From a virus: a stretch of 64,000 bases of DNA. This document shows, in pieces, positions 1 through 64,000 of this stretch. Position numbers and translations under genes: made by a program. The stretch lies in IMG/VR virus record IMGVR_UViG_3300031800_000001, positions 1 through 64,000 of that record. The stretch is one strand, 5' to 3'. The notes beneath the pieces are model-generated. The model did no database searches. It was not told the DNA's origin and saw only the letters and a list, made by a program, of their open reading frames with translations. Numbering within the stretch: position 1 is the stretch's first letter; each line of letters begins with the position of its first letter.

Positions 1-36
1 CACATACCGATACCGACAGCAACAACTACCGAGTAA
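1..36 (+). CDS. 3' end of an upstream gene (partial)
   Basis: Frame 1 is open from the window edge to a TAA at 34-36, giving a Thr/Pro-rich tail of 11 residues. The next gene follows after a 17-base gap that holds a GGAGG ribosome site, as between other genes here. Too little is present to say what the protein is. Confidence 0.35.
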   Translation, partial: HIPIPTATTTE

Positions 37-53
37 AAAAATTGGAGGATTAA

Positions 54-263
54 ATGAAAACACTTATTAAAACAACTTGCAAGGCTTGCGAAGAAAACGG
101 GCAGTTTTCCGATGGGCGTGTGGCAACCGTGATGGCCCCACAATCAATCGACCACGGAGAAACCGTCGAGTGGGTTCCTGCCTGTGCGTCTCACTATAAA
201 TCGTGGTGGGATGGAGCGGATTGGAATGGTGGTCACTTAACCAAACTAATTAACGGAGGATAA
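54..263 (+). CDS. Small Cys-containing protein, unknown function
   Basis: A 69-residue protein with a CKAC pair near residue 10, a later Cys and His (CASH near residue 46), and a Trp-rich middle. This could be a small metal-binding fold, but the ligands are not convincing. The start is set by GGAGG 7 bases upstream. The next gene follows one base later with its own GGAGG. Its first seven codons recur almost unchanged at 682, where the rest of the gene is missing. Confidence 0.65.
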   Translation: MKTLIKTTCKACEENGQFSDGRVATVMAPQSIDHGETVEWVPACASHYKSWWDGADWNGGHLTKLINGG

Positions 264-264
264 A

Positions 265-411
265 ATGACAAACAAACAAGCCTTTGAGCTAATCCTAAAC
301 GCAGCAAAAAGTAACAGCACCGAAACTTGCGATATGCCCGACGAACTCCTAGAGGCAATTCAAATTGCAGAAACTTATATGGACTACGACGGAAACATTC
401 GAGAGGACTAA
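265..411 (+). CDS. Small acidic protein, unknown function
   Basis: A 48-residue acidic, probably helical protein starting MTNKQAFEL. GGAGG lies 6 bases before the ATG, inside the end of the preceding gene. The tight spacing on both sides argues for a real operon gene. No family is recognised. Confidence 0.55.
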   Translation: MTNKQAFELILNAAKSNSTETCDMPDELLEAIQIAETYMDYDGNIRED

Positions 412-417
412 AAAATT

Positions 418-639
418 ATGATTAAAGCAATATACAAAGCAAGAGAAGATGGTGATTGGGATTTTGTCGCAGCGTTTGCGGGAGAAACCATTTGGGACGT
501 TCATCCAGCGGATACCTACGCGCAAGAGTGGGAATTAGAAACTGGTGATGAAGTTATCGTAAAGGATTTTGATGATTTGACTCGCTTGGTTGATGTATTG
601 GAGGACAATAATCACGGTTCCGTCAGATACCTTTGGTGA
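418..639 (+). CDS. Small acidic protein, unknown function
   Basis: A 73-residue acidic protein with several Trp residues (GDWDF, ETIWD, EWELE). It looks globular and soluble, with no signal or membrane segment. No strong ribosome site is visible. It is kept because the reading frame is continuous and it sits in the same head-to-tail series. Confidence 0.55.
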   Translation: MIKAIYKAREDGDWDFVAAFAGETIWDVHPADTYAQEWELETGDEVIVKDFDDLTRLVDVLEDNNHGSVRYLW

Positions 640-681
640 TAATGCCACTGACTCAACCATCGTAACGCATTGGAGAATTAA

Positions 682-777
682 ATGAAAACACTTATTGAAA
701 CAACTTTGATATGTACTAATTGGATTATCATATTCAATGTAGGAAAAGAAATTAACTCTTTAATTTATGGAGGATAA
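682..777 (+). pseudogene. Truncated duplicate of the gene at 54
   Basis: The 31-codon frame begins MKTLIETT, matching the start of the gene at 54 (MKTLIKTT), and the 20 or so bases around both starts are nearly identical. After eight codons the similarity ends and the frame is hydrophobic and low in complexity. A partial duplication followed by decay is the simplest reading; a short membrane peptide is possible. Confidence 0.4.
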
Positions 778-778
778 A

Positions 779-964
779 ATGAAAGAATATACTAAAGAAG
801 AAATCAACGATATGCGAGAGCAACTTGCAGACTCCGAATGGGAAGGGCTGAAAGACAGAGACTTACGCGAAGTCCTTTGGGACGGTTGTATAGGCTGGAA
901 GAATATGCCTGACGAAAAGATTGTCGAACAGTTTGTAGAGCTTTACGAATTTGAGTCAAACTAA
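779..964 (+). CDS. Small protein with DMREQL / LWDGC-GWKN motifs
   Basis: A 61-residue protein. GGAGG sits 7 bases before the chosen ATG; an earlier in-frame ATG at 767 lies upstream of that site. The pattern DMREQL, L.EVLWDGC.GWKN, I.EQFVELYE is shared with the gene at 11662, so the two are diverged copies of one phage family. The conserved Trp, Cys and Gly residues suggest a compact fold. Function unknown. Confidence 0.7.
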   Translation: MKEYTKEEINDMREQLADSEWEGLKDRDLREVLWDGCIGWKNMPDEKIVEQFVELYEFESN

Positions 965-966
965 AA

Positions 967-1050
967 ATGAAACTACGCACACAATATCTCGTCACCTTCC
1001 TGCTCGGATTGGTATGGATTAAATCAATGGTATTATTAGCGCAAGGATAA
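967..1050 (+). CDS. 27-residue hydrophobic peptide
   Basis: It starts two bases after the previous stop and encodes one short hydrophobic stretch (LVTFLLGLVW) with a basic N-terminus, as in small membrane peptides. No Shine-Dalgarno sequence is evident. It may be real through translational coupling or may be chance. Confidence 0.35.
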   Translation: MKLRTQYLVTFLLGLVWIKSMVLLAQG

Positions 1051-1053
1051 ATT

Positions 1054-1365
1054 ATGAAACTAAAATTCAAAAATCAAGACGGCATTAAATACTCCATCAA
1101 GTTTAAGAAGCCCGATGCGCGTAAGCATGGTCAATGCGCTGGGTTTTGTTATTACCCTCACAACGGTAAAGCGGATATTGAAGTAAGCCCAAGCGAATCA
1201 AATCAAATTATTTTCAACACCGTTATACATGAAGTGACACACGCCTTTTTTGACGACAAGACAGAAACGGAGACAGCTAGATTTGCTGATACATTGAGTC
1301 GCCTTTTGTTTAACAATTTACAATTTAGAAGTTGCAACTTGCAAGAACTAATAAAAGAAAAATGA
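1054..1365 (+). CDS. Small zinc metallopeptidase-like protein (HEXXH)
   Basis: This 103-residue protein carries HEVTH at residues 59-63 inside a hydrophobic-amphipathic helix, followed by acidic residues (DDKTETETARFAD), one of which could be the third zinc ligand. The layout resembles minimal zincin or SprT-like domains found in phages. Two Cys near residues 28 and 32 could add a small metal site. Peptidase activity is an inference from the motif. The stop overlaps the next start (ATGA). Confidence 0.6.
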   Translation: MKLKFKNQDGIKYSIKFKKPDARKHGQCAGFCYYPHNGKADIEVSPSESNQIIFNTVIHEVTHAFFDDKTETETARFADTLSRLLFNNLQFRSCNLQELIKEK

Positions 1366-1553
1366 AAAAACTAAAACTAAAAGTAAATGACCCCGTGATG
1401 TGGAGAAAGAGGGAATATCGGTTTATTCGATACCCTATCGGCTCAACAGACAAAGCAGTTATAGTAACCGTTGGCGAAACGCATAGGCATTGGTTTACTG
1501 TTCCTGTAAGTGAATTAGACTTGATTATGGAATTTGATTTTGTAAAGGAATAA
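1362..1553 (+). CDS. Small basic protein, unknown function
   Basis: A 63-residue protein starting MKKLKLKV, translationally coupled to the HEXXH gene by a 4-base ATGA overlap. It alternates basic and hydrophobic residues in a beta-rich pattern. Not recognised. Confidence 0.6.
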   Translation: MKKLKLKVNDPVMWRKREYRFIRYPIGSTDKAVIVTVGETHRHWFTVPVSELDLIMEFDFVKE

Positions 1554-1554
1554 A

Positions 1555-1716
1555 ATGCTGACAGGACAAGCACTAGATATTGTGTTGAGGATGGCTCGAT
1601 TTTTCCCGCACAAAGACAAGCAAGACGAAGAAGCAATTAAAGAAGTAGAATTTCTCCTATCATCCTTTGAGGATACGGGAGGCTACACCGAAGATGATTA
1701 CATGGAGGAGAATTAA
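1555..1716 (+). CDS. Small acidic helical protein, unknown function
   Basis: A 53-residue protein beginning MLTGQALDIV and ending in an acidic tail. It starts one base after the previous stop and ends one base before the next start, so it fits the run of coupled genes. No family recognised. Confidence 0.55.
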   Translation: MLTGQALDIVLRMARFFPHKDKQDEEAIKEVEFLLSSFEDTGGYTEDDYMEEN

Positions 1717-1717
1717 A

Positions 1718-1948
1718 ATGACCAAAGAAGAAGTAAGAGAACAAGTCCAAGAGGACATTAGAAGTTACCTTGATTCAGACGTTTGCTGCGGGAGCTTAAC
1801 GCCCCGCGATGAAATAGTAGATGAGCTTTGTCAAATCGTAGTAGACAATTTTAAGAAACTGTCAGATGACGCTTGCGCGGATGCGATACATCCTCGCCAT
1901 TTCACCAAAGGCATTGACCTTCAGAGTGAACGCCGATTGGAGGATTAA
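1718..1948 (+). CDS. Small protein, EQVQEDI / LCQIVVDNF family
   Basis: A 76-residue protein. GGAGG precedes the ATG. The blocks REQVQEDI..YL and ELCQIVVDNF.K recur in the gene at 24017, so two copies of this family lie in the window, one in each small-gene zone. Likely a short helical bundle; function unknown. Confidence 0.7.
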   Translation: MTKEEVREQVQEDIRSYLDSDVCCGSLTPRDEIVDELCQIVVDNFKKLSDDACADAIHPRHFTKGIDLQSERRLED

Positions 1949-2176
1949 ATGAGAAACTACGAACTAATTAAAGCAATCTACGACAGATGTCCCAATATGG
2001 CGAAGTATCCCAAGGAACTTACCATTGACCAGATATTTGACAGGACGCAAGACATCATAGATTTGATTGAATTACATCGCCCCGAAATCGTAAACCCTAC
2101 CGATTTTGTACCTACCTTTGAAAGTTTGAAGGAAGAAATGAGGAAATACCCTCACCAAGATAACCACATGGACTGA
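1949..2176 (+). CDS. Small protein, unknown function
   Basis: A 75-residue protein that starts directly after the preceding stop, with GGAGG 7 bases before the ATG. It is rich in Ile, Pro and acidic residues with no membrane segment. It directly precedes the ligase gene (gap 8 bases). No family recognised. Confidence 0.6.
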   Translation: MRNYELIKAIYDRCPNMAKYPKELTIDQIFDRTQDIIDLIELHRPEIVNPTDFVPTFESLKEEMRKYPHQDNHMD

Positions 2177-2184
2177 TAAAAATT

Positions 2185-3393
2185 ATGAAGCTACCAACAC
2201 TATATAAGAAAACCACAATAGGCAAGACACAAACTTGGCAGATTATCACCGATGGTGACAAATATCGCACCGTCTCTGGTCAACAGGATGGCAAAAAGAT
2301 TCAGAACAAGTGGACGACTTGTAAGCCCAAAAATGTTGGCCGCGCAAACGCAACTACTGGCGATGAACAGGCAATCAAAGAAGCCGTAGCCAAGCACGAC
2401 AAGAAGCTGGAAGGCGGATACCATTTGAACGTGGAGAACATCGACAAGAAAAGATTCTATGAGCCTATGCTTGCACAAGATTTCAAGAACAAAAATCGGC
2501 AGAAAGAAGTAATGACTGAAATTGGTTCAGAAGCAGATAACACAACTGGATATGGTGCTGCCGTGTTCTCTCAACCCAAGCTAGATGGCATACGCTGTAT
2601 CGCTATGCGTGAGGGATTGTTTACTCGTACTGGCAAGCCCATTACTGCTGTACCTCACATCCATGAAGCGTTGGAACCCTTCTTTGAAAAGTATCCTAAT
2701 GCTACTCTTGATGGTGAGTTGTATAACCATGCGTACAAGGACGATTTCAACAAAATCATTCACCTTGTTCGCAAGCAGATTCTTACTGATGAGCATTTGG
2801 CAGAGAGCAAGGAAATGATTCAGTATCACATTTATGATGCTCCCGTGATTGCTGGGGTATTCAAAGGGGATAAGTGTTGGACAGAGAAGGATTTGTTTTC
2901 GGATAGGACTTCCGTACTGGACGCACAGTTTGCCAATTTAGGAATAGATGGTCGCTCACTTCACGGAGAACCCAATCCTCTTGTTATCGTAGAGACTACC
3001 GAAGTAAATAGCAGAGAACATCTTGATGAGTTGTATGCGGATTACGTTGAGGTTGGTTATGAAGGTCAAATGATTCGACTCGACGGGCCTTACGAGAACA
3101 AACGCTCATCCAAACTGCTCAAGCGCAAGGAGTTCGTTGACGAAGAATACACCATTCTTGGTTACGAGGAAGGCAAGGGCAACCGTATTGGAACCATTAA
3201 GCACTTCAAGTTCAAGAACAAAAACGGCAAAGGCTTTAACTCAAACGTCAAAGGCTCGTTTGAATACATGGCGGAACTGCTAGAGAAAGCAGACGAATTG
3301 ATAGGCAAGGAGGCAACAGTTAAGTATTTTAACCTCACGCCTGACGGTGTGCCTCGCTTCCCCTATGTAATTGCAATTAGAGACTATGAGTAA
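2185..3393 (+). CDS. ATP-dependent DNA ligase
   Basis: The 402-residue protein seals nicks through a ligase-adenylate intermediate. The adenylated lysine is in KLDG at 132-135 (motif I), followed by TLDGELY near 174 (motif III), EGQMIRLD (motif IV) and KLLKRKEF (motif V), then a C-terminal OB-like part. About 90 N-terminal residues precede the nucleotidyltransferase core; they contain a W-rich beta region resembling the WGR-type extension seen in some viral ligases, which is an inference. It presumably acts in phage replication or repair. Length and motif order fit ATP-type, not NAD-type, ligases. Confidence 0.92.
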   Translation: MKLPTLYKKTTIGKTQTWQIITDGDKYRTVSGQQDGKKIQNKWTTCKPKNVGRANATTGDEQAIKEAVAKHDKKLEGGYHLNVENIDKKRFYEPMLAQDFKNKNRQKEVMTEIGSEADNTTGYGAAVFSQPKLDGIRCIAMREGLFTRTGKPITAVPHIHEALEPFFEKYPNATLDGELYNHAYKDDFNKIIHLVRKQILTDEHLAESKEMIQYHIYDAPVIAGVFKGDKCWTEKDLFSDRTSVLDAQFANLGIDGRSLHGEPNPLVIVETTEVNSREHLDELYADYVEVGYEGQMIRLDGPYENKRSSKLLKRKEFVDEEYTILGYEEGKGNRIGTIKHFKFKNKNGKGFNSNVKGSFEYMAELLEKADELIGKEATVKYFNLTPDGVPRFPYVIAIRDYE

Positions 3394-3550
3394 TTTAGAA
3401 TTGGTACGAAAGACCCTTGACGCAGCGAGAGAATATGAACTTGAAGCGGAGGTTATGTGGAGTGCGTTAAACGCAGCAGCGGAGGCCAACGAGCATGGTA
3501 AAACTATGGAGCAAGCGTTAACCGAAGCGTTGGACGAATGGGACATTTAA
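3386..3550 (+). CDS. Small acidic helical protein, unknown function
   Basis: A 54-residue protein overlapping the ligase 3' end by 8 bases. It is rich in Ala, Glu and Leu and predicted helical. Its stop overlaps the next start (TAATG), so all three genes are probably coupled. Not recognised. Confidence 0.55.
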   Translation: MSNLELVRKTLDAAREYELEAEVMWSALNAAAEANEHGKTMEQALTEALDEWDI

Positions 3551-3753
3551 TGATTGTTAAAGTTAAACTAGACGATTGGGCGAAGAACAAACTCAAGAAT
3601 CGTATGGGATGGACGATGCTTGCGGGAGGTGCAGACAGCTTGAGTCCGAATGACTTGATTATTTTGAGCTTAATCAGCAAAGAAGATGGAGAGACAATGG
3701 ATTTAACAGAAGAAGCGGGTAAGTTAAAAAAACTTTTCGATAAACACAGTTAA
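3550..3753 (+). CDS. Small protein, unknown function
   Basis: A 67-residue protein beginning MIVKVKLDDW, with the ATG sharing its A with the previous TAA. It has a basic N-terminal half and an acidic helical C-terminus. Not recognised. Confidence 0.6.
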   Translation: MIVKVKLDDWAKNKLKNRMGWTMLAGGADSLSPNDLIILSLISKEDGETMDLTEEAGKLKKLFDKHS

Positions 3754-3756
3754 TTT

Positions 3757-3960
3757 ATGAACAATAAACAAATAGCAAAACGAATAGCCCTAACAGTAGC
3801 TTGGTTCCTCCTAGTATTATTTGTAGTGACGATACTTATGGGTTGCGCCACAAACAAGGAACACCCCATGTACGACAACCTTCTCTTTGAAAAAGAGTAT
3901 GAAAATTTAGCGTACAAGAGCGTCACGAAGAAAGACTACGAGTGCAAGGAGGAATGTTAA
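3757..3960 (+). CDS. Small predicted lipoprotein
   Basis: The 67-residue product has a basic N-terminus, a hydrophobic segment at about 10-27 and the lipobox LMGC with Cys30 as the predicted lipidated residue. The remaining 37 residues are charged. It should be exported and anchored in the envelope. The role is unknown; it lies in the early-type small-gene region, far from the lysis-type genes near 44 kb. Confidence 0.65.
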   Translation: MNNKQIAKRIALTVAWFLLVLFVVTILMGCATNKEHPMYDNLLFEKEYENLAYKSVTKKDYECKEEC

Positions 3961-4182
3961 ATGAAAAAGCGCATTAAAGAGACACTCGTTCAAGAGATGA
4001 AGAACATTCACGGCGACACGCATGAAGGCTGGTGGACTGACGAACAGGCACTCGACGAAGTATCTGAAAGAGTTTACCGTACAGTTGGAAATTTTCTGGA
4101 GTGGTGGGGCAAGAACCCAAGCATTTCCACGGAGAAATACTGGGGCAAACCGGAGGACGGTGGTACAGGAGGCGCGTGGTAA
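3961..4182 (+). CDS. Small Trp-rich protein, unknown function
   Basis: A 73-residue protein starting directly after the lipoprotein stop. It contains EGWW, EWWGK and a Gly-rich end. Soluble, not recognised. Confidence 0.6.
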   Translation: MKKRIKETLVQEMKNIHGDTHEGWWTDEQALDEVSERVYRTVGNFLEWWGKNPSISTEKYWGKPEDGGTGGAW

Positions 4183-4184
4183 TC

Positions 4185-4337
4185 ATGTATTTTCAAGACT
4201 TAATCGAATGTCCCGAATGTGGTTTCCACGTTCACGAATTGACACACGTTCACGATTTGCCAAGAGGCAAGGTTCTAATGTGCGAGGCTTGCCATGAGGA
4301 TTCAGAGGAAGGTTCAAGTGATGACCCCCTTGAGTAA
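4185..4337 (+). CDS. Small zinc-ribbon protein
   Basis: A 50-residue protein with CPEC at residues 9-12 and CEAC at 33-36, a four-Cys zinc-ribbon layout with several His between. The chosen ATG lies two bases after the previous stop. Such minimal ribbons often bind nucleic acid or protein partners; the partner here is unknown. Confidence 0.65.
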   Translation: MYFQDLIECPECGFHVHELTHVHDLPRGKVLMCEACHEDSEEGSSDDPLE

Positions 4338-4368
4338 GGTTTTAATTTTTAATAAATAAAAAAGATTA

Positions 4369-4383
4369 TAGGTGGACGATATA
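4369..4383 (+). repeat. 15-base repeat TAGGTGGACGATATA, copy 1
   Basis: This 15-mer recurs exactly at 16468-16482. Copy 1 lies just upstream of the promoter at 4396; copy 2 lies inside an inverted repeat. It may be a protein-binding site. Confidence 0.5.
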
Positions 4384-4395
4384 TTGAAAAAAGCA

Positions 4396-4424
4396 TTGAC
4401 TTCACCAAAGAACAGTAGTAAGAT
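4396..4424 (+). promoter_or_regulatory. Sigma-70 type promoter
   Basis: TTGACT, a 17-base spacer and TAAGAT precede the gene at 4441, giving a predicted leader of about 10 bases. Unlike most early promoters here the spacer lacks TAGAAT. Confidence 0.6.
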
Positions 4425-4440
4425 GGGACTTGATTAAGCT

Positions 4441-4710
4441 ATGACAGATAAAGAAATACTAGAAACGATATATCGTTGGATACAACAGGCGAATAGTCGA
4501 GACGAAAATCCTGACCACACTCGCCAACGCCTGAAAGACTGCCAAGACTTTATTGAACAAGAATGGCAGAAGCATGACGACCCACAGCAACAATCCAAAG
4601 CACTTGGACAGTTTAGCAAGACTTGGTATGAGGCCGATGCTCGTAGAGAGGATGAGCGGCATCGCGGTTTAGTAATCGGGGAAGATGGAACCGTTGAATC
4701 ACTAGAATGA
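4441..4710 (+). CDS. Acidic helical protein, unknown function
   Basis: An 89-residue charged protein, mostly predicted helix, rich in Gln, Asp and Arg. It is the first gene of a unit driven by the promoter at 4396. The stop overlaps the next start (ATGA). Not recognised. Confidence 0.65.
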   Translation: MTDKEILETIYRWIQQANSRDENPDHTRQRLKDCQDFIEQEWQKHDDPQQQSKALGQFSKTWYEADARREDERHRGLVIGEDGTVESLE

Positions 4711-4901
4711 AAAATATAACACTAACAGTTAATCACACAGGGCGAGAAATGATGGTGAATTGGGACAATGTAGATTTTGCCAAGGAAAGCAAAAGTGTTT
4801 ACGGTGATGATTATGTTGAGATTCACTTTGGAAAACAATCCATTGACGTAAAAGAAACACTAGAAGAAGTCGAGGCGAAACTAGCGAATTTGGGCCTTTA
4901 G
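4707..4901 (+). CDS. Small protein resembling FlbD-like phage proteins
   Basis: A 64-residue protein beginning with the beta-strand pattern ITLTVN and a later V.W.NVDF, reminiscent of small FlbD-like proteins common in phages. This is a weak resemblance. Its TAG stop falls inside the tRNA that begins at 4892, so mRNA and tRNA share 10 bases and tRNA processing would remove the stop codon. Confidence 0.6.
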   Translation: MKNITLTVNHTGREMMVNWDNVDFAKESKSVYGDDYVEIHFGKQSIDVKETLEEVEAKLANLGL

Positions 4902-4968
4902 CTCAACTGGTTAGAGCAGTACACTCATAATGTATTGGCTGGGGGTTCAAGTCCCTCAAGGCCCACCA
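4892..4968 (+). tRNA. tRNA with anticodon CAT (elongator Met, or Ile if lysidine-modified)
   Basis: A 77-base cloverleaf. The acceptor GGGCCTT pairs with AAGGCCC, the D stem is GCTC/GAGC, and the anticodon loop CTCATAA reads CAT on stem GTACA/TGTAT. The T loop is TTCAAGT, the discriminator is A and CCA is encoded. G1-C72 pairing and the stem sequence exclude an initiator tRNA. CAT can be elongator Met or, after C34 modification to lysidine, Ile(AUA); sequence alone does not settle this. Confidence 0.93.
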
Positions 4969-4995
4969 TTAAATTTTAATAAAATACGGCAAACG

Positions 4996-5820
4996 ATGAA
5001 CGATAGATGTGATTTTAGTAACCTTCCCCCGATGCTCGACAAAAGCGAAACGGAGCAGTTGGGCCAAACCCTTCTCAATGGAACAGACGAGCAGAAGGAT
5101 GAGGCAAAATGTCGGCTCATTGAATCAAACATTCGCCTTGTCATAAAAATGGCAAAAGACTACGCCAATCTTGGAGTAGAAGTCGATGATTTGGTAAATG
5201 AGGGGAATATGGGCCTCATGGTTGCTGCTGAAAAATTTGACCCGAATAGGGGTGCAAAATTCTCAACTTATGCTTCTTTTTGGATTAGACAAAAGATACT
5301 ACGAGCCTTAAACAACAAGAGCAGCCTAATTAGACTTCCCGTTTACCTAAAGCAGAGATACATGAACATTCGTAAGTTCATGGGGAAATATACGGCTGAA
5401 CACGATGATGCGCCAAGCAACGAACTGATAGCTAAAGAGTTCGGCATTACAGTAGCCAAGGTCGAAAAATTATTTGAAATAACTGCTCCAATTTTTAGAC
5501 TCGACTCGTCGGTGGGGGCCGATGGGGAGAACAGCAGGATGCTCCCTTTCATTGAAATTGTGTGTGATATGGAGTCTTTTAGCCCATCACTTCAATTAGA
5601 ACGGAAGGAACAAACTCAAATTTTATCAGAAATGCTTTCAAACCTTCCAGAAAGGGAAGAATATATTATTCGCCATCGTTTTGGCTTGCAGGGGTTGGAG
5701 AAAGAGACTCTTGAAAAAATAGGCGACCACTTTGGCGTAACCCGCGAGAGGATACGGCAAGTTGAGGACACGGCACTCCGCAAATTAGGGTTCATGTATC
5801 GTAGCCGAAAAAAGGATTGA
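4996..5820 (+). CDS. Sigma-70 family RNA polymerase sigma factor
   Basis: The 274-residue protein has sigma regions 2, 3 and 4 but no region 1.1. Region 2 is near residues 40-110 and includes the FDPNRGAKFSTYASFWIRQ block (core and -10 binding). Region 4 is near 215-265 and includes ETLEKIGDHFGVTRERIRQVE, a complete -35 helix-turn-helix. An open frame extends upstream into the tRNA, but the first sensible start is the ATG at 4996. It resembles primary or group 2/3 bacterial sigma factors more than compact phage ones. It could redirect host polymerase to phage promoters, perhaps the TAGAAT class; that link is inference. Confidence 0.9.
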   Translation: MNDRCDFSNLPPMLDKSETEQLGQTLLNGTDEQKDEAKCRLIESNIRLVIKMAKDYANLGVEVDDLVNEGNMGLMVAAEKFDPNRGAKFSTYASFWIRQKILRALNNKSSLIRLPVYLKQRYMNIRKFMGKYTAEHDDAPSNELIAKEFGITVAKVEKLFEITAPIFRLDSSVGADGENSRMLPFIEIVCDMESFSPSLQLERKEQTQILSEMLSNLPEREEYIIRHRFGLQGLEKETLEKIGDHFGVTRERIRQVEDTALRKLGFMYRSRKKD

Positions 5821-5845
5821 CTCAATTTTAGAATTCGTTTAAGCT
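5817..5845 (+). promoter_or_regulatory. Early promoter, TAGAAT-spacer class
   Basis: TTGACT, 17-base spacer with TAGAAT at spacer positions 7-12, then TAAGCT. Predicted start about 5852, four bases before the ATG at 5856. The -35 overlaps the sigma factor stop codon. Confidence 0.75.
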
Positions 5846-5855
5846 TGTTATTGCA

Positions 5856-6239
5856 ATGAATAAAAAGAAAATACATATCAAATGGGAAAAGAACAGCAGA
5901 GTCAATCGCCTCGCGGCGGAAGGCAAAATCAAAGAGGAGGACGTTCTTCCACGAAGCAGAACGGATGAATTTCCAGCAGAGGTAGCTACGGTAAGGATGC
6001 AGAAGTTGAGCGACAAGGTTCCTTATGTTGTCGTCCACATTCGCGGCAAATCAAAGCAACGAAAATTATGGAATGGTCACGATTATGAGTGTGCAATGAC
6101 CTGCCGAGTAACTCTTGCTGGCATTTGGGGTGGACAGCCTTTTGCAATGAGTTCAAATGGTGAGCTTGACGAAGATTATGATTGGCAAGATGTTCACAAT
6201 GTAGTGACCAGAGTAAAAGAAGCGATGGAGCTAAAATAA
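5856..6239 (+). CDS. Protein of unknown function
   Basis: A 127-residue protein with a basic N-terminal third and a mixed alpha/beta remainder. It has its own TAGAAT-class promoter and an almost leaderless start with no clear Shine-Dalgarno. The stop overlaps the next start. No family recognised. Confidence 0.7.
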   Translation: MNKKKIHIKWEKNSRVNRLAAEGKIKEEDVLPRSRTDEFPAEVATVRMQKLSDKVPYVVVHIRGKSKQRKLWNGHDYECAMTCRVTLAGIWGGQPFAMSSNGELDEDYDWQDVHNVVTRVKEAMELK

Positions 6240-6475
6240 TGCAAACGAAATACCGTCCACCCAACCAAGCCGAGTCGCACCCGAAGTATTGTGCGCCCTC
6301 CCCGTATGGGGGAAAGCTAGAAAATCTGACCGATTATCCCCCCGAATCCGTATTTCGTCTTGAAAGAAAGCTAGACAGATACAATCACATTATGGAATTG
6401 ATGAGAACTTGCCTTGCGCTATTTACCGTGACGCTCCAGATTGTTATTCTATTGAAACTGTTTAATTTAATATAA
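6239..6475 (+). CDS. Small C-terminally anchored membrane protein
   Basis: A 78-residue protein starting on the A of the previous TAA. About 50 polar, Pro-rich residues precede one C-terminal hydrophobic segment (LALFTVTLQIVILLKLF). Function unknown. Confidence 0.6.
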   Translation: MQTKYRPPNQAESHPKYCAPSPYGGKLENLTDYPPESVFRLERKLDRYNHIMELMRTCLALFTVTLQIVILLKLFNLI

Positions 6476-6478
6476 TTT

Positions 6479-6970
6479 ATGAAAAAAGCAAAAATGTTAT
6501 CAGCAGACGGTAGCGAGTTTACCGTGTTTTACCTAGAGCAAGAAAACCCTCACAAGATTGTAGATGATGCAGGGGTTGACATAGATACTGGCAAATATGT
6601 TGCTGGAGGCTTTTGCGTGGACGAGCAGGAAGACAATCCTTTCGGGCTGGACAAGACTTTCGCGGCCTTGGGGGGATGGCCGAAGGTATCTGATTTAGAC
6701 GCCCCAGCGTTTTCTGGCCCGACAGGGCCGAAAGGTCACACAGGCTGGAAAGGTGAGCAGGAGGCTTACGCTGGCGAAGTGATATTACCAGAGGACATGG
6801 TAATGGGCAGACTCTACAAGGTCGAAGGAATAGACATTGTTGCTAGATTCATGGGCGAATACAATGATTTACTTTTCGCCGTGAAACATCACGACACATG
6901 GTTTTACATTCCAATGGACGCGAAAGTACGCAAAATAGGAAAGAGTGAGGTTGACGAGTATTTAAGCTAA
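6479..6970 (+). CDS. Protein of unknown function with short collagen-like stretch
   Basis: A 163-residue acidic protein. A brief GPTGPKGHTGWKG run near residue 80 looks like a few collagen triplets used as a linker between two small domains. No further homology is recognised. It is the last gene before the RNA element upstream of GMP reductase. Confidence 0.65.
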   Translation: MKKAKMLSADGSEFTVFYLEQENPHKIVDDAGVDIDTGKYVAGGFCVDEQEDNPFGLDKTFAALGGWPKVSDLDAPAFSGPTGPKGHTGWKGEQEAYAGEVILPEDMVMGRLYKVEGIDIVARFMGEYNDLLFAVKHHDTWFYIPMDAKVRKIGKSEVDEYLS

Positions 6971-6974
6971 TTTG

Positions 6975-7042
6975 TTTGCGGAATAGAGGCGTGAGAGAAC
7001 CGCGCACAGGACTATACTTCATCCTTTCATTAACACCGCGAA
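6975..7042 (+). ncRNA. Three-way-junction RNA element, copy A
   Basis: TTTGCGG at 6975-6981 pairs with CCGCGAA at 7036-7042. Just inside lie AATAGA and, at the far side, TTAACA. Between them are a GAGAG-containing hairpin and an AGGA/TCCT hairpin. The same layout recurs twice at 13398-13550. Copy A ends 21 bases before the GMP reductase start, so it may be a cis-regulatory RNA. No known riboswitch class was recognised. Confidence 0.6.
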
Positions 7043-7063
7043 CTATTTTTTAATTTTTATTAA

Positions 7064-8218
7064 GTGAGGATAGAGAACGACATAAAGCTAGACTACAAGG
7101 ATGTCCTTATGCGCCCAAAGCGTTCTACGCTAGAGTCCCGCAAGGATGTTGACTTGATGCGTGAGTTTATTTTTCCTCATGCTGGGGGGAAGGGTGCTGA
7201 CCCTAAAGCCTATGGATGGAAAGGTGTTCCCATCGTAGCTTCAAATATGGATACGGTTGGAACTTTTGAGATGGCTAAAAAACTTGCCGAATACCGTATG
7301 CTTACTTGCATCAGCAAGCACAATGATATAAAAAGATGGCTACACAAGCTGAATGGTTATGGAGTCTATAAAAACCAAGAGCAAAAAGACGGCACGGTTT
7401 GGGAGCATGACCCAAACTCAAAGTGTTCGCACAATAGAATTTATGAGCATATTTCTCCTTCTATTGGTATTAAGTATGACCCAGAAAAGGCCGATGATAT
7501 AGATTATCTCAATAACATTACATGGAACTTTTATCACACACGTTTCGTGTGTATTGATGCGGCAAATGGATACACAGCAAGATTCTGTGACTTCATAAAA
7601 AGAGTTAGAGAAGAACACCCAGCACTCATTATAATAGCTGGGAATGTTGTCACGGGAGAGATGACAGAACAGTTAATTCTAAATGGAGCAGATATTGTCA
7701 AGGTTGGTGTTGGAAGTGGTTCTGTTTGCACTACTCGCATTCAGACTGGTGTTGGTTATCCCCAATTTAGCGCGGTGGTCGAGTGTGCCGATGCCGCTCA
7801 TGGCGTTGGCGGGTATATTATGGCTGATGGCGGTTGTACCTGTGCTGGAGACGTTGCCAAGGCTTTTGGTGGAGGTGCTGATTTTGTCATGCTTGGCGGG
7901 ATGCTGGCTGGACATACGGAGTGCGAAGGACAGGAGGAAGAAATAGGAGGCATCAAATACAAAACCTTCTACGGTATGAGTTCCAAGGATGCTATGGAAA
8001 AACACAGCGGCGGCGTAGCCAAATATAGGAGCGCGGAGGGCAAAACGGTGAGGGTCAAGCACAGGGGGCTTGTTAAAAACACGTTAGAGAGCATCCTCGG
8101 CGGCTTACGGTCTGCCTGTACCTATATTGGAGCGAGAAGGCTAAAGGATATGCCCAAGTGCGCTACTTTTGTGAGAGTAACGCAGCAGTCGAATGAGATT
8201 TACGGAAAGAATACATGA
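7064..8218 (+). CDS. guaC: GMP reductase (IMPDH/GMPR family)
   Basis: The 384-residue TIM-barrel enzyme would reduce GMP to IMP and ammonia with NADPH. Diagnostic blocks are [16 protein letters not shown] at the N-terminus, ASNMDTVG, and GSGSVCTTR with catalytic Cys at about 222. [10 protein letters not shown] and a C-terminal Gly/Arg-rich flap end follow. No CBS pair is inserted, which favours GMP reductase over IMP dehydrogenase. The start is a GTG at 7064, because no in-frame ATG exists before the conserved block. The structured RNA at 6975 lies directly upstream. The next gene overlaps by ATGA. Confidence 0.88.
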
Positions 8219-8433
8219 GGGAGCTTTTTGAGTTAAAGGATAAATACTGGATTTCATGTTCCCCATTGGCTCGCGCTAAAAATGAGTGTTGGGTAGTATC
8301 TGTTTACAAAAAGCAGAAAGTCTCTTGGATAACGCAGGAGTGTAATAGTTTCCCCACACCAGAACAGGCTTACAAATGGGGCTTTGATAAAATTAAACAA
8401 ATAAATGCCAAATATGACAATAAAAGTAGATAA
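8215..8433 (+). CDS. Small protein, unknown function
   Basis: A 72-residue protein coupled to GMP reductase by an ATGA overlap. Basic and rich in Trp and Lys ([14 protein letters not shown]). Soluble; not recognised. Confidence 0.6.
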
Positions 8434-8593
8434 CTCACTAGAAAAATCAGTCAAGGAAATACTGTCGGAGTACGAGGACGCCCAAATAAACCTCGCGTCA
8501 GACTTTACGCAGACTCTATTAGCGAAAAAGATTTGCAATAAGATTCGTGAACGCTATCATGTCTTTAGAATCAATGAACTGGAGAAAAAATGA
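8405..8593 (+). CDS. Small protein, unknown function
   Basis: A 62-residue protein overlapping the previous gene by 29 bases in another frame. A second in-frame ATG three codons downstream would reduce the overlap. Helical and charged. Its stop overlaps the next start (ATGA). Confidence 0.55.
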   Translation: MPNMTIKVDNSLEKSVKEILSEYEDAQINLASDFTQTLLAKKICNKIRERYHVFRINELEKK

Positions 8594-8817
8594 CCGCACT
8601 CGACTTTGATAAGCCAGAAATAAGGGTCAAGCTCATTTACAAGGCTTGCAAATACTTTACAGTAAAGGCGCACACACGCGAGGAAGCGCACAAGGCGGCG
8701 TATAATTCCTTTATGGATATGGCACAAAACAACATTTTTGATGGGTCAGAAATAGAGGACTTTTTTATTGAGACAAGTATCGACGGGCCAGATGGGGGAG
8801 ATATGCTACATGGATGA
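8590..8817 (+). CDS. Small protein, unknown function
   Basis: A 75-residue protein joined by ATGA to the previous gene. The pattern KLIYKACKYFTVKAHTREEAHKAA suggests a strand followed by a helix, as in small phage proteins with a beta-alpha hairpin. Function unknown. Confidence 0.6.
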   Translation: MTALDFDKPEIRVKLIYKACKYFTVKAHTREEAHKAAYNSFMDMAQNNIFDGSEIEDFFIETSIDGPDGGDMLHG

Positions 8818-8968
8818 TGAAATAAAATACAACGCCCCCCAACACACCGGAAAGTGGGAAGATGGTGAATATGAGGCTTTCCTTCAGAGGTTTCGATGGC
8901 AACAAGAACACGGCGAGTCGCATGAAGATTACGGGGATAACAACTCTTTCCCCCGAAGGGAACACTAG
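8810..8968 (+). CDS. Small acidic protein, unknown function
   Basis: A 52-residue protein starting ATGGATGATG inside the last codons of the previous gene (8-base overlap). Rich in Glu, Trp and His. Not recognised. It ends the GMP reductase unit; a roughly 60-base gap before the next promoter shows nothing else. Confidence 0.5.
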   Translation: MDDEIKYNAPQHTGKWEDGEYEAFLQRFRWQQEHGESHEDYGDNNSFPRREH

Positions 8969-9027
8969 CAGTTCATGCAGTTCTATTTATTAGAATTTAG
9001 AAAACCGTAATTACGCAAAAAAAGTAG

Positions 9028-9056
9028 TTGACTCACTTTTAGAATTGGTTTATCAT
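9028..9056 (+). promoter_or_regulatory. Early promoter of rIIA-like gene, TAGAAT-spacer class
   Basis: TTGACT, 17-base spacer with TAGAAT at positions 7-12, TATCAT. Predicted start about 9063, leaving a 23-base leader without a clear Shine-Dalgarno before the ATG at 9086. Confidence 0.78.
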
Positions 9057-9085
9057 AGTATTTCAGTCAAACAGAAAAACCTACT

Positions 9086-11377
9086 ATGAAACAAATCGAA
9101 AGAAATCCAAAGTCGCTACAATCACACGGCATTCAAAACACCGTTAAATTCGGAATCAAGGCTTCTGGTCTTGCTCACATCTTCAACGTCTTGCGGAATC
9201 AGTTATACTCCGACAAAATTATGGCAGTTGTACGGGAATATACCTGTAATGCCGTAGATGCTCACATTGATGATGATAAGCGCGACCTCCCTATCGTAGT
9301 GTCCCTTCCCACTCGCTTGCTGCCAGAGTTCAAGGTACGCGATTTCGGCAAGGGACTTACCGATGGTGATATTCAAGATGTGTATGCGTTCTATGGTGAA
9401 TCCACCAAGCGTCAAAGCAATGAGATGATTGGTCAACTCGGACTTGGCTCCAAATCGGCTTTTGCTTACGGTGACAATTTTGTTATCAATTCCTACATCG
9501 ACGGCAAGAAGCGCATCTACAACGCCTTCATTGACCCATCGCAAATTGGTCAAATTTCCAAAATTGGTGAGGAAAACACCAGCGAAGAAAATGGTATCGA
9601 AATCATTGTGCCTGTACGCAATGACGACCACACCGAATTTGAGGAAAAGGCTCATGTTCTTTTTCGCCACTTCCCCGTTAAGCCCACAGTAAAAGGCGCA
9701 GACAGCAGAAAGTTTGAGTACGAGAACCCAAATGTTATCTTCTCTGGCGACAACTGGAAGTGGATTGAGGTCAAAGACCAACGTAATTACCGTAGTAATT
9801 CCGATGGAGCTATTGTTGTGATGGGAAACATTGGTTATCCCGTCGATGAGTATGCCCTTAATCTTTCCCATGAGGATGGGCTTGCCCCCCTCTTGAAAGA
9901 GAACCTCATTATGAATGTTCCGATTGGTGACTTGGAGATTTCCGCATCACGCGAAAAACTTCAATACACCGACTACACACGCCAAAACTTGGTTCGCCAC
10001 TTGAAAGCGGTGAAGGATGGACTCGTAGAAAGCGTGAGCAAGGACTTTAAGCAATGCGGGACTTTGTTTGACGCGAAATGCCTTTTTGGTAGCGTGTTTG
10101 ATTACGCAAGCCCCCTTTACTCATTGAGGAACATCCTAGCGAAGAAGTTGCTTTGGAATGGTAAACAAGTGGATAGCGACAGTTATAGTGTGCCTAGTGC
10201 TACTTGGCCTAAAACGGAATCAGACCAAAGCGTGTACCTTCACGCCTTCAACAAAAATTATCGGAGCAGTAAGTTTAGATGCGAGGAATCAAACAGCATC
10301 AGTTGTACGAAAGGGACGGTGGTTATTGAGAATGATATTGGGCATCGTCGCGGCATCATGGGGCGCATATTACCCCTGCTTCTCGACGAAGGCAAAAAGC
10401 CCTTTATCATCCAATTTCCTAACGCAAAAGTGAAAGCGGCATGGGTAAAAAAGGTGAGTTGGGACGGCAAAATGACCCTGCTATCAAAACTGGAAAAGCA
10501 TAAGTTGAGCGAGTTTGAGGGCTATTCCCCTGTCCGAAATCCCGATGGTAGTGGAGCGGCGAAGGACGTTAAGCATTCCGCGAAATGCTTCACCTACAAC
10601 TATGATGTGGGAGATAAAATCAATCGTTGGAGCAGAGCAAAGTCTCAATACTGGAACATTGCCGAAGCAGACATGGATGCTGGCGGGGTCTATATTCTCA
10701 TCGACAAGTTCATGGTCAGAGGCTTGAAAGGCTACGACCAAGAACCAAAGCGAATGAGCAGTCTCAAGGATTCCTGCAAAGAAGCGGGGATTGTTTTTCC
10801 AACTGTTTACGCCTTCAAGGTCGGACAGAGGAACAAGGTCGAAGGTAAAAGCCAATGGACTACCCTTTGGGATTACATGAAAAAGCAGTTGAAACTGCAC
10901 ATGGAAACCACAGACCTTACGCAAAGGTTCCTTGACCGTACTGCCGCTCTTGAGTTCGTTAATACTCGCAGGAACGACAGACTCGAAAATCTGAACCACT
11001 TGTCTACTTTCCTCACCACAAAGCAGCAATGGAACAGTCTTGATAATAAGCTCGCAGACAAGGATGGCACTTTTGCCAAGTTCGCAGATGCGTTGGCCTT
11101 TATGCACGGTTGTGTGGAAGATACGAAAGGAGTAGACGTTGTGCGCGGTTTGGCGAAGGATTTCGGTCTGACGAAAGACTTTGAAAGCCCGAAGGCTCAA
11201 AAGACTACCCACAATCTGCTTGCCTTGGGCAAAAAGCTGATGGATAAGTACCCGATGATTGCTTGGTTAGATTATCAGCACTTATGCGGTTGGAAAAGCG
11301 GGGAGAAAAAGTTCCTCACGGACATCGCCAACTACATTAACGTGATAGACATTTGTAGCAGTTCTCCCGCTGAATAG
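9086..11377 (+). CDS. rIIA: rIIA-like GHKL-ATPase-domain protein
   Basis: The 763-residue protein carries the GHKL ATP-binding motifs near its N-terminus: REYTCNAVDAH at 50-60 (Asn of the N-box), DFGKGL at 86-91 and GQLGLGSKS at 116-124, the last followed by AFAYGD. This is the T4 rIIA pattern. rIIA proteins are associated with the membrane in T4 and affect lysis timing and exclusion by resident prophages; the biochemical role is still not settled. The rIIB-like partner lies 0.9 kb downstream, separated by three small genes. A hairpin terminator follows at 11395. Confidence 0.88.
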   Translation: MKQIERNPKSLQSHGIQNTVKFGIKASGLAHIFNVLRNQLYSDKIMAVVREYTCNAVDAHIDDDKRDLPIVVSLPTRLLPEFKVRDFGKGLTDGDIQDVYAFYGESTKRQSNEMIGQLGLGSKSAFAYGDNFVINSYIDGKKRIYNAFIDPSQIGQISKIGEENTSEENGIEIIVPVRNDDHTEFEEKAHVLFRHFPVKPTVKGADSRKFEYENPNVIFSGDNWKWIEVKDQRNYRSNSDGAIVVMGNIGYPVDEYALNLSHEDGLAPLLKENLIMNVPIGDLEISASREKLQYTDYTRQNLVRHLKAVKDGLVESVSKDFKQCGTLFDAKCLFGSVFDYASPLYSLRNILAKKLLWNGKQVDSDSYSVPSATWPKTESDQSVYLHAFNKNYRSSKFRCEESNSISCTKGTVVIENDIGHRRGIMGRILPLLLDEGKKPFIIQFPNAKVKAAWVKKVSWDGKMTLLSKLEKHKLSEFEGYSPVRNPDGSGAAKDVKHSAKCFTYNYDVGDKINRWSRAKSQYWNIAEADMDAGGVYILIDKFMVRGLKGYDQEPKRMSSLKDSCKEAGIVFPTVYAFKVGQRNKVEGKSQWTTLWDYMKKQLKLHMETTDLTQRFLDRTAALEFVNTRRNDRLENLNHLSTFLTTKQQWNSLDNKLADKDGTFAKFADALAFMHGCVEDTKGVDVVRGLAKDFGLTKDFESPKAQKTTHNLLALGKKLMDKYPMIAWLDYQHLCGWKSGEKKFLTDIANYINVIDICSSSPAE

Positions 11378-11394
11378 TAGGCAGCGGGTTTCAC

Positions 11395-11435
11395 AGCGGC
11401 GGTTTTCCTCAAGTTGAGGGAGCCGCCGTTCTTTT
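11395..11435 (+). terminator. Rho-independent terminator after rIIA
   Basis: GCGGCGG and CCGCCG arms, extended by CCTC/GAGG, form a long GC-rich hairpin followed by TTCTTTT, 18 bases after the rIIA stop. Confidence 0.8.
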
Positions 11436-11472
11436 GTTGCGTATTTCAATTTATTAAAAAATAAAAAACTTG

Positions 11473-11500
11473 TTGACTTTCTACTTATAGAGGCTAGAAT
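11473..11500 (+). promoter_or_regulatory. Promoter giving a leaderless start
   Basis: TTGACT, 16-base spacer and TAGAAT as the -10. The ATG at 11508 falls on the predicted transcription start (7 to 8 bases after the -10). Confidence 0.65.
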
Positions 11501-11507
11501 ATAGTAG

Positions 11508-11684
11508 ATGCACAATGCCAAAACATTTGGAGAGATTGAAGTCGGAAGCGTCTTTAGGCTAGACGGGAAGAACTGGCAGAAGGTCAGCGAGGTTTCCGCT
11601 AGAGACTTGAACCCGCCTCCCCCTATGCAAATTGAGCCAGAAACGCTAGTAGAGACACTTTATGAGCATCAAAACGAAGCATAA
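11508..11684 (+). CDS. Small phage protein, unknown function
   Basis: A 58-residue protein starting MHNAKTFGEI. The block FGEIEVGSVFRLDGKNWQKVS resembles small beta-barrel-like phage proteins of unknown role. The start is fixed by the promoter, whose predicted +1 is the ATG. It overlaps the next gene by 23 bases. Confidence 0.6.
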   Translation: MHNAKTFGEIEVGSVFRLDGKNWQKVSEVSARDLNPPPPMQIEPETLVETLYEHQNEA

Positions 11685-11889
11685 GCAGCGCAAGGTTAAG
11701 CTATACAGCAAGGACATCATTGACGATATGCGTGAGCGTCTTTGCAAGGCTGAATCGGAAGGCGTATTAAGTAAGAAGAATAAACTTGTCCACAAGATTC
11801 TATGGGAGGGTTGTCACGGCTGGAAGAACATCCATGATGCTATTGTCATTACGCAATACGAGGAAGTCTATGGCGAATATAAAAAGTAA
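11662..11889 (+). CDS. Paralogue of the gene at 779
   Basis: A 75-residue basic protein with DDMRERL, KILWEGCHGWKN and QYEEVY blocks that match the gene at 779. This copy has an extra basic N-terminus. The ATG at 11662 lies inside the preceding gene; a downstream start would remove most of the overlap but also the extension. Function unknown. Confidence 0.65.
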   Translation: MSIKTKHKQRKVKLYSKDIIDDMRERLCKAESEGVLSKKNKLVHKILWEGCHGWKNIHDAIVITQYEEVYGEYKK

Positions 11890-11925
11890 TTTATCCTTTT
11901 TCTCTTACGAGAAAAATTTCTTAAA

Positions 11926-12174
11926 ATGGTAGACCCACAAACAATCAAAAAAGTGCAAAATTTTCCCAATGATGAAAAAACAGCAAAACTGTATGTTTAT
12001 GAAAAATTGGTAGAACATTTGGAGACACAGCGGGAGCAGTCCACCGACCCCGAATATCGGGGCGGGAAGGGCAACAAGCGTGATGCTCGCCGCGAGCTTT
12101 TCCGCTTACAGGTTGCGTTACGCACCATCAATTCTCATTTGAGTGATGCGAAAGACTTTTTGCAAAAAAAGTGA
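11926..12174 (+). CDS. Charged helical protein, unknown function
   Basis: An 82-residue protein, highly charged, with Arg-rich GGKGNKRDARRELFR near the middle and predicted helices on both sides. Possibly nucleic-acid binding from its charge, but no family is recognised. Confidence 0.6.
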   Translation: MVDPQTIKKVQNFPNDEKTAKLYVYEKLVEHLETQREQSTDPEYRGGKGNKRDARRELFRLQVALRTINSHLSDAKDFLQKK

Positions 12175-12183
12175 CGAATATGC

Positions 12184-12212
12184 TTGCATGGAAGTTAGAA
12201 TTCCATTAAACT
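12184..12212 (+). promoter_or_regulatory. Early promoter of rIIB-like gene, TAGAAT-spacer class
   Basis: TTGCAT, 17-base spacer with TAGAAT at positions 7-12, TAAACT. Predicted start about 12219; the leader to the ATG at 12251 is about 32 bases. Confidence 0.72.
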
Positions 12213-12250
12213 AGGGATAGTCAGTTAAACAAAGCTAACAGAAAGAAAAA

Positions 12251-13105
12251 ATGATACCCTATATACTCACAGACAACTCACTCACCGTAGTAATCGAAGG
12301 CAAGGCACACACGATGGCGAATACCCATCCAGCGTTCCTCCAAGCTCAAGAAGCATTGAAAGATGAAAATTGGGATAAGCTCAAGAATATGTTTGATGTA
12401 AGCAAGGCAGTCGGAGAATTTTTCGACAATGATGCTAACATCGAAGTCAAGGACGGAGCGGTTCACTACAATGGCGAAATTGTCCACAACCTTGTGGTTG
12501 ACAAGATTCTCGACTTCATGCGGAAGAATCTACCGTACCAACCTCTTGTTAAGTTCCTTGGCAAGTTGATGGAAAACCCCTCGCATCGCGCCGTGGACGA
12601 ACTCTACTCGTTTTTGGAGCATAAGAATATGCCCCTGACCCCCGAAGGCAATTTCCTCGCCTATAAGGGAGTGAACTCGGACTTCACCGACTTCTACTCC
12701 GGTAAGTTCTCCAATAAGGTTGGAGAGGTTCTTGAGATGCGTCGAAATGGCGTGTGTGATGACCTCAACAAAGGTTGTTCCTCTGGTTTCCACGCTGGAA
12801 GCTACGATTACGCCAAAGGCTATGCCTCTGGCGGGGGGCATCTGTTGGTGGTCGAGATTGACCCTTCTGACGTTGTGAGCGTTCCGCTTTGTAGCGATTG
12901 TCAGAAATTGCGTACAAGCAAGTATAAGGTCGTTGCGGTGTACGAAACCATTGAAGCTCCCGCCTTGGATGAGGCTCTTTACGAGTCCTACGATGATGAG
13001 GAAGCCGATGAGGTTGGGCGCGACGAGTACAACGAAGGTTGGTTCGCTGGCTACCAAAAAGCCAAACAGGACATAGTAGACAGTATGGACGACCCAAGTG
13101 TGTAG
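12251..13105 (+). CDS. rIIB: rIIB-like protein
   Basis: The 284-residue protein has the rIIB-type central block: LTPEGNFLAYKGV near 130, then DFYSGKF..KVGEVLEMRR, a Cys-Ser-Gly-Phe-His segment, and YAKGYASGGGHLLVVEIDP near 190. The C-terminus is acidic. rIIB works with rIIA in T4 lysis control and prophage exclusion. Unlike T4, the two genes here have separate promoters and three small genes between them. A strong terminator follows. Confidence 0.85.
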   Translation: MIPYILTDNSLTVVIEGKAHTMANTHPAFLQAQEALKDENWDKLKNMFDVSKAVGEFFDNDANIEVKDGAVHYNGEIVHNLVVDKILDFMRKNLPYQPLVKFLGKLMENPSHRAVDELYSFLEHKNMPLTPEGNFLAYKGVNSDFTDFYSGKFSNKVGEVLEMRRNGVCDDLNKGCSSGFHAGSYDYAKGYASGGGHLLVVEIDPSDVVSVPLCSDCQKLRTSKYKVVAVYETIEAPALDEALYESYDDEEADEVGRDEYNEGWFAGYQKAKQDIVDSMDDPSV

Positions 13106-13107
13106 GT

Positions 13108-13138
13108 AAACCCCCCCGATTCATTTCGGGGGGTTTTT
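13108..13138 (+). terminator. Rho-independent terminator after rIIB
   Basis: AACCCCCCCGA and TTCGGGGGGTT pair as a near-perfect GC-rich hairpin followed by TTTTT, three bases after the rIIB stop. Confidence 0.88.
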
Positions 13139-13159
13139 AGATTTAACTATTTATTGAAA

Positions 13160-13390
13160 ATGACTAACAAACAAGTAATGCAAAACATAGTCGAGCTTGC
13201 TGCAAGGCAGCGGGACGAAGGCGATAGTGGTCAGGAGTTTGTTGCTACCTCCATGTTCGCCATTGCAAGCGTGTGTGCCACAAGCGATTTCCCACAGGAG
13301 GAAGTCCAGAGCCTCGCGGCAAAAGCGATTGAACAGGGATACCAAAGGCCCGATGTGGGCGCGTGTGATGTCGATAAGGGTTTGGAATAA
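13160..13390 (+). CDS. Small protein, unknown function
   Basis: A 76-residue protein beginning MTNKQVMQNIVEL. Helical, with several Ala-rich stretches. An ATG at 13160 is preferred over an upstream TTG. The first RNA element of the following tandem pair starts 8 bases after its stop. Confidence 0.6.
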   Translation: MTNKQVMQNIVELAARQRDEGDSGQEFVATSMFAIASVCATSDFPQEEVQSLAAKAIEQGYQRPDVGACDVDKGLE

Positions 13391-13397
13391 TGAATTT

Positions 13398-13464
13398 TTC
13401 GCGGAATAGAATCGTAAGAGAGCTACGGTCAAGGCAAATGTCTGCCTGTATTGAACACCGCGAA
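13398..13464 (+). ncRNA. Three-way-junction RNA element, copy B
   Basis: TTCGCGG pairs exactly with CCGCGAA. AATAGA follows the first strand and TGAACA precedes the second. Inside are CGTA-AGAGAGC-TACG and AGGC-AAATGTCT-GCCU-type hairpins. Copy C follows 13 bases later, so the two form a tandem. Confidence 0.65.
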
Positions 13465-13477
13465 TTTACTTTGGCGT

Positions 13478-13550
13478 ATTTACGGAATAGAGCCAAGAGA
13501 GAGTCTTGGACAGCCTTTAGATGTGTTGTGGCGAGTTGAACACCGTGGAT
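13478..13550 (+). ncRNA. Three-way-junction RNA element, copy C
   Basis: ATTTACGG pairs with CCGTGGAT (with GU pairs), showing covariation against copies A and B. AATAGA and TGAACA are kept. Inner hairpins are CCAAGA-GAGAG-TCTTGG and GCC/GGC. A GTG that could start the next gene lies within the closing stem at 13545. Confidence 0.65.
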
Positions 13551-13841
13551 ACCCCTTCTTTTACATATATCTTTGCGGCTCTTTCTATTCTCTTTTCATT
13601 TATGTTGTGTTTATTTGGTATAGAGAACAATGAATTTAGAAAAAGCCCCTTTTACTATGCTTTTATTAAGGTTACAGGGGGAGAGAGTATAAAGAATAGA
13701 GTGTTAAAGTGTTTTGAAAATGAGTTGAAATGGAGTGCCTCATATTTATATTTATTAAAATTTAATCAATTTAGCTTCCCATTTACAATCTATACAACAT
13801 ATAACACAATACAAAGAGATATACACAATGCAAAAAATTAA
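13545..13841 (+). CDS. Possible membrane protein after the tandem RNA elements
   Basis: If started at the GTG inside element C, the frame gives 98 residues with one hydrophobic segment near residues 6-26, then a charged and aromatic soluble part. A later ATG at 13602 would remove most of the membrane segment. Base composition is AT-rich, unlike the flanking genes. No family recognised; the frame may not be expressed. Confidence 0.4.
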   Translation: MDTPSFTYIFAALSILFSFMLCLFGIENNEFRKSPFYYAFIKVTGGESIKNRVLKCFENELKWSASYLYLLKFNQFSFPFTIYTTYNTIQRDIHNAKN

Positions 13842-13974
13842 AATGATAGGAGAAATTACATGGACGATATTGGTTACATTATTATACTTATGCTTGGTTG
13901 CAGCTTTGGCTTTACTTTGTTTAATCTTTTCAAAGAATAACATTTATAGTAGAAAAAAAGTCCCAGCATTTTGA
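13828..13974 (+). CDS. Small membrane peptide (with overlapping alternative frame)
   Basis: The 48-codon frame encodes a basic start and a long hydrophobic segment, then a basic tail. A second, overlapping 26-codon frame at 13860-13940 has a better Shine-Dalgarno (AGGAG, 7-8 bases) and also encodes one membrane span. Either or both could be real holin-like or toxin-like peptides; I cannot choose. Confidence 0.35.
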   Translation: MQKIKMIGEITWTILVTLLYLCLVAALALLCLIFSKNNIYSRKKVPAF

Positions 13975-14259
13975 GCCATAAATAAGTGGCACGACGAGCA
14001 TAATTATATTAAAAGTCAAGAAAAAAGTCCCAATAATTTGAAATTAAAAATATATAAAAAAAGTCCCGATTTTTCAATGATGCAAATAAGCCACGCGACT
14101 CCGTTTTCCTATGATAAAAACCCATTTTTGAGTGATTTTTGTGCTTTTTTGTATAATAATAAAGATTTTATTCCTATTAGATGAATTTTCATTTATTAAA
14201 AATTAGAAAATGGCTTTTTTTTCGTTTTTATTGCTATAAAAATGTAATTATTATATGAT
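13975..14259 (+). repeat. AT-rich gene-free stretch with AAAAAAGTCCC repeats
   Basis: No gene is seen. AAAAAAGTCCC (A-run plus GTCCC) occurs three times, with GTCCC at 13960, 14037 and 14063. The third copy continues into CAATGATGCAAATA, which recurs near 16348 after a similar AGTCC. Base composition is far more AT-rich than the neighbours, suggesting an insertion scar or a binding region. Confidence 0.4.
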
Positions 14260-14451
14260 ATGAATACCAATATGGCCCAAAGATACGAGCAAGCATGGCA
14301 TAAAGTCTATTATGAGTCGCCGCGCTGGATGCAAGCAGCAGTTATTGACGATCCGACAGGTAGACTCGCCTCTGCCCTCGCGCAGGAGGCTGTGCTGGTT
14401 GCGGAGATAGACAACAAGCCCATAACGACAGGTATATTAAGCAATGATTGA
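14260..14451 (+). CDS. Small protein, unknown function
   Basis: A 63-residue protein beginning MNTNMAQRYEQAW. Soluble and helical. Its ATG follows a TATGAT-like sequence very closely, so the promoter assignment is unclear. The stop overlaps the next start (ATGATTGA). Confidence 0.6.
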   Translation: MNTNMAQRYEQAWHKVYYESPRWMQAAVIDDPTGRLASALAQEAVLVAEIDNKPITTGILSND

Positions 14452-14620
14452 AAAAGATAGTGTTTATTGGTCTATACATAAAATTGTATTTGAGGAGATG
14501 TATGATGATTTAGATGATAGTATTAAATCTATTATACGAAACAAACCACAAAGCCGCGAGGGCGGGTTACTTAATGAAAAAATTGATTTAGAGGTGCGAA
14601 AGAGATTGACTCAAGGTTAG
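14444..14620 (+). CDS. Small acidic protein, unknown function
   Basis: A 58-residue protein with an acidic middle (EEMYDDLDDS) and a basic end. It overlaps the previous gene by 8 bases and runs into the next promoter, whose -35 lies within its last codons. Not recognised. Confidence 0.55.
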   Translation: MIEKDSVYWSIHKIVFEEMYDDLDDSIKSIIRNKPQSREGGLLNEKIDLEVRKRLTQG

Positions 14621-14634
14621 AATTCCTGTACTAT
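14606..14634 (+). promoter_or_regulatory. Early promoter, TAGAAT-spacer class, leaderless
   Basis: TTGACT, 17-base spacer with TAGAAT at positions 7-12, TACTAT. The ATG at 14640 coincides with the predicted start within one base. Confidence 0.78.
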
Positions 14635-14639
14635 TAGGT

Positions 14640-14882
14640 ATGGCAAGAGGAAAAGTCAAAGGTGCAACAAGTTTCGTCCTAGTATCTCTGGACGACTTAA
14701 ATCATGTTCTGCGTCCAGCCGCTATGGTGATGTGCAGTCGCAAATTTGCTGACACGCTACATCTCAAAAGCAAGAGGGTTGAGGCGGGGTATGATACCTA
14801 CGCATTCGTCAACAACCAAGTAGGCGTTGTGAAGGACATGGAAATGAGTGCCATCCCAGAGGAAAAAGCCCTTGACTTTTAG
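14640..14882 (+). CDS. Small protein, unknown function
   Basis: An 80-residue protein beginning MARGKVKGATSFVLVSLDDL. Basic N-terminus and mixed alpha/beta character. Likely translated from a leaderless message. Its end carries the -35 of the next promoter. Similar short proteins occur in marine phages, but I cannot name the family. Confidence 0.65.
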   Translation: MARGKVKGATSFVLVSLDDLNHVLRPAAMVMCSRKFADTLHLKSKRVEAGYDTYAFVNNQVGVVKDMEMSAIPEEKALDF

Positions 14883-14900
14883 TTAGAATCGGGCTAAAAT
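14872..14900 (+). promoter_or_regulatory. Early promoter of RuvB-like gene, TAGAAT-spacer class
   Basis: TTGACT, 17-base spacer with TAGAAT at positions 7-12, TAAAAT. Predicted start about 14907, 8 bases before the ATG at 14915. Confidence 0.78.
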
Positions 14901-14914
14901 TACATATACTACAA

Positions 14915-15865
14915 ATGACTACTGATACAGAATACTTTCCTACGGTTGTGGGACAAGAACGGGCCAAGCGTAAGTTATCTTATTTTTTAGATAATTGGAA
15001 AAGCTCTGGCGTACTCCCAAACACAATGTTCGTCGCGCCTCGCGGGTGTGGCAAAACCATGCTGGCTACGCTTCTCGCGGCGACCATGAAAGAACACGCG
15101 CCGCGCAAGATAGGTCGTGTGGTGAACTGTGCGTCCATCAAGAACCTTAACCAGTTCATCAACGGGACGATTATCCCCTATATCCAGAACAAGGACTGTA
15201 CTCTCCTGTTGGACGAGGCATCCGAACTCCCCCGCGATGTGGAGATGGCACTACTGACCATCCTTAATCCCAATCCAGAGAACCGCAACACTTTTTCGTA
15301 TGAGGACTATACGATTGACTTTGATTTCACGCGCCAGACCTTTCTGCTCGCTACCACCGAAGCACACAAGGTTTTCCATGCTCTCATGGATAGGCTTGAC
15401 CGTGTGGATTTAGAGGAATACAAGAATCATCATCTTGGGGAGATTATTCGGCGCAATCTTGTTAATGCTGAATTTGACGCTGGCGTATTGGATGAAATTT
15501 CCACCGTGCTGCGTAGCAATGCGCGTCAAGCACAACGCATGGCAAACAACATTCGTAATCTTCTCACCAAAAAGAAATCCAAAAAATTCACAAGAAAGGA
15601 TTGGGAGCGGATGAAACACCACCTTGGCATCCGTCCTTTGGGCTTAAACGAAAACGAGATTCTGTGTCTCCGTGCCTTGTCAGAGAAGAAGGCGTCGAGC
15701 CTCACTTGCATCAGCGCGAAGTTGGGTATGTCAAAAGAGGTAATTCAACGCGACATTGAATTGTATCTCCAAAAAATGAATCTAATGGAAATCAGCACCG
15801 ATGGTCGTAGTTGTACTGCATTCGGACTGAAGTATTTAATGCGCCATGTTGAAGATTGCGAATGA
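14915..15865 (+). CDS. RuvB-like AAA+ ATPase (branch-migration helicase type)
   Basis: The 316-residue protein has a RuvB-like order. GQERAKRKL is near the N-terminus, Walker A APRGCGKT at 41-48, Walker B LLLDEAS at 97-103, and sensor-1 LATTEA at 145-150. A lid domain follows and then a C-terminal winged helix (GLNENEILCLRAL to LKYL). RuvB drives Holliday-junction migration as a hexamer; a clamp-loader-like role is also possible because phage AAA+ proteins diverge. No RuvA or RuvC gene is visible nearby. Confidence 0.8.
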   Translation: MTTDTEYFPTVVGQERAKRKLSYFLDNWKSSGVLPNTMFVAPRGCGKTMLATLLAATMKEHAPRKIGRVVNCASIKNLNQFINGTIIPYIQNKDCTLLLDEASELPRDVEMALLTILNPNPENRNTFSYEDYTIDFDFTRQTFLLATTEAHKVFHALMDRLDRVDLEEYKNHHLGEIIRRNLVNAEFDAGVLDEISTVLRSNARQAQRMANNIRNLLTKKKSKKFTRKDWERMKHHLGIRPLGLNENEILCLRALSEKKASSLTCISAKLGMSKEVIQRDIELYLQKMNLMEISTDGRSCTAFGLKYLMRHVEDCE

Positions 15866-16142
15866 AAGTCTGGACGTAATTAAAGGTGATTGTCGCCTTG
15901 CGTCTGCGGCACAGGTTGCGGAAGGGAAATGGCTTGCCCACCCCATCAAAGGCAACCACATGATAATGTTTCTTTATACTAATGGTATATTATCTTTATC
16001 AATGGGGGAGTCAGAATATGAATGCGCAAATAGTTTTCAAATAATAGCTTTCGATGACCAACTTATATATTGCGTAAAAAAAATAACATTTAAGCAGATA
16101 TTAGATTTATTAAATTGGACTTGTGAAGATTATTGTGATTGA
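15846..16142 (+). CDS. Protein of unknown function
   Basis: A 98-residue protein overlapping the RuvB-like gene by 20 bases. Beta-rich with an aromatic centre (HMIMFLYTNGILSL). Its stop lies within the -35 of the small-RNA promoter. Not recognised. Confidence 0.6.
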   Translation: MLKIANESLDVIKGDCRLASAAQVAEGKWLAHPIKGNHMIMFLYTNGILSLSMGESEYECANSFQIIAFDDQLIYCVKKITFKQILDLLNWTCEDYCD

Positions 16143-16167
16143 CATGAAAATAGAATTAGTTTAGTAT
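16139..16167 (+). promoter_or_regulatory. Early promoter of small RNA, TAGAAT-spacer class
   Basis: TTGACA, 17-base spacer with TAGAAT at positions 7-12, TAGTAT. No start codon follows at a usable distance; the transcript instead runs into a terminator at 16261. Confidence 0.75.
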
Positions 16168-16173
16168 AAATGT

Positions 16174-16261
16174 AGTTAATGGTAGTTGGTGACTCCGTTC
16201 ATCTGTATGTCACCACTCCTCCTAGGGCGGCAGCCTTCCTCTTGGGGCTGTCGCTCTTTTT
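16174..16261 (+). ncRNA. Candidate phage small RNA (about 88 nt)
   Basis: The transcript from the promoter at 16139 would contain a GGTGAC/GTCACC hairpin (16188-16214), an unpaired stretch with CTCCTCC (16216-16222), and a 12-bp terminator hairpin (16224-16235 with 16246-16257) ending in T5. Two hairpins around a pyrimidine-rich seed is a common bacterial sRNA layout. CTCCTCC could pair with Shine-Dalgarno sites. No convincing plus-strand frame exists here. Confidence 0.65.
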
Positions 16262-16427
16262 CTTGCCCACTTTTATAGATTATTTCAAATAGACAAAAAT
16301 GTCGGATTATTTCAATTAGTGCAAATAGTAAAAGAAGTCCGAATATTCCAATGATGCAAATATACATATGATATCGTTTTATTTACATGAGAGGGAAAAT
16401 CCTGTCGATAAATAGTTGATAAATAAA
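16262..16427 (+). other. AT-rich gene-free stretch
   Basis: Between the small RNA and the inverted repeat no gene is seen. AGTCC followed by CAATGATGCAAATA (near 16336-16361) echoes the third repeat at 14063-14090. TTATTTCAA occurs twice. Nothing else stands out. Confidence 0.4.
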
Positions 16428-16510
16428 GCTTGACTTTTCGCCAAAATCGGCGGGAACCCGATATTAGTAGGTGGACGATATACTTGCGGGTCCCCGATTT
16501 TTTGTCAAGC
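16428..16510. repeat. GCTTGAC...GTCAAGC inverted repeat with GC-rich arms
   Basis: GCTTGAC at 16428-16434 and GTCAAGC at 16504-16510 enclose AATCGG-CGGG-ACCCG and CGGGTCCCCGATT arms followed by a T-run on the plus strand, so it can terminate transcription. The centre holds copy 2 of TAGGTGGACGATATA (16468-16482). Related GCTTGAC-GC-core elements recur through the 18-30 kb zone. Confidence 0.6.
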
Positions 16511-16547
16511 AAAAAGAACCCACCGACCCCGAAAAGGGCCGATGGGT
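16511..16547 (-). terminator. Minus-strand terminator of the T5orf172-type gene
   Basis: Read on the minus strand, ACCCATCGGCCC pairs with GGGGTCGGTGGGT and is followed by TCTTTTTG. It lies about 20 bases after the stop of the gene ending at 16569. Confidence 0.75.
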
Positions 16548-16568
16548 CGCGGGTTTGCTCCCACCCCC

Positions 16569-17279
16569 CTAGTTAAGATTGCACAAGGCAGTCTGAACAG
16601 ATGCTTTCTTCGTTTTGCACAGACGAGGATGCTGGGCCTCGAATTGGATGCTGATGCGTTGCGTGGGTCGGACTACAACTCTCCTGCCGAGGTCGCCGTT
16701 CCAATCTTTTGGCTGTCCGCCGTACTTCTTGTTGACTCGACCCTTCAACCATATACCATGTTGCGCCACACCGTAGTATAATCTACTTGTGCCAGCAGCA
16801 GTTTTTTGAACTAACTCGATGCTTGCGATAGTAACTTCAATGGTTGTCTTGCGCGGGGCGTAGTTGGCGAACTCGTGGAACTCGACCTCTTTCCAAGTCG
16901 CGACTTCGGCGTTGATGATAAGCGTTGCCAGCGTTTCATTCGGCACGCTTTCATACCACTCGTAACCATTCTTTCCGTATCTGTCGGTGAAGTAACCGTT
17001 AAGACCATGACGGGTAAGGAAATTCTTTCCCATGCGTTCAATGTCAATAGCGGCGGTTTTCGGTGCGTTCCCATTCGTGGGAGTGCCATCGTACACAACG
17101 GCCATTTCGAGTTGGTATTGCGTGCTTAACTCTGCTCGTCTCCGCTCTATGTTATTTGTCCAGCCGAGCTTTGTAAACCGATGAGGGTTTTCCTTGCTCT
17201 GCATGACATAAAACACATTAAACGGTAGTGTGTGGTCTTTTCCTGACCCTTTGATAATGTATTGTATATGTTTTTTCAT
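16569..17279 (-). CDS. T5orf172 / MUG113-type protein (GIY-YIG-like)
   Basis: The 236-residue protein has FNVFYVMQ, then KLGWTNNIERRRAEL near residue 37-51, the K.G.T.d...R pattern of T5orf172/MUG113 domains related to GIY-YIG nucleases. A conserved GYEWYES follows near 106. The second half is beta-rich and unrecognised. DNA binding or nicking is inferred from the family only. A TATACT at 17286-17291 (minus) puts the predicted transcription start on the A of the ATG. Confidence 0.7.
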   Translation of the reverse strand: MKKHIQYIIKGSGKDHTLPFNVFYVMQSKENPHRFTKLGWTNNIERRRAELSTQYQLEMAVVYDGTPTNGNAPKTAAIDIERMGKNFLTRHGLNGYFTDRYGKNGYEWYESVPNETLATLIINAEVATWKEVEFHEFANYAPRKTTIEVTIASIELVQKTAAGTSRLYYGVAQHGIWLKGRVNKKYGGQPKDWNGDLGRRVVVRPTQRISIQFEAQHPRLCKTKKASVQTALCNLN

Positions 17280-17285
17280 GTCTTT

Positions 17286-17291
17286 AGTATA
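17286..17291 (-). promoter_or_regulatory. Minus-strand -10, leaderless start
   Basis: TATACT on the minus strand with six bases to the ATG at 17279. No good -35 is visible. Confidence 0.45.
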
Positions 17292-17370
17292 TGTATCTTG
17301 TTTTAATAAATCCTTACCCTTCCAGAATCATATGGGTTCGTTCCCAAAACTGAAAGGGCAAGGGGGTTCT

Positions 17371-18282
17371 TTAGTTGTTCTCCACCTTTATCGGGAGGAG
17401 GAACGACTTCAGAGTGTTCTCGTCAAGACTCATCTTATTGAGCTTGCGTAGTACGTTGGTGTTCACCTTGTTCGCCAACTCGTAACGCTTCGGTTCAACA
17501 ACCCTAGTCAGGTGTTGCGTTGTCGCGTTGTAGAGGTTGTAAAGGTTGCGACCATTATCTTCACCGTAGCTTGGGTCATTCCAGATTGCTTCGATGCTGT
17601 CCTTCATGTTGCCAGAGGTGATGATTTTCTTCTTCTCAAGGTTGGCGAGAATCGTCGCGCCTTGGGATTGTTTGATTTCGGTTTCACCCAAACGGTCAAA
17701 CACTAGGGCTTGTTCGTCTGCCATGCCGAGGGCTTTTGTAATGCCTTCGCCAAGGAAACCGATGTCGATGCCAGACTGATGGCGGCGAGTCAATTCAAAC
17801 TCCTTCGCCAGCGCAACCATGCCATTGGTGCAAACCAACCGCAGGAATCCTAGTTGAACGCTCAAACGTAGAGAGCGGTCATAGGAGTTTTTTACAGTAA
17901 GACGCAAACCTAACTCATCACCGACACGCCTATCTTCGCGCCGTTTGAGTTGGTGGTTTTTATCTTTGAGGTCGTAGGTGACATAATTACGCTCACCGTT
18001 TCCGATAACGCGAACAGTCTTTTCCCACTTATCCAATCCCTTGTCCGACAAAATTCCTTCAATCTCGTCAATTACGTCAGGGGTTTGTACGATGCCGTAC
18101 CTTTCGCTGCAACTGCCGAGGGCAGTCTTTACGCCTTTACGGAAATTACCGTAAACTCCAGCGAATGTTGGGTCGTTTCCATCCTCGTTTAACGTGGCGA
18201 TTTGCTCGTCAGTTAAATCGTAGAGACGGCGGGTCGATACGCGATAGCTCGCGTCTGTGCTTTGTTTTATTACTTTTGGCAT
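17371..18282 (-). CDS. DUF932-like protein
   Basis: The 303-residue protein has SERYGIVQTPDVI near 88, then a long LRLTVKNSYDRSL block and FLRLVCTNGMV near 168, the signature layout of DUF932 proteins found in phages and plasmids. Their role is unresolved, although some resemble TROVE/Ro-like or ssDNA-binding contexts. It is transcribed from a TAGAAT-class promoter on the minus strand and reads towards the T5orf172-type gene. Confidence 0.72.
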   Translation of the reverse strand: MPKVIKQSTDASYRVSTRRLYDLTDEQIATLNEDGNDPTFAGVYGNFRKGVKTALGSCSERYGIVQTPDVIDEIEGILSDKGLDKWEKTVRVIGNGERNYVTYDLKDKNHQLKRREDRRVGDELGLRLTVKNSYDRSLRLSVQLGFLRLVCTNGMVALAKEFELTRRHQSGIDIGFLGEGITKALGMADEQALVFDRLGETEIKQSQGATILANLEKKKIITSGNMKDSIEAIWNDPSYGEDNGRNLYNLYNATTQHLTRVVEPKRYELANKVNTNVLRKLNKMSLDENTLKSFLLPIKVENN

Positions 18283-18321
18283 TTGTTTGCTTTCTCTTGT
18301 TGTTTCAATCTCACTATTAAG

Positions 18322-18350
18322 ATTATCGCATTATTCTATTTTTCATGCAA
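18322..18350 (-). promoter_or_regulatory. Minus-strand promoter of DUF932-like gene, TAGAAT-spacer class
   Basis: On the minus strand: TTGCAT, 17-base spacer with TAGAAT at positions 7-12, GATAAT. Predicted start about 18315, a 33-base leader before the ATG. Confidence 0.75.
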
Positions 18351-18459
18351 GCCTAAAATCGCTATAACTGAAACTTTCTTTTGATTGAGTTATTTGCACT
18401 ATCCCAATAATACCATGATTCTAAAAATCGGCCAGCTTTTTCTGTTGTGAGTAAATAAG

Positions 18460-18531
18460 GCTTGACATCGGGGGCGCGGGTCCCCTAATGTAATCGGGTC
18501 CCCGCCGCGGCTGTGAATAACCTGTGGATAA
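18460..18531. repeat. GC-rich hairpin plus two DnaA-type boxes
   Basis: GCTTGAC (18460-18466) leads into a GC-rich hairpin with repeated GGGTCCCC. Then come TGTGAATAA (18512-18520) and TGTGGATAA (18523-18531), both matching TTATNCACA on the minus strand; the second is the perfect TTATCCACA box. The next promoter begins 9 bases later. Confidence 0.65.
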
Positions 18532-18539
18532 GTTTAGGG

Positions 18540-18568
18540 TTGACAAGGGGTCTTTTTTGTGTTATATT
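18540..18568 (+). promoter_or_regulatory. TTGACA/TATATT promoter, leaderless
   Basis: TTGACA, 17 bases, TATATT; the ATG at 18575 is exactly at the predicted +1. Confidence 0.78.
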
Positions 18569-18574
18569 ATAAGA

Positions 18575-18715
18575 ATGAAAGCGAGAAAGGCCAAGCCAAT
18601 AAAAGTCCGCGTAAGCCCCGAAGGGTTTATGGGTAGCGCGTCGCGTGAGCATCGCGTGAAAAGGGGCAAGGGTTCTTTTCGCCGCAACCCGAAACACAGG
18701 GGCAATTGTGAATAA
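18575..18715 (+). CDS. 46-residue very basic peptide
   Basis: The protein is Arg/Lys-rich throughout and contains few hydrophobic residues, as in nucleic-acid-binding or ribosome-binding peptides. The start is set by the promoter. The last two codons and stop are TGTGAATAA, a DnaA-type box (18707-18715). Function unknown. Confidence 0.6.
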   Translation: MKARKAKPIKVRVSPEGFMGSASREHRVKRGKGSFRRNPKHRGNCE

Positions 18716-18741
18716 GTTTTGCTCGCTATTCCCTCTCAACC

Positions 18742-18750
18742 TGCTATAAT
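18742..18750 (+). promoter_or_regulatory. Extended -10 promoter, leaderless
   Basis: TGCTATAAT is an extended -10; the ATG at 18758 is at about +1. The 23 bases upstream (18721-18743) recur with one change at 21920-21942 in front of another leaderless gene. Confidence 0.65.
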
Positions 18751-18757
18751 TATCGCC

Positions 18758-19258
18758 ATGAAACTGAACAACGTAGAACTAACTTACCAAGACACCGGAA
18801 CCAACCTTGCCGTTTGCATGATTGGAAACGATGCAGATATTGAACTGCAATTCAATTCATTCTGGAATCACGGCGCAACCAACGGAGAACTAAAGTGGAC
18901 AATGCCGTATCGAGCCTATTTTTGGACTGACGAAAAACGCTTTGTTAAAGCTCTCATCAATGGCGCATTGTTTTACATTCTTGAGAACTATCCCGAAAAG
19001 TTCAAAGGTAAAAAGGGCGGCGCGTTGACTCTTGCCCGTTACCTTGGCAAACGCCGTTTCCGTGAAATGCCACGCCAATCTCAATTAGTTTACACCCACC
19101 AAACTCTTGAGGAGTATTCCCTCGGAACCATCACCGCAGAATTTTCCGATAACTGCAACCTAAATTATCAGAGTGCGGTACGCAATCGCTCTTTTGATAT
19201 AATGAAAAAGACCTTGGACACACTCACGGACAAGGGCGCGGCCAAAAAAGCGTATTGA
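18758..19258 (+). CDS. Protein of unknown function
   Basis: A 166-residue soluble protein with a beta-rich first half and a basic helical second half (RYLGKRRFREMPRQ). The ATG is placed by the extended -10. Its end carries the -35 of the next promoter. I do not recognise the family. Confidence 0.7.
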   Translation: MKLNNVELTYQDTGTNLAVCMIGNDADIELQFNSFWNHGATNGELKWTMPYRAYFWTDEKRFVKALINGALFYILENYPEKFKGKKGGALTLARYLGKRRFREMPRQSQLVYTHQTLEEYSLGTITAEFSDNCNLNYQSAVRNRSFDIMKKTLDTLTDKGAAKKAY

Positions 19259-19283
19259 CATTAACCTAGAATCAGGAGATAAT
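19255..19283 (+). promoter_or_regulatory. Early promoter of Gp88-like gene, TAGAAT-spacer class, leaderless
   Basis: TTGACA, 17-base spacer with TAGAAT at positions 7-12, GATAAT. The ATG at 19290 is exactly the predicted +1, although AGGAG lies 12 bases before it within the -10 region. Confidence 0.75.
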
Positions 19284-19289
19284 TAGATT

Positions 19290-20048
19290 ATGCAAATGAC
19301 ATTAAAGTTCGGGAATCCAAACGCCAAGCTCAAAGCCTTGGCAAAGCGTTTCAACATGGTGCTGAAAACCTTTTCGCTGCCTAGTGGCTGGACGTGTCCG
19401 GCGGCGAAGGAATGCCATTCACGCGCAGACCGTGAGACGGGAAAAATCGAGGATGGACAGCACACTCAATTCCGTTGCTTTCAAGCCAGCGCGGAAGCTC
19501 TTTATCCTTCCCTGCGGGCAATGGTTTGGCACAATCACGATTTGCTCATGGCAAAAGTTAACGATGGACATTTGGCGTTGGCCGATTTGATTCATGCCAG
19601 CCTCCCAAAGAAATTTGATATTTTGCGCGTCCACGTGGGCGGGGATTATTTCAATTTGAGTTACCTTGCCGCATGGTGTGAAGTGGCCAAGCGCAATCCT
19701 GAAAAGATGTTTTACTCCTACACTAAAAGCACCCACCTATGGGAATTGGCGGAGGCATCCAATGGCATACCGTCAAATCTGATTTTAACCGCATCGCGTG
19801 GTGGTTGGTTCGACAGCAAGATTGAAGAAAACGCATACAAGTGCGCCGAGGTTGTTTTTAGCGAAGAAGAAGCCGCGCAAAAAGGTTTAGAGATTGACCA
19901 CGACGATTCGCTTGCGGCGTTTGGCAAAAAGTCGTTTGCTCTCCTTCTGCATGGTACGCAACCGAAAGGTTCAAAAGCATCTAAAGCCTTGTCCAAGCTG
20001 CGTAAAGCTGGCAAGGGAGGATATAAAAAGGAGGTGGCGATGCTATAG
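19290..20048 (+). CDS. Gp88-family phage protein
   Basis: The 252-residue protein matches the Gp88 family layout seen in actinophages and other phages. It has FSLPSGWTCPAAKECHSRAD near 28-47, then QFRCFQASAEALYPSLR, RVHVGGDYFNLSYLAAW near 111-127 and FYSYTKS. The Cys and His residues suggest a metal or radical-type active site, but no activity is established for the family. It ends beside a ribosome-site-like AAGGAGG. Confidence 0.78.
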   Translation: MQMTLKFGNPNAKLKALAKRFNMVLKTFSLPSGWTCPAAKECHSRADRETGKIEDGQHTQFRCFQASAEALYPSLRAMVWHNHDLLMAKVNDGHLALADLIHASLPKKFDILRVHVGGDYFNLSYLAAWCEVAKRNPEKMFYSYTKSTHLWELAEASNGIPSNLILTASRGGWFDSKIEENAYKCAEVVFSEEEAAQKGLEIDHDDSLAAFGKKSFALLLHGTQPKGSKASKALSKLRKAGKGGYKKEVAML

Positions 20049-20139
20049 AAGAGTTTATAATTGTTGCAATGGTGTGTATGTTCGCCTTAGGCGGAAAAAT
20101 GTTCGAAGAATAAAATTAACCAAAAGAAAGAAAAATAAA

Positions 20140-20508
20140 ATGAAGCTAACAGCAAACAAGCTAAAAAACGGTGCTCTGTATTACAACACCAAATCACAAC
20201 GCGTGGAGCGCATGCTCGGCACGCTAAATACTAATCGTGTTTGGACTACCAGTCATGACGCTAGCCCAGAAGCAAACAAGTGCAACAACTTGCGTTTTGC
20301 AAACGGGCAAGAGGTGGACGGCTATCTTCAGGCTAGCCCGAAATGGAACGCAATGAAATCGGAAGAGGTCGAGAGACGGATTGCCGCCGAAGGTGGTGAA
20401 AAGAAGTGGCTCGAAAATGTTTTCGCAATTGCTGACAGGGAATTGCCGCCGTTGCCAACACCACGGCAGGATTCAATATCAAATCCGTTGGGCGCGGCGC
20501 AGCAATAG
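20140..20508 (+). CDS. Protein of unknown function
   Basis: A 122-residue protein whose ATG follows an A-rich, AAGAAAG leader. The N-terminal half (MKLTANKLKNGALYYN, RVERMLG) looks like a small beta domain; the end is Pro/Gln-rich. A GC-rich hairpin follows at 20523. Not recognised. Confidence 0.65.
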   Translation: MKLTANKLKNGALYYNTKSQRVERMLGTLNTNRVWTTSHDASPEANKCNNLRFANGQEVDGYLQASPKWNAMKSEEVERRIAAEGGEKKWLENVFAIADRELPPLPTPRQDSISNPLGAAQQ

Positions 20509-20522
20509 AAGATCCAAATAGA

Positions 20523-20552
20523 AACCCCTAGGGCCCGGGAGGGCCTTAGGGG
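20523..20552. terminator. GC-rich hairpin, possible bidirectional terminator
   Basis: CCCCTAGGGCCC and GGGCC-TTAGGGG pair around GGGA. No strong T-run follows on the plus strand; on the minus strand TTTCTATTT follows, so it may help stop the giant minus-strand RNA. Confidence 0.45.
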
Positions 20553-20567
20553 CGGGGGACAAATAAG

Positions 20568-20640
20568 GCTTGACATCCGCGGGGCGGGGCCCCGGCCTTG
20601 CCGTTTCGGGTTCCCGCTGGCGGAGGTGGATAAGTTTTTA
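20568..20640. repeat. GCTTGAC GC-rich element
   Basis: GCTTGAC starts a GC-rich inverted segment (GGGGCGGGGCCCC and GGGTTCCCGC) ending in GGTGGATAA, an 8-of-9 match to a DnaA-type box. Same architecture as the elements at 18460 and 24679. Confidence 0.5.
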
Positions 20641-20649
20641 ATAAGAAAA

Positions 20650-21400
20650 GGGCGGATTGACGTGGTCAATGCACTTTAATGGACAACCCGACAGTTAAGC
20701 CAAGCCGTAGAATTCTCCAACCCTTTATGCCAACCCGATTTGGGTTAGCAAAAAAACTGAAATTAATGGGTAACAGGACTTCTTGATTACCTGCAACTAC
20801 TTTCGGAGCTAGATCAATGTTCATAGACCCTACAATACTTCGTACTCATCCACATCGCAAAGTCTCTCAACTCGACTCAGGCCCAAGAGATTGGTCGTCT
20901 CCCCCTTCTCGCTTCTGATGCCTTAAGGCTCTTGCAAACCTTTATTCGGCAATACCCGAGGAGCAACCGTCGCTACTCCAAATTGGTAACGGTGTAGGGA
21001 TTCGAACCCCACCAAACCAATATTCACCATCCACTTTCAATGCATCTCCAGCGGCGGCTTTCCTGATAAGGCTGCTTCACCCTGAGAGCTTAATAGCTCA
21101 AAGGTTAGAAGCACCAATTTCACCGTTAAATTTATAGATGTCCACCCGCCATGATGGATAAACCGTAAGTTGTCTTACCAACCCTGTCCCCAGCGGCCTA
21201 TTTGCATAACCGAAAGGGCGATGGAGGCGTTTCTCAGGGGCCATTTTCTGCGAACAGTTGGCCCCGACTCGGCATCTAATCGCTTGAGCCTGTAATCCAG
21301 CACTCAAGCGGTTGTTTCGTTAATCGCGCTGTTTTTCAAGCGCAGTTTTCGGAAACTAAAATTTTCTTTCAAAGAGCGGATTGAGCGTTTCCCAATCACT
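20650..21400 (-). ncRNA. Giant structured non-coding RNA (about 750 nt)
   Basis: No frame on either strand is credible here, yet a strong minus-strand promoter fires into it (21435-21407). The RNA is rich in clear hairpins. Examples are CGCTTGAG/CTCAAGCG (21310-21281), GGGGCCA/TGGCCCC closing a CTG-TTCG-CAG tetraloop (21265-21237), GTAAG-ACAA-CTTAC (21178-21165) and GGTAA/TTACC (20791-20769). A tRNA-like domain lies in the middle. Length, phage context, nearby tRNAs and an embedded tRNA-like part recall the GOLLD and ROOL giant RNAs of phages; membership is not shown here. The 3' end is uncertain. Confidence 0.7.
20984..21127 (-). ncRNA. tRNA-like domain with encoded CCA and expanded core
   Basis: On the minus strand AACGGTG (21127-21121) pairs over 7 bp with CACCGTT (20994-20988), followed by discriminator A and CCA. 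The T arm is TGGGG-TTCGAAT-CCCTA. Instead of D and anticodon arms there are about 110 bases with a GAGC-TATTAA-GCTC hairpin. At 144 nt it is too long for a tRNA, and no tmRNA-type tag frame or GGTTTCGA motif follows the 5' arm. Confidence 0.65.
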
Positions 21401-21406
21401 TTATCT

Positions 21407-21435
21407 ATTATAGACCCATTCTATGTTTGAGTCAA
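21407..21435 (-). promoter_or_regulatory. Strong minus-strand promoter of the giant RNA, TAGAAT-spacer class
   Basis: On the minus strand: TTGACT, 17-base spacer with TAGAAT at positions 7-12, and a perfect TATAAT. Predicted start about 21400. It lies within the end of the upstream minus-strand gene. Confidence 0.82.
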
Positions 21436-21618
21436 GATTTTTTTCAATTTCTTTTTGATGTAAGAGTAATCCTTGGCGCGGTTTACTATTACAGGAAAAT
21501 CGTCGTTTGCCTCACCCCAATACCAGTATTTTGCTGGTATGATTAGGGAGTAGTATTTGCTCTTGCCATTGTAATTGATATATGGCCCCTCTTTAGCTCT
21601 GTACATAACTGTATTCAT
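21421..21618 (-). CDS. Small protein, unknown function
   Basis: A 65-residue basic protein rich in Tyr, Lys and Trp. The ATG at 21618 lies two bases after the predicted +1; an in-frame TTG further upstream would sit in the -10. It is divergent from the gene at 21717 and precedes the giant RNA. Not recognised. Confidence 0.6.
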   Translation of the reverse strand: MNTVMYRAKEGPYINYNGKSKYYSLIIPAKYWYWGEANDDFPVIVNRAKDYSYIKKKLKKILTQT

Positions 21619-21626
21619 CTGTGTCA

Positions 21627-21655
21627 ATTATACGGTAATTCTAATTCACAGGCAA
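21627..21655 (-). promoter_or_regulatory. Minus-strand early promoter, TAGAAT-spacer class
   Basis: On the minus strand: TTGCCT, 17-base spacer with TAGAAT at positions 7-12, TATAAT. It faces away from the plus-strand promoter at 21682, forming a divergent pair. Confidence 0.75.
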
Positions 21656-21665
21656 GCCCTTTCTT

Positions 21666-21674
21666 TGTGAATAA
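21666..21674. promoter_or_regulatory. DnaA-type box between divergent promoters
   Basis: TGTGAATAA, the reverse of TTATTCACA. Confidence 0.5.
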
Positions 21675-21681
21675 GTTTGTA

Positions 21682-21710
21682 TTGCATGAAAGATAGAATG
21701 ATAGTATTCT
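21682..21710 (+). promoter_or_regulatory. Early promoter, TAGAAT-spacer class, leaderless
   Basis: TTGCAT, 17-base spacer with TAGAAT at positions 7-12, TATTCT. The ATG at 21717 is exactly the predicted +1. Confidence 0.76.
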
Positions 21711-21716
21711 TTAAAC

Positions 21717-21905
21717 ATGACAGCGAATGAAAAGCTAACGATTAAAGCCCAACTCTCAGAGTACCTTTTTGACAAGTCAATGCCCAACGGCCTCAAGGGC
21801 TGTAGGGTTTTTGTCATGGAAAACGACAACTTTGAAGGCATCTGGGAATTGAATAAATCTGAACTCTTGTCCGAACTGGCCGAGGCTACTGAAGGCTGTG
21901 AATAA
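21717..21905 (+). CDS. Small acidic protein, unknown function
   Basis: A 62-residue protein with an acidic C-terminal helix, probably translated from a leaderless message. It ends in Cys-Glu-stop written TGTGAATAA, a DnaA-type box, as do the genes at 18575 and 28944. Not recognised. Confidence 0.6.
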   Translation: MTANEKLTIKAQLSEYLFDKSMPNGLKGCRVFVMENDNFEGIWELNKSELLSELAEATEGCE

Positions 21906-21940
21906 GTTTTTACGAATTAGCTCGCTATTACCTCTCAACC

Positions 21941-21949
21941 TGTTATACT
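21941..21949 (+). promoter_or_regulatory. Extended -10 promoter, leaderless
   Basis: TGTTATACT with the ATG at 21956 at the predicted +1. The preceding GCTCGCTATTACCTCTCAAC is shared with the promoter at 18742. Confidence 0.65.
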
Positions 21950-21955
21950 ATACCC

Positions 21956-22291
21956 ATGATTGAACGAGACATGAAACACAAATTCGAGAACTTGGATTTC
22001 CAAGACATTAGCAAGACCCACGGTGCTGACTCCATACAGGCTTGGGTGAAAATGGAGAACGGCTATGAGGCTTCCATCGTTAAACATGGCGGTTCGTATG
22101 GCAGCGAAAAAGGTCTGTATGAGATGGGCATTTTTGGCCCGAATGGCAGTATGTGCGACCCCCTTGGCTGGGATGATACTGTCTTGGGTTGGCTTACGCC
22201 TCAATTGGTGTCGCGCCATCTGCAGCTTCTCGCGCACAAGCGACGGCCTCCCTCCATGAGTGGGCAGGAAAATCACCCGCAAAGCACTTGA
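21956..22291 (+). CDS. Protein of unknown function
   Basis: A 111-residue protein; the first 80 residues look like a small alpha/beta domain (GGSYGSEKGLYEMGIFGPNG), while the last 20 are basic and disordered. The start is fixed by the extended -10. Not recognised. Confidence 0.65.
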   Translation: MIERDMKHKFENLDFQDISKTHGADSIQAWVKMENGYEASIVKHGGSYGSEKGLYEMGIFGPNGSMCDPLGWDDTVLGWLTPQLVSRHLQLLAHKRRPPSMSGQENHPQST

Positions 22292-22316
22292 CTGACAACT
22301 ATAATTATGTAATAAT
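22288..22316 (+). promoter_or_regulatory. Early promoter, variant TATAAT-spacer, leaderless
   Basis: TTGACT, 17-base spacer with TATAAT (not TAGAAT) at positions 7-12, AATAAT; the ATG at 22323 is at +1. Confidence 0.6.
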
Positions 22317-22322
22317 AATAAC

Positions 22323-22649
22323 ATGAAAGCAACTATCGAAATCAACCTAGATAATGACATCTTCCAGCTTGGAGGCGGTCTAGAACTTGCCCGCCTTCTT
22401 CGTAACTTGGCGGATGACGTAGAAAACAACAACGCTTGCAACCTTGGCTCGTATATCGCAGTAATAGATATAAACGGGAATAAGGTCGGAGAGTTTGAGG
22501 TCGTGGGCGAGCCTGACGACGAAACTAAATGGATTGAACCAAGCGAGGATGAAATTATCACTCAAGGCGATAAAAAATTAAAAGAGTATCTAGAACGACA
22601 AGAGTTTTCCAATGACACGGAAAGAAAGGAAACAAAGCAATGGTGGTAA
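22323..22649 (+). CDS. Protein of unknown function
   Basis: A 108-residue acidic protein with LGGGLELARLLRNLADDVEN, a helix-rich start, then a short beta region (VIDINGNKVGEFEVV) and a charged tail. Soluble. The next gene starts 10 bases before its end. Confidence 0.65.
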   Translation: MKATIEINLDNDIFQLGGGLELARLLRNLADDVENNNACNLGSYIAVIDINGNKVGEFEVVGEPDDETKWIEPSEDEIITQGDKKLKEYLERQEFSNDTERKETKQWW

Positions 22650-22753
22650 CATTTTTAATCTTACATATAACCGTAACCCTTCTTATCCCTGCTGCGCTGC
22701 TAGTGATGTGCGTGGAGGACATTCTGAACTTTTTAACAGGATACAAAAAATGA
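22640..22753 (+). CDS. 37-residue membrane peptide
   Basis: One hydrophobic span from residue 2 to about 25, then a short charged tail. It overlaps both neighbours (10 bases with the previous gene, ATGA with the next), which supports a coupled unit. Function unknown. Confidence 0.55.
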   Translation: MVVTFLILHITVTLLIPAALLVMCVEDILNFLTGYKK

Positions 22754-22950
22754 GATACGGAATAATACAAAACGACAACCGGCAACAGACTCTTTTCTGG
22801 AGCGAGAAACTCAAGCAATGGATAGAGGTTGAGGGGCAATACTCGGCCATGAGGATTCTGGCAAAAGCGGTGCGCGGGCAAAAGTATACCCATAAGAGCG
22901 AGGAGATTCTTGAAGCAATTGTTGGCGAAATAAATAAGAAATACGCTTGA
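22750..22950 (+). CDS. Small basic protein, unknown function
   Basis: A 66-residue protein beginning MRYGIIQND with a Trp-containing beta start and a helical Lys-rich end. Coupled to the membrane peptide by ATGA. It ends at the terminator at 22945. Not recognised. Confidence 0.6.
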   Translation: MRYGIIQNDNRQQTLFWSEKLKQWIEVEGQYSAMRILAKAVRGQKYTHKSEEILEAIVGEINKKYA

Positions 22951-22992
22951 CACAGGGGGCTGGGCGGGGTCCCGCCAAGTCAAGCTTTTTTT
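22945..22992 (+). terminator. GCTTGAC...GTCAAGC terminator
   Basis: GCTTGAC at 22945-22951 pairs with GTCAAGC at 22979-22985; GC-rich inner arms (GGGG, CCCGCC) extend the hairpin, followed by T7. It is the clearest terminator of this repeat family. Confidence 0.78.
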
Positions 22993-23252
22993 GTCAATCA
23001 TTTTTCGCGCTTTTTGATCGTCAAACTTTTTTGTCGATCACTCGTGATCGGCTAATTTGTTAGTCAAGCGTGAGTCAAGTTATCTGTCAATCAATTAGGC
23101 CCTTTAATCGCGTTTAATGAGGGTAATTGTTTTGAAGAATAACACTGTTTTTGTGGGGTATAGTGCCTGAAAATTTCTTGTTTACCCCCGCTTTCTCCGA
23201 TGTGAAATTCGTTGATTTTAAGAAATTGTGAACAGTGTGAGTAAGTTAGGTA
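22979..23252. repeat. Gene-free region with GTCAA repeats
   Basis: GTCAA occurs at 22979, 22993, 23020, 23063, 23074 and 23086, with GTCGA at 23033. The last three are 11 and 12 bases apart, near one helical turn. GATCACTCGTGATC (23036-23049) is a palindrome. No gene is visible; a binding region for a repeat-recognising protein is possible. Confidence 0.45.
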
Positions 23253-23281
23253 TTGACTTATAGGTATAATGGTGTTATATT
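23253..23281 (+). promoter_or_regulatory. Early promoter, variant TATAAT-spacer
   Basis: TTGACT, 17-base spacer with TATAAT at positions 7-12, TATATT. The ATG at 23290 lies two bases after the predicted start. Confidence 0.65.
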
Positions 23282-23289
23282 ATAGGTAG

Positions 23290-23571
23290 ATGAACGCAAT
23301 GGATAAATTCAAAGAGGAAATGGCGTTTTCGCTGTTTGGTCGTAGCCCATCGGTTTGCAAGGCCGGTGGTCAATGTGTGAAGTGCGGAGAGTTCGACCTT
23401 TCGTTTAGCGACGAACTCTCTCGCAAGGAGTTCGGCATCTCCGCTCTGTGCCAAACGTGCCAAGACGGAATCTTTGGCGTGGAGGAAGAACCCGAAGTTG
23501 GCCAAGGTTCTCACGCTATCCCCGGATTTTTCGTCCCACCCGCAGCATTAGACGGATTGGAGGGCGAATGA
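23290..23571 (+). CDS. Small zinc-finger phage protein (DELSRKEF / LCQTCQD type)
   Basis: The 93-residue protein has FGRS near 16, a Cys cluster (23, 29, 32), the block SDELSRKEFGISALCQTCQD near 40-59 and FG after it. Proteins with this FRDELSRKEY.ISGLCQ.CQD pattern are common in cyanophages and other large phages; their role is unknown. The Cys residues suggest one zinc site. Coupled to the next gene by ATGA. Confidence 0.75.
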   Translation: MNAMDKFKEEMAFSLFGRSPSVCKAGGQCVKCGEFDLSFSDELSRKEFGISALCQTCQDGIFGVEEEPEVGQGSHAIPGFFVPPAALDGLEGE

Positions 23572-24020
23572 AAGGCTACGTCCAAGTATACCGCAACCTC
23601 AACAAGAAGTTGAGCAGTCAAGTCGGCAATGGAATCGACCCCAAGGTAGTTGGCGACCAACCCGTGTATAGTGTGCGCGGCAATGATGGGTTAGTAAAAA
23701 AACATCTCTGTCATTTTGTTATACATGACTGTACTTTTCGTGTGGGCAAAAAGGGCAATGAACGTGTGTGCTACGAGAAGCGCAAAAATGTTCACGCTTA
23801 TATTCAAGGGAGGGAGTGTTGGAACGAGGAAGAAAAACGGTGGGAGTACATTGGCCCAGATTGCAATTATGTTAATGACCCGAATACAGTCACCATTACC
23901 TACGACCCTTACAAGTACAAGACCTTTGTGCGCGTAGACACAGGCGAGCCAATACATAAAGCCAAGGTTGTCGTATTCGGTTGTGGCAAAATGGGCAGAG
24001 AGGTAAAAGCGATTTTATGA
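23568..24020 (+). CDS. Protein of unknown function
   Basis: A 150-residue basic, beta-rich protein with several Cys (HLCHFVIHDCTFRV) and a Gly-rich end (VVVFGCGKMGREVK). Coupled by ATGA on both sides. Not recognised. Confidence 0.65.
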   Translation: MKGYVQVYRNLNKKLSSQVGNGIDPKVVGDQPVYSVRGNDGLVKKHLCHFVIHDCTFRVGKKGNERVCYEKRKNVHAYIQGRECWNEEEKRWEYIGPDCNYVNDPNTVTITYDPYKYKTFVRVDTGEPIHKAKVVVFGCGKMGREVKAIL

Positions 24021-24256
24021 AACACGAACCATCAATAAAAGATTTAATACTATTGAAAAAAATAGATATTATTAATACTAGAGAACAAATTCAAGAGGAT
24101 ATTGACACCTACCTAGGTGATAAAATCGACTATCCCGTGCAAGGGAAGGATATAGAAAATCTTTGTCAAATAGTAGTAGACAACTTTAATAAAAATTTAG
24201 GAGGAGAGTTTGATAGAAGGCGAGAGGCAGAGGAAAAAGGATTGTATGATGATTAA
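24017..24256 (+). CDS. Paralogue of the gene at 1718
   Basis: A 79-residue protein with REQIQEDIDTYL and LCQIVVDNFNK matching the gene at 1718, plus a different N-terminus. Coupled by ATGA to the previous gene. Function unknown. Confidence 0.7.
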   Translation: MKHEPSIKDLILLKKIDIINTREQIQEDIDTYLGDKIDYPVQGKDIENLCQIVVDNFNKNLGGEFDRRREAEEKGLYDD

Positions 24257-24314
24257 ATAACTCCCAATTTTGTAATAGCTCCAAATAAATAACCCTTGCA
24301 AATAAGGCGAAAAT

Positions 24315-24377
24315 CGGGGACCCGCAAGCGGGGTCCCCGCCGACTTATTCACAGTCAAGCTTTTTTTTCGTGAATAA
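24315..24377. terminator. GC-rich hairpin with DnaA-type box and T-run
   Basis: CGGGGACCCGC-AAG-CGGGGTCCCCG is a perfect hairpin. It is followed by TTATTCACA (24345-24353), GTCAAGC, T8 and CGTGAATAA; the outer TTATTCAC/GTGAATAA also pair. Confidence 0.7.
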
Positions 24378-24403
24378 CTTTTCCTTGTAATTTTCAACCA
24401 ATC

Positions 24404-24412
24404 TGATATACT
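24404..24412 (+). promoter_or_regulatory. Extended -10 promoter, leaderless
   Basis: TGATATACT; the ATG at 24419 is exactly at the predicted +1. Confidence 0.6.
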
Positions 24413-24418
24413 TTTCAA

Positions 24419-24661
24419 ATGATGAATGACCTACATGACATGATTCGGGTTTCCTGCGAGGAAGCCGTCACCGAGGACATGGGCCCTGCCACTTGGGCAA
24501 ATGAGCCCGAGCAGCCCCAGCCCGAGCCCTCCCACAGGGAGCAGCATGGGCGGTGCGAGGATGCGCCTTGCTGCGGGTGCTGTGGTGACGGCATGGAGGA
24601 TGGCTATGGCTCACCCGCTGATGATGCATGGCATGATGCCAATGAGTACCCAGACTGGTAG
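24419..24661 (+). CDS. Small Cys-rich acidic protein
   Basis: An 80-residue protein with a Pro/Glu-rich middle and CEDAPCCGCCGDG near 46-58, a dense Cys cluster suited to metal binding. It has higher GC than its neighbours. The final codons (TACCCAGACTGG) and the following GCCTGTGGATAA are repeated at 27526, where the rest of the gene is absent. Confidence 0.6.
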   Translation: MMNDLHDMIRVSCEEAVTEDMGPATWANEPEQPQPEPSHREQHGRCEDAPCCGCCGDGMEDGYGSPADDAWHDANEYPDW

Positions 24662-24664
24662 GCC

Positions 24665-24739
24665 TGTGGATAACTTTAGCTTGACGCCTCGGCGGGGGCC
24701 CCGAGTTATTCACAATGTCAAGCCCCTTTTGTGAATACT
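24665..24739. repeat. DnaA-type boxes with GCTTGAC...GTCAAGC element
   Basis: TGTGGATAA (24665-24673, perfect box on the minus strand) is followed by GCTTGAC (24679-24685), a GC-rich hairpin, TTATTCACA (24706-24714), GTCAAGC (24717-24723) and TGTGAATAC. The promoter of the next gene begins at 24756. Confidence 0.65.
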
Positions 24740-24755
24740 TTGTATAAGTTCACCC

Positions 24756-24784
24756 TTGACAAACAGGGTTTTTCGTGTTATATT
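24756..24784 (+). promoter_or_regulatory. TTGACA/TATATT promoter, leaderless
   Basis: TTGACA, 17 bases, TATATT; ATG at 24791 at +1. The -10 to ATG stretch is nearly identical to those at 18563 and 30038. Confidence 0.78.
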
Positions 24785-24790
24785 ATAACA

Positions 24791-24994
24791 ATGAAAGACG
24801 AACTATTCAAAGTAAAAATCGCCCTATGGCGCAAGGGCTTCAAGGGTTGCCCTTCTACCCAGCGTGAAACCCACATCAAGGCATTTGACTTGGCACACGC
24901 CAAGAGGATTAGTAACCGCCTATTCGGGACGCTAGGGGTAACAGTTGAACCCGTAGAAGGACGATTTGAAAGATTCAAAGAATTTAACAGGTAG
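24791..24994 (+). CDS. Small basic protein, paralogue of the gene at 28944
   Basis: A 67-residue protein with FKVKIALWR, then A.DLAHAKRISNRL and VTVEPVEG, matching the order FKVTFKW, A.HALRIASRWG, IESVEF in the gene at 28944. A beta-alpha-beta mini-domain is likely. Its TAG stop lies inside the palindromic element E1. Function unknown. Confidence 0.65.
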   Translation: MKDELFKVKIALWRKGFKGCPSTQRETHIKAFDLAHAKRISNRLFGTLGVTVEPVEGRFERFKEFNR

Positions 24995-25035
24995 GACGGC
25001 AGATGTCCCACCCTCTATGCTATACTCTACGCATG
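24990..25035 (+). promoter_or_regulatory. Cassette element E1 (palindrome plus leaderless promoter)
   Basis: GGTAGGAC and GTCCCACC form an imperfect palindrome. TGCTATACT (extended -10) follows, and the ATG at 25033 is at +1. Six copies of this 46-base element occur between 24990 and 30315. Confidence 0.75.
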
Positions 25036-25230
25036 AAAGAAATTAAGAATATGAAAAACGAAGCAATAAAAGTAAACGACAGAATCCAATGCAAGTCTCC
25101 GGGAAATCAAGGCGGCGTGATTGTCGGCATTGACACCGTGATGCACCTTGCCCTTGTCCGCTGGGATAACATCTTCACTAGTGAAATTATCGAGGCATGG
25201 GCAGGATTAGACGGTATTGAAAAAGTTTAA
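25033..25230 (+). CDS. Small protein with KOW-like pattern
   Basis: A 65-residue protein: after a basic start, IKVNDRIQCKSPGNQGGVIVGID resembles a KOW-like beta turn, and the rest is beta-rich. Function unknown. Start set by element E1. Confidence 0.6.
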   Translation: MKEIKNMKNEAIKVNDRIQCKSPGNQGGVIVGIDTVMHLALVRWDNIFTSEIIEAWAGLDGIEKV

Positions 25231-25231
25231 C

Positions 25232-25277
25232 GGTAGGACGGCAGATGTCCCACCCCCTGTGCTATACTAGACGCATG
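25232..25277 (+). promoter_or_regulatory. Cassette element E2
   Basis: Same palindrome as E1, extended -10 TGCTATACT, then AGACGC and the ATG at 25275 at +1. Confidence 0.75.
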
Positions 25278-25454
25278 ATTAAAACAGATATGAAAGCAAG
25301 AGAATACACGAACCTACTACTAGAGCGCATTGAAGATGGCTCATATGATAAAGACCAAGTGATTATGGCTTGCGTTAAGTACATGAGTGAAGTTGACGTG
25401 GAGGACATGATGCAATGCAATGGAATGTTATTTGATGAGGACACGGAGAATTAA
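25275..25454 (+). CDS. Small acidic protein, paralogue of the gene at 28660
   Basis: A 59-residue protein; YTNLLLERIEDG.YDKDQVIMACVKYMSE is shared almost unchanged with the gene at 28660. The first six codons (MIKTDM) belong to the shared cassette start. Helical; function unknown. Confidence 0.65.
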   Translation: MIKTDMKAREYTNLLLERIEDGSYDKDQVIMACVKYMSEVDVEDMMQCNGMLFDEDTEN

Positions 25455-25464
25455 ATTAAGAATT

Positions 25465-25540
25465 ACACGGGAATGTTCCAAGGTGGCGACAGAGTCTCCA
25501 AAACTCCGTGAGGTAGGTTCGATTCCTGCCCCGTGTGCCA
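25465..25540 (+). tRNA. tRNA-Trp (anticodon CCA)
   Basis: A 76-base cloverleaf: ACACGGG/CCCGTGT acceptor, D stem TGTT/GACA, anticodon loop CTCCAAA reading CCA, T arm GTAGG-TTCGATT-CCTGC, discriminator G as expected for Trp, encoded CCA. It would read the single UGG codon. Confidence 0.9.
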
Positions 25541-25549
25541 TTTAAGATT

Positions 25550-25783
25550 ATGAAAAAGAAAATGAAAACTTACAAGGTAGAGTTTAGGACAGCATTCGCT
25601 GGCTCGCCCTTCGTTCCAATCGTCCTTGAAGCAAAAGACGAAAACCAAGCCCAATGGGTTGCCCGCAACCTTTGCCGCTTTGGATACATTAGTGCCGCCC
25701 CAGTGGTTGTAGATGATGAGCCGTATTATACGGAAGCAACTCACGATTGGGCTTACGATGAAAATTACGAAGTTTATAGCTAG
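25550..25783 (+). CDS. Small protein, unknown function
   Basis: A 77-residue protein with a beta-alpha pattern (YKVEFRTAFAGSPFVPIVLEAKDENQAQWVARNL) like small phage alpha/beta folds, and an acidic, aromatic tail. It starts 9 bases after the tRNA. An earlier tRNA-overlapping frame start is not credible. Confidence 0.65.
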   Translation: MKKKMKTYKVEFRTAFAGSPFVPIVLEAKDENQAQWVARNLCRFGYISAAPVVVDDEPYYTEATHDWAYDENYEVYS

Positions 25784-25793
25784 AAAGAAAATT

Positions 25794-26054
25794 ATGAAAG
25801 AATACGAAGCAACCTATACAAACGAAAGCCCGCAGGAATATCCCAACGGCAAGGTAACACTCGGCAGCGAGCCTCTTGAGCCATACGGTACGGTGACGTA
25901 TCACATTATGAATTGGCATTCATTTGATGATTTAGGCACGACAATGGAAACAGTCCAAGTGTGGAATCCTAAAACTAAAAGACTGTTTGAAATTTATTCA
26001 ACCGATGAAGGCGAGACTTTTACCTTCACTCAACCGGAACCTTACTTGGCATAA
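25794..26054 (+). CDS. Protein of unknown function
   Basis: An 86-residue acidic beta-rich protein (YEATYTNESP, VTLGSEPLEPYGTVTYHIMNW). The start AAAATTATG is the common start context of this zone. Not recognised. Confidence 0.6.
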   Translation: MKEYEATYTNESPQEYPNGKVTLGSEPLEPYGTVTYHIMNWHSFDDLGTTMETVQVWNPKTKRLFEIYSTDEGETFTFTQPEPYLA

Positions 26055-26058
26055 GATT

Positions 26059-26277
26059 ATGATAAAGAACGGAAAAAAACAAAACGTAGTGCCGACCAGC
26101 AGAGAGCAAAATCTTGCCTGTGCCAAGTTAGAGATTTCCTACCCTATGGCTTGCTTGTTATTCAAGCGGCTACAGTGGGCCAACAACATGGGAACGGGTG
26201 AGGATGATTATAATGTTCTTGAAGCTCATTTTATTGAGAAGCAGGGAACGCATAATTATATTAAGGAGGGATTTTAA
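26059..26277 (+). CDS. Protein of unknown function
   Basis: A 72-residue protein with a basic start, two Cys and a helical centre. The start context (AGATTATG) matches its neighbours. AAGGAGGG near its end is the ribosome site of the next peptide. Confidence 0.55.
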   Translation: MIKNGKKQNVVPTSREQNLACAKLEISYPMACLLFKRLQWANNMGTGEDDYNVLEAHFIEKQGTHNYIKEGF

Positions 26278-26278
26278 T

Positions 26279-26389
26279 ATGAAAGATGATTTCAGAGATA
26301 TTTATTTTGTTCTTATTATTGGCATCGCATCATTTTTTATTATATTAGCGGCGGGTATTTATAGTACGCTGCGATACGGTAGTTTTTAG
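26279..26389 (+). CDS. 36-residue membrane peptide
   Basis: AAGGAGGG precedes the ATG at good spacing. One hydrophobic span (YFVLIIGIASFFIILAAGIY) with charged N-terminal residues. Function unknown. Confidence 0.6.
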   Translation: MKDDFRDIYFVLIIGIASFFIILAAGIYSTLRYGSF

Positions 26390-26545
26390 AATTATGAAAA
26401 CAAAAAAACTCCAAATAAAAAAAAACTCCAAATAAATAGACTATGCAAATATGTAAATGAATATTTTTTGCAAAAAACAGGCAAAAATGGGGCCCCCGAA
26501 GTTATTCACAATGCCAAAGGTTTTTGTGAATACTTTGGATAAGTA
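26390..26545. repeat. Gene-free stret with GC hairpin and DnaA-type box
   Basis: ACTCCAAATAAA occurs twice (about 26408 and 26427) around a 13-codon remnant frame. Then GGGGCCCCC (26489-26497), TTATTCACA (26502-26510) and TGTGAATAC (26525-26533) give the usual cassette layout before the promoter at 26551. Confidence 0.5.
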
Positions 26546-26550
26546 CACCA

Positions 26551-26579
26551 TTGACAAACCCCTTTTTGTGTGGTATATT
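26551..26579 (+). promoter_or_regulatory. Promoter of structured RNA and tRNA-Thr
   Basis: TTGACA, 17 bases, TATATT; predicted start about 26586. Here no ATG follows; the structured RNA begins at once. Confidence 0.75.
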
Positions 26580-26585
26580 TAAGTA

Positions 26586-26715
26586 GTTCGTGAGGGTAGT
26601 GAGGTGAACGGAGCCAAGAGCCCCCTATGATGCGCCAAGCTACCTCTCACGAATGCCACCTCTGCAAACGGTGAGGAAACATAAGAACGCAAGAGACGTT
26701 TGTATTTCAGTGGCA
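26586..26715 (+). ncRNA. Structured RNA upstream of tRNA-Thr
   Basis: Two large domains: TTCGTGAG-GGTAG (26587-26599) pairs with CTACC-T-CTCACGAA (26640-26653), and TGCCAC (26654-26659) pairs with GTGGCA (26710-26715) around an inner GCAAACG/CGTTTGT helix (26664-26703). The tRNA starts 10 bases later on the same transcript. No reading frame explains it and no known class is recognised. Confidence 0.65.
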
Positions 26716-26725
26716 CAATTTATTA

Positions 26726-26801
26726 GCCAGATTAGCTCAGTTGGTAGAGCAGCAGTTTTGTAACCTGCAGGCCACCCGTTCAAGTCGGGTATCTGGCTCC
26801 A
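26726..26801 (+). tRNA. tRNA-Thr (anticodon TGT)
   Basis: A 76-base cloverleaf: GCCAGAT/ATCTGGC acceptor, D stem GCTC/GAGC, anticodon loop TTTGTAA reading TGT, T arm ACCCG-TTCAAGT-CGGGT, encoded CCA. The lowest anticodon-stem pair is a T-C mismatch, the only flaw. Confidence 0.9.
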
Positions 26802-26808
26802 GATTTTA

Positions 26809-26854
26809 GGTAGGACTACGGATGTCCCACCCCCTGTGCTATACTAGACGCATG
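26809..26854 (+). promoter_or_regulatory. Cassette element E3
   Basis: GGTAGGAC/GTCCCACC palindrome directly after tRNA-Thr, TGCTATACT, AGACGC and the ATG at 26852 at +1. Here the palindrome may also end the tRNA transcript. Confidence 0.75.
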
Positions 26855-27154
26855 ATTAAAACGAATATGAAAAACAAAAAAGAAACCCATTGCCCGCCTC
26901 TGCTTTCCACGCAGGTGCTTCTCAACAACGAAGTCAAAGTCACTTCCATCGCTAGTCAATTTCACGGTCAAACTGGAATCGTCAACGCTATCATGGCTGA
27001 TGGCCGCACTCTTGAAGTTGACTTCGGCAAAGCCAAGGTTGCTTTCATCGACGTCACCCTAGTGAGTGAGATTCAAGAGCAAACCTATTTCGCCAAGACC
27101 GAGCAAAGTCTTGGCCCTGACGCAAACAGCGTTTTACCTCAGAACAGGCTTTAA
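26852..27154 (+). CDS. KOW-like small protein, paralogue of the gene at 29164
   Basis: A 100-residue protein. After the cassette start MIKTNMKNK, the body VKVTSIASQFHGQTGIVNAI..DGRTLEVDFG has the KOW-like G.G.V turn. VSEIQEQTYFAK and LGPDANSV are shared almost exactly with the gene at 29164. Likely a small beta-barrel; KOW domains often bind RNA or ribosomes, which is inference here. Confidence 0.65.
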   Translation: MIKTNMKNKKETHCPPLLSTQVLLNNEVKVTSIASQFHGQTGIVNAIMADGRTLEVDFGKAKVAFIDVTLVSEIQEQTYFAKTEQSLGPDANSVLPQNRL

Positions 27155-27158
27155 GATT

Positions 27159-27440
27159 ATGAGAAACATCATCAACGCAAACAACGAAGATTCAACCGAA
27201 CCCTTTGCAGTAGCTCTGCACGTCATCCTGCGCAACTTCTGGGAGTATTACCTAGAAGAGCCAGACGAAAACGGCATTGCCTTTGGCTATGTCATGGGAT
27301 TTGAAAATGAATGGGGCAGCGTTTACTTACCGGAACTCAAGCCGTACATCGTAAGCATTGCACGAGGCAAGGAGCTTGATTACATAATGCCACCCGAAGG
27401 ATATTATTGGGAAAACGAAAATGAATTTGACGTTGACTGA
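27159..27440 (+). CDS. Protein of unknown function
   Basis: A 93-residue acidic protein with aromatic clusters (NFWEYYLEEPDENG) and an acidic tail. Start context TTAAGATTATG. Not recognised. Confidence 0.6.
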   Translation: MRNIINANNEDSTEPFAVALHVILRNFWEYYLEEPDENGIAFGYVMGFENEWGSVYLPELKPYIVSIARGKELDYIMPPEGYYWENENEFDVD

Positions 27441-27525
27441 GTAATCGGGCATCGTTGAGCCTGTCGCCCTCGTGGCGGTGGTAAAGGGTTGCTCGCTGAT
27501 GGCGGCAACCCCGCTCTCAATTTAT
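27441..27525 (+). other. Hairpin-rich gene-free segment
   Basis: GGGTTGC pairs with GCAACCC (27486-27511) and CGCC-CTCGT-GGCG lies just upstream. It may be a small RNA or the decayed front of the gene remnant that follows; no promoter is evident. Confidence 0.3.
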
Positions 27526-27540
27526 TACCCAGACTGGTGA
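27526..27540 (+). pseudogene. 3' remnant of a duplicated gene
   Basis: TACCCAGACTGGT followed by GAGCCTGTGGATAA is almost identical to the end of the gene at 24419 and the sequence after it. No upstream coding part remains. Confidence 0.4.
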
Positions 27541-27543
27541 GCC

Positions 27544-27629
27544 TGTGGATAAGTTTTCCTTGACGCCCCCGGCGGGGGACCCGGACTTATTCACAATGCA
27601 AGCTTATTTTGTGAATTGTGTGTGAATAA
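27544..27629. repeat. DnaA-type boxes with GC-rich hairpin
   Basis: TGTGGATAA (27544-27552), a CTTGAC-led GC-rich core, TTATTCACA (27587-27595) and TGTGAATAA (27621-27629). Three exact TTATNCACA matches in 86 bases. Confidence 0.65.
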
Positions 27630-27659
27630 GTTTATCTCGCCTTTTCCGTTTTTTTAAGG

Positions 27660-27665
27660 TATACT
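27660..27665 (+). promoter_or_regulatory. -10 element TATACT
   Basis: TATACT precedes the gene at 27691 with a predicted 19-base leader; GTTTTTTTAAG upstream gives no clear -35. Confidence 0.4.
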
Positions 27666-27690
27666 TTACGTATTGAAAGTGAGAGACGCA

Positions 27691-27852
27691 ATGACTGAAG
27701 AACAAAAGAGAGAAGAGCAACGCAAGACAGAGAACCGCTTGCAGCGTTGGAATGAATCCGTTGCGAAGGTGCAAGCCCTCCAAGCGGCGTGGCAGAGAGA
27801 AGAACTTGCCCGCAATCCCAACAAGGTTTTCTTAAAAGAATTTAACAGGTAG
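27691..27852 (+). CDS. Small charged helical protein
   Basis: A 53-residue, highly charged helical protein (MTEEQKREEQRKTENRLQRW). Its last codons AAAGAATTTAACAGGTAG are shared with the gene at 24791 because both run into the cassette element, so the repeat includes coding sequence. Function unknown. Confidence 0.55.
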   Translation: MTEEQKREEQRKTENRLQRWNESVAKVQALQAAWQREELARNPNKVFLKEFNR

Positions 27853-27893
27853 GACTGCGGATGTCCCACCTCGTGTGGTATACTAGACGCATG
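27848..27893 (+). promoter_or_regulatory. Cassette element E4
   Basis: GGTAGGAC/GTCCCACC palindrome, TGGTATACT, AGACGC, ATG at 27891 at +1. Confidence 0.75.
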
Positions 27894-28073
27894 ATTAAAA
27901 CGAATATGAAAAACAAAAACGAAAAAACAGTGAAAGTCTCGCGGGTCAATCAGGCCACGGGCAAACGGGAAACCGTTTCAATCCCAGCAAGTGAGTGGAA
28001 CAACGCCGGACAAAGCCGCGTGAATGCTCTCATTCAACAAAGCGTGGACTACGCAAACAAAGTCGAGAGGTAG
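27891..28073 (+). CDS. Small protein, unknown function
   Basis: A 60-residue protein: cassette start MIKTNMKNKNE, then a basic strand (VKVSRVNQATGKRETVSIPASEW) and a short helix. Its stop lies in element E5. Not recognised. Confidence 0.6.
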   Translation: MIKTNMKNKNEKTVKVSRVNQATGKRETVSIPASEWNNAGQSRVNALIQQSVDYANKVER

Positions 28074-28114
28074 GACGGCAGATGTCCCACCTCGTATGCT
28101 ATACTAGACGCAGT
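28069..28114 (+). promoter_or_regulatory. Cassette element E5 (ATG lost)
   Basis: Same palindrome and TGCTATACT as the other copies, but the base after AGACGC begins AGTTAG instead of ATG. The gene therefore starts at the second conserved ATG, 28130, with an 18-base leader. Confidence 0.7.
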
Positions 28115-28129
28115 TAGAAGATAAAGAAT

Positions 28130-28297
28130 ATGAAAAACAAAAATGAAAACACAAACGAGCTGACCTTCAGAGGTTGGCACAGTGACGAAAACGAAACCTT
28201 CACGGGTGTTCGCAATGACAGTTTCGGCAATGATTGCCGTGACCACGACCAAGATGCTTGGAATTTCGAGATTGACGAAACCGATTGCTGGAAGTAA
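28130..28297 (+). CDS. Small acidic protein, unknown function
   Basis: A 55-residue protein starting with the cassette block MKNKNE and then an acidic, Asp/Asn-rich body with two Cys and several Trp. This copy shows that the second ATG of the cassette can serve as a start. Not recognised. Confidence 0.55.
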   Translation: MKNKNENTNELTFRGWHSDENETFTGVRNDSFGNDCRDHDQDAWNFEIDETDCWK

Positions 28298-28302
28298 AAA
28301 TT

Positions 28303-28497
28303 ATGAAACACAACATCCAAAACGCAAGCGCGTTCAAAACTAAACAACTCGGCGACAAGCTCAACAAAGTAATTGAGCGAATCCCGAAACTCAAACTAAC
28401 AAGAGACGACGAGGATATGCTTCACATCGTTGCGCTCATCACCTTTATTGTAACACTACTCGGCACAGCACTTGTGATTTTAGCATTGGCATTTTAA
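28303..28497 (+). CDS. Small C-terminally anchored membrane protein
   Basis: A 64-residue protein with a basic helical N-terminus and one membrane span at about 41-63 (HIVALITFIVTLLGTALVI). Function unknown. Confidence 0.6.
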   Translation: MKHNIQNASAFKTKQLGDKLNKVIERIPKLKLTRDDEDMLHIVALITFIVTLLGTALVILALAF

Positions 28498-28499
28498 TT

Positions 28500-28658
28500 A
28501 TGATAGTAGAAAACAAACAGATAAAAGTAGGCGATGAGATTCGCTTTGGAATGCAGCTAATGATAGTTGATGAGATTACAGAATTTAACACCATCATTGC
28601 AGTTGATGAAGATGGACAAGATTTAGAACTGACAGAGAATGAAATTGATATTTATTAA
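28500..28658 (+). CDS. Small acidic beta-rich protein
   Basis: A 52-residue protein (MIVENKQIKVGDEIRFG, MIVDEI) with the look of a tiny beta-barrel, similar in style to KOW-like phage proteins. It starts two bases after the previous stop. Unknown function. Confidence 0.55.
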   Translation: MIVENKQIKVGDEIRFGMQLMIVDEITEFNTIIAVDEDGQDLELTENEIDIY

Positions 28659-28659
28659 G

Positions 28660-28818
28660 ATGATGAAAACTAGAAAATACACAAACCTACTACTGGAGCG
28701 CATTGAAGATGGCCTGTATGATAAAGACCAAGTGATTATGGCTTGCGTTAAGTATATGAGCGAGGACGACGTGCAGGATATGATGGATTGCAATGGCCTG
28801 TTATTTGATGAGGATTAA
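28660..28818 (+). CDS. Paralogue of the gene at 25275
   Basis: A 52-residue protein sharing YTNLLLERIEDG.YDKDQVIMACVKYMSE with the gene at 25275, with nearly identical DNA, so the duplication is recent. This copy lacks the cassette start and instead follows the previous gene directly. A second ATG one codon in could be the start. Confidence 0.6.
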   Translation: MMKTRKYTNLLLERIEDGLYDKDQVIMACVKYMSEDDVQDMMDCNGLLFDED

Positions 28819-28845
28819 AGTTAATAACTTTTGTTTGACAAAAAT

Positions 28846-28902
28846 CGGGGACCCGCCGAGTTATTCACAATGCAAGCTTATTTTGTGAATACTTTGAATA
28901 AC
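28846..28902. repeat. GC hairpin with DnaA-type box
   Basis: CGGGGACCCG, TTATTCACA (28861-28869), GCAAGC and TGTGAATAC (28884-28892), the cassette layout before the promoter at 28910. Confidence 0.55.
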
Positions 28903-28909
28903 TACACCC

Positions 28910-28938
28910 TTGACAAACGGGGTTTTTTGTGGTATATT
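28910..28938 (+). promoter_or_regulatory. TTGACA/TATATT promoter, leaderless
   Basis: TTGACA, 17 bases, TATATT; the ATG at 28944 falls within one base of +1. Confidence 0.75.
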
Positions 28939-28943
28939 TAGGT

Positions 28944-29096
28944 ATGGTAAACGAAGAAAGCATCTACAAAGTGACCTTCAAATGGACAGGTCAAAATGAG
29001 TTTGTGAAAGCTCGCAACGAAGCCCACGCGCTGCGCATCGCCTCCCGTTGGGGAGCCATTGAATCAGTCGAATTCGACTGTGAGGAATGTGAATAA
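28944..29096 (+). CDS. Paralogue of the gene at 24791
   Basis: A 50-residue protein (YKVTFKWTGQNEFVKARNEA, HALRIASRWGAIESVEF) matching the gene at 24791. It ends with four acidic or Cys residues and stop, the last three codons being TGTGAATAA, a DnaA-type box. Function unknown. Confidence 0.6.
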   Translation: MVNEESIYKVTFKWTGQNEFVKARNEAHALRIASRWGAIESVEFDCEECE

Positions 29097-29163
29097 GTTT
29101 ATCTCGCCTTTTGGGCGAATTCATGAGACAATATAAACAGTTAAGAGAAAGAAAATTAAGAAT

Positions 29164-29433
29164 ATGAAAAAAGAAAACAACATCACAGAAGCACAACTCC
29201 TGCTGAATCAGGAAATCGTCGTCACCTCTCACCTCTCACGTTTCACAGGCCGCAAGGGTCGCGTGAATGCCATCTCGGCAGATGGTCGCAGCCTAGACGT
29301 TACCCTCGAAGGCGTGGGCGATGTATTCCTAGACGTTTCCCTCGTGGGTGAAATCCAAGAGCAAACCTATTTCGCCAAAGGTGAAGCAGACCTCGGCCCA
29401 ATCGCCAACAGCGTTGTGCAAGCCCACAAGTAA
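29164..29433 (+). CDS. KOW-like small protein, paralogue of the gene at 26852
   Basis: An 89-residue protein with VVTSHLSRFTGRKGRVNAIS.DGRSLDVTL and VGEIQEQTYFAK, parallel to the gene at 26852. AAGAGAAAGAAAATTAAGAAT precedes the ATG, so this copy has a leader and lacks the cassette element. Confidence 0.65.
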   Translation: MKKENNITEAQLLLNQEIVVTSHLSRFTGRKGRVNAISADGRSLDVTLEGVGDVFLDVSLVGEIQEQTYFAKGEADLGPIANSVVQAHK

Positions 29434-29454
29434 AAACTCAAACCTTAAAAAATT

Positions 29455-29667
29455 ATGACTAAACAACATTTCGAATTTGTCGCCTCACTAATCAACGCCG
29501 CTACCAAAGGCGTTGCACCTCAACACCTCGCCATCTTGGCCGCTGCCAAGTTCACGAAGGACAACCCACGCTTTGACAAGGGGCGTTTCTATAACGCTTG
29601 CGGGTTATGCTCTGACGGCACTCCCAAGGTCGCGAAGATGTACGGATTGGAAAATCACGCACTATGA
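29455..29667 (+). CDS. Small basic protein, unknown function
   Basis: A 70-residue protein with an Ala-rich helix followed by FDKGRFYNACGLCSDG, a possible two-Cys site. It overlaps the next peptide by 4 bases. Not recognised. Confidence 0.6.
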   Translation: MTKQHFEFVASLINAATKGVAPQHLAILAAAKFTKDNPRFDKGRFYNACGLCSDGTPKVAKMYGLENHAL

Positions 29668-29735
29668 AAATGAATATTGACAGGCAATGCCTTTACGGAA
29701 TATTTATAGCAATTATTTTAATATTAACCAACTAA
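29664..29735 (+). CDS. 23-residue membrane peptide
   Basis: ATGA overlap with the previous gene; one hydrophobic run (LYGIFIAIILILTN). Plausible through coupling, otherwise weakly supported. Confidence 0.4.
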   Translation: MKMNIDRQCLYGIFIAIILILTN

Positions 29736-29740
29736 AAATT

Positions 29741-29923
29741 ATGAAAAAAAACAACCTACCCGTTATTGGTAAAATCCAAGACGTCAACGACGAAGCCAAC
29801 AAACTTTTCAGAGATAAAGTTATGATGCCAATGGTCACATTTGCTGTGACAATTATGTTCGTTGCAATCATCCTTGACTATGGCTTCCAACTTATTGACG
29901 CAATCGACATTCTGTGCCAGTAA
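29741..29923 (+). CDS. Small membrane protein
   Basis: A 60-residue protein with a polar first half and one span at about 30-48 (MVTFAVTIMFVAIILDYGF). Start context AAAAATTATG. Function unknown. Confidence 0.6.
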   Translation: MKKNNLPVIGKIQDVNDEANKLFRDKVMMPMVTFAVTIMFVAIILDYGFQLIDAIDILCQ

Positions 29924-29928
29924 GTTTT

Positions 29929-29997
29929 ACTTGACACCTCAACCCCAAAAATGGGGCCCCCGAAGTTATTCACATGTCAAGCGCTTTTTGTGAATAA
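29929..29997. repeat. GC hairpin with paired DnaA-type boxes
   Basis: ACTTGACA, CCCC/GGGG hairpin, TTATTCACA (29966-29974), TGTCAAGC and TGTGAATAA (29989-29997). The two boxes are inverted and 14 bases apart. Confidence 0.65.
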
Positions 29998-30014
29998 CTT
30001 GAATAAGTTCACCA

Positions 30015-30043
30015 TTGACAAACCGCTCTTTTTGTGTTATATT
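30015..30043 (+). promoter_or_regulatory. TTGACA/TATATT promoter, leaderless
   Basis: TTGACA, 17 bases, TATATT; ATG at 30050 exactly at +1. Confidence 0.78.
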
Positions 30044-30049
30044 ATAACA

Positions 30050-30274
30050 ATGGAAACGATAATGATTAGCCCGACGAACAAAGCAAGCCAACGCACAAAG
30101 AACCGCATCCGTGAGAATGGGCCTGTGTTCAGTATCGACTTGAAGGAGGAAACGCAATGGCTCTTAAGGGCTGGCGTATCATTCAACGGAATCGTCTGGA
30201 TGGGCTGGCTACCTCGCAACGAATTCCACGTTGAATGCGTGGGCAAAAAGTTTATTGAAAAGGTTTTAGGGTAG
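30050..30274 (+). CDS. Small protein, unknown function
   Basis: A 74-residue basic protein with a beta-rich centre (FSIDLKEETQWLLRAGVSFNG, IVWMGWLP). The promoter fixes the ATG at 30050. Its stop lies in element E6. Not recognised. Confidence 0.6.
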   Translation: METIMISPTNKASQRTKNRIRENGPVFSIDLKEETQWLLRAGVSFNGIVWMGWLPRNEFHVECVGKKFIEKVLG

Positions 30275-30315
30275 GACGGCAGATGTCCCACCCACTGTGT
30301 TATACTATACTTATG
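30270..30315 (+). promoter_or_regulatory. Cassette element E6
   Basis: GGTAGGAC/GTCCCACC palindrome, TGTTATACT, ATACTT, ATG at 30313 at +1. Confidence 0.72.
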
Positions 30316-30567
30316 ATTATGAAAGACAACAAAGCAAACAACTTGCGCGAGGGCGCAATCTACATTAACGCCAACTCCGGCACGCCTTGCCGCTTGGTCA
30401 ACATCGTACCCTGTGAAGGTGCGTGGCTAGAAACCTTTGACGGCCAAGGCTACGGTGACACCGTAAAATTTGAGGATGTGCATTATGCAGATTCTGATGA
30501 TGTCCAAGATTTTTTGGAAGACCATCGCGTTTATAACGCAAGTGAGAAAGCTCCAAGCAGGGATTAA
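30313..30567 (+). CDS. Small acidic protein, unknown function
   Basis: An 84-residue protein: REGAIYINANSGTPCRLVNIVP resembles a small beta-barrel start, followed by an acidic region. A second ATG two codons in is equally placed. Not recognised. Confidence 0.6.
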   Translation: MIMKDNKANNLREGAIYINANSGTPCRLVNIVPCEGAWLETFDGQGYGDTVKFEDVHYADSDDVQDFLEDHRVYNASEKAPSRD

Positions 30568-30815
30568 GTCCAAAGGCCCGTGGTGCCGGAGAGCACCTTA
30601 AATATCGAGGGCCACCCCACCTTAATACTCGAAACTGTCAATAAGTTTTTGTTGACAGACGTCGGGGCGGGGGGTATCTTCAGTCTCCCCGGGAATCTCC
30701 TCGCTATTAATATACAATCTATTAATTTACAGCAATAATTAATAATAAATAAAACTCAATTCAAAAAAACCCCCGGGGCTTTTTGTTTTTTCTGGTCTTT
30801 TCATTTACTATGTTG
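30568..30815. other. Gene-free stretch before tmRNA
   Basis: CTGTCAA and TTGACAG (near 30638 and 30655) form an inverted repeat. GC-rich blocks (GGGGCGGGGGG, CTCCCCGGG, CCCCCGGGG followed by T5) suggest one or two terminators. No gene is visible. Confidence 0.45.
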
Positions 30816-30821
30816 TAATAT
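30816..30821 (+). promoter_or_regulatory. -10 of the tmRNA promoter
   Basis: TAATAT lies 7 bases before the tmRNA 5' end at 30829, as expected if the mature 5' end is the transcription start. No strong -35. Confidence 0.5.
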
Positions 30822-30828
30822 ATAACAA

Positions 30829-31256
30829 GGGGGCGTACTGGTTTCGATTTGAAGCTTTACGCCAGATTGCAAGTAGAGGATGACGGTTGGCCTCTTAAAA
30901 AAACTGTCAAAAACATATATGCCAATGATGACATTGACATGGAGATGGCCCTTTCTGTAGACGAGGCTGACGAGATTCTCGCCAAGTTCGGATACGTTGA
31001 GGAGGAAGCCCTCTTGCTGGCAGTTTAAACCTGCCCCGTCCTACTCTGGATGCTCGTTAAAGAGCTAGGGCGTCGACAGCGAGCAAAAAACTGGACAGAT
31101 GAAGGGAGCCAGTATAAATAATCTCTTCATAAGTTCGCACAGGTCGGTTAGTCAAGTGACCCACCAACGCGAGTAAGAAATAATACTTGACTAAGCTTGT
31201 AGTATATCTGTCTGACGGTTTTGAAGACGTGGGTTCGACTCCCACCGCCTCCACCA
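30829..31256 (+). ncRNA. ssrA: Phage tmRNA with a 35-codon tag
   Basis: A 428-nt tmRNA, which frees stalled ribosomes by trans-translation. The 5' GGGGGCG (30829-30835) pairs with CGCCTCC (31246-31252), followed by A and CCA. TACTGGTTTCGATT follows the 5' arm, and the T arm is GTGGG-TTCGACT-CCCAC. The tag begins at GCC 30921 with Ala-Asn-Asp, as in the E. coli tag, and runs 35 codons to TAA at 31026. The stop lies in a GGCAG/CTGCC hairpin, again as in E. coli. The tag ends LLLAV rather than LAA. Bacterial tags are usually about 8-15 residues, so this one is exceptionally long. Confidence 0.9.
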
Positions 31257-31260
31257 ATTT

Positions 31261-31352
31261 TGGCTAGTCGTAGTGTGAGCTCGCACATCTCTATCCAGTC
31301 TGCAGGAATGAGAAAGACCGGAGTTGCTAACCGGCGGCTAGTCATTTTTTTT
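31261..31352 (+). ncRNA. Folded RNA or terminator after tmRNA
   Basis: TGGCTAG (31261-31267) pairs with CTAGTCA (31338-31344), followed by T8. Inside are a GTG-TGAGCTCG-CAC hairpin, a CTGCAG segment and CCGG-AGTTGCTAA-CCGG. The overall form is a closed multi-branch with a T-run, so it can end tmRNA transcription. It lacks a T arm and CCA, so it is not a tRNA. Confidence 0.5.
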
Positions 31353-31355
31353 AAA

Positions 31356-31562
31356 ATGGAAGATCTAATCATAATTTTGATTGAAGAATACCGAGAACAG
31401 GTAAAAAATAGTCAAGACGAAGGAGAAAAAGAGATTCTCAGCGGTGTAATTAATAGATTGGGACGTTTATTATATGAATATAGGCCTTCTGCCACATTTA
31501 AGCTGTTAGAACATGAATCACCTGTCGTTCACATCTCAAAAACAAAAAAAGAAGAAGCTTAG
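31356..31562 (+). CDS. Small acidic helical protein
   Basis: A 68-residue protein beginning MEDLIIILIEEYREQ, helical and acidic, with a basic tail. First gene of the late block. It overlaps the next by 50 bases. Not recognised. Confidence 0.55.
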   Translation: MEDLIIILIEEYREQVKNSQDEGEKEILSGVINRLGRLLYEYRPSATFKLLEHESPVVHISKTKKEEA

Positions 31563-31743
31563 CCTACTTGACGACCCAGATTTAGATCCCGATATTAAAA
31601 TTTTCGTGCTTTTTTATATATTTCTTGTTGTCTTACCTGAGCTCTATGAAAGAACGCCAAAAAAATGTTTGAAAAATCGTAAAAAAATGATAAGATGGTT
31701 AGAGAAAGAATTAAAAAATGGAAACAGAAAAAACGATGACTAA
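31513..31743 (+). CDS. Small basic protein with a hydrophobic segment
   Basis: A 76-residue protein with a Lys-rich start, one hydrophobic stretch (IKIFVLFYIFLVVLP) and a basic tail. The long overlap with the previous gene makes the exact start uncertain. Function unknown. Confidence 0.5.
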   Translation: MNHLSFTSQKQKKKKLSLLDDPDLDPDIKIFVLFYIFLVVLPELYERTPKKCLKNRKKMIRWLEKELKNGNRKNDD

Positions 31744-31924
31744 ACAAGAAGAAAATTGGCTACTGATGACTCTATTGCAAATCCCTTGGGGTGAAGCGAA
31801 CCAAATTGATGACCCAGAAGACAGAAAATTCCTTGTGGGGAAAGCGAATGAGCTAAGACAGGAGCTGATTCGTCAGCGAGACGCCGCTGAAACGCAATCC
31901 CAGCTTATAACGCCGCATTTATGA
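31718..31924 (+). CDS. Small protein, unknown function
   Basis: A 68-residue protein. The ATG at 31736 would cut the overlap to 8 bases and is equally likely as the start. Helical with LMTLLQIPWGEANQI near the front. Coupled to the next gene by ATGA. Confidence 0.6.
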   Translation: METEKTMTKQEENWLLMTLLQIPWGEANQIDDPEDRKFLVGKANELRQELIRQRDAAETQSQLITPHL

Positions 31925-32250
31925 AAGACTATACATTACATGTGAATGATTCTAAAGAGTTGTTCAACAGTCAGGGTGAAAAAGTATCAGAGCTTGATAT
32001 TATTCTTCAAGTTTGGCAAGATTTGAATCGTCTTGGAGCTTCCGGCTTGCACATAGAAGACGAAACTGTAAAAAATGTATTAGAACAAATTATTATATCA
32101 GAATTCAAAGGGCTGCCCGAGGGGTACGAAATAGTGCAGAAGAAAATAACCCGAGAGCAGGCTAAAGCGATGGGAGTTGAGTTACCTGACTTTGACGCGA
32201 ATATGGATATCAACGAGGTTGTGCGCGGTCAAAATTTGCTTTCTAGGTAA
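31921..32250 (+). CDS. Acidic protein, unknown function
   Basis: A 109-residue acidic protein. The late-type codon bias (AGA, GAA, AAA) begins around here. It ends just before the GTGTAA motif ahead of phoH. Not recognised. Confidence 0.6.
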   Translation: MKDYTLHVNDSKELFNSQGEKVSELDIILQVWQDLNRLGASGLHIEDETVKNVLEQIIISEFKGLPEGYEIVQKKITREQAKAMGVELPDFDANMDINEVVRGQNLLSR

Positions 32251-32263
32251 ATTCTTTTATTTT

Positions 32264-32269
32264 GTGTAA
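32264..32269 (+). promoter_or_regulatory. GTGTAA motif ahead of phoH (candidate late promoter)
   Basis: TTTTGTGTAATTACTAATAG precedes the ATG at 32281 by 11 bases. Similar YGTGTAA motifs lie at 39177, 42546, 45619, 47027 and 51384. Confidence 0.35.
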
Positions 32270-32280
32270 TTACTAATAGA

Positions 32281-33045
32281 ATGCCTCGTAAAAAACCGAA
32301 ACAAGTCGAGGGGGAACAAAAAGGTCAGCTAAACAACTCCATGAATGGAGGCCTCCCCGTAATTAGCAATCCATTAAAAACACAAATCAAGTTAAGACAG
32401 TTTCCTTGGACAGATAAACAAAAGGAATTCTTTAAAGTCGCACTCAATCCATCTACTAGAATAGTATTTGTTGACGGTCCCGCGGGCACAAGTAAAACTT
32501 TACTCGCAACTTACTGTGGTCTTCAGCTTCTAAATATGCATGCTGCTTCAGATATTTGCTATTTGAGGTCTGCTGTCGAATCTTCCGACTCTCATCTTGG
32601 GTTTTTGCCCGGATCAGCGGATGATAAATTAAGATTTTATAATTTACCCTTTATTGATAAGCTAGACGAACTTCTAATAGGTACGAAAGTGACAAAGCTA
32701 GAAGAAACTGGGCGGGTTTCTATGTTTCCTATTAATTTTGCTCGTGGACTACACTGGCCAGACAAGGTAATCATTATGGACGAGGCTCAAAACTCAACAG
32801 AGCAAGAAATAGTGACGGTTTTAACAAGAATGGGCAAGAATTGCCGCTGCTTTGTGTTAGCCGACCCCATGCAAACAGATTTAAGGCGTTCCACCGGCGG
32901 CTTTCAGAAGATGTTTAACATTTTTTCTGATGAAGCTAGTAAGGATATGGGTATACATACATTTGAATTTGACGAGGATGATATTATGAGATCAGAGTTA
33001 GTGAAATACGTAGTGAAGAAACTTAAAAGCGTAAACAAACAATAA
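32281..33045 (+). CDS. phoH: PhoH-like ATPase
   Basis: The 254-residue P-loop protein has Walker A GPAGTSKT at 66-73 and Walker B VIIMDEAQ at 163-170, then LADPMQTDL and a helicase-like GGF motif, which is the PhoH core without extra domains. PhoH proteins are frequent in marine phages. ATP binding is well supported; an RNA-related or helicase role is only inferred from the family. Confidence 0.88.
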   Translation: MPRKKPKQVEGEQKGQLNNSMNGGLPVISNPLKTQIKLRQFPWTDKQKEFFKVALNPSTRIVFVDGPAGTSKTLLATYCGLQLLNMHAASDICYLRSAVESSDSHLGFLPGSADDKLRFYNLPFIDKLDELLIGTKVTKLEETGRVSMFPINFARGLHWPDKVIIMDEAQNSTEQEIVTVLTRMGKNCRCFVLADPMQTDLRRSTGGFQKMFNIFSDEASKDMGIHTFEFDEDDIMRSELVKYVVKKLKSVNKQ

Positions 33046-33104
33046 ATTGGTTTTCTCAACTGAAAGTTGCTCAAGCGGCTTTCTGTAATTATGGAGGAAT
33101 AAAT

Positions 33105-33329
33105 ATGGTTAAAGTAGAATTTAGCTACGGTGACGGAACCAGTGAGGGTCTTATGATGACCGATCATGAAGCGAGTGTGGAACTTCAACATTTCTTGAAC
33201 AGATACCCCGACGCGGGGAAGAAGCAATGGATGGCCAAGATGAAAGGTAAGAACATACCCTGTCCTTGGCAAGATAATCACTATTACGGAATCAATGAAA
33301 AGCACCGGGTAGATAATGGACTAGCATAA
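33105..33329 (+). CDS. Small protein, unknown function
   Basis: A 74-residue protein with GGAGG 8 bases before the ATG. A 9-bp GAAAG/CTTTC-type hairpin (33070-33091) lies upstream. Charged and soluble. Not recognised. Confidence 0.6.
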   Translation: MVKVEFSYGDGTSEGLMMTDHEASVELQHFLNRYPDAGKKQWMAKMKGKNIPCPWQDNHYYGINEKHRVDNGLA

Positions 33330-33530
33330 CGAAAGTTAACCTTCGTAAAGGTTGGTTACAGTAATCGTGATCCATTGTTTGTTAATCAATTCCTAACCGG
33401 ATAAGTTTTGGCGTTGATTTACTACAACCCTTCGTCATTTATTTACACTTGTTTAAAAACCAGCGGTTTCTATATTTTATAAATATTGTGGGGTTTTTTG
33501 GTCTAGGTAATTATTATAATTTGAATAGTT
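33330..33530 (+). other. 200-base gene-free stretch before the late sigma genes
   Basis: AACCTT/AAGGTT can form a hairpin near 33342-33357. TATAAATA (33478) and TATAAT (33515) occur close to the next gene, whose ATG is at 33531. Either could be a promoter; nothing decisive is visible. Confidence 0.35.
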
Positions 33531-33902
33531 ATGAAGATTTATTGTACCAAATGCGGTAACGGGGCTGCGTACACCTCGGAGAAGCCCAACTTCTGCATGA
33601 AGTGTGGCACACCCTTCACGGGGTCTGTTGCGCAAGCATCGGAGGTTGATGATGCCGCAGAGGGCGATGAGCCCTCTGGAGAATCCATCCCTAAAATTAA
33701 TAAATTAGATTTTGAAATTATTAGTGAAGTGGTTTCACCGAAGGTCACCTTGGGCACAATCTTTCAAGATGCAGCACGACAAGATGCCCCGCCTCAAGCA
33801 GACGCAGATTATCAAGCACCCGGAATGAGCCCGGAAGAAGCCATGGAAGAGTTCAAGCGTGAAGCAGGCACGCTAAGACCAGACCGAAACAAGGATGGCT
33901 AA
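33531..33902 (+). CDS. Zinc-ribbon protein with acidic tail
   Basis: A 123-residue protein with CTKC at residues 5-8 and CMKC at 22-25, a zinc ribbon of the archaeal/RPB9-like style, then a long acidic, Pro-rich tail. It overlaps the sigma-like gene by 8 bases, so a joint role in transcription is possible but unproven. Confidence 0.65.
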   Translation: MKIYCTKCGNGAAYTSEKPNFCMKCGTPFTGSVAQASEVDDAAEGDEPSGESIPKINKLDFEIISEVVSPKVTLGTIFQDAARQDAPPQADADYQAPGMSPEEAMEEFKREAGTLRPDRNKDG

Positions 33903-34596
33903 TTCGAAGAACAAGGAAGCGAAGCGTCCTCGCTATGAGGATGTAATCTCAGAAATCAACACCGAAATCCAAAAAAGGAAGGGTAAGTGGAATCTTACCA
34001 TTCTATCTTGGATGGATTTTGATGATGTTTCTCAAATTATAAGAATCCATATATACAAAAAATGGCACCTATACGATCCGACAAAACCCCTTGGCCCTTG
34101 GTTAAATAGAATAATCTCCAACCAAATAAAAAACCTAATAAGAAACAATTATGGAAATTTCTCCAGACCATGTTTAAAGTGTGCTGCCGCCGAGGGGGAG
34201 GACCTATGTACCATATACCAAAGACAATGCAACGACTGCCCACTGTATGCCAACTGGGAAAAAAGTAAAAAAAGAGCACACGACACAAAATTACCAGTAT
34301 CGTTAGAAAATCACTCTCAAGAAGTATTCAGTATGTCTTCTGACTATGTAGATGTCGAAAGGTCGGCGGTAAAATTGCATAAGAAAATGAAAAAAGTACT
34401 AAAGCCATCCGAGTGGGCTGTCTATGAAAAATTATATATAAAAAATATGGACGAAGAAAAAGTCGCTAAGATTATGGGGTATAAAACGTCTGAGAAAAAT
34501 AGATCACCCGGATACAAGCAACTCAAGAATATAAAGAAATCAATAATTAAAAAGGCAAAAGCACTAATATACGAAGGAGACGTGGATATACTATGA
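33895..34596 (+). CDS. Sigma-factor-like protein, candidate late sigma (gp55-like)
   Basis: The 233-residue protein has a region-2-like part near 35-90 (DVSQIIRIHIYKKWHLYD, then GPWLNRIISNQIKNLIRN). An unusual Cys insert follows at about 93-116 (CLKC, C, CNDC), and then a region-4-like end near 165-225 (LKPSEWAVYEKLY, KVAKIMGYK). This is the T4 gp55 arrangement with a possible zinc site added. It sits at the head of the late genes, as expected for a late sigma. Which promoters it reads is unknown. Confidence 0.65.
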   Translation: MANSKNKEAKRPRYEDVISEINTEIQKRKGKWNLTILSWMDFDDVSQIIRIHIYKKWHLYDPTKPLGPWLNRIISNQIKNLIRNNYGNFSRPCLKCAAAEGEDLCTIYQRQCNDCPLYANWEKSKKRAHDTKLPVSLENHSQEVFSMSSDYVDVERSAVKLHKKMKKVLKPSEWAVYEKLYIKNMDEEKVAKIMGYKTSEKNRSPGYKQLKNIKKSIIKKAKALIYEGDVDIL

Positions 34597-35312
34597 GCTT
34601 CAGGACCACGGGAGATGAAAGGAGAAAAACCATGAGCAAGACGAAAGAAAACAGCACGCACCTCAAAACTAGGCTGCCCCACGAAGAAAAAGACTCTGAT
34701 GCTCTCAATATTATCCAAATAGGAACAAACGATGGGGATGATCCAGTTTTCACCTTCATAGAGCAAAACGCCTTAGAGATTAATTCATGCGTGCTCGTAG
34801 ACGCAAACCCGTGGGCGTTAGAGAAGGCGAAAGAAAAATACAAGAATTTTTCATTTTGTAATTTTAAATTCGCCGCAGTTATTCCAATAGAAATTGGCGG
34901 TAAACAGATCTCATTCCATGTCCCCAACGAGGACAGGGATTCTCCATTCTCGTCAATTGACCCAGACTTCACAGCAGCACACGCGCAGGTGGGGGAATTA
35001 TTTCAATATCAGGTGGATACAATTTCTTTAGAAAAATTAATGGGAGAAGTACCAGACATAACTCATTTAATCATAGATACGGAGGGGTATGATATGTTGA
35101 ACCTGTTTAGTATCGATTTATTGCGATATCCTTCTCTCAAGCAGGTTTGTTTTGAGCACCTTCATGCGGATGGAATGCTTACCCAAGGAAATAGATTAAG
35201 AAGCCTTATCGGTTATTTTAATAGCTGCGGGTACTATGTTCTCTATGACCACGGAAGCGACTGTAATTTAATCGCCGAGAAACAAGTCCCCACTGAGGAA
35301 TCTGATGAATAA
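34593..35312 (+). CDS. FkbM-family methyltransferase
   Basis: A 239-residue SAM-dependent methyltransferase: NIIQIGTNDGDDP is the SAM-binding loop near 40, VLVDANPWALE the acidic strand, and LIIDTEGYDMLNL near 157-169 the FkbM signature. The family methylates sugars or small molecules. It joins the previous gene by ATGA; a second ATG at 34632 with GGAG upstream is an alternative start. Its place among terminase genes is unusual for a sugar enzyme. Confidence 0.82.
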   Translation: MSFRTTGDERRKTMSKTKENSTHLKTRLPHEEKDSDALNIIQIGTNDGDDPVFTFIEQNALEINSCVLVDANPWALEKAKEKYKNFSFCNFKFAAVIPIEIGGKQISFHVPNEDRDSPFSSIDPDFTAAHAQVGELFQYQVDTISLEKLMGEVPDITHLIIDTEGYDMLNLFSIDLLRYPSLKQVCFEHLHADGMLTQGNRLRSLIGYFNSCGYYVLYDHGSDCNLIAEKQVPTEESDE

Positions 35313-36393
35313 CGAAACTCAACTTAGCCCGAAGCAAGAGCAAGATATTCTGGACGCATGGAACAGCAGGCCGAATAATCCACCGTCACTAATGGAATTG
35401 ACTTCGATAGCGTTTCCAGACGTAAAAAATGCAGACGGTAGAAGTAAAGAGGGAAGGGGCGTAAAAGCCTTTCTAGCGAGCAGAGAACTAAAGGCAAGGG
35501 GGTCACACCAATATAAGGCGAAAGGGCTCCTAGAGCTAACTGAGGACCAAAAAGAATACCTTAAGAACAACGCCTCATTGCTTAAGCCCCTAGAACTCAC
35601 AAAGAATGTTTTTGATAATGACAATTTGACAACATTGAGTCAAGAGTTCAGAACCGTAACTGAATTTTTAAAGACTGCGGATGTAAAGGTTTATTCTGAG
35701 CCCGATAGGAATTTCTCCATAGAGCGGTATAGGCCCCCTAAAACTTTTTACGCAACACTGCTAGTAATAAACAGGTACATACATGTTAAAATAGACAAAG
35801 ACAAGGTTACCCATCAACAGTCAAAAGAAATAAACTCCCTTATTGGATATATGAATACATATAGATTTGGTCATCAAATCAACACGTATCAATCCGATCA
35901 AGACAGAGAATTATTCGAGAGCAGTTTCGTAAGGTATACTAATGATAAGGCGGACCTAACCCAAGAAGAGGTAGATCAATATATTGTTCTATGTACCGAG
36001 GTCGTGATATCATCCACCATCCAAGAAACTATTCAGATGCTTCAAATGCAAATCGACCAAGAAGTAACAAACAGTGGGAAAGTTCCCATGTCCTTAGTGG
36101 AGGCGAGCAATACGGCCCGCTCTGAGTACAACCAATGCGTCACGAGACAGCAAAAACTATTAAACGATTTAAAAGTCAAAAGAAGCGACAGACTAAGTAA
36201 GCTCGTCAAACAGAACGCCAGCATCTTAAATTTGGTACAAATGTGGAAAGAGGAAGAGAGCAGGGAAAAACTCATCCAGCTAGCGGAGAAAAGAAAAAAA
36301 ATCATAAAAAAAGAAATCAATAAGCTGACGACTATGGAAGAAGTCAAAGCTAGAATAATGGGAATTACGGAGGACGAGATACTCAATGGTTAA
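35305..36393 (+). CDS. Putative terminase small subunit-type protein
   Basis: A 362-residue basic, helical protein that overlaps the methyltransferase by 8 bases. The N-terminal part (LSPKQEQDILDAWNSRPNNPPSLMEL) resembles a small DNA-binding helix-turn-helix of terminase small subunits, and long coiled coils follow near 240-350. The assignment rests mainly on its place two genes before the large terminase. Confidence 0.45.
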   Translation: MNNETQLSPKQEQDILDAWNSRPNNPPSLMELTSIAFPDVKNADGRSKEGRGVKAFLASRELKARGSHQYKAKGLLELTEDQKEYLKNNASLLKPLELTKNVFDNDNLTTLSQEFRTVTEFLKTADVKVYSEPDRNFSIERYRPPKTFYATLLVINRYIHVKIDKDKVTHQQSKEINSLIGYMNTYRFGHQINTYQSDQDRELFESSFVRYTNDKADLTQEEVDQYIVLCTEVVISSTIQETIQMLQMQIDQEVTNSGKVPMSLVEASNTARSEYNQCVTRQQKLLNDLKVKRSDRLSKLVKQNASILNLVQMWKEEESREKLIQLAEKRKKIIKKEINKLTTMEEVKARIMGITEDEILNG

Positions 36394-37318
36394 CTGCAAG
36401 GTCTGCGAAAAAGAATTCGAAAACGACAGGCAATTACATGGGCACCTAAAGGCCCATGGATTGCGCATGGTAGAGTATTACCAGAAGCACTCCCCCCGCT
36501 ATGACAAACATGACGGTAAAATAATAAAATTCAAAAACAAAGAACAATACCTCACAACCGAATTCAATACTCGGACCAACCTTAGAATGTGGCTCAAGAG
36601 CATAAGTGAAAACGAAGCAAAAGAATATTGCAAAGACGTACTTATAAAAAGAAAAGAAAAACGAGACCTTATATATACCCCGTCTCAAGTAGAGCTTAGA
36701 ACCGTAATAAGCCCACCCATGCAGTACTATAATGAATTATTCGGGGATTACTATAGGCTGTGCTCTAGCCTAGGGTTCAAGAATAAGTATGGCCGCTTTA
36801 GCGACATAGTAAGTGGTTACGAGTACAATAAGCCAGAATATAAAATATTCGTAGATACCCGTGAACGTATACCACTTAAATTTGAAAGAGGCATTGAGGT
36901 GAGAAAATTGGATTTCGGAGACTATGCGTTCAGCAGCAAAACGGCGACATGCAATTGTTATATAGAAAGAAAAATGTTATCTGACTTTATAGGTACCATG
37001 AGCGGGGGATATGAGAGATTCATAAACGAAATAAAAAGAGCACAAGATGCAGATGCGTATCTTGTGGTTCTGGTGGAAGACAGCTTAACTCATGCTATGA
37101 GTTTTCCATACTTACCACATATATCAAAAAAAATAAAAGCAACCCCCGAGTTTATATTTCATAGAGTAAGGAGTATAATACAGAAATATCCGCATACCCA
37201 ATTTTTATTTGTAAATGGAAGGGCAGAGGCTTCTAGAGTTATAGAAAGAATTTTTACATGTGGATGTGTTTATAAGAAAGTTGATTTGCAATACGCTTAC
37301 GACCTAAAGAAACTATAA
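36386..37318 (+). CDS. C2H2 zinc finger plus ERCC4-type nuclease
   Basis: The 310-residue protein starts with a C2H2 finger (C4, C7, H20, H24) and ends with an ERCC4/XPF-like nuclease at about 150-250: FVDTRE, KLDFGDY, then YIERK and an acidic-basic helix ending in a Tyr-Glu-Arg-Phe group. The G-D-Y and I-E-R-K motifs supply the metal-binding residues. It overlaps both neighbours (ATGG and TAATG joints) and directly precedes terminase, so a role in DNA processing or branch resolution before packaging is likely but inferred. Confidence 0.82.
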   Translation: MVNCKVCEKEFENDRQLHGHLKAHGLRMVEYYQKHSPRYDKHDGKIIKFKNKEQYLTTEFNTRTNLRMWLKSISENEAKEYCKDVLIKRKEKRDLIYTPSQVELRTVISPPMQYYNELFGDYYRLCSSLGFKNKYGRFSDIVSGYEYNKPEYKIFVDTRERIPLKFERGIEVRKLDFGDYAFSSKTATCNCYIERKMLSDFIGTMSGGYERFINEIKRAQDADAYLVVLVEDSLTHAMSFPYLPHISKKIKATPEFIFHRVRSIIQKYPHTQFLFVNGRAEASRVIERIFTCGCVYKKVDLQYAYDLKKL

Positions 37319-39153
37319 TGTGGTACACGCCAGAAAAATATAATCAAGCACCGCTGAAGAACGTTAACGCCGAATTCCTTAAGCTAAAAGGTGGACTAGA
37401 CGACAGGGAAGCAAAAATTACCCTAGCTAAATTCCTGAGGAGTAACCTAGGCCTTACAACGGAACTTATTTCGGGTATAAAGCTAGCGCCCTATCAGGAG
37501 GTGACCTTAAAGGCTTTGATGAATAGGAACTTTTCTATGTGCGTATGGGGTCGCGGTTGTGGTAAGACTTTTATTGCGAGTGTATTTTGTTTCTTACAGT
37601 GCATCTTCGAACCAAGGACAAAAATTTTAATAGCTGGGCCGACCTTTAGAACCGCTAGGTTTATATTTAATAATCTGGAAAACATAGTAGAATCAGAAGG
37701 TGCCGAACTCCTAGCGCAAGCCTTTGGCGCGAAGATCAAAAGAAACGACCAGTATGAATGGAAGATAAACGAAGGGACTATAACGGCTATACCACTCAAC
37801 GGAGAAAAGATTCGTGGTTTCAGGGCAAACGTTCTTGTCCTTGATGAGTATATGCTTATTCCGGAAGATATCATAACTAATGTTCTCATGCCGTTCTTGG
37901 TCGCGCCACAAAATATAAAAGAGCGCTTGGAGATTAGAGAAATGGAAGATAATCTAATCAAGAAAGGAGTCATGAAGGAAGAGGACAGAATGGTTTTCGA
38001 AAATACGTCTAAAATGATTGCCCTTTCGTCAGCTAGCTATACATTTGAAAACCTATATAAAACATACAAAGAATGGATGGAGAAAATAACCACGGAGGAA
38101 AACGTTGGTGAGGCAAAATATTTTATTTCCCAAATGGGATACGAATCCCTCCCGAAAGAAATGATTGATCCAATCATTATCGAAGAAGCGCAGGGCGGCG
38201 GGCAAAGCCATGCCAGCTTCCAGCGGGAATATTGCGCTCAATTTACTGATGGTTCTGACTCTTATTATAGTGCAAAAAAAATGCATGAATGCACAATTCC
38301 AGATGGAGAGGAACCCACCACGCAACTATTTGGAACCAAGGGGTCAAAATATGTATTAGGCATCGACCCAAGTTTTAGTAATAGTCCATCGTCTGACTTT
38401 TTTGCAATGTCTGTGCTGGAACTAGACAGCAAAACCCAACAGGGGACACTGGTGCACAGTTATGCTGTGGCTGGTGGAAATCTGACAGACCATATAAAAT
38501 ACCTTCATTATATTTTAACTCATTTTGATATAGAGATGATTATTATTGATAATGCAGGAGCAGAATTTATAGATAGCGCTAATACATCCGCCATGTTTAA
38601 GGAAAGCAGAATTAAGGTAAATTTTTTCGAATTTAACAGCGCCAAAGACGGAGAAGACTACAGGAAAGAAACTATGAAAGCAAGTAGGTCGTACAATAAG
38701 ACCGCCAATTATATCTGTTTCAAACAGGTGTTTACTTCTGACTTTATAAGAAAAGCAAACGAACATCTTCAAACATGCATAGACCATAAGAAGGTGTGGT
38801 TTGCGTCAAAAGCAGCCGCGTGTGACTCAGCGTTCAATAGGAACACCTCTAAAGTACTCCCCTTGAAACATGTTAATGAAGTAAGCGCGTTAGAGTTTGT
38901 AGAAACCCAAGACGCTCTAGTATATCAAACAAAAAAGCAATGCGCCCTTGTAGAGGTAAAAAGCACCGCGAAGGGAACACAAACATTCGACTTGCCTCTT
39001 CACCTTAAGAAAAGCACATCCGCACACAAAGCTAGAAAAGATAATTATACTACTTTAATGCTTGGGTGTTGGGGTATTAAGTGCTATTATGATATACAAC
39101 ACGCTAGAAGAAGTGGGGTCGAGGATACCTTTACGCCATTCATGATAGAATAA
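37318..39153 (+). CDS. terL: Terminase large subunit
   Basis: The 611-residue packaging motor has Walker A GRGCGKT at 78-84, Walker B VLVLDEYML near 172-180 and an RNase-H-like nuclease domain beginning YVLGIDPSFS with Asp at about 350 and IIIDNAG near 410. The layout fits T4-type (headful) terminases. Start is a coupled ATG right after the previous TAA. Confidence 0.93.
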   Translation: MWYTPEKYNQAPLKNVNAEFLKLKGGLDDREAKITLAKFLRSNLGLTTELISGIKLAPYQEVTLKALMNRNFSMCVWGRGCGKTFIASVFCFLQCIFEPRTKILIAGPTFRTARFIFNNLENIVESEGAELLAQAFGAKIKRNDQYEWKINEGTITAIPLNGEKIRGFRANVLVLDEYMLIPEDIITNVLMPFLVAPQNIKERLEIREMEDNLIKKGVMKEEDRMVFENTSKMIALSSASYTFENLYKTYKEWMEKITTEENVGEAKYFISQMGYESLPKEMIDPIIIEEAQGGGQSHASFQREYCAQFTDGSDSYYSAKKMHECTIPDGEEPTTQLFGTKGSKYVLGIDPSFSNSPSSDFFAMSVLELDSKTQQGTLVHSYAVAGGNLTDHIKYLHYILTHFDIEMIIIDNAGAEFIDSANTSAMFKESRIKVNFFEFNSAKDGEDYRKETMKASRSYNKTANYICFKQVFTSDFIRKANEHLQTCIDHKKVWFASKAAACDSAFNRNTSKVLPLKHVNEVSALEFVETQDALVYQTKKQCALVEVKSTAKGTQTFDLPLHLKKSTSAHKARKDNYTTLMLGCWGIKCYYDIQHARRSGVEDTFTPFMIE

Positions 39154-39176
39154 TCCAAAAAAAACCGAGAAAAACC

Positions 39177-39182
39177 GTGTAA
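39177..39182 (+). promoter_or_regulatory. GTGTAA motif ahead of the portal gene
   Basis: ACCGTGTAAATTCTTTTTG precedes the portal ATG by 12 bases; see the set listed at 32264. Confidence 0.35.
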
Positions 39183-39194
39183 ATTCTTTTTGAT

Positions 39195-41246
39195 ATGCCA
39201 AGACCAAAGAAAACTGTAGAAGTGCAACCATTAATGGCCGGAATGGAAGAGTCTCTGGCTTACGTAAACGCCGAGAAAAGAACCAGATCCCGTCGTAATA
39301 TTGCCGGGACCATAGAAAGGACCAACAGGTTCACCAACATAGAGAATGGGCTGGTTCCGTTCAATTATTCCAAGGGGACAGCAAAATACACCAATATGGA
39401 TGTGAGGGAGGCATGTGTCCTCTGTCAAAAAGCATACTGGAATTTTGCGGTGTTTCGCAATACCATCGACTTGATGACCGAATTCTCCATTGAGACTATC
39501 TATTTTACGGGAGGGTCAAAAAAGTCCAAACAATTCTTTGAAACGCTTTTGGAAAAGATTAATATATGGGCATTACAGGATAAATTTTTTAGAGAATATT
39601 TCAGATCTGGTAACGTATTTATACATAGGTTTGACGGGAAGATACCAATAAACGAAGTAAACAAGCTCACGAGAGTTTTCAAAACTAAAATCCTCTCAAG
39701 CAAAGCTCAAAATCTTATGTTACCAATAAGGTACGTCATACTTAATCCAGTAAGTATTGAATCAGGCGGAAACGTTTCATTCGTAAGGAATACTTATTAT
39801 AAGCTTCTTTCTGATTACGAAATAGAAAGATTAAGGTCGCCCAGATCAGAGGAAGATAAGGAACTTTACCAGTCGCTTCCACCAGACATAAAAAAACAAA
39901 TTGACAAACCCGGGAATCACGCAATAAGGCTCCCCTTGGACAAAGACAAAACTCTAGCTGTTTTTTATAAGAAACAAGATTATGAGCCCTTGGCGATCCC
40001 AATGGGTTGGCCTGTTCTCGAAGCAATAAACTGTAAAGCTGAAATGAGAAAAATGGACATGGCAATTACCAGAACCATGCAGCAAGCTATACTTTTAATT
40101 ACAATGGGGACTGAGCCAGACAAAGGCGGAGTTAACCAAAAAAATCTTGAGCGCATGCAGACCCTTTTTGTCAACGAGTCGATAGGAAGAGTTTTAGTTT
40201 CAGACTATACCACAAAAGCCGAATTTGTCATCCCGCAAATTGGCACTTTGCTTTCTCCGGAAAAATACGAAGTGGTCGAAAGAGATATAAATATCGGACT
40301 AAATAATATTTTAATAGGAGGAGAAAAGTATGCCAACCAGCAAACCAAGACAGAAGTTTTTATGGCGAGGCTAAAACAGGCTAGACAATCTTTCATGAAA
40401 GAGTTCTTGATGCCCGAAATTAAAAGAATATCAAGACTCATGGGCTTCAGAAAGTTTCCACAAGCTCATTTCGAAGATACGCCACTCAAACAGGATTACA
40501 ACATGCAAAGAATATACAGCAGACTAATTGAGCTTGGCGTGCTTACCCCAGAGGAGGGCATGTTGGCTATTTCGGATAATAGACTACCCGATCCCGATTC
40601 GTCTGTGGAGTCCCAAATGGAATACAAAAAACTCAGAGACAAGGGCTTATACGAGCCGTTGCTAGGAGGACCAGAAACTCAAAAAGAAATGGCAGACAAA
40701 ACCCAAAAGGGAGCGATGGAGCTTGCTGATAAAAACATTAAGTCTCAAGAGAAAATGGGTAAAGAGAAAGCGAAAGAGGCCGCGAAGGCCCCAAAACTTG
40801 TGGTGCCACCTCCCACTGGAGGAGGACCAGTGGGTAGACCTGCTGGGATTAGCACCCCGCAACCAAGTGATAGAAAACCCGGGAAAATTGGAGAGAAACA
40901 ATCAAAAGCACTCTTTAGTATAGACAAAATAAAAAACAACATGCTTCTCGCAAATAAGCTGGAAGAAAAAATAGAAACAGAACTGAAAAAGAAATTCAAG
41001 CTTGAGAAGTTGGATGACCTGCAAAAAGAAATAGTTGAAAACATAGCGCAGCTGGTGATTGCGAATGAAGATTCTAAGAATTGGAACAAGGTAACTTATA
41101 TAAGAAAATATATAAAAGACCCCAAGGACACGAATAAAGAAGCAGTAAGCGCTATTAACGAAATAGCATTCGAACATCAAGTTGACTCATATCTGGCAGG
41201 AATATTACATGCAAGCAGATCGGAAGTTGACCCATGCCAAGAGTAA
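39195..41246 (+). CDS. Portal protein
   Basis: The 683-residue protein directly follows terL and has a portal-like body, including ERDINIGLNNILIGGEKY and QTKTEVFMARLKQARQSFM near 360-400, followed by helical stem and crown regions. A C-terminal tail from about 490 is charged and Pro/Gly-rich and may contact scaffold or DNA. It overlaps the next gene by 13 bases. Confidence 0.85.
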   Translation: MPRPKKTVEVQPLMAGMEESLAYVNAEKRTRSRRNIAGTIERTNRFTNIENGLVPFNYSKGTAKYTNMDVREACVLCQKAYWNFAVFRNTIDLMTEFSIETIYFTGGSKKSKQFFETLLEKINIWALQDKFFREYFRSGNVFIHRFDGKIPINEVNKLTRVFKTKILSSKAQNLMLPIRYVILNPVSIESGGNVSFVRNTYYKLLSDYEIERLRSPRSEEDKELYQSLPPDIKKQIDKPGNHAIRLPLDKDKTLAVFYKKQDYEPLAIPMGWPVLEAINCKAEMRKMDMAITRTMQQAILLITMGTEPDKGGVNQKNLERMQTLFVNESIGRVLVSDYTTKAEFVIPQIGTLLSPEKYEVVERDINIGLNNILIGGEKYANQQTKTEVFMARLKQARQSFMKEFLMPEIKRISRLMGFRKFPQAHFEDTPLKQDYNMQRIYSRLIELGVLTPEEGMLAISDNRLPDPDSSVESQMEYKKLRDKGLYEPLLGGPETQKEMADKTQKGAMELADKNIKSQEKMGKEKAKEAAKAPKLVVPPPTGGGPVGRPAGISTPQPSDRKPGKIGEKQSKALFSIDKIKNNMLLANKLEEKIETELKKKFKLEKLDDLQKEIVENIAQLVIANEDSKNWNKVTYIRKYIKDPKDTNKEAVSAINEIAFEHQVDSYLAGILHASRSEVDPCQE

Positions 41247-42544
41247 GGATAACTTCACAATCTCAGGCTCTGTATGTGGGTCCTGCGCCATCAACCGGTT
41301 ATCATTTTATAGATTCCGCCGGTAATCCTACCTCTGATCTAGATGCTACTAATTTGCTCAAGCAACTCAATGGTCTTCAATCTTTAGACTATGAAATAGT
41401 CAACAATAGAATTCCGATAAGTGAACTCGGGAGAAGGGAAACCGTAAAAAGAGCTATCATCACGCCTCCTGATGTTAATGTAAGTTTTTCGTATATTGCT
41501 TCTGATTTAAAAAACGAAATCAGAATGGGGTTTGATGTCAATTTTCATACTGGGTATTCTTGGACAGACCCCTTTCACGAAAACAATACTGGGATATTTT
41601 GCTTATCAGGAATGCTCAGCAGGGAAAGTTACCCAGTGTATAGCGGATTTAATACGGTGGACGATGGGGTGTTCACATCTGCTTGGCCATATTCGGATAG
41701 GGATAAAAGAAATTTGTTTTTAGGCATAGCTCCCGAAGGGTCAGACATGAAAGATATCCCAAACGAGGAATACGAGAAAATACATTGCGTGTCTTTCGGC
41801 GATTGCCACTTGGCTAAATATAATGTAGAATTTAGCCTCAATAGTCCTATAGTTGTCCAAACATCATATCAATGCGCAAACATACAATATCATTCGAGTG
41901 GATCAGGATTTATCCCCGCAATGAATACCGTAGATTTTACCCCCGTAAATGATAACATTTTTATAATTCCAAAGCTTAAGGGTGAAGTCAGCGGTAATGT
42001 ATCAGGAGTAGCTGAGCCACTAAGAATAGGAGACATGAACCTCAGAATAACCGCGCCCCAATATGGAACAGAAAAAGAAGACATACTGGACGCCGGTATA
42101 AATTATAGAGATCTTAGCGTGCAAAACGCAACCATCTCAATTGAAATAAATAGACACGCATGGAAAGGGTTGGGCCATAAATTACCTATAGATCGACCCA
42201 TAAAATACCCAATTACCGTAAAGACTAGCATAAAGGGGTTAGTGGGGGAAACCCGAACAGGCGATTTGTATAATTTCATATCTAAAGATTACAAATATGA
42301 TTTAATATTTGAATGCAGGGCCCCTACGATATGGTGTCCGGGTTTCGAGCAAGACGTAAGGGTTAGATATGATGTTCTTGGGTCAAATTTGGATAATTTT
42401 TCTTTCACAAACCAAGTAAATCAGGGGAGAGAGGTAGAGCTGAATTATATAACTGATGTAGCAGAAGGAGCCGGAGGGCAGGGTATTTTCATGAGCGGAA
42501 TGGTGTTCGAAACTGGATTTGCATTCTCTGGTTTTAACTTTTAG
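41234..42544 (+). CDS. Virion structural protein, possibly tail tube or neck
   Basis: A 436-residue beta-rich protein. Two related halves suggest a duplicated beta-sandwich, with VQNATISIEINRHAWKGLGH near 300 and long aromatic strands. Size and place after the portal suggest a neck, connector or tail-tube protein. I cannot decide which. Confidence 0.5.
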   Translation: MPRVRITSQSQALYVGPAPSTGYHFIDSAGNPTSDLDATNLLKQLNGLQSLDYEIVNNRIPISELGRRETVKRAIITPPDVNVSFSYIASDLKNEIRMGFDVNFHTGYSWTDPFHENNTGIFCLSGMLSRESYPVYSGFNTVDDGVFTSAWPYSDRDKRNLFLGIAPEGSDMKDIPNEEYEKIHCVSFGDCHLAKYNVEFSLNSPIVVQTSYQCANIQYHSSGSGFIPAMNTVDFTPVNDNIFIIPKLKGEVSGNVSGVAEPLRIGDMNLRITAPQYGTEKEDILDAGINYRDLSVQNATISIEINRHAWKGLGHKLPIDRPIKYPITVKTSIKGLVGETRTGDLYNFISKDYKYDLIFECRAPTIWCPGFEQDVRVRYDVLGSNLDNFSFTNQVNQGREVELNYITDVAEGAGGQGIFMSGMVFETGFAFSGFNF

Positions 42545-42545
42545 G

Positions 42546-42551
42546 GTGTAA
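42546..42551 (+). promoter_or_regulatory. GTGTAA motif
   Basis: GGGTGTAATAGAGAGGG lies just after the previous stop, 18 bases before the ATG at 42570; AGAGAGGG may also serve as a ribosome site. Confidence 0.3.
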
Positions 42552-42569
42552 TAGAGAGGGAAGATAAAT

Positions 42570-42731
42570 ATGCTAGAACTGTTAATTTTAAGTCTTTTGG
42601 TGAATGCTGGTCTCGGGCTTTGGGTCTTCAGGCTGAAAAGCCTTGTGGATAGAGTGCACCCGCGCTTTCTTCAGGCTGCCGAGAGACGAGCCACAAAGGG
42701 TGTGGCGTTTAGGAAAAAGGCTAAAAAATAA
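42570..42731 (+). CDS. 53-residue membrane protein
   Basis: One N-terminal span (residues 2-20), then a strongly basic tail rich in Arg and Lys. It immediately precedes the tubulin-like gene (gap 9 bases), so it could anchor that protein or DNA to the membrane; this is speculation from position and charge. Confidence 0.55.
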   Translation: MLELLILSLLVNAGLGLWVFRLKSLVDRVHPRFLQAAERRATKGVAFRKKAKK

Positions 42732-42740
42732 AGGTTAATC

Positions 42741-43925
42741 ATGGAAGAACAAGACAACGATTCTATAAAAATAGACTTACCCCTAGAGGGTCAAGCCGGC
42801 CAAGGAGTAGTCGGTTACAATAACCCATCTGGACCAGATTTATCCCTGCCAGACATCCCCATGCCTGTTTCACAACCGAAGCAGACAAAGGAGGTAAAAG
42901 ACGAAATTGATGTGGCATTCAAGTTCGCATTTATCGGCGCTGGACAAGGGGGGTCAAGAATAGCTGAGACCTTCCATGGCTTGGGCTACAGAAAAATCGC
43001 AGTTTTAAATACCGCAGAGCAAGACTTAAATACCATCAACCTTGACAATAAGCTTTGCATTGGCTCGGGTGGCGCAGGAAAAGACCCTGAAATCGCTAGA
43101 AAGGTATTCGCAGAAAGAAAAGAAGATGTTATAGATTTCATGAGGTATTCTTTTGGTGAGCAGCTTGACAGAATCATGATTTGTGCTGGTGCTGGTGGAG
43201 GAACCGGGGCTGGCACTGTGGTGCCACTGGTTCGTGCCGCTAAAGAACTACAAGAGACACTCGGATGCTCCACTTCTAAAGTAGGAGTAATCCTAGCTTT
43301 ACCGAAAGCCTCAGAAGGCAAGAAGGTCAACGCTAATGCTCACGATTGTCTAAAAAGCGTTTATGAGTTAGTTAAGGAGGGCGTGGTCTCTCCTTTGGTG
43401 GTCATCGATAACGAAAGGATAGGAAAAATATACCCGAACCTTGTGGTGTCAAATTTTTGGCAAACCGCTAACATGAGCATGGCTGGACTTTTCCACCTGT
43501 TCAACTTGACCGCAGCTAGGGATAGCTCCTATACCGCGTTTGACGCAAATGATTATAAAAATGTCCTAGATTCAGGGCTTATGGTTTTCGGCGCAGCCCC
43601 GGTTGAAGAGTGGGAAAACCCCGTCAGTATTTCTAGGGCCGTGAGGGACAATTTCAACAGTGGTTTATTGGCAGGCGGAATAGATCTTTCTAGCGGTAGT
43701 TGCGCTGGAGCAATTGTCGTAGGGGGCCAAAGACAACTTGATAACATACCCCAAGCTGACCTAGACCAAGCCTTCGACCAGCTATGCAGAATGCTTGCTC
43801 CCGGAAATGTCGTGCACAGGGGAATCTACTCCGGAGATAAAGATAGTCTCACTGTATTTACGACAATCGGAGGTTTGTCAAGGCCCGACGAAAAGCTTAA
43901 GGAACTTAAGAAGCTTGGAGTATAA
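42741..43925 (+). CDS. Tubulin/FtsZ-like GTPase
   Basis: The 394-residue protein has GAGQGGS at 66-72, LNTAEQDL near 89-96, GGAGKDP near 110 and the tubulin signature AGAGGGTGAG at 149-158. ALPKASEGKK and a long core helix follow. These are the nucleotide-binding loops of the tubulin/FtsZ superfamily. About 57 Pro/Gln-rich residues precede the GTPase core. The catalytic T7-type loop is not clear to me. PhuZ/TubZ-type phage filaments position DNA in some jumbo phages; here the gene sits among virion genes, an unusual place. Confidence 0.82.
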   Translation: MEEQDNDSIKIDLPLEGQAGQGVVGYNNPSGPDLSLPDIPMPVSQPKQTKEVKDEIDVAFKFAFIGAGQGGSRIAETFHGLGYRKIAVLNTAEQDLNTINLDNKLCIGSGGAGKDPEIARKVFAERKEDVIDFMRYSFGEQLDRIMICAGAGGGTGAGTVVPLVRAAKELQETLGCSTSKVGVILALPKASEGKKVNANAHDCLKSVYELVKEGVVSPLVVIDNERIGKIYPNLVVSNFWQTANMSMAGLFHLFNLTAARDSSYTAFDANDYKNVLDSGLMVFGAAPVEEWENPVSISRAVRDNFNSGLLAGGIDLSSGSCAGAIVVGGQRQLDNIPQADLDQAFDQLCRMLAPGNVVHRGIYSGDKDSLTVFTTIGGLSRPDEKLKELKKLGV

Positions 43926-43980
43926 ATTTGGTATTTTTCATAATTACCATTTATAATTAAACAGATAAGGGAATAATATT

Positions 43981-44190
43981 ATGGCAGTAAAAAAGAACGA
44001 AGTGAAGCCGGGTTGGAAAACTACGGAATTTTGGTTAACCGTTGTGGTCGCGTTAGGATCTTTGCTCTGGGGAGCAGATTTGCTCGATCCTGAGGCAGCT
44101 GGAACAGCAAACAATGTCTTCGGACTCTTGGTTTCCGGGCTGGCAGCAGTCGGATACACGGTGTCTAGAGGTTTAGCCAAAAAGGGATAA
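43981..44190 (+). CDS. Holin-like membrane protein
   Basis: A 69-residue protein with two spans (about 17-33 and 46-62), an acidic loop between and a basic end (RGLAKKG), the usual class II holin form. A lysis role is inferred from topology and neighbours. Confidence 0.65.
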   Translation: MAVKKNEVKPGWKTTEFWLTVVVALGSLLWGADLLDPEAAGTANNVFGLLVSGLAAVGYTVSRGLAKKG

Positions 44191-44196
44191 TCCATA

Positions 44197-44391
44197 ATGG
44201 CTTGGCTGACGGCATTAATTAAAGCCGTTTTAGAATGGCTGACGGCAGAAGTAAAGAAAGATACTAAAGCTTCAGACGCGGATGATATACCCCAACCACT
44301 CAAAGATAAGTGGCGACAACGAATCCAAGATCAGCTTGATAAACAAAAGAAAAAAGATGAAGAGTCTACTGAAAAATCTAACGATTCTTAG
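44197..44391 (+). CDS. Small amphipathic protein of the lysis-type cluster
   Basis: A 64-residue protein with a hydrophobic-amphipathic start (MAWLTALIKAVLEWL) and a very charged rest. It overlaps the lipoprotein gene by 35 bases in another frame, which is the nested layout of Rz/Rz1 spanin pairs; its N-terminus is weak for a membrane anchor. Confidence 0.55.
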   Translation: MAWLTALIKAVLEWLTAEVKKDTKASDADDIPQPLKDKWRQRIQDQLDKQKKKDEESTEKSNDS

Positions 44392-44581
44392 TTTTGCGCT
44401 TATCCTTATAGGATGCGGAAGCACCCGCGTCGTGTTTGTTGATACCAGCGCAGATATGATAAGAATTGGCCCTAATGTAACTGGAAAATGTTACATACTT
44501 AAAAACGGAGAATGGGTGCTTAGTAAGAATAAAGTTAAATTGCCAGAGGGTTGGTACGCAGGAGGTATACCCAAGGATTAA
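44357..44581 (+). CDS. Small lipoprotein, possible outer-membrane spanin
   Basis: The 74-residue product has a basic start, a hydrophobic segment and lipobox LIGC with Cys20, then a short beta-rich part. Overlap with the preceding gene and the nearby holin suggest an o-spanin-like role, but it lacks the Pro-rich stretch common in Rz1. Confidence 0.55.
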   Translation: MKSLLKNLTILSFALILIGCGSTRVVFVDTSADMIRIGPNVTGKCYILKNGEWVLSKNKVKLPEGWYAGGIPKD

Positions 44582-44609
44582 CCTACATAAAAGCTTTTAC
44601 GAGTAACGG

Positions 44610-44647
44610 GGCTATGCGGGTGTAAACACTTGCGTAGCCTTTTTTTT
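44610..44647 (+). terminator. Rho-independent terminator after the lysis-type genes
   Basis: GGCTATGC (44610-44617) pairs with GCGTAGCC (44632-44639), with inner GTGT/ACAC-like pairs, and T8 follows. Confidence 0.88.
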
Positions 44648-44670
44648 AAGGTCACTTAAGGATAATAATT

Positions 44671-45414
44671 ATGAGTGAAGAAAAAAGAACAAAAGAAGAA
44701 GTTAAGGCTGATCTTAAAGTCAAAGAGGCAGAAGTATTAAATCATCAGGCTGCAGTAAGAAAGCAGGATGCCGAAACAAGAAAGCTCCTTGCCGAAGCAG
44801 GCAAAGAAGAGATCGAGTATCAGAAAGCTTATATTGTAAGGCAAAAAGAACTGACATCCGACGAGGAGAATCATCTTTATAGATTTAATAAAGACGTTAA
44901 CTCCAACTCTGTGCAGATGTGCATGAGCAAGCTTACGCAATGGCACCGCCTAGATCCAAAATGCGATATGGAGGTTATCTTTTCGTCACCCGGAGGAAGT
45001 ATTATTGATGGTTTTGAATTATTTGATTTTCTTCAAGAAATGAGGGCCCAAGGACATAAAGTTATAACTGGCTCTTTGGGAATGGCTGCGTCTATGGCTG
45101 GGATTCTTTTGCAAGCAGGAACTCATAGATGGATAGGCCACCAAGCATGGATGATGATCCATAGAGCCGCATTTGGGGCAATTGGCAAAACATACGAAAT
45201 AGAAGACGAGGTCAAGCTGGTGAAAAGAATTGAAGAGAGATGCATTGATATCTTTGTCTCTCGTTCCAAACTAAGTAAATTGAAAATCAAAAGAAATTGG
45301 GATAGAAAAGATTGGTGGATAGACGCAGACGAATGCTTGGAGTGGGGATTGGTCGATGAAATTAAAGCAATGATGCCGGAGCACATGAGCGCTTCTAAGA
45401 AAAAGAAAAAGTGA
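44671..45414 (+). CDS. ClpP/SDH-family serine protease
   Basis: The 247-residue protein has a charged coiled-coil start (about 1-60) and a ClpP fold: FSSPGGSIIDG at 104-114, nucleophile Ser141 in GMAASMAG, His164 in MIHRA, and Asp near 214 before WWIDADECLEWGLVDEI. In phages such enzymes often mature the prohead, but a separate protease-scaffold gene is present at 48001. Its job is therefore open: lysis, host protein turnover or a second virion protease. Confidence 0.85.
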   Translation: MSEEKRTKEEVKADLKVKEAEVLNHQAAVRKQDAETRKLLAEAGKEEIEYQKAYIVRQKELTSDEENHLYRFNKDVNSNSVQMCMSKLTQWHRLDPKCDMEVIFSSPGGSIIDGFELFDFLQEMRAQGHKVITGSLGMAASMAGILLQAGTHRWIGHQAWMMIHRAAFGAIGKTYEIEDEVKLVKRIEERCIDIFVSRSKLSKLKIKRNWDRKDWWIDADECLEWGLVDEIKAMMPEHMSASKKKKK

Positions 45415-45614
45415 AAAAAAAATCCTTCAAAAAAAAGCCTCACAAAAAAAGAGATGGTAGTTGGGATACCACCGACCTCTATAGAGGCGGCGAGAACCCT
45501 TTCGATGTAGAATGGATAAAGTATTATAACTCAGTGGAAGGCCGCGACCAAATACTGTTTCTTTATACGGACAAAGAAACAAAAAAAATCATAAAGCACA
45601 GAATACTTAGATAA
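45411..45614 (+). CDS. Small basic protein, unknown function
   Basis: A 67-residue protein with a very basic N-terminus and an acidic-aromatic centre. It starts with a GTG overlapping the protease stop (GTGA). Unknown. Confidence 0.55.
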   Translation: MKKKSFKKKPHKKRDGSWDTTDLYRGGENPFDVEWIKYYNSVEGRDQILFLYTDKETKKIIKHRILR

Positions 45615-45618
45615 AATC

Positions 45619-45624
45619 GTGTAA
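45619..45624 (+). promoter_or_regulatory. GTGTAA motif
   Basis: ATCGTGTAAAGTTACACC precedes the ATG at 45634 by 9 bases; GTGTAA and TTACAC form a small palindrome. Confidence 0.35.
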
Positions 45625-45633
45625 AGTTACACC

Positions 45634-45837
45634 ATGTCAAAGCCACATGGTTGTAGCTGGAAGAGATACCCTTCGGAAGATAAGACCGTTCAGTTTTTTA
45701 TCATACTGTTCTTGATTTGTTTTATCGTGCTCATTTTCGGATTTCTTTGTGTAAATACAAAAGATGAAAATCCTAAAGAAACTAAGGGAGAAAACAGGGA
45801 GCCTCCTGAAACGAACATCAAACTTCCTAAACGATAA
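45634..45837 (+). CDS. Small membrane protein
   Basis: A 67-residue protein with one span at about 21-40 (FFIILFLICFIVLIFGFLCV) and a charged, Pro-rich C-terminal tail. Nested with the next gene (74-base overlap), as in spanin pairs. Function unknown. Confidence 0.55.
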   Translation: MSKPHGCSWKRYPSEDKTVQFFIILFLICFIVLIFGFLCVNTKDENPKETKGENREPPETNIKLPKR

Positions 45838-46237
45838 CATAAAATCCATATACGCAGTATTAGTTACTGCAATTCTTTTTACAGGATTAGGGTTAAAATA
45901 TCAGTCCGACTACGCAATTAGACTTTTAGAAATCCAAAAAGACTTCATCACTATTGAAGAAAATCTAAATTTATATAAGCTGGTCAACAAAGAACAATCA
46001 GATTTTATTAATTTCCAAGGCGAGGCAAATCATAGCCTAAGAAAATTAAATGCCAATCAGAAGGATACCCTACAACGAGCTAGCGAGGTTATTTACGAAC
46101 TCACCAACGAGCTCACCTACCGACAGGCCTTTATTCAAAAATTAGTAGAGTATTTAAAAAGCATAAAAGAGTGGCCCCCAAAAAACATGGCACCACCGGA
46201 GCGGCCTAAGCCAACCGACCCAGACAAATGGACATAG
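45764..46237 (+). CDS. Membrane-anchored coiled-coil protein, spanin-like
   Basis: A 157-residue protein with a basic start, one span at about 28-44, a long periplasmic-type coiled coil (55-135) and a Pro-rich end. This is the inner-membrane spanin (Rz) form. The start lies inside the previous gene. Confidence 0.55.
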   Translation: MKILKKLREKTGSLLKRTSNFLNDNIKSIYAVLVTAILFTGLGLKYQSDYAIRLLEIQKDFITIEENLNLYKLVNKEQSDFINFQGEANHSLRKLNANQKDTLQRASEVIYELTNELTYRQAFIQKLVEYLKSIKEWPPKNMAPPERPKPTDPDKWT

Positions 46238-46246
46238 GGGATCGCG

Positions 46247-46507
46247 ATGAAAAAACTTGCGATCCTCGACGAGTCACGATCTTATAGGTGGTGGGACAAA
46301 GAAACAACCACCTATGCTTTCCAAACTAAAAATGGAGACTGGTGGGTTATGCGCCCAGAGAAGAAATCTTCTCAAAAGAAAAAGATCGTTGCAAAGAAAA
46401 AAAGCGAATCTACAGTTTGCGGCAACAGCGTCACGCTAACGGTCATCGGGTTTGCACTAGGAGTCAGCCTTGCTTTAAATTTAATTTTTTTATTATGGGG
46501 AAACTAA
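46247..46507 (+). CDS. Small protein with C-terminal membrane span
   Basis: An 86-residue protein: Trp-rich N-terminal half (YRWWDKETTTYAF), Lys-rich linker, then one span at about 62-84. It overlaps the lipoprotein gene by 13 bases. Unknown. Confidence 0.55.
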   Translation: MKKLAILDESRSYRWWDKETTTYAFQTKNGDWWVMRPEKKSSQKKKIVAKKKSESTVCGNSVTLTVIGFALGVSLALNLIFLLWGN

Positions 46508-47004
46508 GAAGAACTACACTTTGGGTGATGGCGATATGCTTATTGAATGTAAGCTGTGTCGTTTTCCATCCCGAGCAGTTTCAAAGAGATGAACTAGGAT
46601 ACTATATTAATCACTACAACGCCTGCGGTCCAGTCGCCTTAGAGAAGGCGTTTGAAGCGTTGGGGGACGAGAACGAAAGCAGAGTCGAAATAAGCAGGAA
46701 AATACAAGACAAGGGAAATTCTTTAAGGACACTTCTTTCTTTGCTTCACTATGACGGCCTATTGGTAACTTTACCAAAAGAGATAAAAACCGCGTGCAAA
46801 GAACATGGGTATAAGGTTATAGAGCTTAATAACCTAGACGAGTTAAAAGAGAAAGACGTGGCCCTTGTTTTAGTTTGGGGAAGGATTTTTAAGAGAGAAG
46901 CTCATTGGGTAGTCTTTCCGATAGATAACGAATTTAGGAAGCTCAAAGAGTGGTATGGAGAATACACTGAAATAGGCAAAATTTACCTGTTAAAAAAAAT
47001 ATAA
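46495..47004 (+). CDS. Lipoprotein with papain/C39-like peptidase domain
   Basis: The 169-residue product has a signal ending LNVSC with lipidated Cys21. NACGPVALEKAF then puts the nucleophile at Cys44, and REAHWVVF puts a His at 137, the Cys-His order of C39 and related bacteriocin-type peptidases. A longer upstream frame exists, but only the ATG at 46495 gives the signal peptide. An envelope role (processing, immunity or lysis) is inferred from the signal. Confidence 0.6.
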   Translation: MGKLRRTTLWVMAICLLNVSCVVFHPEQFQRDELGYYINHYNACGPVALEKAFEALGDENESRVEISRKIQDKGNSLRTLLSLLHYDGLLVTLPKEIKTACKEHGYKVIELNNLDELKEKDVALVLVWGRIFKREAHWVVFPIDNEFRKLKEWYGEYTEIGKIYLLKKI

Positions 47005-47026
47005 TTTTTAATATCTAGTCATTTTT

Positions 47027-47032
47027 GTGTAA
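47027..47032 (+). promoter_or_regulatory. GTGTAA motif ahead of the head genes
   Basis: ATTTTTGTGTAATATGAATTAG lies 35 bases before the ATG at 47068. Confidence 0.35.
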
Positions 47033-47067
47033 TATGAATTAGTAGTCCGAATTGCATTGCCTCAAAA

Positions 47068-47625
47068 ATGAAAAATAAATTCTTTATCACCAAAAAGAAA
47101 CAGGAAACCTACTCCAAGCTTTGGGAAAAGGTTAACGAACCTACCATTGCGGAAGCTGACAAAAAGGCCGGGTACCCTCCTAAAGATAAAAAGGACGGCA
47201 AGAAAGGAGACAAAAAGGAAGATAAAAAAGAAAAAGGCAAAGATGGCAAGAAGCTCCCGCCGTGGCTAAACAAAAAGAAATCCAACTCCACTCTGTCTCA
47301 ACAAGAGGCTATAGATTATTCTAGTAAGATAATTGGGGCTTTAAGAAAAAAACAGAAAGATCACAACTCCGAATTTAATACGAAAGCTCAATTTTCAAAA
47401 ATAAAAGAAGCATACAGGCGGGGTGTCAATTTGCGCCCAAAAGGCTCAAAAAAAACATGTAACCAATGGGGGATGGCTAATGTTAATGCTTTTTTAGAGA
47501 AGGTGGAAGAACTAAATTTTGAAAAAGCCGACCAAGACATCAAGAAATACAACATAAAGGTAAGATTCAATGACTTAGAAGATCTGTATTTAGAAGAGTA
47601 TTCCCCAATTAATAAGGTGTATTAA
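47068..47625 (+). CDS. Lys-rich protein, probable virion component
   Basis: A 185-residue protein with a Lys/Asp/Gly-rich linker at about 35-75, a helical core and an EAYRRGVNLRP block. Similar YRRG motifs occur in small phage and marine proteins of unknown role. Its place before the capsid genes suggests a virion or DNA-binding role. Confidence 0.55.
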   Translation: MKNKFFITKKKQETYSKLWEKVNEPTIAEADKKAGYPPKDKKDGKKGDKKEDKKEKGKDGKKLPPWLNKKKSNSTLSQQEAIDYSSKIIGALRKKQKDHNSEFNTKAQFSKIKEAYRRGVNLRPKGSKKTCNQWGMANVNAFLEKVEELNFEKADQDIKKYNIKVRFNDLEDLYLEEYSPINKVY

Positions 47626-47645
47626 TAAGAAGAGGGTATTTTATT

Positions 47646-47996
47646 ATGGCAAGAAAAGAAAGCGATTTCAGACAGGACGGCCTCCCGGCGGGGGTAAGTT
47701 ATGCATACAAGAAGGGAACAGATATTAGTTCCGCAGCGGATGTGGTTTCCGCGCCGTCGGTGAGCACTGATTCAATTGTGGTGACAGATATCGTTGTAAG
47801 CAAGGGGACGGCTGGAACGGTAACCGTGCAGGATGGAGCGACAGAAATTGCGGATTTATACGTGGCTGCAGGAGGGGTTAACTCGGCAAACTTATCCGGC
47901 CCGCTTAAGTTAACAGCTGGAAACGCGTTAAAAATGAAGCTGAACAACACGAACACCAATTATTCTATTTTAGTAACTTATTATCTACAATCATAA
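47646..47996 (+). CDS. Beta-rich virion protein, decoration-type
   Basis: A 116-residue Ser/Thr/Val-rich protein with alternating strands (DSIVVTDIVVSKGTAGTVTV), as in small jelly-roll or decoration proteins. Role inferred from composition and place. Confidence 0.5.
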   Translation: MARKESDFRQDGLPAGVSYAYKKGTDISSAADVVSAPSVSTDSIVVTDIVVSKGTAGTVTVQDGATEIADLYVAAGGVNSANLSGPLKLTAGNALKMKLNNTNTNYSILVTYYLQS

Positions 47997-48000
47997 GCCA

Positions 48001-49530
48001 ATGAAAAAATTCAAACACACTACGCTATTTAGCTCGGTCATAAGGCCCTTAGTGTCAGAGGAGAAGGACAAGTACCTCGCCTTGGCGAGCTCGTTAGATG
48101 TAGCAAACTTCATCCCAGAAATTGACACCGCCAAAAACATTGACCTTCTTCCCATTGCTTTCAATGCCTGTGTAGCCAATAGGGTCAACAGGAACGGGGA
48201 CGTCATTGACACGGAAACGGCTATAGAAATTTTTGAATCGTTCATTAATAAACCTATAAATGTTGAACACAACAGGCAAAGAGTAATAGGCACTATCCTT
48301 ACCGCTGGATTCAGTGAGTTTGGAACGGATGCCCCAGTAGAGAAGGACAAGGTGGCAAATGCTAGCGGGCCATTCAACATTACCCTCGGTGGAATAGTGT
48401 GGAAAGTAGTAAATAATGAATTGTCTGATATTATAGAAGAATCAAACGACCCGACAAGCGAGCACTTCATGAAAATTTCAGCAAGTTGGGAGTTAGGTTT
48501 CACAGACTACAACTTATTGGTTCTAGCAGGAGAAGAGAAGAATATCGAAAACGCGGTTCTCATTGACGACCCAGAGCAGATAAAATCATTGAAAGAAAAT
48601 TTAAAAATTTTTGGCGGATCAGGAAAGCTTGATGACGGTAGATTCATTTACCGCAAAGTAATCAACACGGTCATTCCCCTTGGGATAGGACTTACGGAAA
48701 CTCCAGCGGCGGATGTGAAAGGTGTCTTCGTCAGAAAAGAGAAAGCAAGGGAAAATCTTGCCGAAAACAGGGAGATTATCCCAGAAACCAAAAATAAAGA
48801 AAATATTTCACAAACCAATATAAACAATGTAATCAAAGAAAAGAGACTAGCTATGAAAATAAACAGTTTGAAAGATATCACTGATGAGAGCTTACAGGAA
48901 GTTTCCGCTTCTGCTATCACTGATTTTATCAAAACGGAACTCCAAGAATCTGTCGACAAGTTTGAGGCCGAAAAAACCGAACTTAACGAGTCACTAAAGG
49001 CAGCCAGAGAGGCCAATGAGAAAATCGAAAAAGCAGAAAAGAACACCCATGAGGAGCTCAATACCCTCAAGACCGAAATTGCCAAACTCGTCGAAGACAA
49101 AGAGGCGAAGGAGGCCGAAGAGAAGTTTAACCAACGTATGGCCCACATGGACGATGTCTATGAGCTTAACGACGAAGATCGTGAAGTTATTGCGTCAGAC
49201 GTAAAGGATTTGGATGATAATGGGTTCGAGACATACCAGAAGAAGATGTCTACCCTTATTCGTCACAAAAATAAAGAATTGCTGGCTGAAGAAGTCGAAG
49301 CGCAAGAAGTTGCCGTAGCGGCAGAGCCCAAGGTTGAAAAGGAGGCTACGTCTTCCGAAATCAACGCGAAACAGGAGTCCGAGGATACCGAGGAAGCTGT
49401 TGAACAGGCTTTGGAAAACGCTGAAGCGGAAGCGTCTACGGTTCCCGTTTCTACACCAGCAGAAGAGCCCACTGTTCATGACAAGTTCAAGAGAGCTTTT
49501 GATGTGGACCAATGGGAATTGAAAGAGTAA
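48001..49530 (+). CDS. Prohead protease fused to scaffold
   Basis: The 509-residue protein has a protease part (about 1-260) with FNACVANRVNRNGDVID, INVEHN (His) and HFMKISASWELGF (Ser), matching phage maturation proteases of the S14/S78-like group. A charged coiled coil (about 285-420) and an acidic tail form the scaffold part. An internal ATG at 48853, right at the joint, could make a scaffold-only product, as in lambda C/Nu3; the ribosome site there is weak. Confidence 0.75.
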   Translation: MKKFKHTTLFSSVIRPLVSEEKDKYLALASSLDVANFIPEIDTAKNIDLLPIAFNACVANRVNRNGDVIDTETAIEIFESFINKPINVEHNRQRVIGTILTAGFSEFGTDAPVEKDKVANASGPFNITLGGIVWKVVNNELSDIIEESNDPTSEHFMKISASWELGFTDYNLLVLAGEEKNIENAVLIDDPEQIKSLKENLKIFGGSGKLDDGRFIYRKVINTVIPLGIGLTETPAADVKGVFVRKEKARENLAENREIIPETKNKENISQTNINNVIKEKRLAMKINSLKDITDESLQEVSASAITDFIKTELQESVDKFEAEKTELNESLKAAREANEKIEKAEKNTHEELNTLKTEIAKLVEDKEAKEAEEKFNQRMAHMDDVYELNDEDREVIASDVKDLDDNGFETYQKKMSTLIRHKNKELLAEEVEAQEVAVAAEPKVEKEATSSEINAKQESEDTEEAVEQALENAEAEASTVPVSTPAEEPTVHDKFKRAFDVDQWELKE

Positions 49531-49565
49531 TTAAATTTTACATTAAATAAAGGAGAAAATAAATT

Positions 49566-50129
49566 ATGGCTATTAATCTAAAACCATTTAGAATTTACGA
49601 TGAGCATGATGTTATCAATCTTTACGCCTATAGTGGAGCTATTGGCGTAAGCGCAGGTGACAAAATCCCTCGTGGATCAATTGTTAAAGTAGTTCAGGGG
49701 TGGGATAATACATCCGAACCTGTTGAAATGCTTGGAAGCCCCGGCGCTTCCTACGACGGCACTGTTTCGCAGAGATACGGAACAGTAGCGAAGGTCGCCC
49801 TTGCGTCAAGCGGTAACGTTGCCCTAGGCATGATGCTGCACGACATCCAAGAGGTCGATGAAAACGGAGAATTACTGAAGTTCCATCCCCGCAAGGCGGC
49901 TGAAATGGAAGTGGTGCTCAGCGGACAATCCGTTCCTGTGGTAACCAGAGGAGTATTCCTATACACTGGAGACACAATCGGAACAGTTGAATACGCCAAC
50001 ACGAAGCTCTATACTGCTGACGACGGCGAAATTACAACGCTAAATCAGGACAGCGCTAACCACTTGGTTGGCAAATCACTCGGGGTCAGTGACGTCGATG
50101 GTTACCTCCTGATCAAACTGGAACTTTAA
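49566..50129 (+). CDS. Capsid decoration/stabilising-type protein
   Basis: A 187-residue beta-rich protein lying between the scaffold fusion and the major capsid gene, the usual place of head-decoration proteins. AAAGGAGAAAATAAATT precedes the ATG. Its codon use (CGT, GGT, CTT) is closer to the capsid gene than to neighbours, suggesting high expression. Confidence 0.65.
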   Translation: MAINLKPFRIYDEHDVINLYAYSGAIGVSAGDKIPRGSIVKVVQGWDNTSEPVEMLGSPGASYDGTVSQRYGTVAKVALASSGNVALGMMLHDIQEVDENGELLKFHPRKAAEMEVVLSGQSVPVVTRGVFLYTGDTIGTVEYANTKLYTADDGEITTLNQDSANHLVGKSLGVSDVDGYLLIKLEL

Positions 50130-50154
50130 TACTAAATAAGAGAGGAAATTTACT

Positions 50155-51333
50155 ATGAAGCTTAAATTAAAAGAAACACCGGAACAAGTAGAGCTCGTAA
50201 GAGCCCTTGGCTCTAGAAATCCTGCGATTTCTCAAGAAGCCAACGAGGCTTTTGCTGCGTTTATCGGTCCCGTCGTGAGTAAGGTCCTGAATGAAGCTGG
50301 AACTTCTAGCGCCATTTATACCGATACCGTATTCGACGAAGACGATCACCCGAGCTACCCACTTGACCTATATTACAATACGGACAAGGGCTTTATCAGC
50401 GTTTGGTCCCAAGACGTTGCTGGCGGTCTTCCGTCATCCAACGCGATGGTTCCGATCCAAGAGTTGAAGCTCATGACTTACCGTCTTGACAGTGCTGTTC
50501 ACCTTCACAAACGTTATGCGCGCAAAGCGCGTTTGGACGTCGTGGCGAAGGCTATTGAGCGCATGGCGCAAGAGGTACTTCTTAAACAAGAGCGCAACGC
50601 ATGGTCAGTGATCATGAAGGCCCTCGCAGAGGGAGCCACGAAGAATGGCCGCTCTGTTGCTGCTGGAACAGGCGGATCTCTTCGTCACGTGTTGACTTCG
50701 AGAAACACTGGCGCAACAGCTGAGTTCAGACTGTCTGACCTCAACGACTTGCTGACCAGAGTTAAGAGAATCAACGTCGGTTTTGCTGGTGGTACCCCCG
50801 CTGGCTTGATGGGCAGAGGTTTGACTGATCTGTGGATGAGCCCCGAAGTGATGGCCCAAGTTCGTGCCTTTGCGTTTAACGCAATTCGTACTGACTCTGG
50901 CGCAACCGCCACGAATGCTCAGAATATGCCGGATGCGGCACGGATGGGAGTTTGGAGCTCCGCCGGAATGTCTGAGATTTATGGAGTGTCACTGCATGAG
51001 CTCATCGAGCTTGGTCTTAACGAAAGATACAACGCGCTGTTTGAGACGTTCTTTGACAGTGTTGGCTCTGCTGCCACGAACCTTGACGGTTCCACGAACA
51101 GCATTTCCAACTTCGCGACAGCCTCCCATCAAGTTCTTGTTGGGTTGGATCTGAGCCGCGAGTCGTTTGTTCGTCCAGTTGCTCGTCAGGCTGAAAGTGG
51201 TGGAACGTTCACGGCATTGCCCGATGACCAATTCTACGCCACTCGCGCTGACAAAACAGGCTGGTATGGCTTCCTTGAGGAAGGCAGACTCTGCTTGGAT
51301 GGACGCGCAGTCGTTGGACTGATTCTGGGCTAA
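50155..51333 (+). CDS. Major capsid protein
   Basis: The 392-residue protein follows protease-scaffold and decoration genes and precedes a strong terminator. Helix and beta pattern (long spine-like helix near 120-160, Gly-rich and Ala-rich domains later) fits an HK97-type shell protein. Arg codons are mostly CGT/CGC here but AGA in flanking late genes, in line with very high expression. Confidence 0.82.
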   Translation: MKLKLKETPEQVELVRALGSRNPAISQEANEAFAAFIGPVVSKVLNEAGTSSAIYTDTVFDEDDHPSYPLDLYYNTDKGFISVWSQDVAGGLPSSNAMVPIQELKLMTYRLDSAVHLHKRYARKARLDVVAKAIERMAQEVLLKQERNAWSVIMKALAEGATKNGRSVAAGTGGSLRHVLTSRNTGATAEFRLSDLNDLLTRVKRINVGFAGGTPAGLMGRGLTDLWMSPEVMAQVRAFAFNAIRTDSGATATNAQNMPDAARMGVWSSAGMSEIYGVSLHELIELGLNERYNALFETFFDSVGSAATNLDGSTNSISNFATASHQVLVGLDLSRESFVRPVARQAESGGTFTALPDDQFYATRADKTGWYGFLEEGRLCLDGRAVVGLILG

Positions 51334-51350
51334 TTGTTCGGAATAAATTT

Positions 51351-51382
51351 AAGGCCCGGGGGTTTCTCTCCGGGCCTTTTTT
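51351..51382 (+). terminator. Rho-independent terminator after the major capsid gene
   Basis: AAGGCCCGGG and CTCCGGGCCTT pair and T6 follows, 18 bases after the capsid stop. Confidence 0.92.
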
Positions 51383-51383
51383 C

Positions 51384-51389
51384 GTGTAA
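51384..51389 (+). promoter_or_regulatory. GTGTAA motif directly after the capsid terminator
   Basis: TTTTTTCGTGTAACCCTAAG overlaps the end of the terminator; the next ATG is at 51410 with AAGTAAGGAAAAAGG upstream. Confidence 0.35.
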
Positions 51390-51409
51390 CCCTAAGTAAG
51401 GAAAAAGGT

Positions 51410-51835
51410 ATGAAAAGGAAAAAAAATAACACGGAAAAACCTAAGGCTTCCAAGGCAAAAACGCAAAAAAAACCCCGTAAACCTTCTGAATTATCCCAAA
51501 CCCATGGGAGAACAGAAGAACCAGAATTCCAACCCACGACGCTAGATCAAATTTGGGGGGATACGGGAAATGATAAATACGGTACGCTAGACGAAGAAGA
51601 GTATCAAAAAGAATTAGACGAGTTTTCTCTCACAGACCTCCACGCACACGCGTCACAAGTGGGTATAATTCCCATCGACAGCAGAGACATGCTGGAAAGA
51701 AGGCTTGTGAAAGAATTCAACAAACATGTAAACGTCTACAGAAAGCCATACGTCGGATCTTCTACGCCAACTAAGGAAGAAGAAATGAAACGAATCCCCA
51801 AAAAAGTGTGGGATATTTTAAAAGAAGGTAGATAA
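51410..51835 (+). CDS. Charged protein with SAP/Rho-N-like C-terminal motif
   Basis: A 141-residue protein: Lys-rich disordered start, acidic middle, then FSLTDLHAHASQVGI....SRDMLERRLVKEF near 80-110, a helix-extended-helix that resembles SAP or Rho N-terminal motifs. A head-completion or DNA-binding role is possible. Confidence 0.55.
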   Translation: MKRKKNNTEKPKASKAKTQKKPRKPSELSQTHGRTEEPEFQPTTLDQIWGDTGNDKYGTLDEEEYQKELDEFSLTDLHAHASQVGIIPIDSRDMLERRLVKEFNKHVNVYRKPYVGSSTPTKEEEMKRIPKKVWDILKEGR

Positions 51836-51883
51836 TCTTTTGGATAAGGTTTCGCTTTCTTTCTATTATATTAGGAACAGACC

Positions 51884-52270
51884 ATGGCGACTACTTATGA
51901 CATTACCCTTGTGCAGGGAGAAACCTTAGATCTTCGATTTAAGGTCACAGATTCCGATTCTATTCCAATAAATTTAAGCGGATATTCAGCAAGAGGTGTG
52001 GCCCGAATGGGTTATGGAAACACTGGTATACTGTTGAATCTAAATCCGAAGGTAGTTTCTGGAAGCGACGATGATGCCACCCTTGGCGCAAGTGGGTTTA
52101 TTGACGTTTATATTAGGCCAACCGATACCTCCGGCGTGCCCGTGGTACAGGGGGTGTATGATGTAGAAAAATATCTAACCGTTCCTATTGCGTCAGGAGA
52201 TTGGGAGGCTGAAAAAGTGGTAAAAGGATATTTTAATGTCGTTCCAGAAGTGACAATATCACTACAGTAG
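51884..52270 (+). CDS. Beta-sandwich virion protein
   Basis: A 128-residue protein beginning TYDITLVQGETLDLRFKVTDSD, a pattern common in Ig-like or BppU-N-like phage baseplate and fibre-base proteins. It sits directly before the large fibre gene, so it may join fibre to tail. Inference from pattern and place. Confidence 0.6.
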   Translation: MATTYDITLVQGETLDLRFKVTDSDSIPINLSGYSARGVARMGYGNTGILLNLNPKVVSGSDDDATLGASGFIDVYIRPTDTSGVPVVQGVYDVEKYLTVPIASGDWEAEKVVKGYFNVVPEVTISLQ

Positions 52271-52280
52271 GGAACGATAA

Positions 52281-55200
52281 ATGGCTCAAAAGGAAGTATC
52301 TGTACAGATTACGCAATTGAGTGCAAGCGTAGAAGCTGCCTCTTCTGCCGGTGCTTCTGTGTCCCAATCTACATCCAGCGCTACAGTAATCAGCGCCAAA
52401 TCAGCAGGAGCACAGACTATCATGGCTGGGCCTCAGGGGCCAGCAGGGCCATCTGGTATATCTGGCATGCAAGGAATATCCGGTATGTCTGGCACAGGTC
52501 CAATAGGACCAAGTGGAGCTACTGGAGCCTCTGGCATTTCTGGAACGCAAGGAGAACAAGGTTCTCAGGGTGACCAAGGCGACCAAGGGATTCAGGGTCC
52601 AAGCGGAGCTACAGGAGTCTCGGGTATTTCTGGAACGCAGGGCATCCAAGGCCCTTCTGGGGCTACTGGCATTTCGGGTATTTCTGGAATGCAAGGAGGA
52701 CAGGGTATTCAAGGAACCCAAGGCGACCAAGGCGACCAAGGCGACCAAGGAATTCAGGGGCCAAGCGGGGCCACGGGAATTATAGGAGCCACGGGCAGCC
52801 AAGGCCCTATAGGACCGCATATCACAGGAATTAGTGGTAGTGGGACAGGGGTAAGCTTCTTTGTCTCCGGAGGAGGCATCCTCGGGCCAATAAACATACA
52901 AGGACCAAGCGGTGCGACAGGCACTAGTGGAATATCAGGGTTAAAAGGAGACTCGGGACCTCAAGGAGATGTCGGAAGTACTGGACCAACGGGCCCTCAG
53001 GGCTCGCAAGGGGATCAAGGCCTTGTTGGCGGAGACACTTTTAACTTTTATTTTAGTACAGATACCATAGACACAGACCCCACAAATGGATATTTAAAAT
53101 TTGGGAATTCCACCTACTCAAGCATAACCGAAATATACGTCGATGATATGGAAAAAGGTGGAGACTCCATAACTGACTGGGTCGATGCCTTAGATGACGT
53201 TTATCAATCAAGAATAAAAGTTTTCTCGGCTAGTGACGCAGAAAAGTGGGCGGTCTTCAAAGTAGTTTCGGACAACACCGCAAAGGTCGGCTATACCCAA
53301 ATCAATGTTAATTATATAGCTCATAGCGATTTATTCGTAGTAGACGAAGAGGTAGCAATGACTTTTGCGCCAGCCGCACAAGGCCCGAAGGGGGATACTG
53401 GACCGACGGGGCCGGGAGGCGCTCAAGGCGATCAGGGGGATCAAGGGGTTGCTGGAACTAGCGGCATTGGAATCACTGGTATAAGTGGGAGCGGAACAGG
53501 GGTAAGCTTTTTATTATCTGGTGGCGGAACTCTTGGTCCAATAAATATACAGGGCCCATCTGGTTTATCTGGTTTATCTGGAATATCAGGAATGCCGGGA
53601 GGTCTGGGAAGCACAGGCCCTCAAGGAGCTCAAGGTGACAAAGGCGACAAAGGCGACCAAGGCGACCAAGGAATTCAGGGAATCCAAGGACCAAGCGGGG
53701 CCACAGGAGCCACAGGAGCCGTGGGGCCGCACATTACAGGCGTAAGTGGCAGTGGGACAGGGGTAAGCTTTTTAGTCTCAGGAGGAGGCGTCATTGGACC
53801 AATAAATATACAAGGGCCCTCTGGGCTTACAGGAATCTCCGGAATGCCGGGAGGACTAGGAAGCGCGGGTCCCCAAGGCGATCAAGGAATCCAAGGGTCG
53901 CAAGGCATACAAGGAACCCAAGGAGACCAAGGTCTTGTTGGCGGAGATAGCTTCGATTTTTATTGGACTACTGATACGGTAGTTTCTGACCCCGGAAATG
54001 GATACATAAAGTTTGATAATTCAACTTATGCAAATGTACAAAAAGTTTTAGTTGATGACCTAGAAAAAGGAGGGGATTCAATAATCGATTGGGTTAATTC
54101 TTTGGATCACGTAACCGGCTCTAGAATAAAAATATTCGACTCGGCCACTGCCGAAAAATGGGCCGTATTTAGGATAGGAAAAGATAATACTGCTGGAGCA
54201 GGATATACCCAGCTTAATGTCAATTATATAGCTCATAGTGACTCTTTCACGTTAAACGAGGCAGTCACATTAACCTATGCACCAGCGGCCAGTGGAGCAC
54301 CGGGGGATGCCGGACCAGCAGGGCCTTCGGGAGCTACGGGAGCTACAGGCGTGGCGGGAGAGGGAACAGGGGACTTCGGTGGATATAGCTTTAGTTTTTA
54401 TTATAATAGCGGGTATTCAGAAGCTCTTTGGTCCGAGGGGCCGGGAACCAGCGGGCTTAAGTTGGTGACTCCGAATAATGATATACGTGACACGTCGGGC
54501 ATAGATATATCTTATACTAATTATCGCGGGGGAGATGCTACTTACTGGCTTGAAGATTTTGGAAATTATGGTGATGTAGCAAATAGAGGCATATTAAAAT
54601 TATTCCATCGAGATAAAGTCAATGTAGAGTGGGCTGCATTTTTGATTACTGGCCAGCCTGCAAGCCGTGATTCTTGGTCAAACGTAGGAGTTACATGGAA
54701 GTCCTCGTCGTCGAGCAGTCCGCCATTGTTTACTCACTCTGGGGAAACCGTAGTCTCTTTCGTTCCAGCTGGCCCAACCGGACAAGCAGGAGCAGCAGGA
54801 GCAGCAGGAGTAGGCGGCGGTGGCGGTGGTGGTGCTCCAGCCACTGGACATACTGGAGCATTTCAGTTCCATGGAGGCTCTATGAATGACGTTGGCGTGG
54901 GTTCGCTTTCGGGGTCGAATGTACTTTTTGAAGGGCACGACTTCAACCAATCGACTACCGGATTTGAATACGCAAACGCAATAGGGATTGGTCAGGAATT
55001 TCAAGAGCTAGCCCTCGGAAACATAGCTCAGTACCCGAACCCAGTCACGCCGGAGTACATCTTAGATTGCGGCATGTCGGGAACGTTGGACGTAAGGGGC
55101 GAGGTGTGGGTCAGTGGAAACCTTGTGCCTCATGTAAGCGGAGGCTTTAATTTGGGCTATAATGAGCCCGCCGGTCTCGGGGCAGAAACAAGAGGTAAAT

Positions 55201-56327
55201 GGTGGGGGGAGATCTTTGCAGATAGTGGGACTTTTCATGGGGCCGCAGTTAACTCGCTTGACGTTATAAATCACGGGGCAAGAGTAAGCATCGGGGCAAG
55301 CCCCGACTACATGTATGGATCGGCAGGCGGATCATTATATTGTCCTACCGGCTATTTTGACAAGATAGGATCATGGCTAGATGCACAGGGACAACCCCCA
55401 CTGAATACAACTATGCATGGAGTTTTCCTTCACCAAAATTGTCTGCATTTCTCGCCAGAGCTTGACGGAGGGGCAGATCTTGGAACCCCAGATTTATATT
55501 GGAGCAGTTTGTATTTAAACAACAACAGTCTCGTAATGTCAGGCGTAGGAATGACCGGCGCTGTGCATATCGGGTTCGATAATGATCACAACCTTAGAAT
55601 AAGCGCACCAAAGACTGGGAACGAAGTAACGATAAGCGGAACACCCTTAACGGGTTATTCTCCTAATACCGTGGCCGACATAAGGTTCTCCGGCACTGGA
55701 CTGTCGGAGGCCACAACGCTAAGGGCCAATAGCGTTGGAGAGCTAACTATATCAACCCAAGGAGACGCAGGTGGGCAGACAACTATTTCTAATGCTAAAA
55801 TAACTTCGCCAATTTTTTCTGGAAACTCTGGGGTTTTTCGATCAGGAATAAACCTAACAAACACTGATCTTGGCATAACATATTTTGACGTACATGATGA
55901 TGGTAATGCAGTAGGAGACATGACATTCTGTGGTCAAGTTAATCAATGCGTAGAAGACTTGGGGGAATTTGGCGAGACCGGATGGGTACCGGACCCATAT
56001 GGTATAGGCATGGGTGGTACTGGATTCAGCATAAATATGGCTGGCAGCAACATGAAGAAATTCAACTTATGCTCGCATGCTCGCGGGCTTAATTTGACGA
56101 ACATAAAGGCTGGGCGTTCAGTGACAATCCAGATCTTCGCAACAGACGGCTGTTTGACAGCAGACGATAATTATTACAGATTTTTAAGCGGTAACAACCT
56201 CAATTTTGTGGGAATTGAGCCGCATACCCTAAAGATAGGAAAAATGGGGCTACTGACAATAACCGCATACGGCACCGGCGCTAGCTCTTGCGTTTGTCAC
56301 TGGGCTGAATCGGATTACACGGTTTAA
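52281..56327 (+). CDS. Large collagen-like tail fibre
   Basis: The 1348-residue fibre has several G-X-Y collagen blocks (about residues 50-250, 360-400, 420-550), which form trimers. Between them are repeated modules: ISGSGTGVSF..SGGG three times (DNA at 52828, 53477 and 53739) and a GGD.F.FY module twice fully (53025, 53935) plus a diverged third (about 54378). A globular C-terminal half with receptor-type beta regions follows. The last 90 residues resemble the end of the 57431 protein. Confidence 0.85.
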   Translation: MAQKEVSVQITQLSASVEAASSAGASVSQSTSSATVISAKSAGAQTIMAGPQGPAGPSGISGMQGISGMSGTGPIGPSGATGASGISGTQGEQGSQGDQGDQGIQGPSGATGVSGISGTQGIQGPSGATGISGISGMQGGQGIQGTQGDQGDQGDQGIQGPSGATGIIGATGSQGPIGPHITGISGSGTGVSFFVSGGGILGPINIQGPSGATGTSGISGLKGDSGPQGDVGSTGPTGPQGSQGDQGLVGGDTFNFYFSTDTIDTDPTNGYLKFGNSTYSSITEIYVDDMEKGGDSITDWVDALDDVYQSRIKVFSASDAEKWAVFKVVSDNTAKVGYTQINVNYIAHSDLFVVDEEVAMTFAPAAQGPKGDTGPTGPGGAQGDQGDQGVAGTSGIGITGISGSGTGVSFLLSGGGTLGPINIQGPSGLSGLSGISGMPGGLGSTGPQGAQGDKGDKGDQGDQGIQGIQGPSGATGATGAVGPHITGVSGSGTGVSFLVSGGGVIGPINIQGPSGLTGISGMPGGLGSAGPQGDQGIQGSQGIQGTQGDQGLVGGDSFDFYWTTDTVVSDPGNGYIKFDNSTYANVQKVLVDDLEKGGDSIIDWVNSLDHVTGSRIKIFDSATAEKWAVFRIGKDNTAGAGYTQLNVNYIAHSDSFTLNEAVTLTYAPAASGAPGDAGPAGPSGATGATGVAGEGTGDFGGYSFSFYYNSGYSEALWSEGPGTSGLKLVTPNNDIRDTSGIDISYTNYRGGDATYWLEDFGNYGDVANRGILKLFHRDKVNVEWAAFLITGQPASRDSWSNVGVTWKSSSSSSPPLFTHSGETVVSFVPAGPTGQAGAAGAAGVGGGGGGGAPATGHTGAFQFHGGSMNDVGVGSLSGSNVLFEGHDFNQSTTGFEYANAIGIGQEFQELALGNIAQYPNPVTPEYILDCGMSGTLDVRGEVWVSGNLVPHVSGGFNLGYNEPAGLGAETRGKWWGEIFADSGTFHGAAVNSLDVINHGARVSIGASPDYMYGSAGGSLYCPTGYFDKIGSWLDAQGQPPLNTTMHGVFLHQNCLHFSPELDGGADLGTPDLYWSSLYLNNNSLVMSGVGMTGAVHIGFDNDHNLRISAPKTGNEVTISGTPLTGYSPNTVADIRFSGTGLSEATTLRANSVGELTISTQGDAGGQTTISNAKITSPIFSGNSGVFRSGINLTNTDLGITYFDVHDDGNAVGDMTFCGQVNQCVEDLGEFGETGWVPDPYGIGMGGTGFSINMAGSNMKKFNLCSHARGLNLTNIKAGRSVTIQIFATDGCLTADDNYYRFLSGNNLNFVGIEPHTLKIGKMGLLTITAYGTGASSCVCHWAESDYTV

Positions 56328-56329
56328 CG

Positions 56330-57382
56330 ATGTTCATTACACAGCCACGGAATTGCGCTCTTATTGGAAGCATACCATCAGGAATATTTGAAGGTGACGG
56401 TTCAATTCTTCCGAAGACAACTGGGCACTCGACTTCCGATAACGGCGGAACAAAGCTGGTTGGGTACTTTAACCCAAATGATACAGGTAACGTGTCGGGC
56501 TCGACATACAACAACCTAGTTAGTGGTGAAATGGACTTGGCCATCTACAACGGAATGTCTTATACCACGGGATTTGTCGATGGAGCGGGTTTCTGGAGCG
56601 AAACAAGCGGCACGTTGTTTGACGGCAAAATCGTGGACGCGTCGGATTTTAGACTTACTCGTTATTTTGAGAGCGATGGAGCGGATGATTTTTTAGGACC
56701 TATGTTGTCGTTTTCCGAAGGCTACATCCCCGACGTCCAAGAAACGGGTCTTTATTTAAATGCCGGTGACGGACCCTCGCCTCACGGTGGATATCAAAAT
56801 CACGGTTGGGCGATGTGTATGTGGGTAAATTTTCCTCAGCAAGCTTGGGGAACGAGTGGTAATGTTTTGTTTAGCTGTGGACGCGATGTTATGGATGATA
56901 GATCAACCCTAGCATATACTCTAGAGACGGGGTTTGCATATCAATTTGGTTTGGGGGCAACATATGCCGACACGCAAACACATATTAAACCAATAGAAGC
57001 CGATAGATGGTATTTTGTTGCGTATCAAAACAACGGCACTCGCAGCTTTCTTTACAATGATGATGGAACCGAGATCTCCGTTGATGGCAAGATCCTTCCT
57101 CTCCGACACGAATATGGTGAGTTTTTAAAGCAGGGGAGGTATGCTATGCCAATATACATAGGGGGGTACTACGAGCAGTACGAAATAGACCCACCACTAG
57201 CCGAAAGGGCATATGATGTATCTAAATCAGGAACAAAATTCGGAATGATGCTCCTATACAGCGGCGAAATAGGAATCAATAGAATTATACAAAATTATAT
57301 AGCTACAAGAGATATGTATAACAGAAATAGCGGAGAAAAAGATCCATATTTTGTAGAAAGCCAAGATACATTTACATATTAA
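56330..57382 (+). CDS. LamG/concanavalin-like fibre or adhesin
   Basis: A 350-residue protein of lectin-like beta-sandwich form: LVGYFNPNDTGNVSG, a central MCMWVNFP strand, DRWYFVAYQNNGTRSFLYND near 225-245, then IGGYY. This is the LamG/ConA-like pattern of carbohydrate binding. It resembles the protein at 58348. Probable receptor-binding or capsule-binding accessory of the tail. Confidence 0.68.
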   Translation: MFITQPRNCALIGSIPSGIFEGDGSILPKTTGHSTSDNGGTKLVGYFNPNDTGNVSGSTYNNLVSGEMDLAIYNGMSYTTGFVDGAGFWSETSGTLFDGKIVDASDFRLTRYFESDGADDFLGPMLSFSEGYIPDVQETGLYLNAGDGPSPHGGYQNHGWAMCMWVNFPQQAWGTSGNVLFSCGRDVMDDRSTLAYTLETGFAYQFGLGATYADTQTHIKPIEADRWYFVAYQNNGTRSFLYNDDGTEISVDGKILPLRHEYGEFLKQGRYAMPIYIGGYYEQYEIDPPLAERAYDVSKSGTKFGMMLLYSGEIGINRIIQNYIATRDMYNRNSGEKDPYFVESQDTFTY

Positions 57383-57430
57383 AAATAATTAGCAAGAACA
57401 CGATCTGAACCCTAAAATAGAAAGAAGAAG

Positions 57431-58345
57431 ATGGATCTAGGAAAGAAAAATAAACAAATATTTGTAAAACAAATAAGCACATCAGGATGGGAGCAAGGCG
57501 GAGCCCATACTGACTATGAGAATGTTTTCAAAATAGGAAATCCGGGTGACGGAATATTTATTTCTTCAGAAGGAGATAGATTTACAATAACCAGCATTAC
57601 TGGCTCAAACATCACCGGCAGTTTCGCAAGCTCGGGGATTTATGTGGGAAACACAGAGAACACTCTTCTTTTCAAATCTGTAATAGGAGGCAGTGGAATA
57701 CAAATCACCGGTTATACGGGGGATTTGGTTATAGACTTTACGGGTAAACCTAGCCCAGAAGGACAAAACATAGGTACTGATTCGTCGGCTACTGGTTTAA
57801 GTGGGGTATTTAGGGGGATAGACCAAGCGGCGGATGGAACTAGTATTTTCCAATTCAGAAGCTTAACTGGTGCCGGAAATATTATTATCACAGGCGACAC
57901 GGGTAGATTAATTATAAGCGGAAATAATAGCGCCGGCGCTGGAGGTGGCGGAGGTGGCGGGGGTGGCTATACGGGTCATCATATTTATAGTGGAGGAACA
58001 AATCCGGAAGATAGCGGAATTGGGATGATTGAGCAGAGCGGATTTACGGGAAGTTTTGCGCAGTCATTTTCGCAAATGATGGTAACCGGAGATATAACTG
58101 GATTTAGTATGTCCGGAATGACAACTGGTGCGGCAGCCACAATAATGATAACCTGCCCAACCGGAAATAACGTAAGCTTCATGAACGAATTCACATTCAT
58201 AGGAGAAGAACCCGTGGCTTTTCACTCTGGAAAAACAGGCCTACTTGTTTTTACTTGCTTTGGCACTGGAGGCCCCGGGATTTCCCCACATGAGCACAAT
58301 ACGCTTCCAAGCGGAGTGTTAGCGGCATACGGAGTACAGGATTAA
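57431..58345 (+). CDS. Fibre protein sharing the C-terminal domain of the large fibre
   Basis: A 304-residue protein with beta-rich repeats, a 9-Gly linker near 174-183 and a C-terminal domain. There FIGEEPVAFHSGKTGLLVFT parallels FVGIEPHTLKIGKMGLLTIT at the end of the large fibre. A shared tip or trimerisation domain is likely. Confidence 0.68.
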   Translation: MDLGKKNKQIFVKQISTSGWEQGGAHTDYENVFKIGNPGDGIFISSEGDRFTITSITGSNITGSFASSGIYVGNTENTLLFKSVIGGSGIQITGYTGDLVIDFTGKPSPEGQNIGTDSSATGLSGVFRGIDQAADGTSIFQFRSLTGAGNIIITGDTGRLIISGNNSAGAGGGGGGGGGYTGHHIYSGGTNPEDSGIGMIEQSGFTGSFAQSFSQMMVTGDITGFSMSGMTTGAAATIMITCPTGNNVSFMNEFTFIGEEPVAFHSGKTGLLVFTCFGTGGPGISPHEHNTLPSGVLAAYGVQD

Positions 58346-58347
58346 GG

Positions 58348-59325
58348 ATGCATATAACAGACTGGAAAAGCACTGCTTGGCTACGAGCATTGGGACAGAA
58401 GTCTAGTTCAATCGTCGATGACGTTGAATTCAGGCCCGGAAAAGTTATATCCAAAAATCTTATTGGTCACTTTGATCCGAATAATATTTCTTGTTATAAC
58501 GGCGCTGTGGGAGGGGATACATACAGCAATTTGGTGGCCGGTCAGGAAGATTTATGTCTTTGGAATATGGATACGGTGCCGACGTTTGGCGAAACGCCTG
58601 ATTTTGAATCACCGACAAGCACCTCGGTGGGCTATTTTATGGGAGATGGATTAGACAACTATATGCGCGAATGCGGGGGATATGCCGGAGGGTTCGCCCT
58701 TAATGTATCAAACGATTTTACCCTGAATGTCTGGGTTCAAGTGAATGCGGTTGCGCTTGGAAAACTAGGAGGCTCATCGTGTCCAAGATATGGAGGCTAC
58801 ATTGGGGTCGGTGCTATAAACGACAAGTCTAACGGTGGGTGTGCGGTTGGAGTTGTAGGAGACGATAGTGGGAACTACGGCAGGATTGCCCTGTTCGCGC
58901 CGTCGGCGGATAGCCCGGCGGCGTATAGTGATCGCCGCTCAATCGGGTCGAAGATTGAGTCAAATAAATGGTATATGTTTTCACTAGTAAAAGAAGTTCT
59001 TAGTCCAAATTTTGATAGAATTACTTTGTATTTAAATGGGGTTTACCAAAGGTTAATTACGGGGGCGAATTGCACGCAAACTGGCACAGGACAACACAAA
59101 GGAGAACTGATTCCGGCTGGCTATATTGGTGGGGCCCAACAGGTAGTTGTTATGGCTTTATGGCAAGAATATTACGGCATGGGTTCGCCTTCCCCCGCGT
59201 CGAGTGCTAATTTTGGCCACATTTTGGTATACAACAGGGCATTAAAACACTCAGAATTAAGACAAAACTATTTAGCGCTAAATCAACTCTATTATCCATT
59301 TAGAGAAGGAGCAATAATACAATGA
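58348..59325 (+). CDS. LamG/concanavalin-like protein, paralogue of 56330
   Basis: A 325-residue protein with IGHFDPNNISCYNGAVGG and LNVWVQVNA near 128, NKWYMFSLVKE.. FDRITLYLNG near 208-230, and a final YNRALKHSEL pattern typical of LamG-type lectin folds. It differs enough from 56330 to bind another ligand. Confidence 0.68.
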   Translation: MHITDWKSTAWLRALGQKSSSIVDDVEFRPGKVISKNLIGHFDPNNISCYNGAVGGDTYSNLVAGQEDLCLWNMDTVPTFGETPDFESPTSTSVGYFMGDGLDNYMRECGGYAGGFALNVSNDFTLNVWVQVNAVALGKLGGSSCPRYGGYIGVGAINDKSNGGCAVGVVGDDSGNYGRIALFAPSADSPAAYSDRRSIGSKIESNKWYMFSLVKEVLSPNFDRITLYLNGVYQRLITGANCTQTGTGQHKGELIPAGYIGGAQQVVVMALWQEYYGMGSPSPASSANFGHILVYNRALKHSELRQNYLALNQLYYPFREGAIIQ

Positions 59326-59567
59326 GAGAAGACCTAAAATTTGTTATATTAAACGAGAACGAAGTGGGCTATGTTGACTTCACAGAAGTCCTTCAAACTA
59401 GCCCAGCGTCAATGAGATATTCTTTAGATAGAAGCAAAACATTTGTAAAATATAAAGGGGAGCAGCCCGAGTTTATATTTGAAATTACAAACGATCTAGT
59501 GGGAAGAAAAGAATACTCACACCAAGAGTTTTTGGAAATACTTAGCACAGAAGAATGGAACCGATAA
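59322..59567 (+). CDS. Small protein, unknown function
   Basis: An 81-residue beta-rich protein coupled to the previous gene by ATGA. FVILNENEVGYVDFTEVLQTSP suggests a small fibre-associated fold. Not recognised. Confidence 0.6.
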   Translation: MREDLKFVILNENEVGYVDFTEVLQTSPASMRYSLDRSKTFVKYKGEQPEFIFEITNDLVGRKEYSHQEFLEILSTEEWNR

Positions 59568-61846
59568 AAGAACCACCCGAAGAGTATACGCTGGCTCTGG
59601 GAGACGTGATAGTTGGCTTACGCAAACTAGACGACAGAACATTTGCGCCCAAAAATTCCAAAATTTTCAACTCCGTTTTAATCAAAAATGAAAAATCATA
59701 CCTAACGGATAGGTTCAGAGTTTGCCTATCTACAGCAAACCAAGAAGAGGATATTCTAAATATACTGAATGATATAGAAGAAAAAATGGAAGGTAAAAAA
59801 TGGATTTTCTTCGTTGCCGATTATTCGAAGGGCGATGAGGCTTTCGAAAAAATAAAGCAACACACCACCTCTGCGGGTTCATTTTTCCCGATAAAGCTTA
59901 AACACTGTAAGGACGAGTTGTCCGCCGAAAAGGCTATAGGTAAAATATCTGACATCTACGAAGAAGAGTATCCATATAAGTTAGATTTTAGAAAAGAAAA
60001 CCCCTCAAAAATTGACCACAAAATACAAAGCTTTTGCTTCGTGGCCACAAAAGAAGTAAAAGAAGAAGCAGCAATTCTGATTAAAAGCCTCAGGGGATTT
60101 CATTCTGAGCCAATATATGTTGTTTGCGACAAGGAAACTGAATATTTCTTATCATGCATAGACTTGGACTTGAATGATATTTTCTTCAGGCTCGAAATGG
60201 AACAGAAGATTTTAGACGCTATAGACAAAAAATATAATTTTGAAAGAAAAAATAATTATCACCGGCCAGAATGCATCATAAAAAAAATGGACTGCATGAG
60301 TTACGCCTTGGAAAACCACGACAACGTGTTCTTTTTGGATAGCGACATGATTGTGTTAGATTCTCTTCAGGAGAAGTTCGACAAAGACATTTTCCTGTCT
60401 CCTCACTATCACAAGACGGGCACACCCGACTCGAACAACTCTGTTGATTATGGGTTCTTTAATGCAGGGTACGTGTTTTGTGCGAATTCAGATTTGCCAA
60501 ATTTCTGGAAGGACGCTTATATAAATGATTCTGATTTTTTTGAACAAGAATGCATGAACCAAATATGTGAGAAATTTGATGTCGGATTTTTTAGTAACCG
60601 TCACAACGTAGGGTTTTGGAGAAAAAACTTTAATGCAAAAATTGAACCAAAAAGTATACATGTCCACGCGGTAGATAACGAAAATTTACAAAGGAACGCT
60701 GGGCTCAAATCAGAAAACAATAAATTAAAATTAAAAACAATTAAACTGCTGCAGTCTAGCGAAAACGAAAACCATCACGAGATATTAGAATTTATAAATA
60801 AAATAGATAGCGGGTGGGGAGGGAGACAGGAGAGTTTTAGGTTCGCAACATCAAACCCCAATGGAAAAATAAACTTAGGTTTGCAAACCGTTTTCGATTC
60901 CCATAGGAGCGGCTGGAAATATGCTGTGAGCGCACTGGCTTCTTTACACAACAACAATGGAGTTTTGTTAGACGGATTCTTAGAGAATAATTTCGCTTGG
61001 CATTTAGAAGAATACAGGAGAGAAAGAAAAGTTATACCCTATAAAATCCCTTGGGTTGGGTTTTTCCATAACCCACAGAACATGCCGCCTTGGTTTTTCA
61101 ACAAGTATTCCTTACAGAACATTATTGCGGGAGATGAGTTCCAAGAAAGCCTCGAGCATTGCGTGGGGCTATTCACGTTATCGGAATATCATGCAAAATA
61201 CCTAAGGGAAACAACCGGCAAGACGGTATGCTCGCTTATTCATCCAACAGAAATACCCGAAACTCTTTTCGACTATGATAAATTTTTAAAAAATAAAAAC
61301 AAACAAATAGTAAACATTGGCTATTGGTTGAGAAAATTAAATTCCATCTACTCAATCCCCATAGCCTCAGGAAACGAATACGTTAAACTCAGGCTGATTC
61401 CCTATTCTTCTGCTAGACCGCTGGAAGTAATAGACAAGATGCTGCGGAAAGAAAAAGATATATACGACATAAGAATAGAACAAAAATATATAGAAAACAC
61501 AATAACAAAGAGCTCCCTTTCAAACGAAGACTACGATACACTTCTTTCCGAAAATATAGTCTTTTTAGATCTTTATGATTCTAGCGCAAATAACGCAGTG
61601 ATAGAGTGTATGGCTCGCGCAACGCCGCTCCTTGTTAACCCGCTGCCGGCAGTAATAGAATACTTGGGCAAGGATTATCCATTTTACTACGACTCCCTTG
61701 AGGAAGCCGCGGGAAAGGCCGAGAACTTTGAGCTAGTAAAAGAAACTCACGAATACCTTAAAGATTGCGAAATCAGAAAAAAATTATCTCAAGAGCATTT
61801 TAAAAAATCGTTTGAAGAAAGCGAAGTGTACGGTCTATTAAAATGA
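59555..61846 (+). CDS. Two-part glycosyltransferase
   Basis: The 763-residue protein holds two sugar-transferase-like parts. The first (about 155-400) has VFFLDSDMIVLDS with a DxD metal site at 262-264 (GT-A type). The second (about 430-740) has a GT-B/GT4-like end: SANNAVIECMARATPLLVNPLPAVIEYLG near 675-705. The first 150 residues are separate and unrecognised. It is followed by a radical SAM enzyme, suggesting one surface or nucleic-acid modification pathway. Confidence 0.75.
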   Translation: MEPIKEPPEEYTLALGDVIVGLRKLDDRTFAPKNSKIFNSVLIKNEKSYLTDRFRVCLSTANQEEDILNILNDIEEKMEGKKWIFFVADYSKGDEAFEKIKQHTTSAGSFFPIKLKHCKDELSAEKAIGKISDIYEEEYPYKLDFRKENPSKIDHKIQSFCFVATKEVKEEAAILIKSLRGFHSEPIYVVCDKETEYFLSCIDLDLNDIFFRLEMEQKILDAIDKKYNFERKNNYHRPECIIKKMDCMSYALENHDNVFFLDSDMIVLDSLQEKFDKDIFLSPHYHKTGTPDSNNSVDYGFFNAGYVFCANSDLPNFWKDAYINDSDFFEQECMNQICEKFDVGFFSNRHNVGFWRKNFNAKIEPKSIHVHAVDNENLQRNAGLKSENNKLKLKTIKLLQSSENENHHEILEFINKIDSGWGGRQESFRFATSNPNGKINLGLQTVFDSHRSGWKYAVSALASLHNNNGVLLDGFLENNFAWHLEEYRRERKVIPYKIPWVGFFHNPQNMPPWFFNKYSLQNIIAGDEFQESLEHCVGLFTLSEYHAKYLRETTGKTVCSLIHPTEIPETLFDYDKFLKNKNKQIVNIGYWLRKLNSIYSIPIASGNEYVKLRLIPYSSARPLEVIDKMLRKEKDIYDIRIEQKYIENTITKSSLSNEDYDTLLSENIVFLDLYDSSANNAVIECMARATPLLVNPLPAVIEYLGKDYPFYYDSLEEAAGKAENFELVKETHEYLKDCEIRKKLSQEHFKKSFEESEVYGLLK

Positions 61847-62979
61847 ACGGAGATAAAAGACACAAAATGGCAATCCGTAAAAGGATTAGGAAAGATAATT
61901 TCCTAGATTCCGAAGGGATAGTTAATACCCCCAGAAAGTCAGAAGGAAAATTTTGCAAGAATCCTTTTGACCAATTTGAAATTCACCCTAACGGTATGGT
62001 GTCTGTTTGCTGCATGAGTTGGCTTCCCGAGAAAATAGGAAACGTCAAAGAAGAAAGCGTTAAGGAGGTTTTCAACTCGGAAAAAGCACAGGAAATAAGA
62101 GAAAGCATATTGGATGGTTCTTTCAAATACTGCGATCACAAACTATGCCCATACATACAGAACGGATCTTTGCCGGACAAGGAAGAGGTTACTGATCCTC
62201 GTCATAAATCAATTATAAAAAACAACAAAACAAAAGACCTTGAGCCGACGTTTTATAATCTTTGCTATGATGAGTCCTGTAATTTAAGCTGCCCAAGCTG
62301 TAGAAAAAATAAGATTCTTTATTACGAGGGCAAAGTTTATGAAGAAAAGAAAAAAATACAAGATAATATAATAAAACATATCTTCGGAAAGCCTCACGAC
62401 AATTACTGCCTTATTAACGTAACTGGCTCGGGAGACCCATTCGGATCGAAGCTTTTTAGGGAACTGTTGTTTAGTATAGATGGAGAAAAATTTCCTAGGG
62501 TATTTTTTAATCTACAGACAAACGGGGTAATGTTCACCCCCAAGTATTGGGAAAAGATGAAAAGAATACAAAAAAACATCAACACAGTTATGGTTTCATA
62601 TGACGCCGGAACACCAGAAACATATAAGATTACCCGCAGGGGAGGGGATTGGGATCAGCTTCAAAAAAATATGAAATTTCTGAGCTCTCTAAGACAAAAA
62701 GGTCTTATCAATGAGCTAAGAATAGACTGCGTTGTCCAAAAAGCTAACTACAAAGAATTAGATAAGCTAGTGAAGATAGGTTTAGACTTGAAAGTGGATA
62801 AAGTATTTTTTTCGCTACTCGTAGATTGGGGCACATGGACACCCGAAATATACAAACAAAATTGTATATGGAAAAAAACACATCCAGAATTTGAAGAATT
62901 TACAAAGGCTTTGCTGAATCCAATTTTCAATGACCCGATTGTGGACTTAGGAAATTTAACGGAATACAAAAAATGTTAG
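61843..62979 (+). CDS. Radical SAM enzyme
   Basis: A 378-residue protein with the CxxxCxxC cluster CNLSCPSC (Cys 146, 150, 153) and a second set of Cys near the N-terminus (38, 56, 57, 97, 102) in a SPASM-like layout placed before the core, an unusual order. NVTGSGDPFGSK near 195 is the GGE-type SAM motif equivalent. Target unknown; it lies between a glycosyltransferase and sulfotransferases. Overlap ATGA with the previous gene; ATG at 61867 is an alternative start. Confidence 0.82.
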   Translation: MNGDKRHKMAIRKRIRKDNFLDSEGIVNTPRKSEGKFCKNPFDQFEIHPNGMVSVCCMSWLPEKIGNVKEESVKEVFNSEKAQEIRESILDGSFKYCDHKLCPYIQNGSLPDKEEVTDPRHKSIIKNNKTKDLEPTFYNLCYDESCNLSCPSCRKNKILYYEGKVYEEKKKIQDNIIKHIFGKPHDNYCLINVTGSGDPFGSKLFRELLFSIDGEKFPRVFFNLQTNGVMFTPKYWEKMKRIQKNINTVMVSYDAGTPETYKITRRGGDWDQLQKNMKFLSSLRQKGLINELRIDCVVQKANYKELDKLVKIGLDLKVDKVFFSLLVDWGTWTPEIYKQNCIWKKTHPEFEEFTKALLNPIFNDPIVDLGNLTEYKKC

Positions 62980-63680
62980 TATTTAATAAATTAAAATGCG
63001 TGTTCACGCCCATATTGAAAGTGGGCACGAATAGTTTTTTTTACTATTGGGGAGACGTAATGTATGGAGAAGAAGACTCCTTGGTTAAGAAAGTGAAAAA
63101 AGGCACTGGTGGAGGTCACTCCACCAAACTTAGACATAGGGTTAAGAGGGATTTTAACGTGGAGTGGGACCCATCGGTTCGAGAGTCTGTTGCGGGCTAT
63201 TATAAATTTGCTTTTGTAAGAAATCCGTGGGTCAGGGCCGTGTCGGCTTTTCGGGAACTAATAAGGCGGTATCCATTTGGGCAAACCGTGGTAAACGAAG
63301 AAGCGGGGTTAACTTATTACGAAATATATGATTTAATGGATGGGCATGTGGATTTTGAAAATTTTATTAATTTTGTCGTAAATAGAGAAAGGGATCACAC
63401 AAATGTAATTAATGGGCATTGGAGAACGCAAGTCGTGACTCTTTGTATGCATCATAAGGAAGGAGCTATGGAATATGATTTTTTTGGTAAATTGGAAAAT
63501 GTTGATGATGATCTAAATAAGGCTCAAAAGCGTTTGGGTCTTGAAGAAACTAAATTATCCAAAGAGCATGAAACTGCGGCATACGATTATAAATTGTACT
63601 ACAAAAACAAAAAAATAATCGACATGGTCGGGGAATATTATAAAGAAGACATAGAGAAATTCGGTTATGATTTCGCATAA
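62973..63680 (+). CDS. Sulfotransferase
   Basis: A 235-residue PAPS-dependent sulfotransferase: FTPILKVGTNSF near 11-22 is the 5'-phosphosulfate-binding loop and FAFVRNPWVRAVSAF near 78-92 the 3'-phosphate-binding motif. The family sulfates sugars (and other hydroxyls). It overlaps the radical SAM gene by 7 bases. Confidence 0.82.
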   Translation: MLVFNKLKCVFTPILKVGTNSFFYYWGDVMYGEEDSLVKKVKKGTGGGHSTKLRHRVKRDFNVEWDPSVRESVAGYYKFAFVRNPWVRAVSAFRELIRRYPFGQTVVNEEAGLTYYEIYDLMDGHVDFENFINFVVNRERDHTNVINGHWRTQVVTLCMHHKEGAMEYDFFGKLENVDDDLNKAQKRLGLEETKLSKEHETAAYDYKLYYKNKKIIDMVGEYYKEDIEKFGYDFA

Positions 63681-64000
63681 GCATAAAATAATTTTCGTGC
63701 CCATCCCAAAGAACGCCAGCCGCTCTATCGCTTTTCTTATTAATGGGGATGAATCGGATTATGGACACTCTACTGCCAAGGGTCTAATGAGAAAGCATAG
63801 GGAATATTGGGATGATTATTATAAGTTTTGTGTGGTAAGAAACCCTTATGATAGGATTGTGTCTGCATATCATCATTTCAAAACCACGCAATTCAAGCGA
63901 GGCGTAAGGGGTTCGAAGCCAAGGCGTATGCAGAATTTACTTAAACAATATTCGGGTTTTCAGGATTTTGTTTTGAATTATCTTAAAGACGCAGAGTTGG
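63667..64000 (+). CDS. Second sulfotransferase (partial, runs off the window)
   Basis: The frame starts 14 bases before the previous stop and stays open to the end. IIFVPIPKNASRSIAF near 8-23 is the phosphosulfate loop and CVVRNPYDRIVSAYHHF near 55-71 the 3'-phosphate motif. It is only distantly similar to the preceding sulfotransferase, so the pair probably acts on different positions or substrates. The C-terminal part is missing from the window. Confidence 0.8.
   Translation, partial: MISHKHKIIFVPIPKNASRSIAFLINGDESDYGHSTAKGLMRKHREYWDDYYKFCVVRNPYDRIVSAYHHFKTTQFKRGVRGSKPRRMQNLLKQYSGFQDFVLNYLKDAEL

Follow-up and report, generated by a model that had tools for sequence, protein, structure and literature searches.

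Peptide tags added by transfer-messenger RNA (tmRNA) are usually regarded as short degrons in which the last few residues are critical; the Mesoplasma tag has 27 residues. Trans-translation is described as SmpB-guided entry of the tmRNA, resumption of translation at the tag, termination, and proteolysis, and known tag lengths are given as 8 to 35 residues (PMC8012679), 10 being the commonest (PMC11915505). In Escherichia coli, nucleotide A86, four bases ahead of the resume codon, sets the reading frame and is reported to be nearly invariant in natural tmRNAs (PMC2481249). Two variants of the LAA end, LVA and AAV, serve as degrons, AAV being named as a ClpXP tag (PMC9382460). According to the same source, the longer tag of Mesoplasma florum, a member of the Mollicutes, is tied to a change of protease, with Lon in place of ClpXP, and ends in NYAFA.

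Phages also encode tmRNAs, among them mycobacteriophages Bxz1, Wildcat, and others, Bacillus phage G, OM43 phage Melnitz, and other marine phages. One survey counts tmRNAs in 402 of 18,146 phage genomes, with a two-piece form in Melnitz and most of the aquatic phages counted with it (PMC9004378), and the current reference database is said to hold 79 phage sequences (PMC11915505). The roles proposed for phage tmRNAs are to keep the hijacked machinery running and to recycle host proteins (PMC4131195, PMC9004378). Excerpts from these two accounts of known phage tmRNAs make no mention of a long conserved tag.

A one-piece tmRNA gene in a viral genome

The DNA analyzed here, called the window, is a stretch of 64,000 nucleotides (positions 1 to 64,000) of the IMG/VR virus record IMGVR_UViG_3300031800_000001, which comprises 116,086 bases. 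It contains a complete tmRNA gene (Table 1) that matches the Rfam model RF00023 with 147.6 bits (E = 5.3e-58), against a cutoff of 47 bits, over model positions 1 to 374, i.e., the whole model. ARAGORN detects this gene as well. The Rfam match (30829-31256) has exactly the boundaries given in a first-pass annotation, made from the letters of the window, which had stated that all tmRNA landmarks are present; that statement holds.

A consensus fold of 12 aligned sequences, including that of the window, contains 96 pairs, and 22 of these are preserved despite substitutions of both partners in one sequence or more. The stem of helix H5 is formed by positions 31019-31023 and 31031-31035. The third acceptor pair, which is the alanine identity element, is G-U in all 12 aligned sequences; among 86 phage tmRNA candidates, 83 have G-U there as well. 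By every criterion applied, namely, the G-U third pair with the CCA end, the A at position -4, the Ala-type resume codon, the stop codon in H5, and peptide-level selection (see below), the RNA is a tmRNA. It is phage encoded like the tmRNAs listed above, but it is made in one piece, unlike that of Melnitz. With E. coli ssrA (RF00023, tag ANDENYALAA) it shares the RNA architecture, the third acceptor pair, the A at -4, the Ala resume codon, the AND. start of the tag, the stop in H5, and, in most relatives, a hydrophobic Ala-rich end, whereas the E. coli tag has about 10 codons against 35 in the window and no counterpart of the conserved middle module.

Just 5' of the gene, positions 30770-30795 contain a C/G palindrome with a T-rich stretch behind it, which looks terminator-like by eye and is absent from the scan's list. 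Elsewhere in the window, a gene at 9086-11377 encodes an RIIA-like lysis inhibitor (phrog_612, E = 1.3e-114).

Table 1. Features of the tmRNA locus and the protease gene, in window coordinates
Feature	Position	Strand	Evidence
tmRNA (ssrA) gene, one-piece, 428 bases, encoded CCA	30829..31256	+	Rfam RF00023, ARAGORN, covarying pairs
Acceptor stem, 5' strand GGGGGCG; pairs with 31246-31252, third pair G-U	30829..30835	+	Sequence
A four bases ahead of the resume codon, counterpart of E. coli A86	30917..30917	+	A in 39/39 family sequences
Reading frame of the tag: 35 codons, beginning with the resume codon GCC at 30921	30921..31025	+	Sequence, family alignment, selection
Tag codons 13-22 (VDEADEILAK); first helix of the model, where the tag is most conserved	30957..30986	+	Alignment A1, AlphaFold2 model
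Tag codons 28-33, second predicted helix, running into the C-terminal end	31002..31019	+	AlphaFold2 model
Final tag residues, LAV, read as a variant of the LAA-type end	31017..31025	+	Ends of 39 family tags
Tag stop codon TAA, inside the loop of helix H5	31026..31028	+	Sequence, consensus fold
T arm of the tRNA-like domain, GTGGG TTCGACT CCCAC	31229..31245	+	Rfam match, consensus fold
Head maturation protease ("ClpP-like" gene), read as outside the tagging system	44671..45414	+	phrog_94, tblastn, PF00574

Relatives of the long-tag tmRNA

Tag length was compared across related phages, as the first-pass annotation had proposed, and at least 45 unique viral tmRNAs were found to carry homologous tags of 29 to 35 residues. 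The family as counted here consists of 39 unique sequences that follow a strict rule (the window included, duplicates removed) and six with diverged or cut 5' ends. Among the 39, the tag has 30 residues in 15 sequences, 31 in 10, 34 in 2, and 35 in 12. The window tag had been called exceptionally long. It is about three times the usual length; however, with 35 residues it reaches the upper limit of the published lengths (8 to 35) and does not exceed it.

The relatives came from several searches. A PhoH gene downstream of the tmRNA led to four contigs with a tmRNA (L002 to L005). A degenerate tag-core pattern found 10 viral contigs, of which nine have a tmRNA 5' start upstream and four are the contigs of L002 to L005. 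When only the tmRNA ends and a long spacing were fixed, without any tag motif, at least 119 stretches were obtained, many with recognizable tag relatives. The tag motif combined with the T arm gave 51 viral loci: 42 carry one of the 39 strict sequences, 6 are the tmRNAs with diverged or cut 5' ends, and 3 (L215, L216, and L219) encode one unrelated protein and were dropped from the tmRNA counts. L087, whose tag is present but whose 5' start does not follow the strict rule, enters no count. RF00023 matches all 32 family loci checked, i.e., the window, L005, a set of 17 (one cut at the 5' end), and a set of 13. Selection was analyzed on the 39 sequences, and alignment A1 and the structure model are based on 36, with L165, L133, and L112 left out as having tags identical to those of L145, L127, and L095. 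Among 50,697 cultured-phage records, no match to the tmRNA DNA was found; against cultured phages, the tag peptide gave two matches only, at chance level (E = 7 and 8), and a second viral tag type gave none.

Other viral tmRNAs have long tags as well. Tags of the form AEAEYIFNNADEFL..ALAA occur in L123, L180, and L182, tags of the form TVEDLLEAAREEYDNMVDF..LAMAA in L121 and L152, a GNDNN..PVFA tag of about 36 residues in L144, and basic FKNR..LALAA tags in L122 and L344. Long phage tags thus comprise more than one family. In L214, L220, and L221, the same tag middle (FDFAPSVAEADAFLKA.GFV.AELLAA) stands behind a different 5' end (GGGGGTGAACCGG), and therefore the tag module may have been transferred from one tmRNA to another or may have survived while its carriers diverged widely. 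Contigs carrying long-tag tmRNAs also contain a Pistol ribozyme (L125:6118-6185) and an abiF RNA (L158:5368-5405).

Reading frame of the tag and selection on the peptide

Translation from 30921 to the TAA at 31026 yields the 35-residue tag ANDDIDMEMALSVDEADEILAKFGYVEEEALLLAV. The resume codons of the family were picked by a script as GCN or GGN near position 92, so that their all-GCN character is partly built in; the A at -4 played no part in that choice. For the window, ARAGORN reports a tag of 21 residues, EADEILAKFGYVEEEALLLAV, that starts inside the 35-codon frame. This start is unsupported, because the A that is invariant at -4 in the relatives corresponds to 30917 and their GCN codon to 30921. 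In L002 to L004, ARAGORN places an 11-residue frame past the stop codon of the tag, and for L005 it lists no tmRNA where Rfam finds one.

In the 31 codon columns compared, mean entropy is 0.48, 0.48, and 1.09 bits at the first, second, and third codon positions, respectively. The ratio pN/pS in the tag frame is 0.20 in the 31-residue group (n = 10), against 1.27 and 1.08 in the other two frames. The 35-residue group (n = 12) gives 0.27, with 1.66 and 1.52 in the other frames. For the 30-residue group (n = 15), which was compared without placing gaps, the ratio is 0.69 in the tag frame and 1.07 and 1.04 in the others. Selection was also estimated on 36 sequences found without the motif (the window, the PhoH-led contigs, and those from the ends-only pattern), with the motif codons excluded. 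In this set, pN/pS is 0.33 over 149 close pairs (0.35 for the part after alignment column 12) and 0.43 over all pairs (0.47 after column 12), the pairs not being independent events since the sequences are related. Because pN/pS is low in the tag frame, also after column 12, the whole tag is under peptide-level selection in this phage family, and the long frame is no accident.

The 35-codon frame proposed in the first-pass annotation is therefore borne out by the sequence itself, by the A at -4 that all 39 family sequences share, and by the frame-specific selection. The same data bear on two doubts raised there, that a resume codon elsewhere might give a short tag and that the frame might not be conserved after about 10 codons. 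The ARAGORN call speaks for a short tag; against it stand the invariant A and a pN/pS of 0.31 (close pairs) in alignment columns 0 to 11, before the ARAGORN start, and we rejected a short tag or another frame as extremely unlikely. Loss of conservation after the first codons is not seen in the values after column 12. Alternatively, the extra codons could be merely an RNA spacer or structure in which the peptide sequence is irrelevant. The consensus fold does put pairs inside the tag region (columns 94 to 180), and E. coli tag templates are reported to be alterable with little effect on tmRNA function (PMC2481249). However, the entropy of third codon positions is more than twice that of the first two, and pN/pS is low in the tag frame alone, which rules out a pure spacer to all appearances and leaves that explanation very improbable.

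Anatomy of the tag

Three parts make up the family tag: AND. at its ssrA-like start, then the conserved stretch APS[VL].EAD.ILA.FG[YFW]..E in the middle, and finally a hydrophobic Ala-rich end. In the alignment of 36 tags (alignment A1), residues A1, A10, E15, A16, D17, and L20 are invariant, and M7, S12, I19, and G24 are nearly so. The Ala-Asn-Asp start, noted early on as that of E. coli, corresponds to this ssrA-like start. An AlphaFold2 model built on the alignment (mean pLDDT, 77.3; pTM, 0.39) predicts helices at residues 13 to 22 and 28 to 33 joined around FGYVE. The middle of the tag may thus be a short helix-turn-helix, a model on so short a peptide being a hint, not proof, of a fold. 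It may resemble UBA-like helix-GF-helix peptides, a likeness given no weight here. In Pfam, three of four tags tested, including that of the window, have no match, and the fourth matches DksA-like_N below the cutoff (E = 0.035); a profile of the tags has no match among PDB sequences. Neither search points to a partner of the middle module.

The 39 tags end in AA (29), AV (4), VA (3), VE (2), or TA (1), the full range being LAA, VAA, MAA, LAV, MAV, VAV, LVA, PVA, VTA, and LVE. In 29 of them the end is [LVM]AA; that of the window is LAV. Of the six further tags, four end in LAA, one in LELV (L225), and one in VLA. The first-pass annotation had set the LLLAV end apart from the LAA-type degron. 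The letters are as it gave them, but since the family mostly ends in [LVM]AA and the nearest relatives of the window in MAV and MAA, LLLAV is better seen as a variant of the LAA type than as another kind of end. It plausibly still acts as a degron, by analogy with the LVA and AAV variants in use as degrons (PMC9382460). The tag had also been described as acidic and amphipathic. It is clearly acidic, with a net charge of -10 in the window and a negative charge in 39 of 39 tags (-3 to -10). Its amphipathic character is modest: the hydrophobic moment of residues 12 to 23 of the window tag is 0.50, which 4.2% of shuffled sequences attain, and the mean across the family is 0.35. Compared with the Mesoplasma florum tag, which is likewise longer than usual, the phage tags have a different, acidic, predicted helix-forming middle, and the NYAFA end, that of the Mollicutes-type Lon tag, occurs in none of the 39.

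Source of the tmRNA

The first 19 bases of the window tmRNA are rare in sampled bacteria. As a 5' end pattern, they were found in 1 of 395 genomes from the phylum to which a Chryseobacterium genome belongs, in none of 398 from that of a Raskinella genome, and in 1 of 288 from that of a Verrucomicrobia genome. In the Verrucomicrobiota family of the latter match (genome G1104), 17 of 22 genomes have a tmRNA, and all 15 loci parsed of these 17 have the first 19 bases of the window tmRNA. Because of this identity, a Verrucomicrobiota-like source of the tmRNA is weakly suggested. This Verrucomicrobiota family (loci L356 to L361 and L369 to L384) offers a lead to the host. Its tags end in LAA, a point of likeness with the viral tags, and an A stands at -4, which the parsing script demanded. 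Unlike the viral tags, they have 10 (12 of 15) or 18 (3 of 15) residues and no EAD motif, and in the Verrucomicrobiota tmRNAs compared the T loop reads TTCAA, against TTCGA in the window. When the first 45 and last 70 bases were compared with eight bacterial tmRNAs, Verrucomicrobiota scored best at the 5' end without standing clearly apart, and no clear nearest source emerged among the eight. The tag end shows a weak likeness to the 18-residue Verrucomicrobiota tag, with a score reached by 48 to 184 of 2000 shuffles (five tags).

Tags of the phage type were also sought in bacterial genomes. The strict tag-core pattern has no match in the collection of 84,980 species genomes. A looser combination of motif and T arm gave 14 matches in the same collection, none with the CTGGNTTCGA start and none a tmRNA by that test; this pattern fixes TTCGA in the T loop and so misses tmRNAs with TTCAA, such as the Verrucomicrobiota tmRNAs compared here. 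With both T loops allowed, the Verrucomicrobiota class searched yielded a match in 1 of 384 genomes (L200), one of the 14 already judged not to be tmRNAs.

The ClpP-like gene and protein partners

The first-pass annotation had pointed to a ClpP-like protease gene at 44671 and thought a phage-run tag-and-degrade route conceivable. The gene product matches phrog_94 (E = 2.1e-50) and other head maturation protease families, and tblastn finds proteases of actinophages whose annotation reads either head maturation protease or ClpP-like protease. It also matches the ClpP family PF00574 (E = 1.6e-29), which occurs as a single copy in 12 of 29 viral records, many of them fragments. In none of these 29 records, with the same fragmentation, was SmpB found, nor a Clp-type ATPase (AAA_2) over the family cutoff; three have matches below it. 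The pair of protease and Clp-type ATPase that would mark a phage-encoded Clp system was thus not found. In the simplest reading, the partners of the RNA are host factors, and that of the protease is the capsid.

Role of the long tag

The explanation that we consider probable is a working phage tmRNA that uses host factors and adds an extended degron with a second recognition handle in its middle. With the alanyl-tRNA synthetase, SmpB (which is assumed), and ribosomes of the host, the tmRNA would rescue ribosomes that have stalled on broken mRNAs in the course of infection, and the tag added would consist of the alanine from the tRNA-like end and the 35 encoded residues. Host AAA+ proteases (also assumed) would read it as an extended degron, the likeliest reader being ClpXP, which would recognize the hydrophobic Ala-rich end. 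For the middle module, the role of a second handle is the most likely; bound by an adaptor or by a further protease such as Lon, it would speed or redirect the removal of tagged products during the phage takeover of the cell. This explanation is supported by what sequence analysis provides, i.e., the RNA, its fold, the resume and stop signals, and the selection on the whole peptide, and there is precedent for a long tag read by Lon in Mesoplasma florum (PMC9382460). Against a degron count some ends that look poor as ClpX-type ends (LVE in 2 of 39, PVA and VTA in 1 each, and LELV in L225), and against the explanation as a whole count the ratio of 0.69 in the 30-residue group and the Pfam and PDB searches, which pointed to no partner of the middle module.

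Other readings concern who reads the tag and where it came from. If the tag were not mainly a degron, the peptide would have a function of its own (host-factor binding, solubility, or marking), with degradation secondary. The middle, not the end, is indeed most conserved (E15, A16, D17, and L20 are invariant in 36 tags), and the ends vary; yet 29 of 39 tags end in [LVM]AA, as degron tags do, and neither Pfam nor PDB yields a known partner, so that we hold such a function to be unlikely. Even less probable is that the long tag is a host trait and no phage invention, inherited from a host group whose own tmRNA has the same tag. The 19 identical bases and the three 18-residue tags among the 15 Verrucomicrobiota loci would fit; however, the matching family has tags of 10 or 18 residues only, the strict tag core is absent from the 84,980 species genomes, and the looser searches, one of them blind to TTCAA loops, brought up no match with the phage start and no tmRNA. 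Degradation of the tagged proteins by the ClpP-like protein of the phage itself can hardly be upheld: a ClpP-family gene exists, but by family it is a head maturation protease, it was found in fewer than half of the partly fragmentary records, and 0 of 29 have the ATPase over the cutoff, grounds on which we rejected this route.

Returning to the extended degron, a more specific proposal may be added, which we regard as possible rather than probable: the phages may have evolved a tag in which a small, conserved fold of two helices around an FG[YFW] turn passes tagged proteins on to some partner distinct from the tail-recognition site of ClpX, be it an adaptor or another protease, of the host or of the phage.

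The tmRNA itself and tag lengths of up to 35 residues were known before; for a phage tmRNA family whose long, conserved tag is internally constrained, we found no description in the open-access literature. Long-tag phage tmRNAs may be underreported, because ARAGORN miscalls such tags (the window and L002 to L005). That a phage family keeps a tag of 29 to 35 residues which is most constant in its middle suggests a function for the conserved extra stretch, and it hints at a second recognition event in trans-translation and at a phage hand on host proteolysis. If the folded module does act in this way, the phage would alter both the choice of proteins degraded in the infected cell and the speed of their loss, and tmRNA tags would be a layer at which phages rewire the protein turnover of their hosts.
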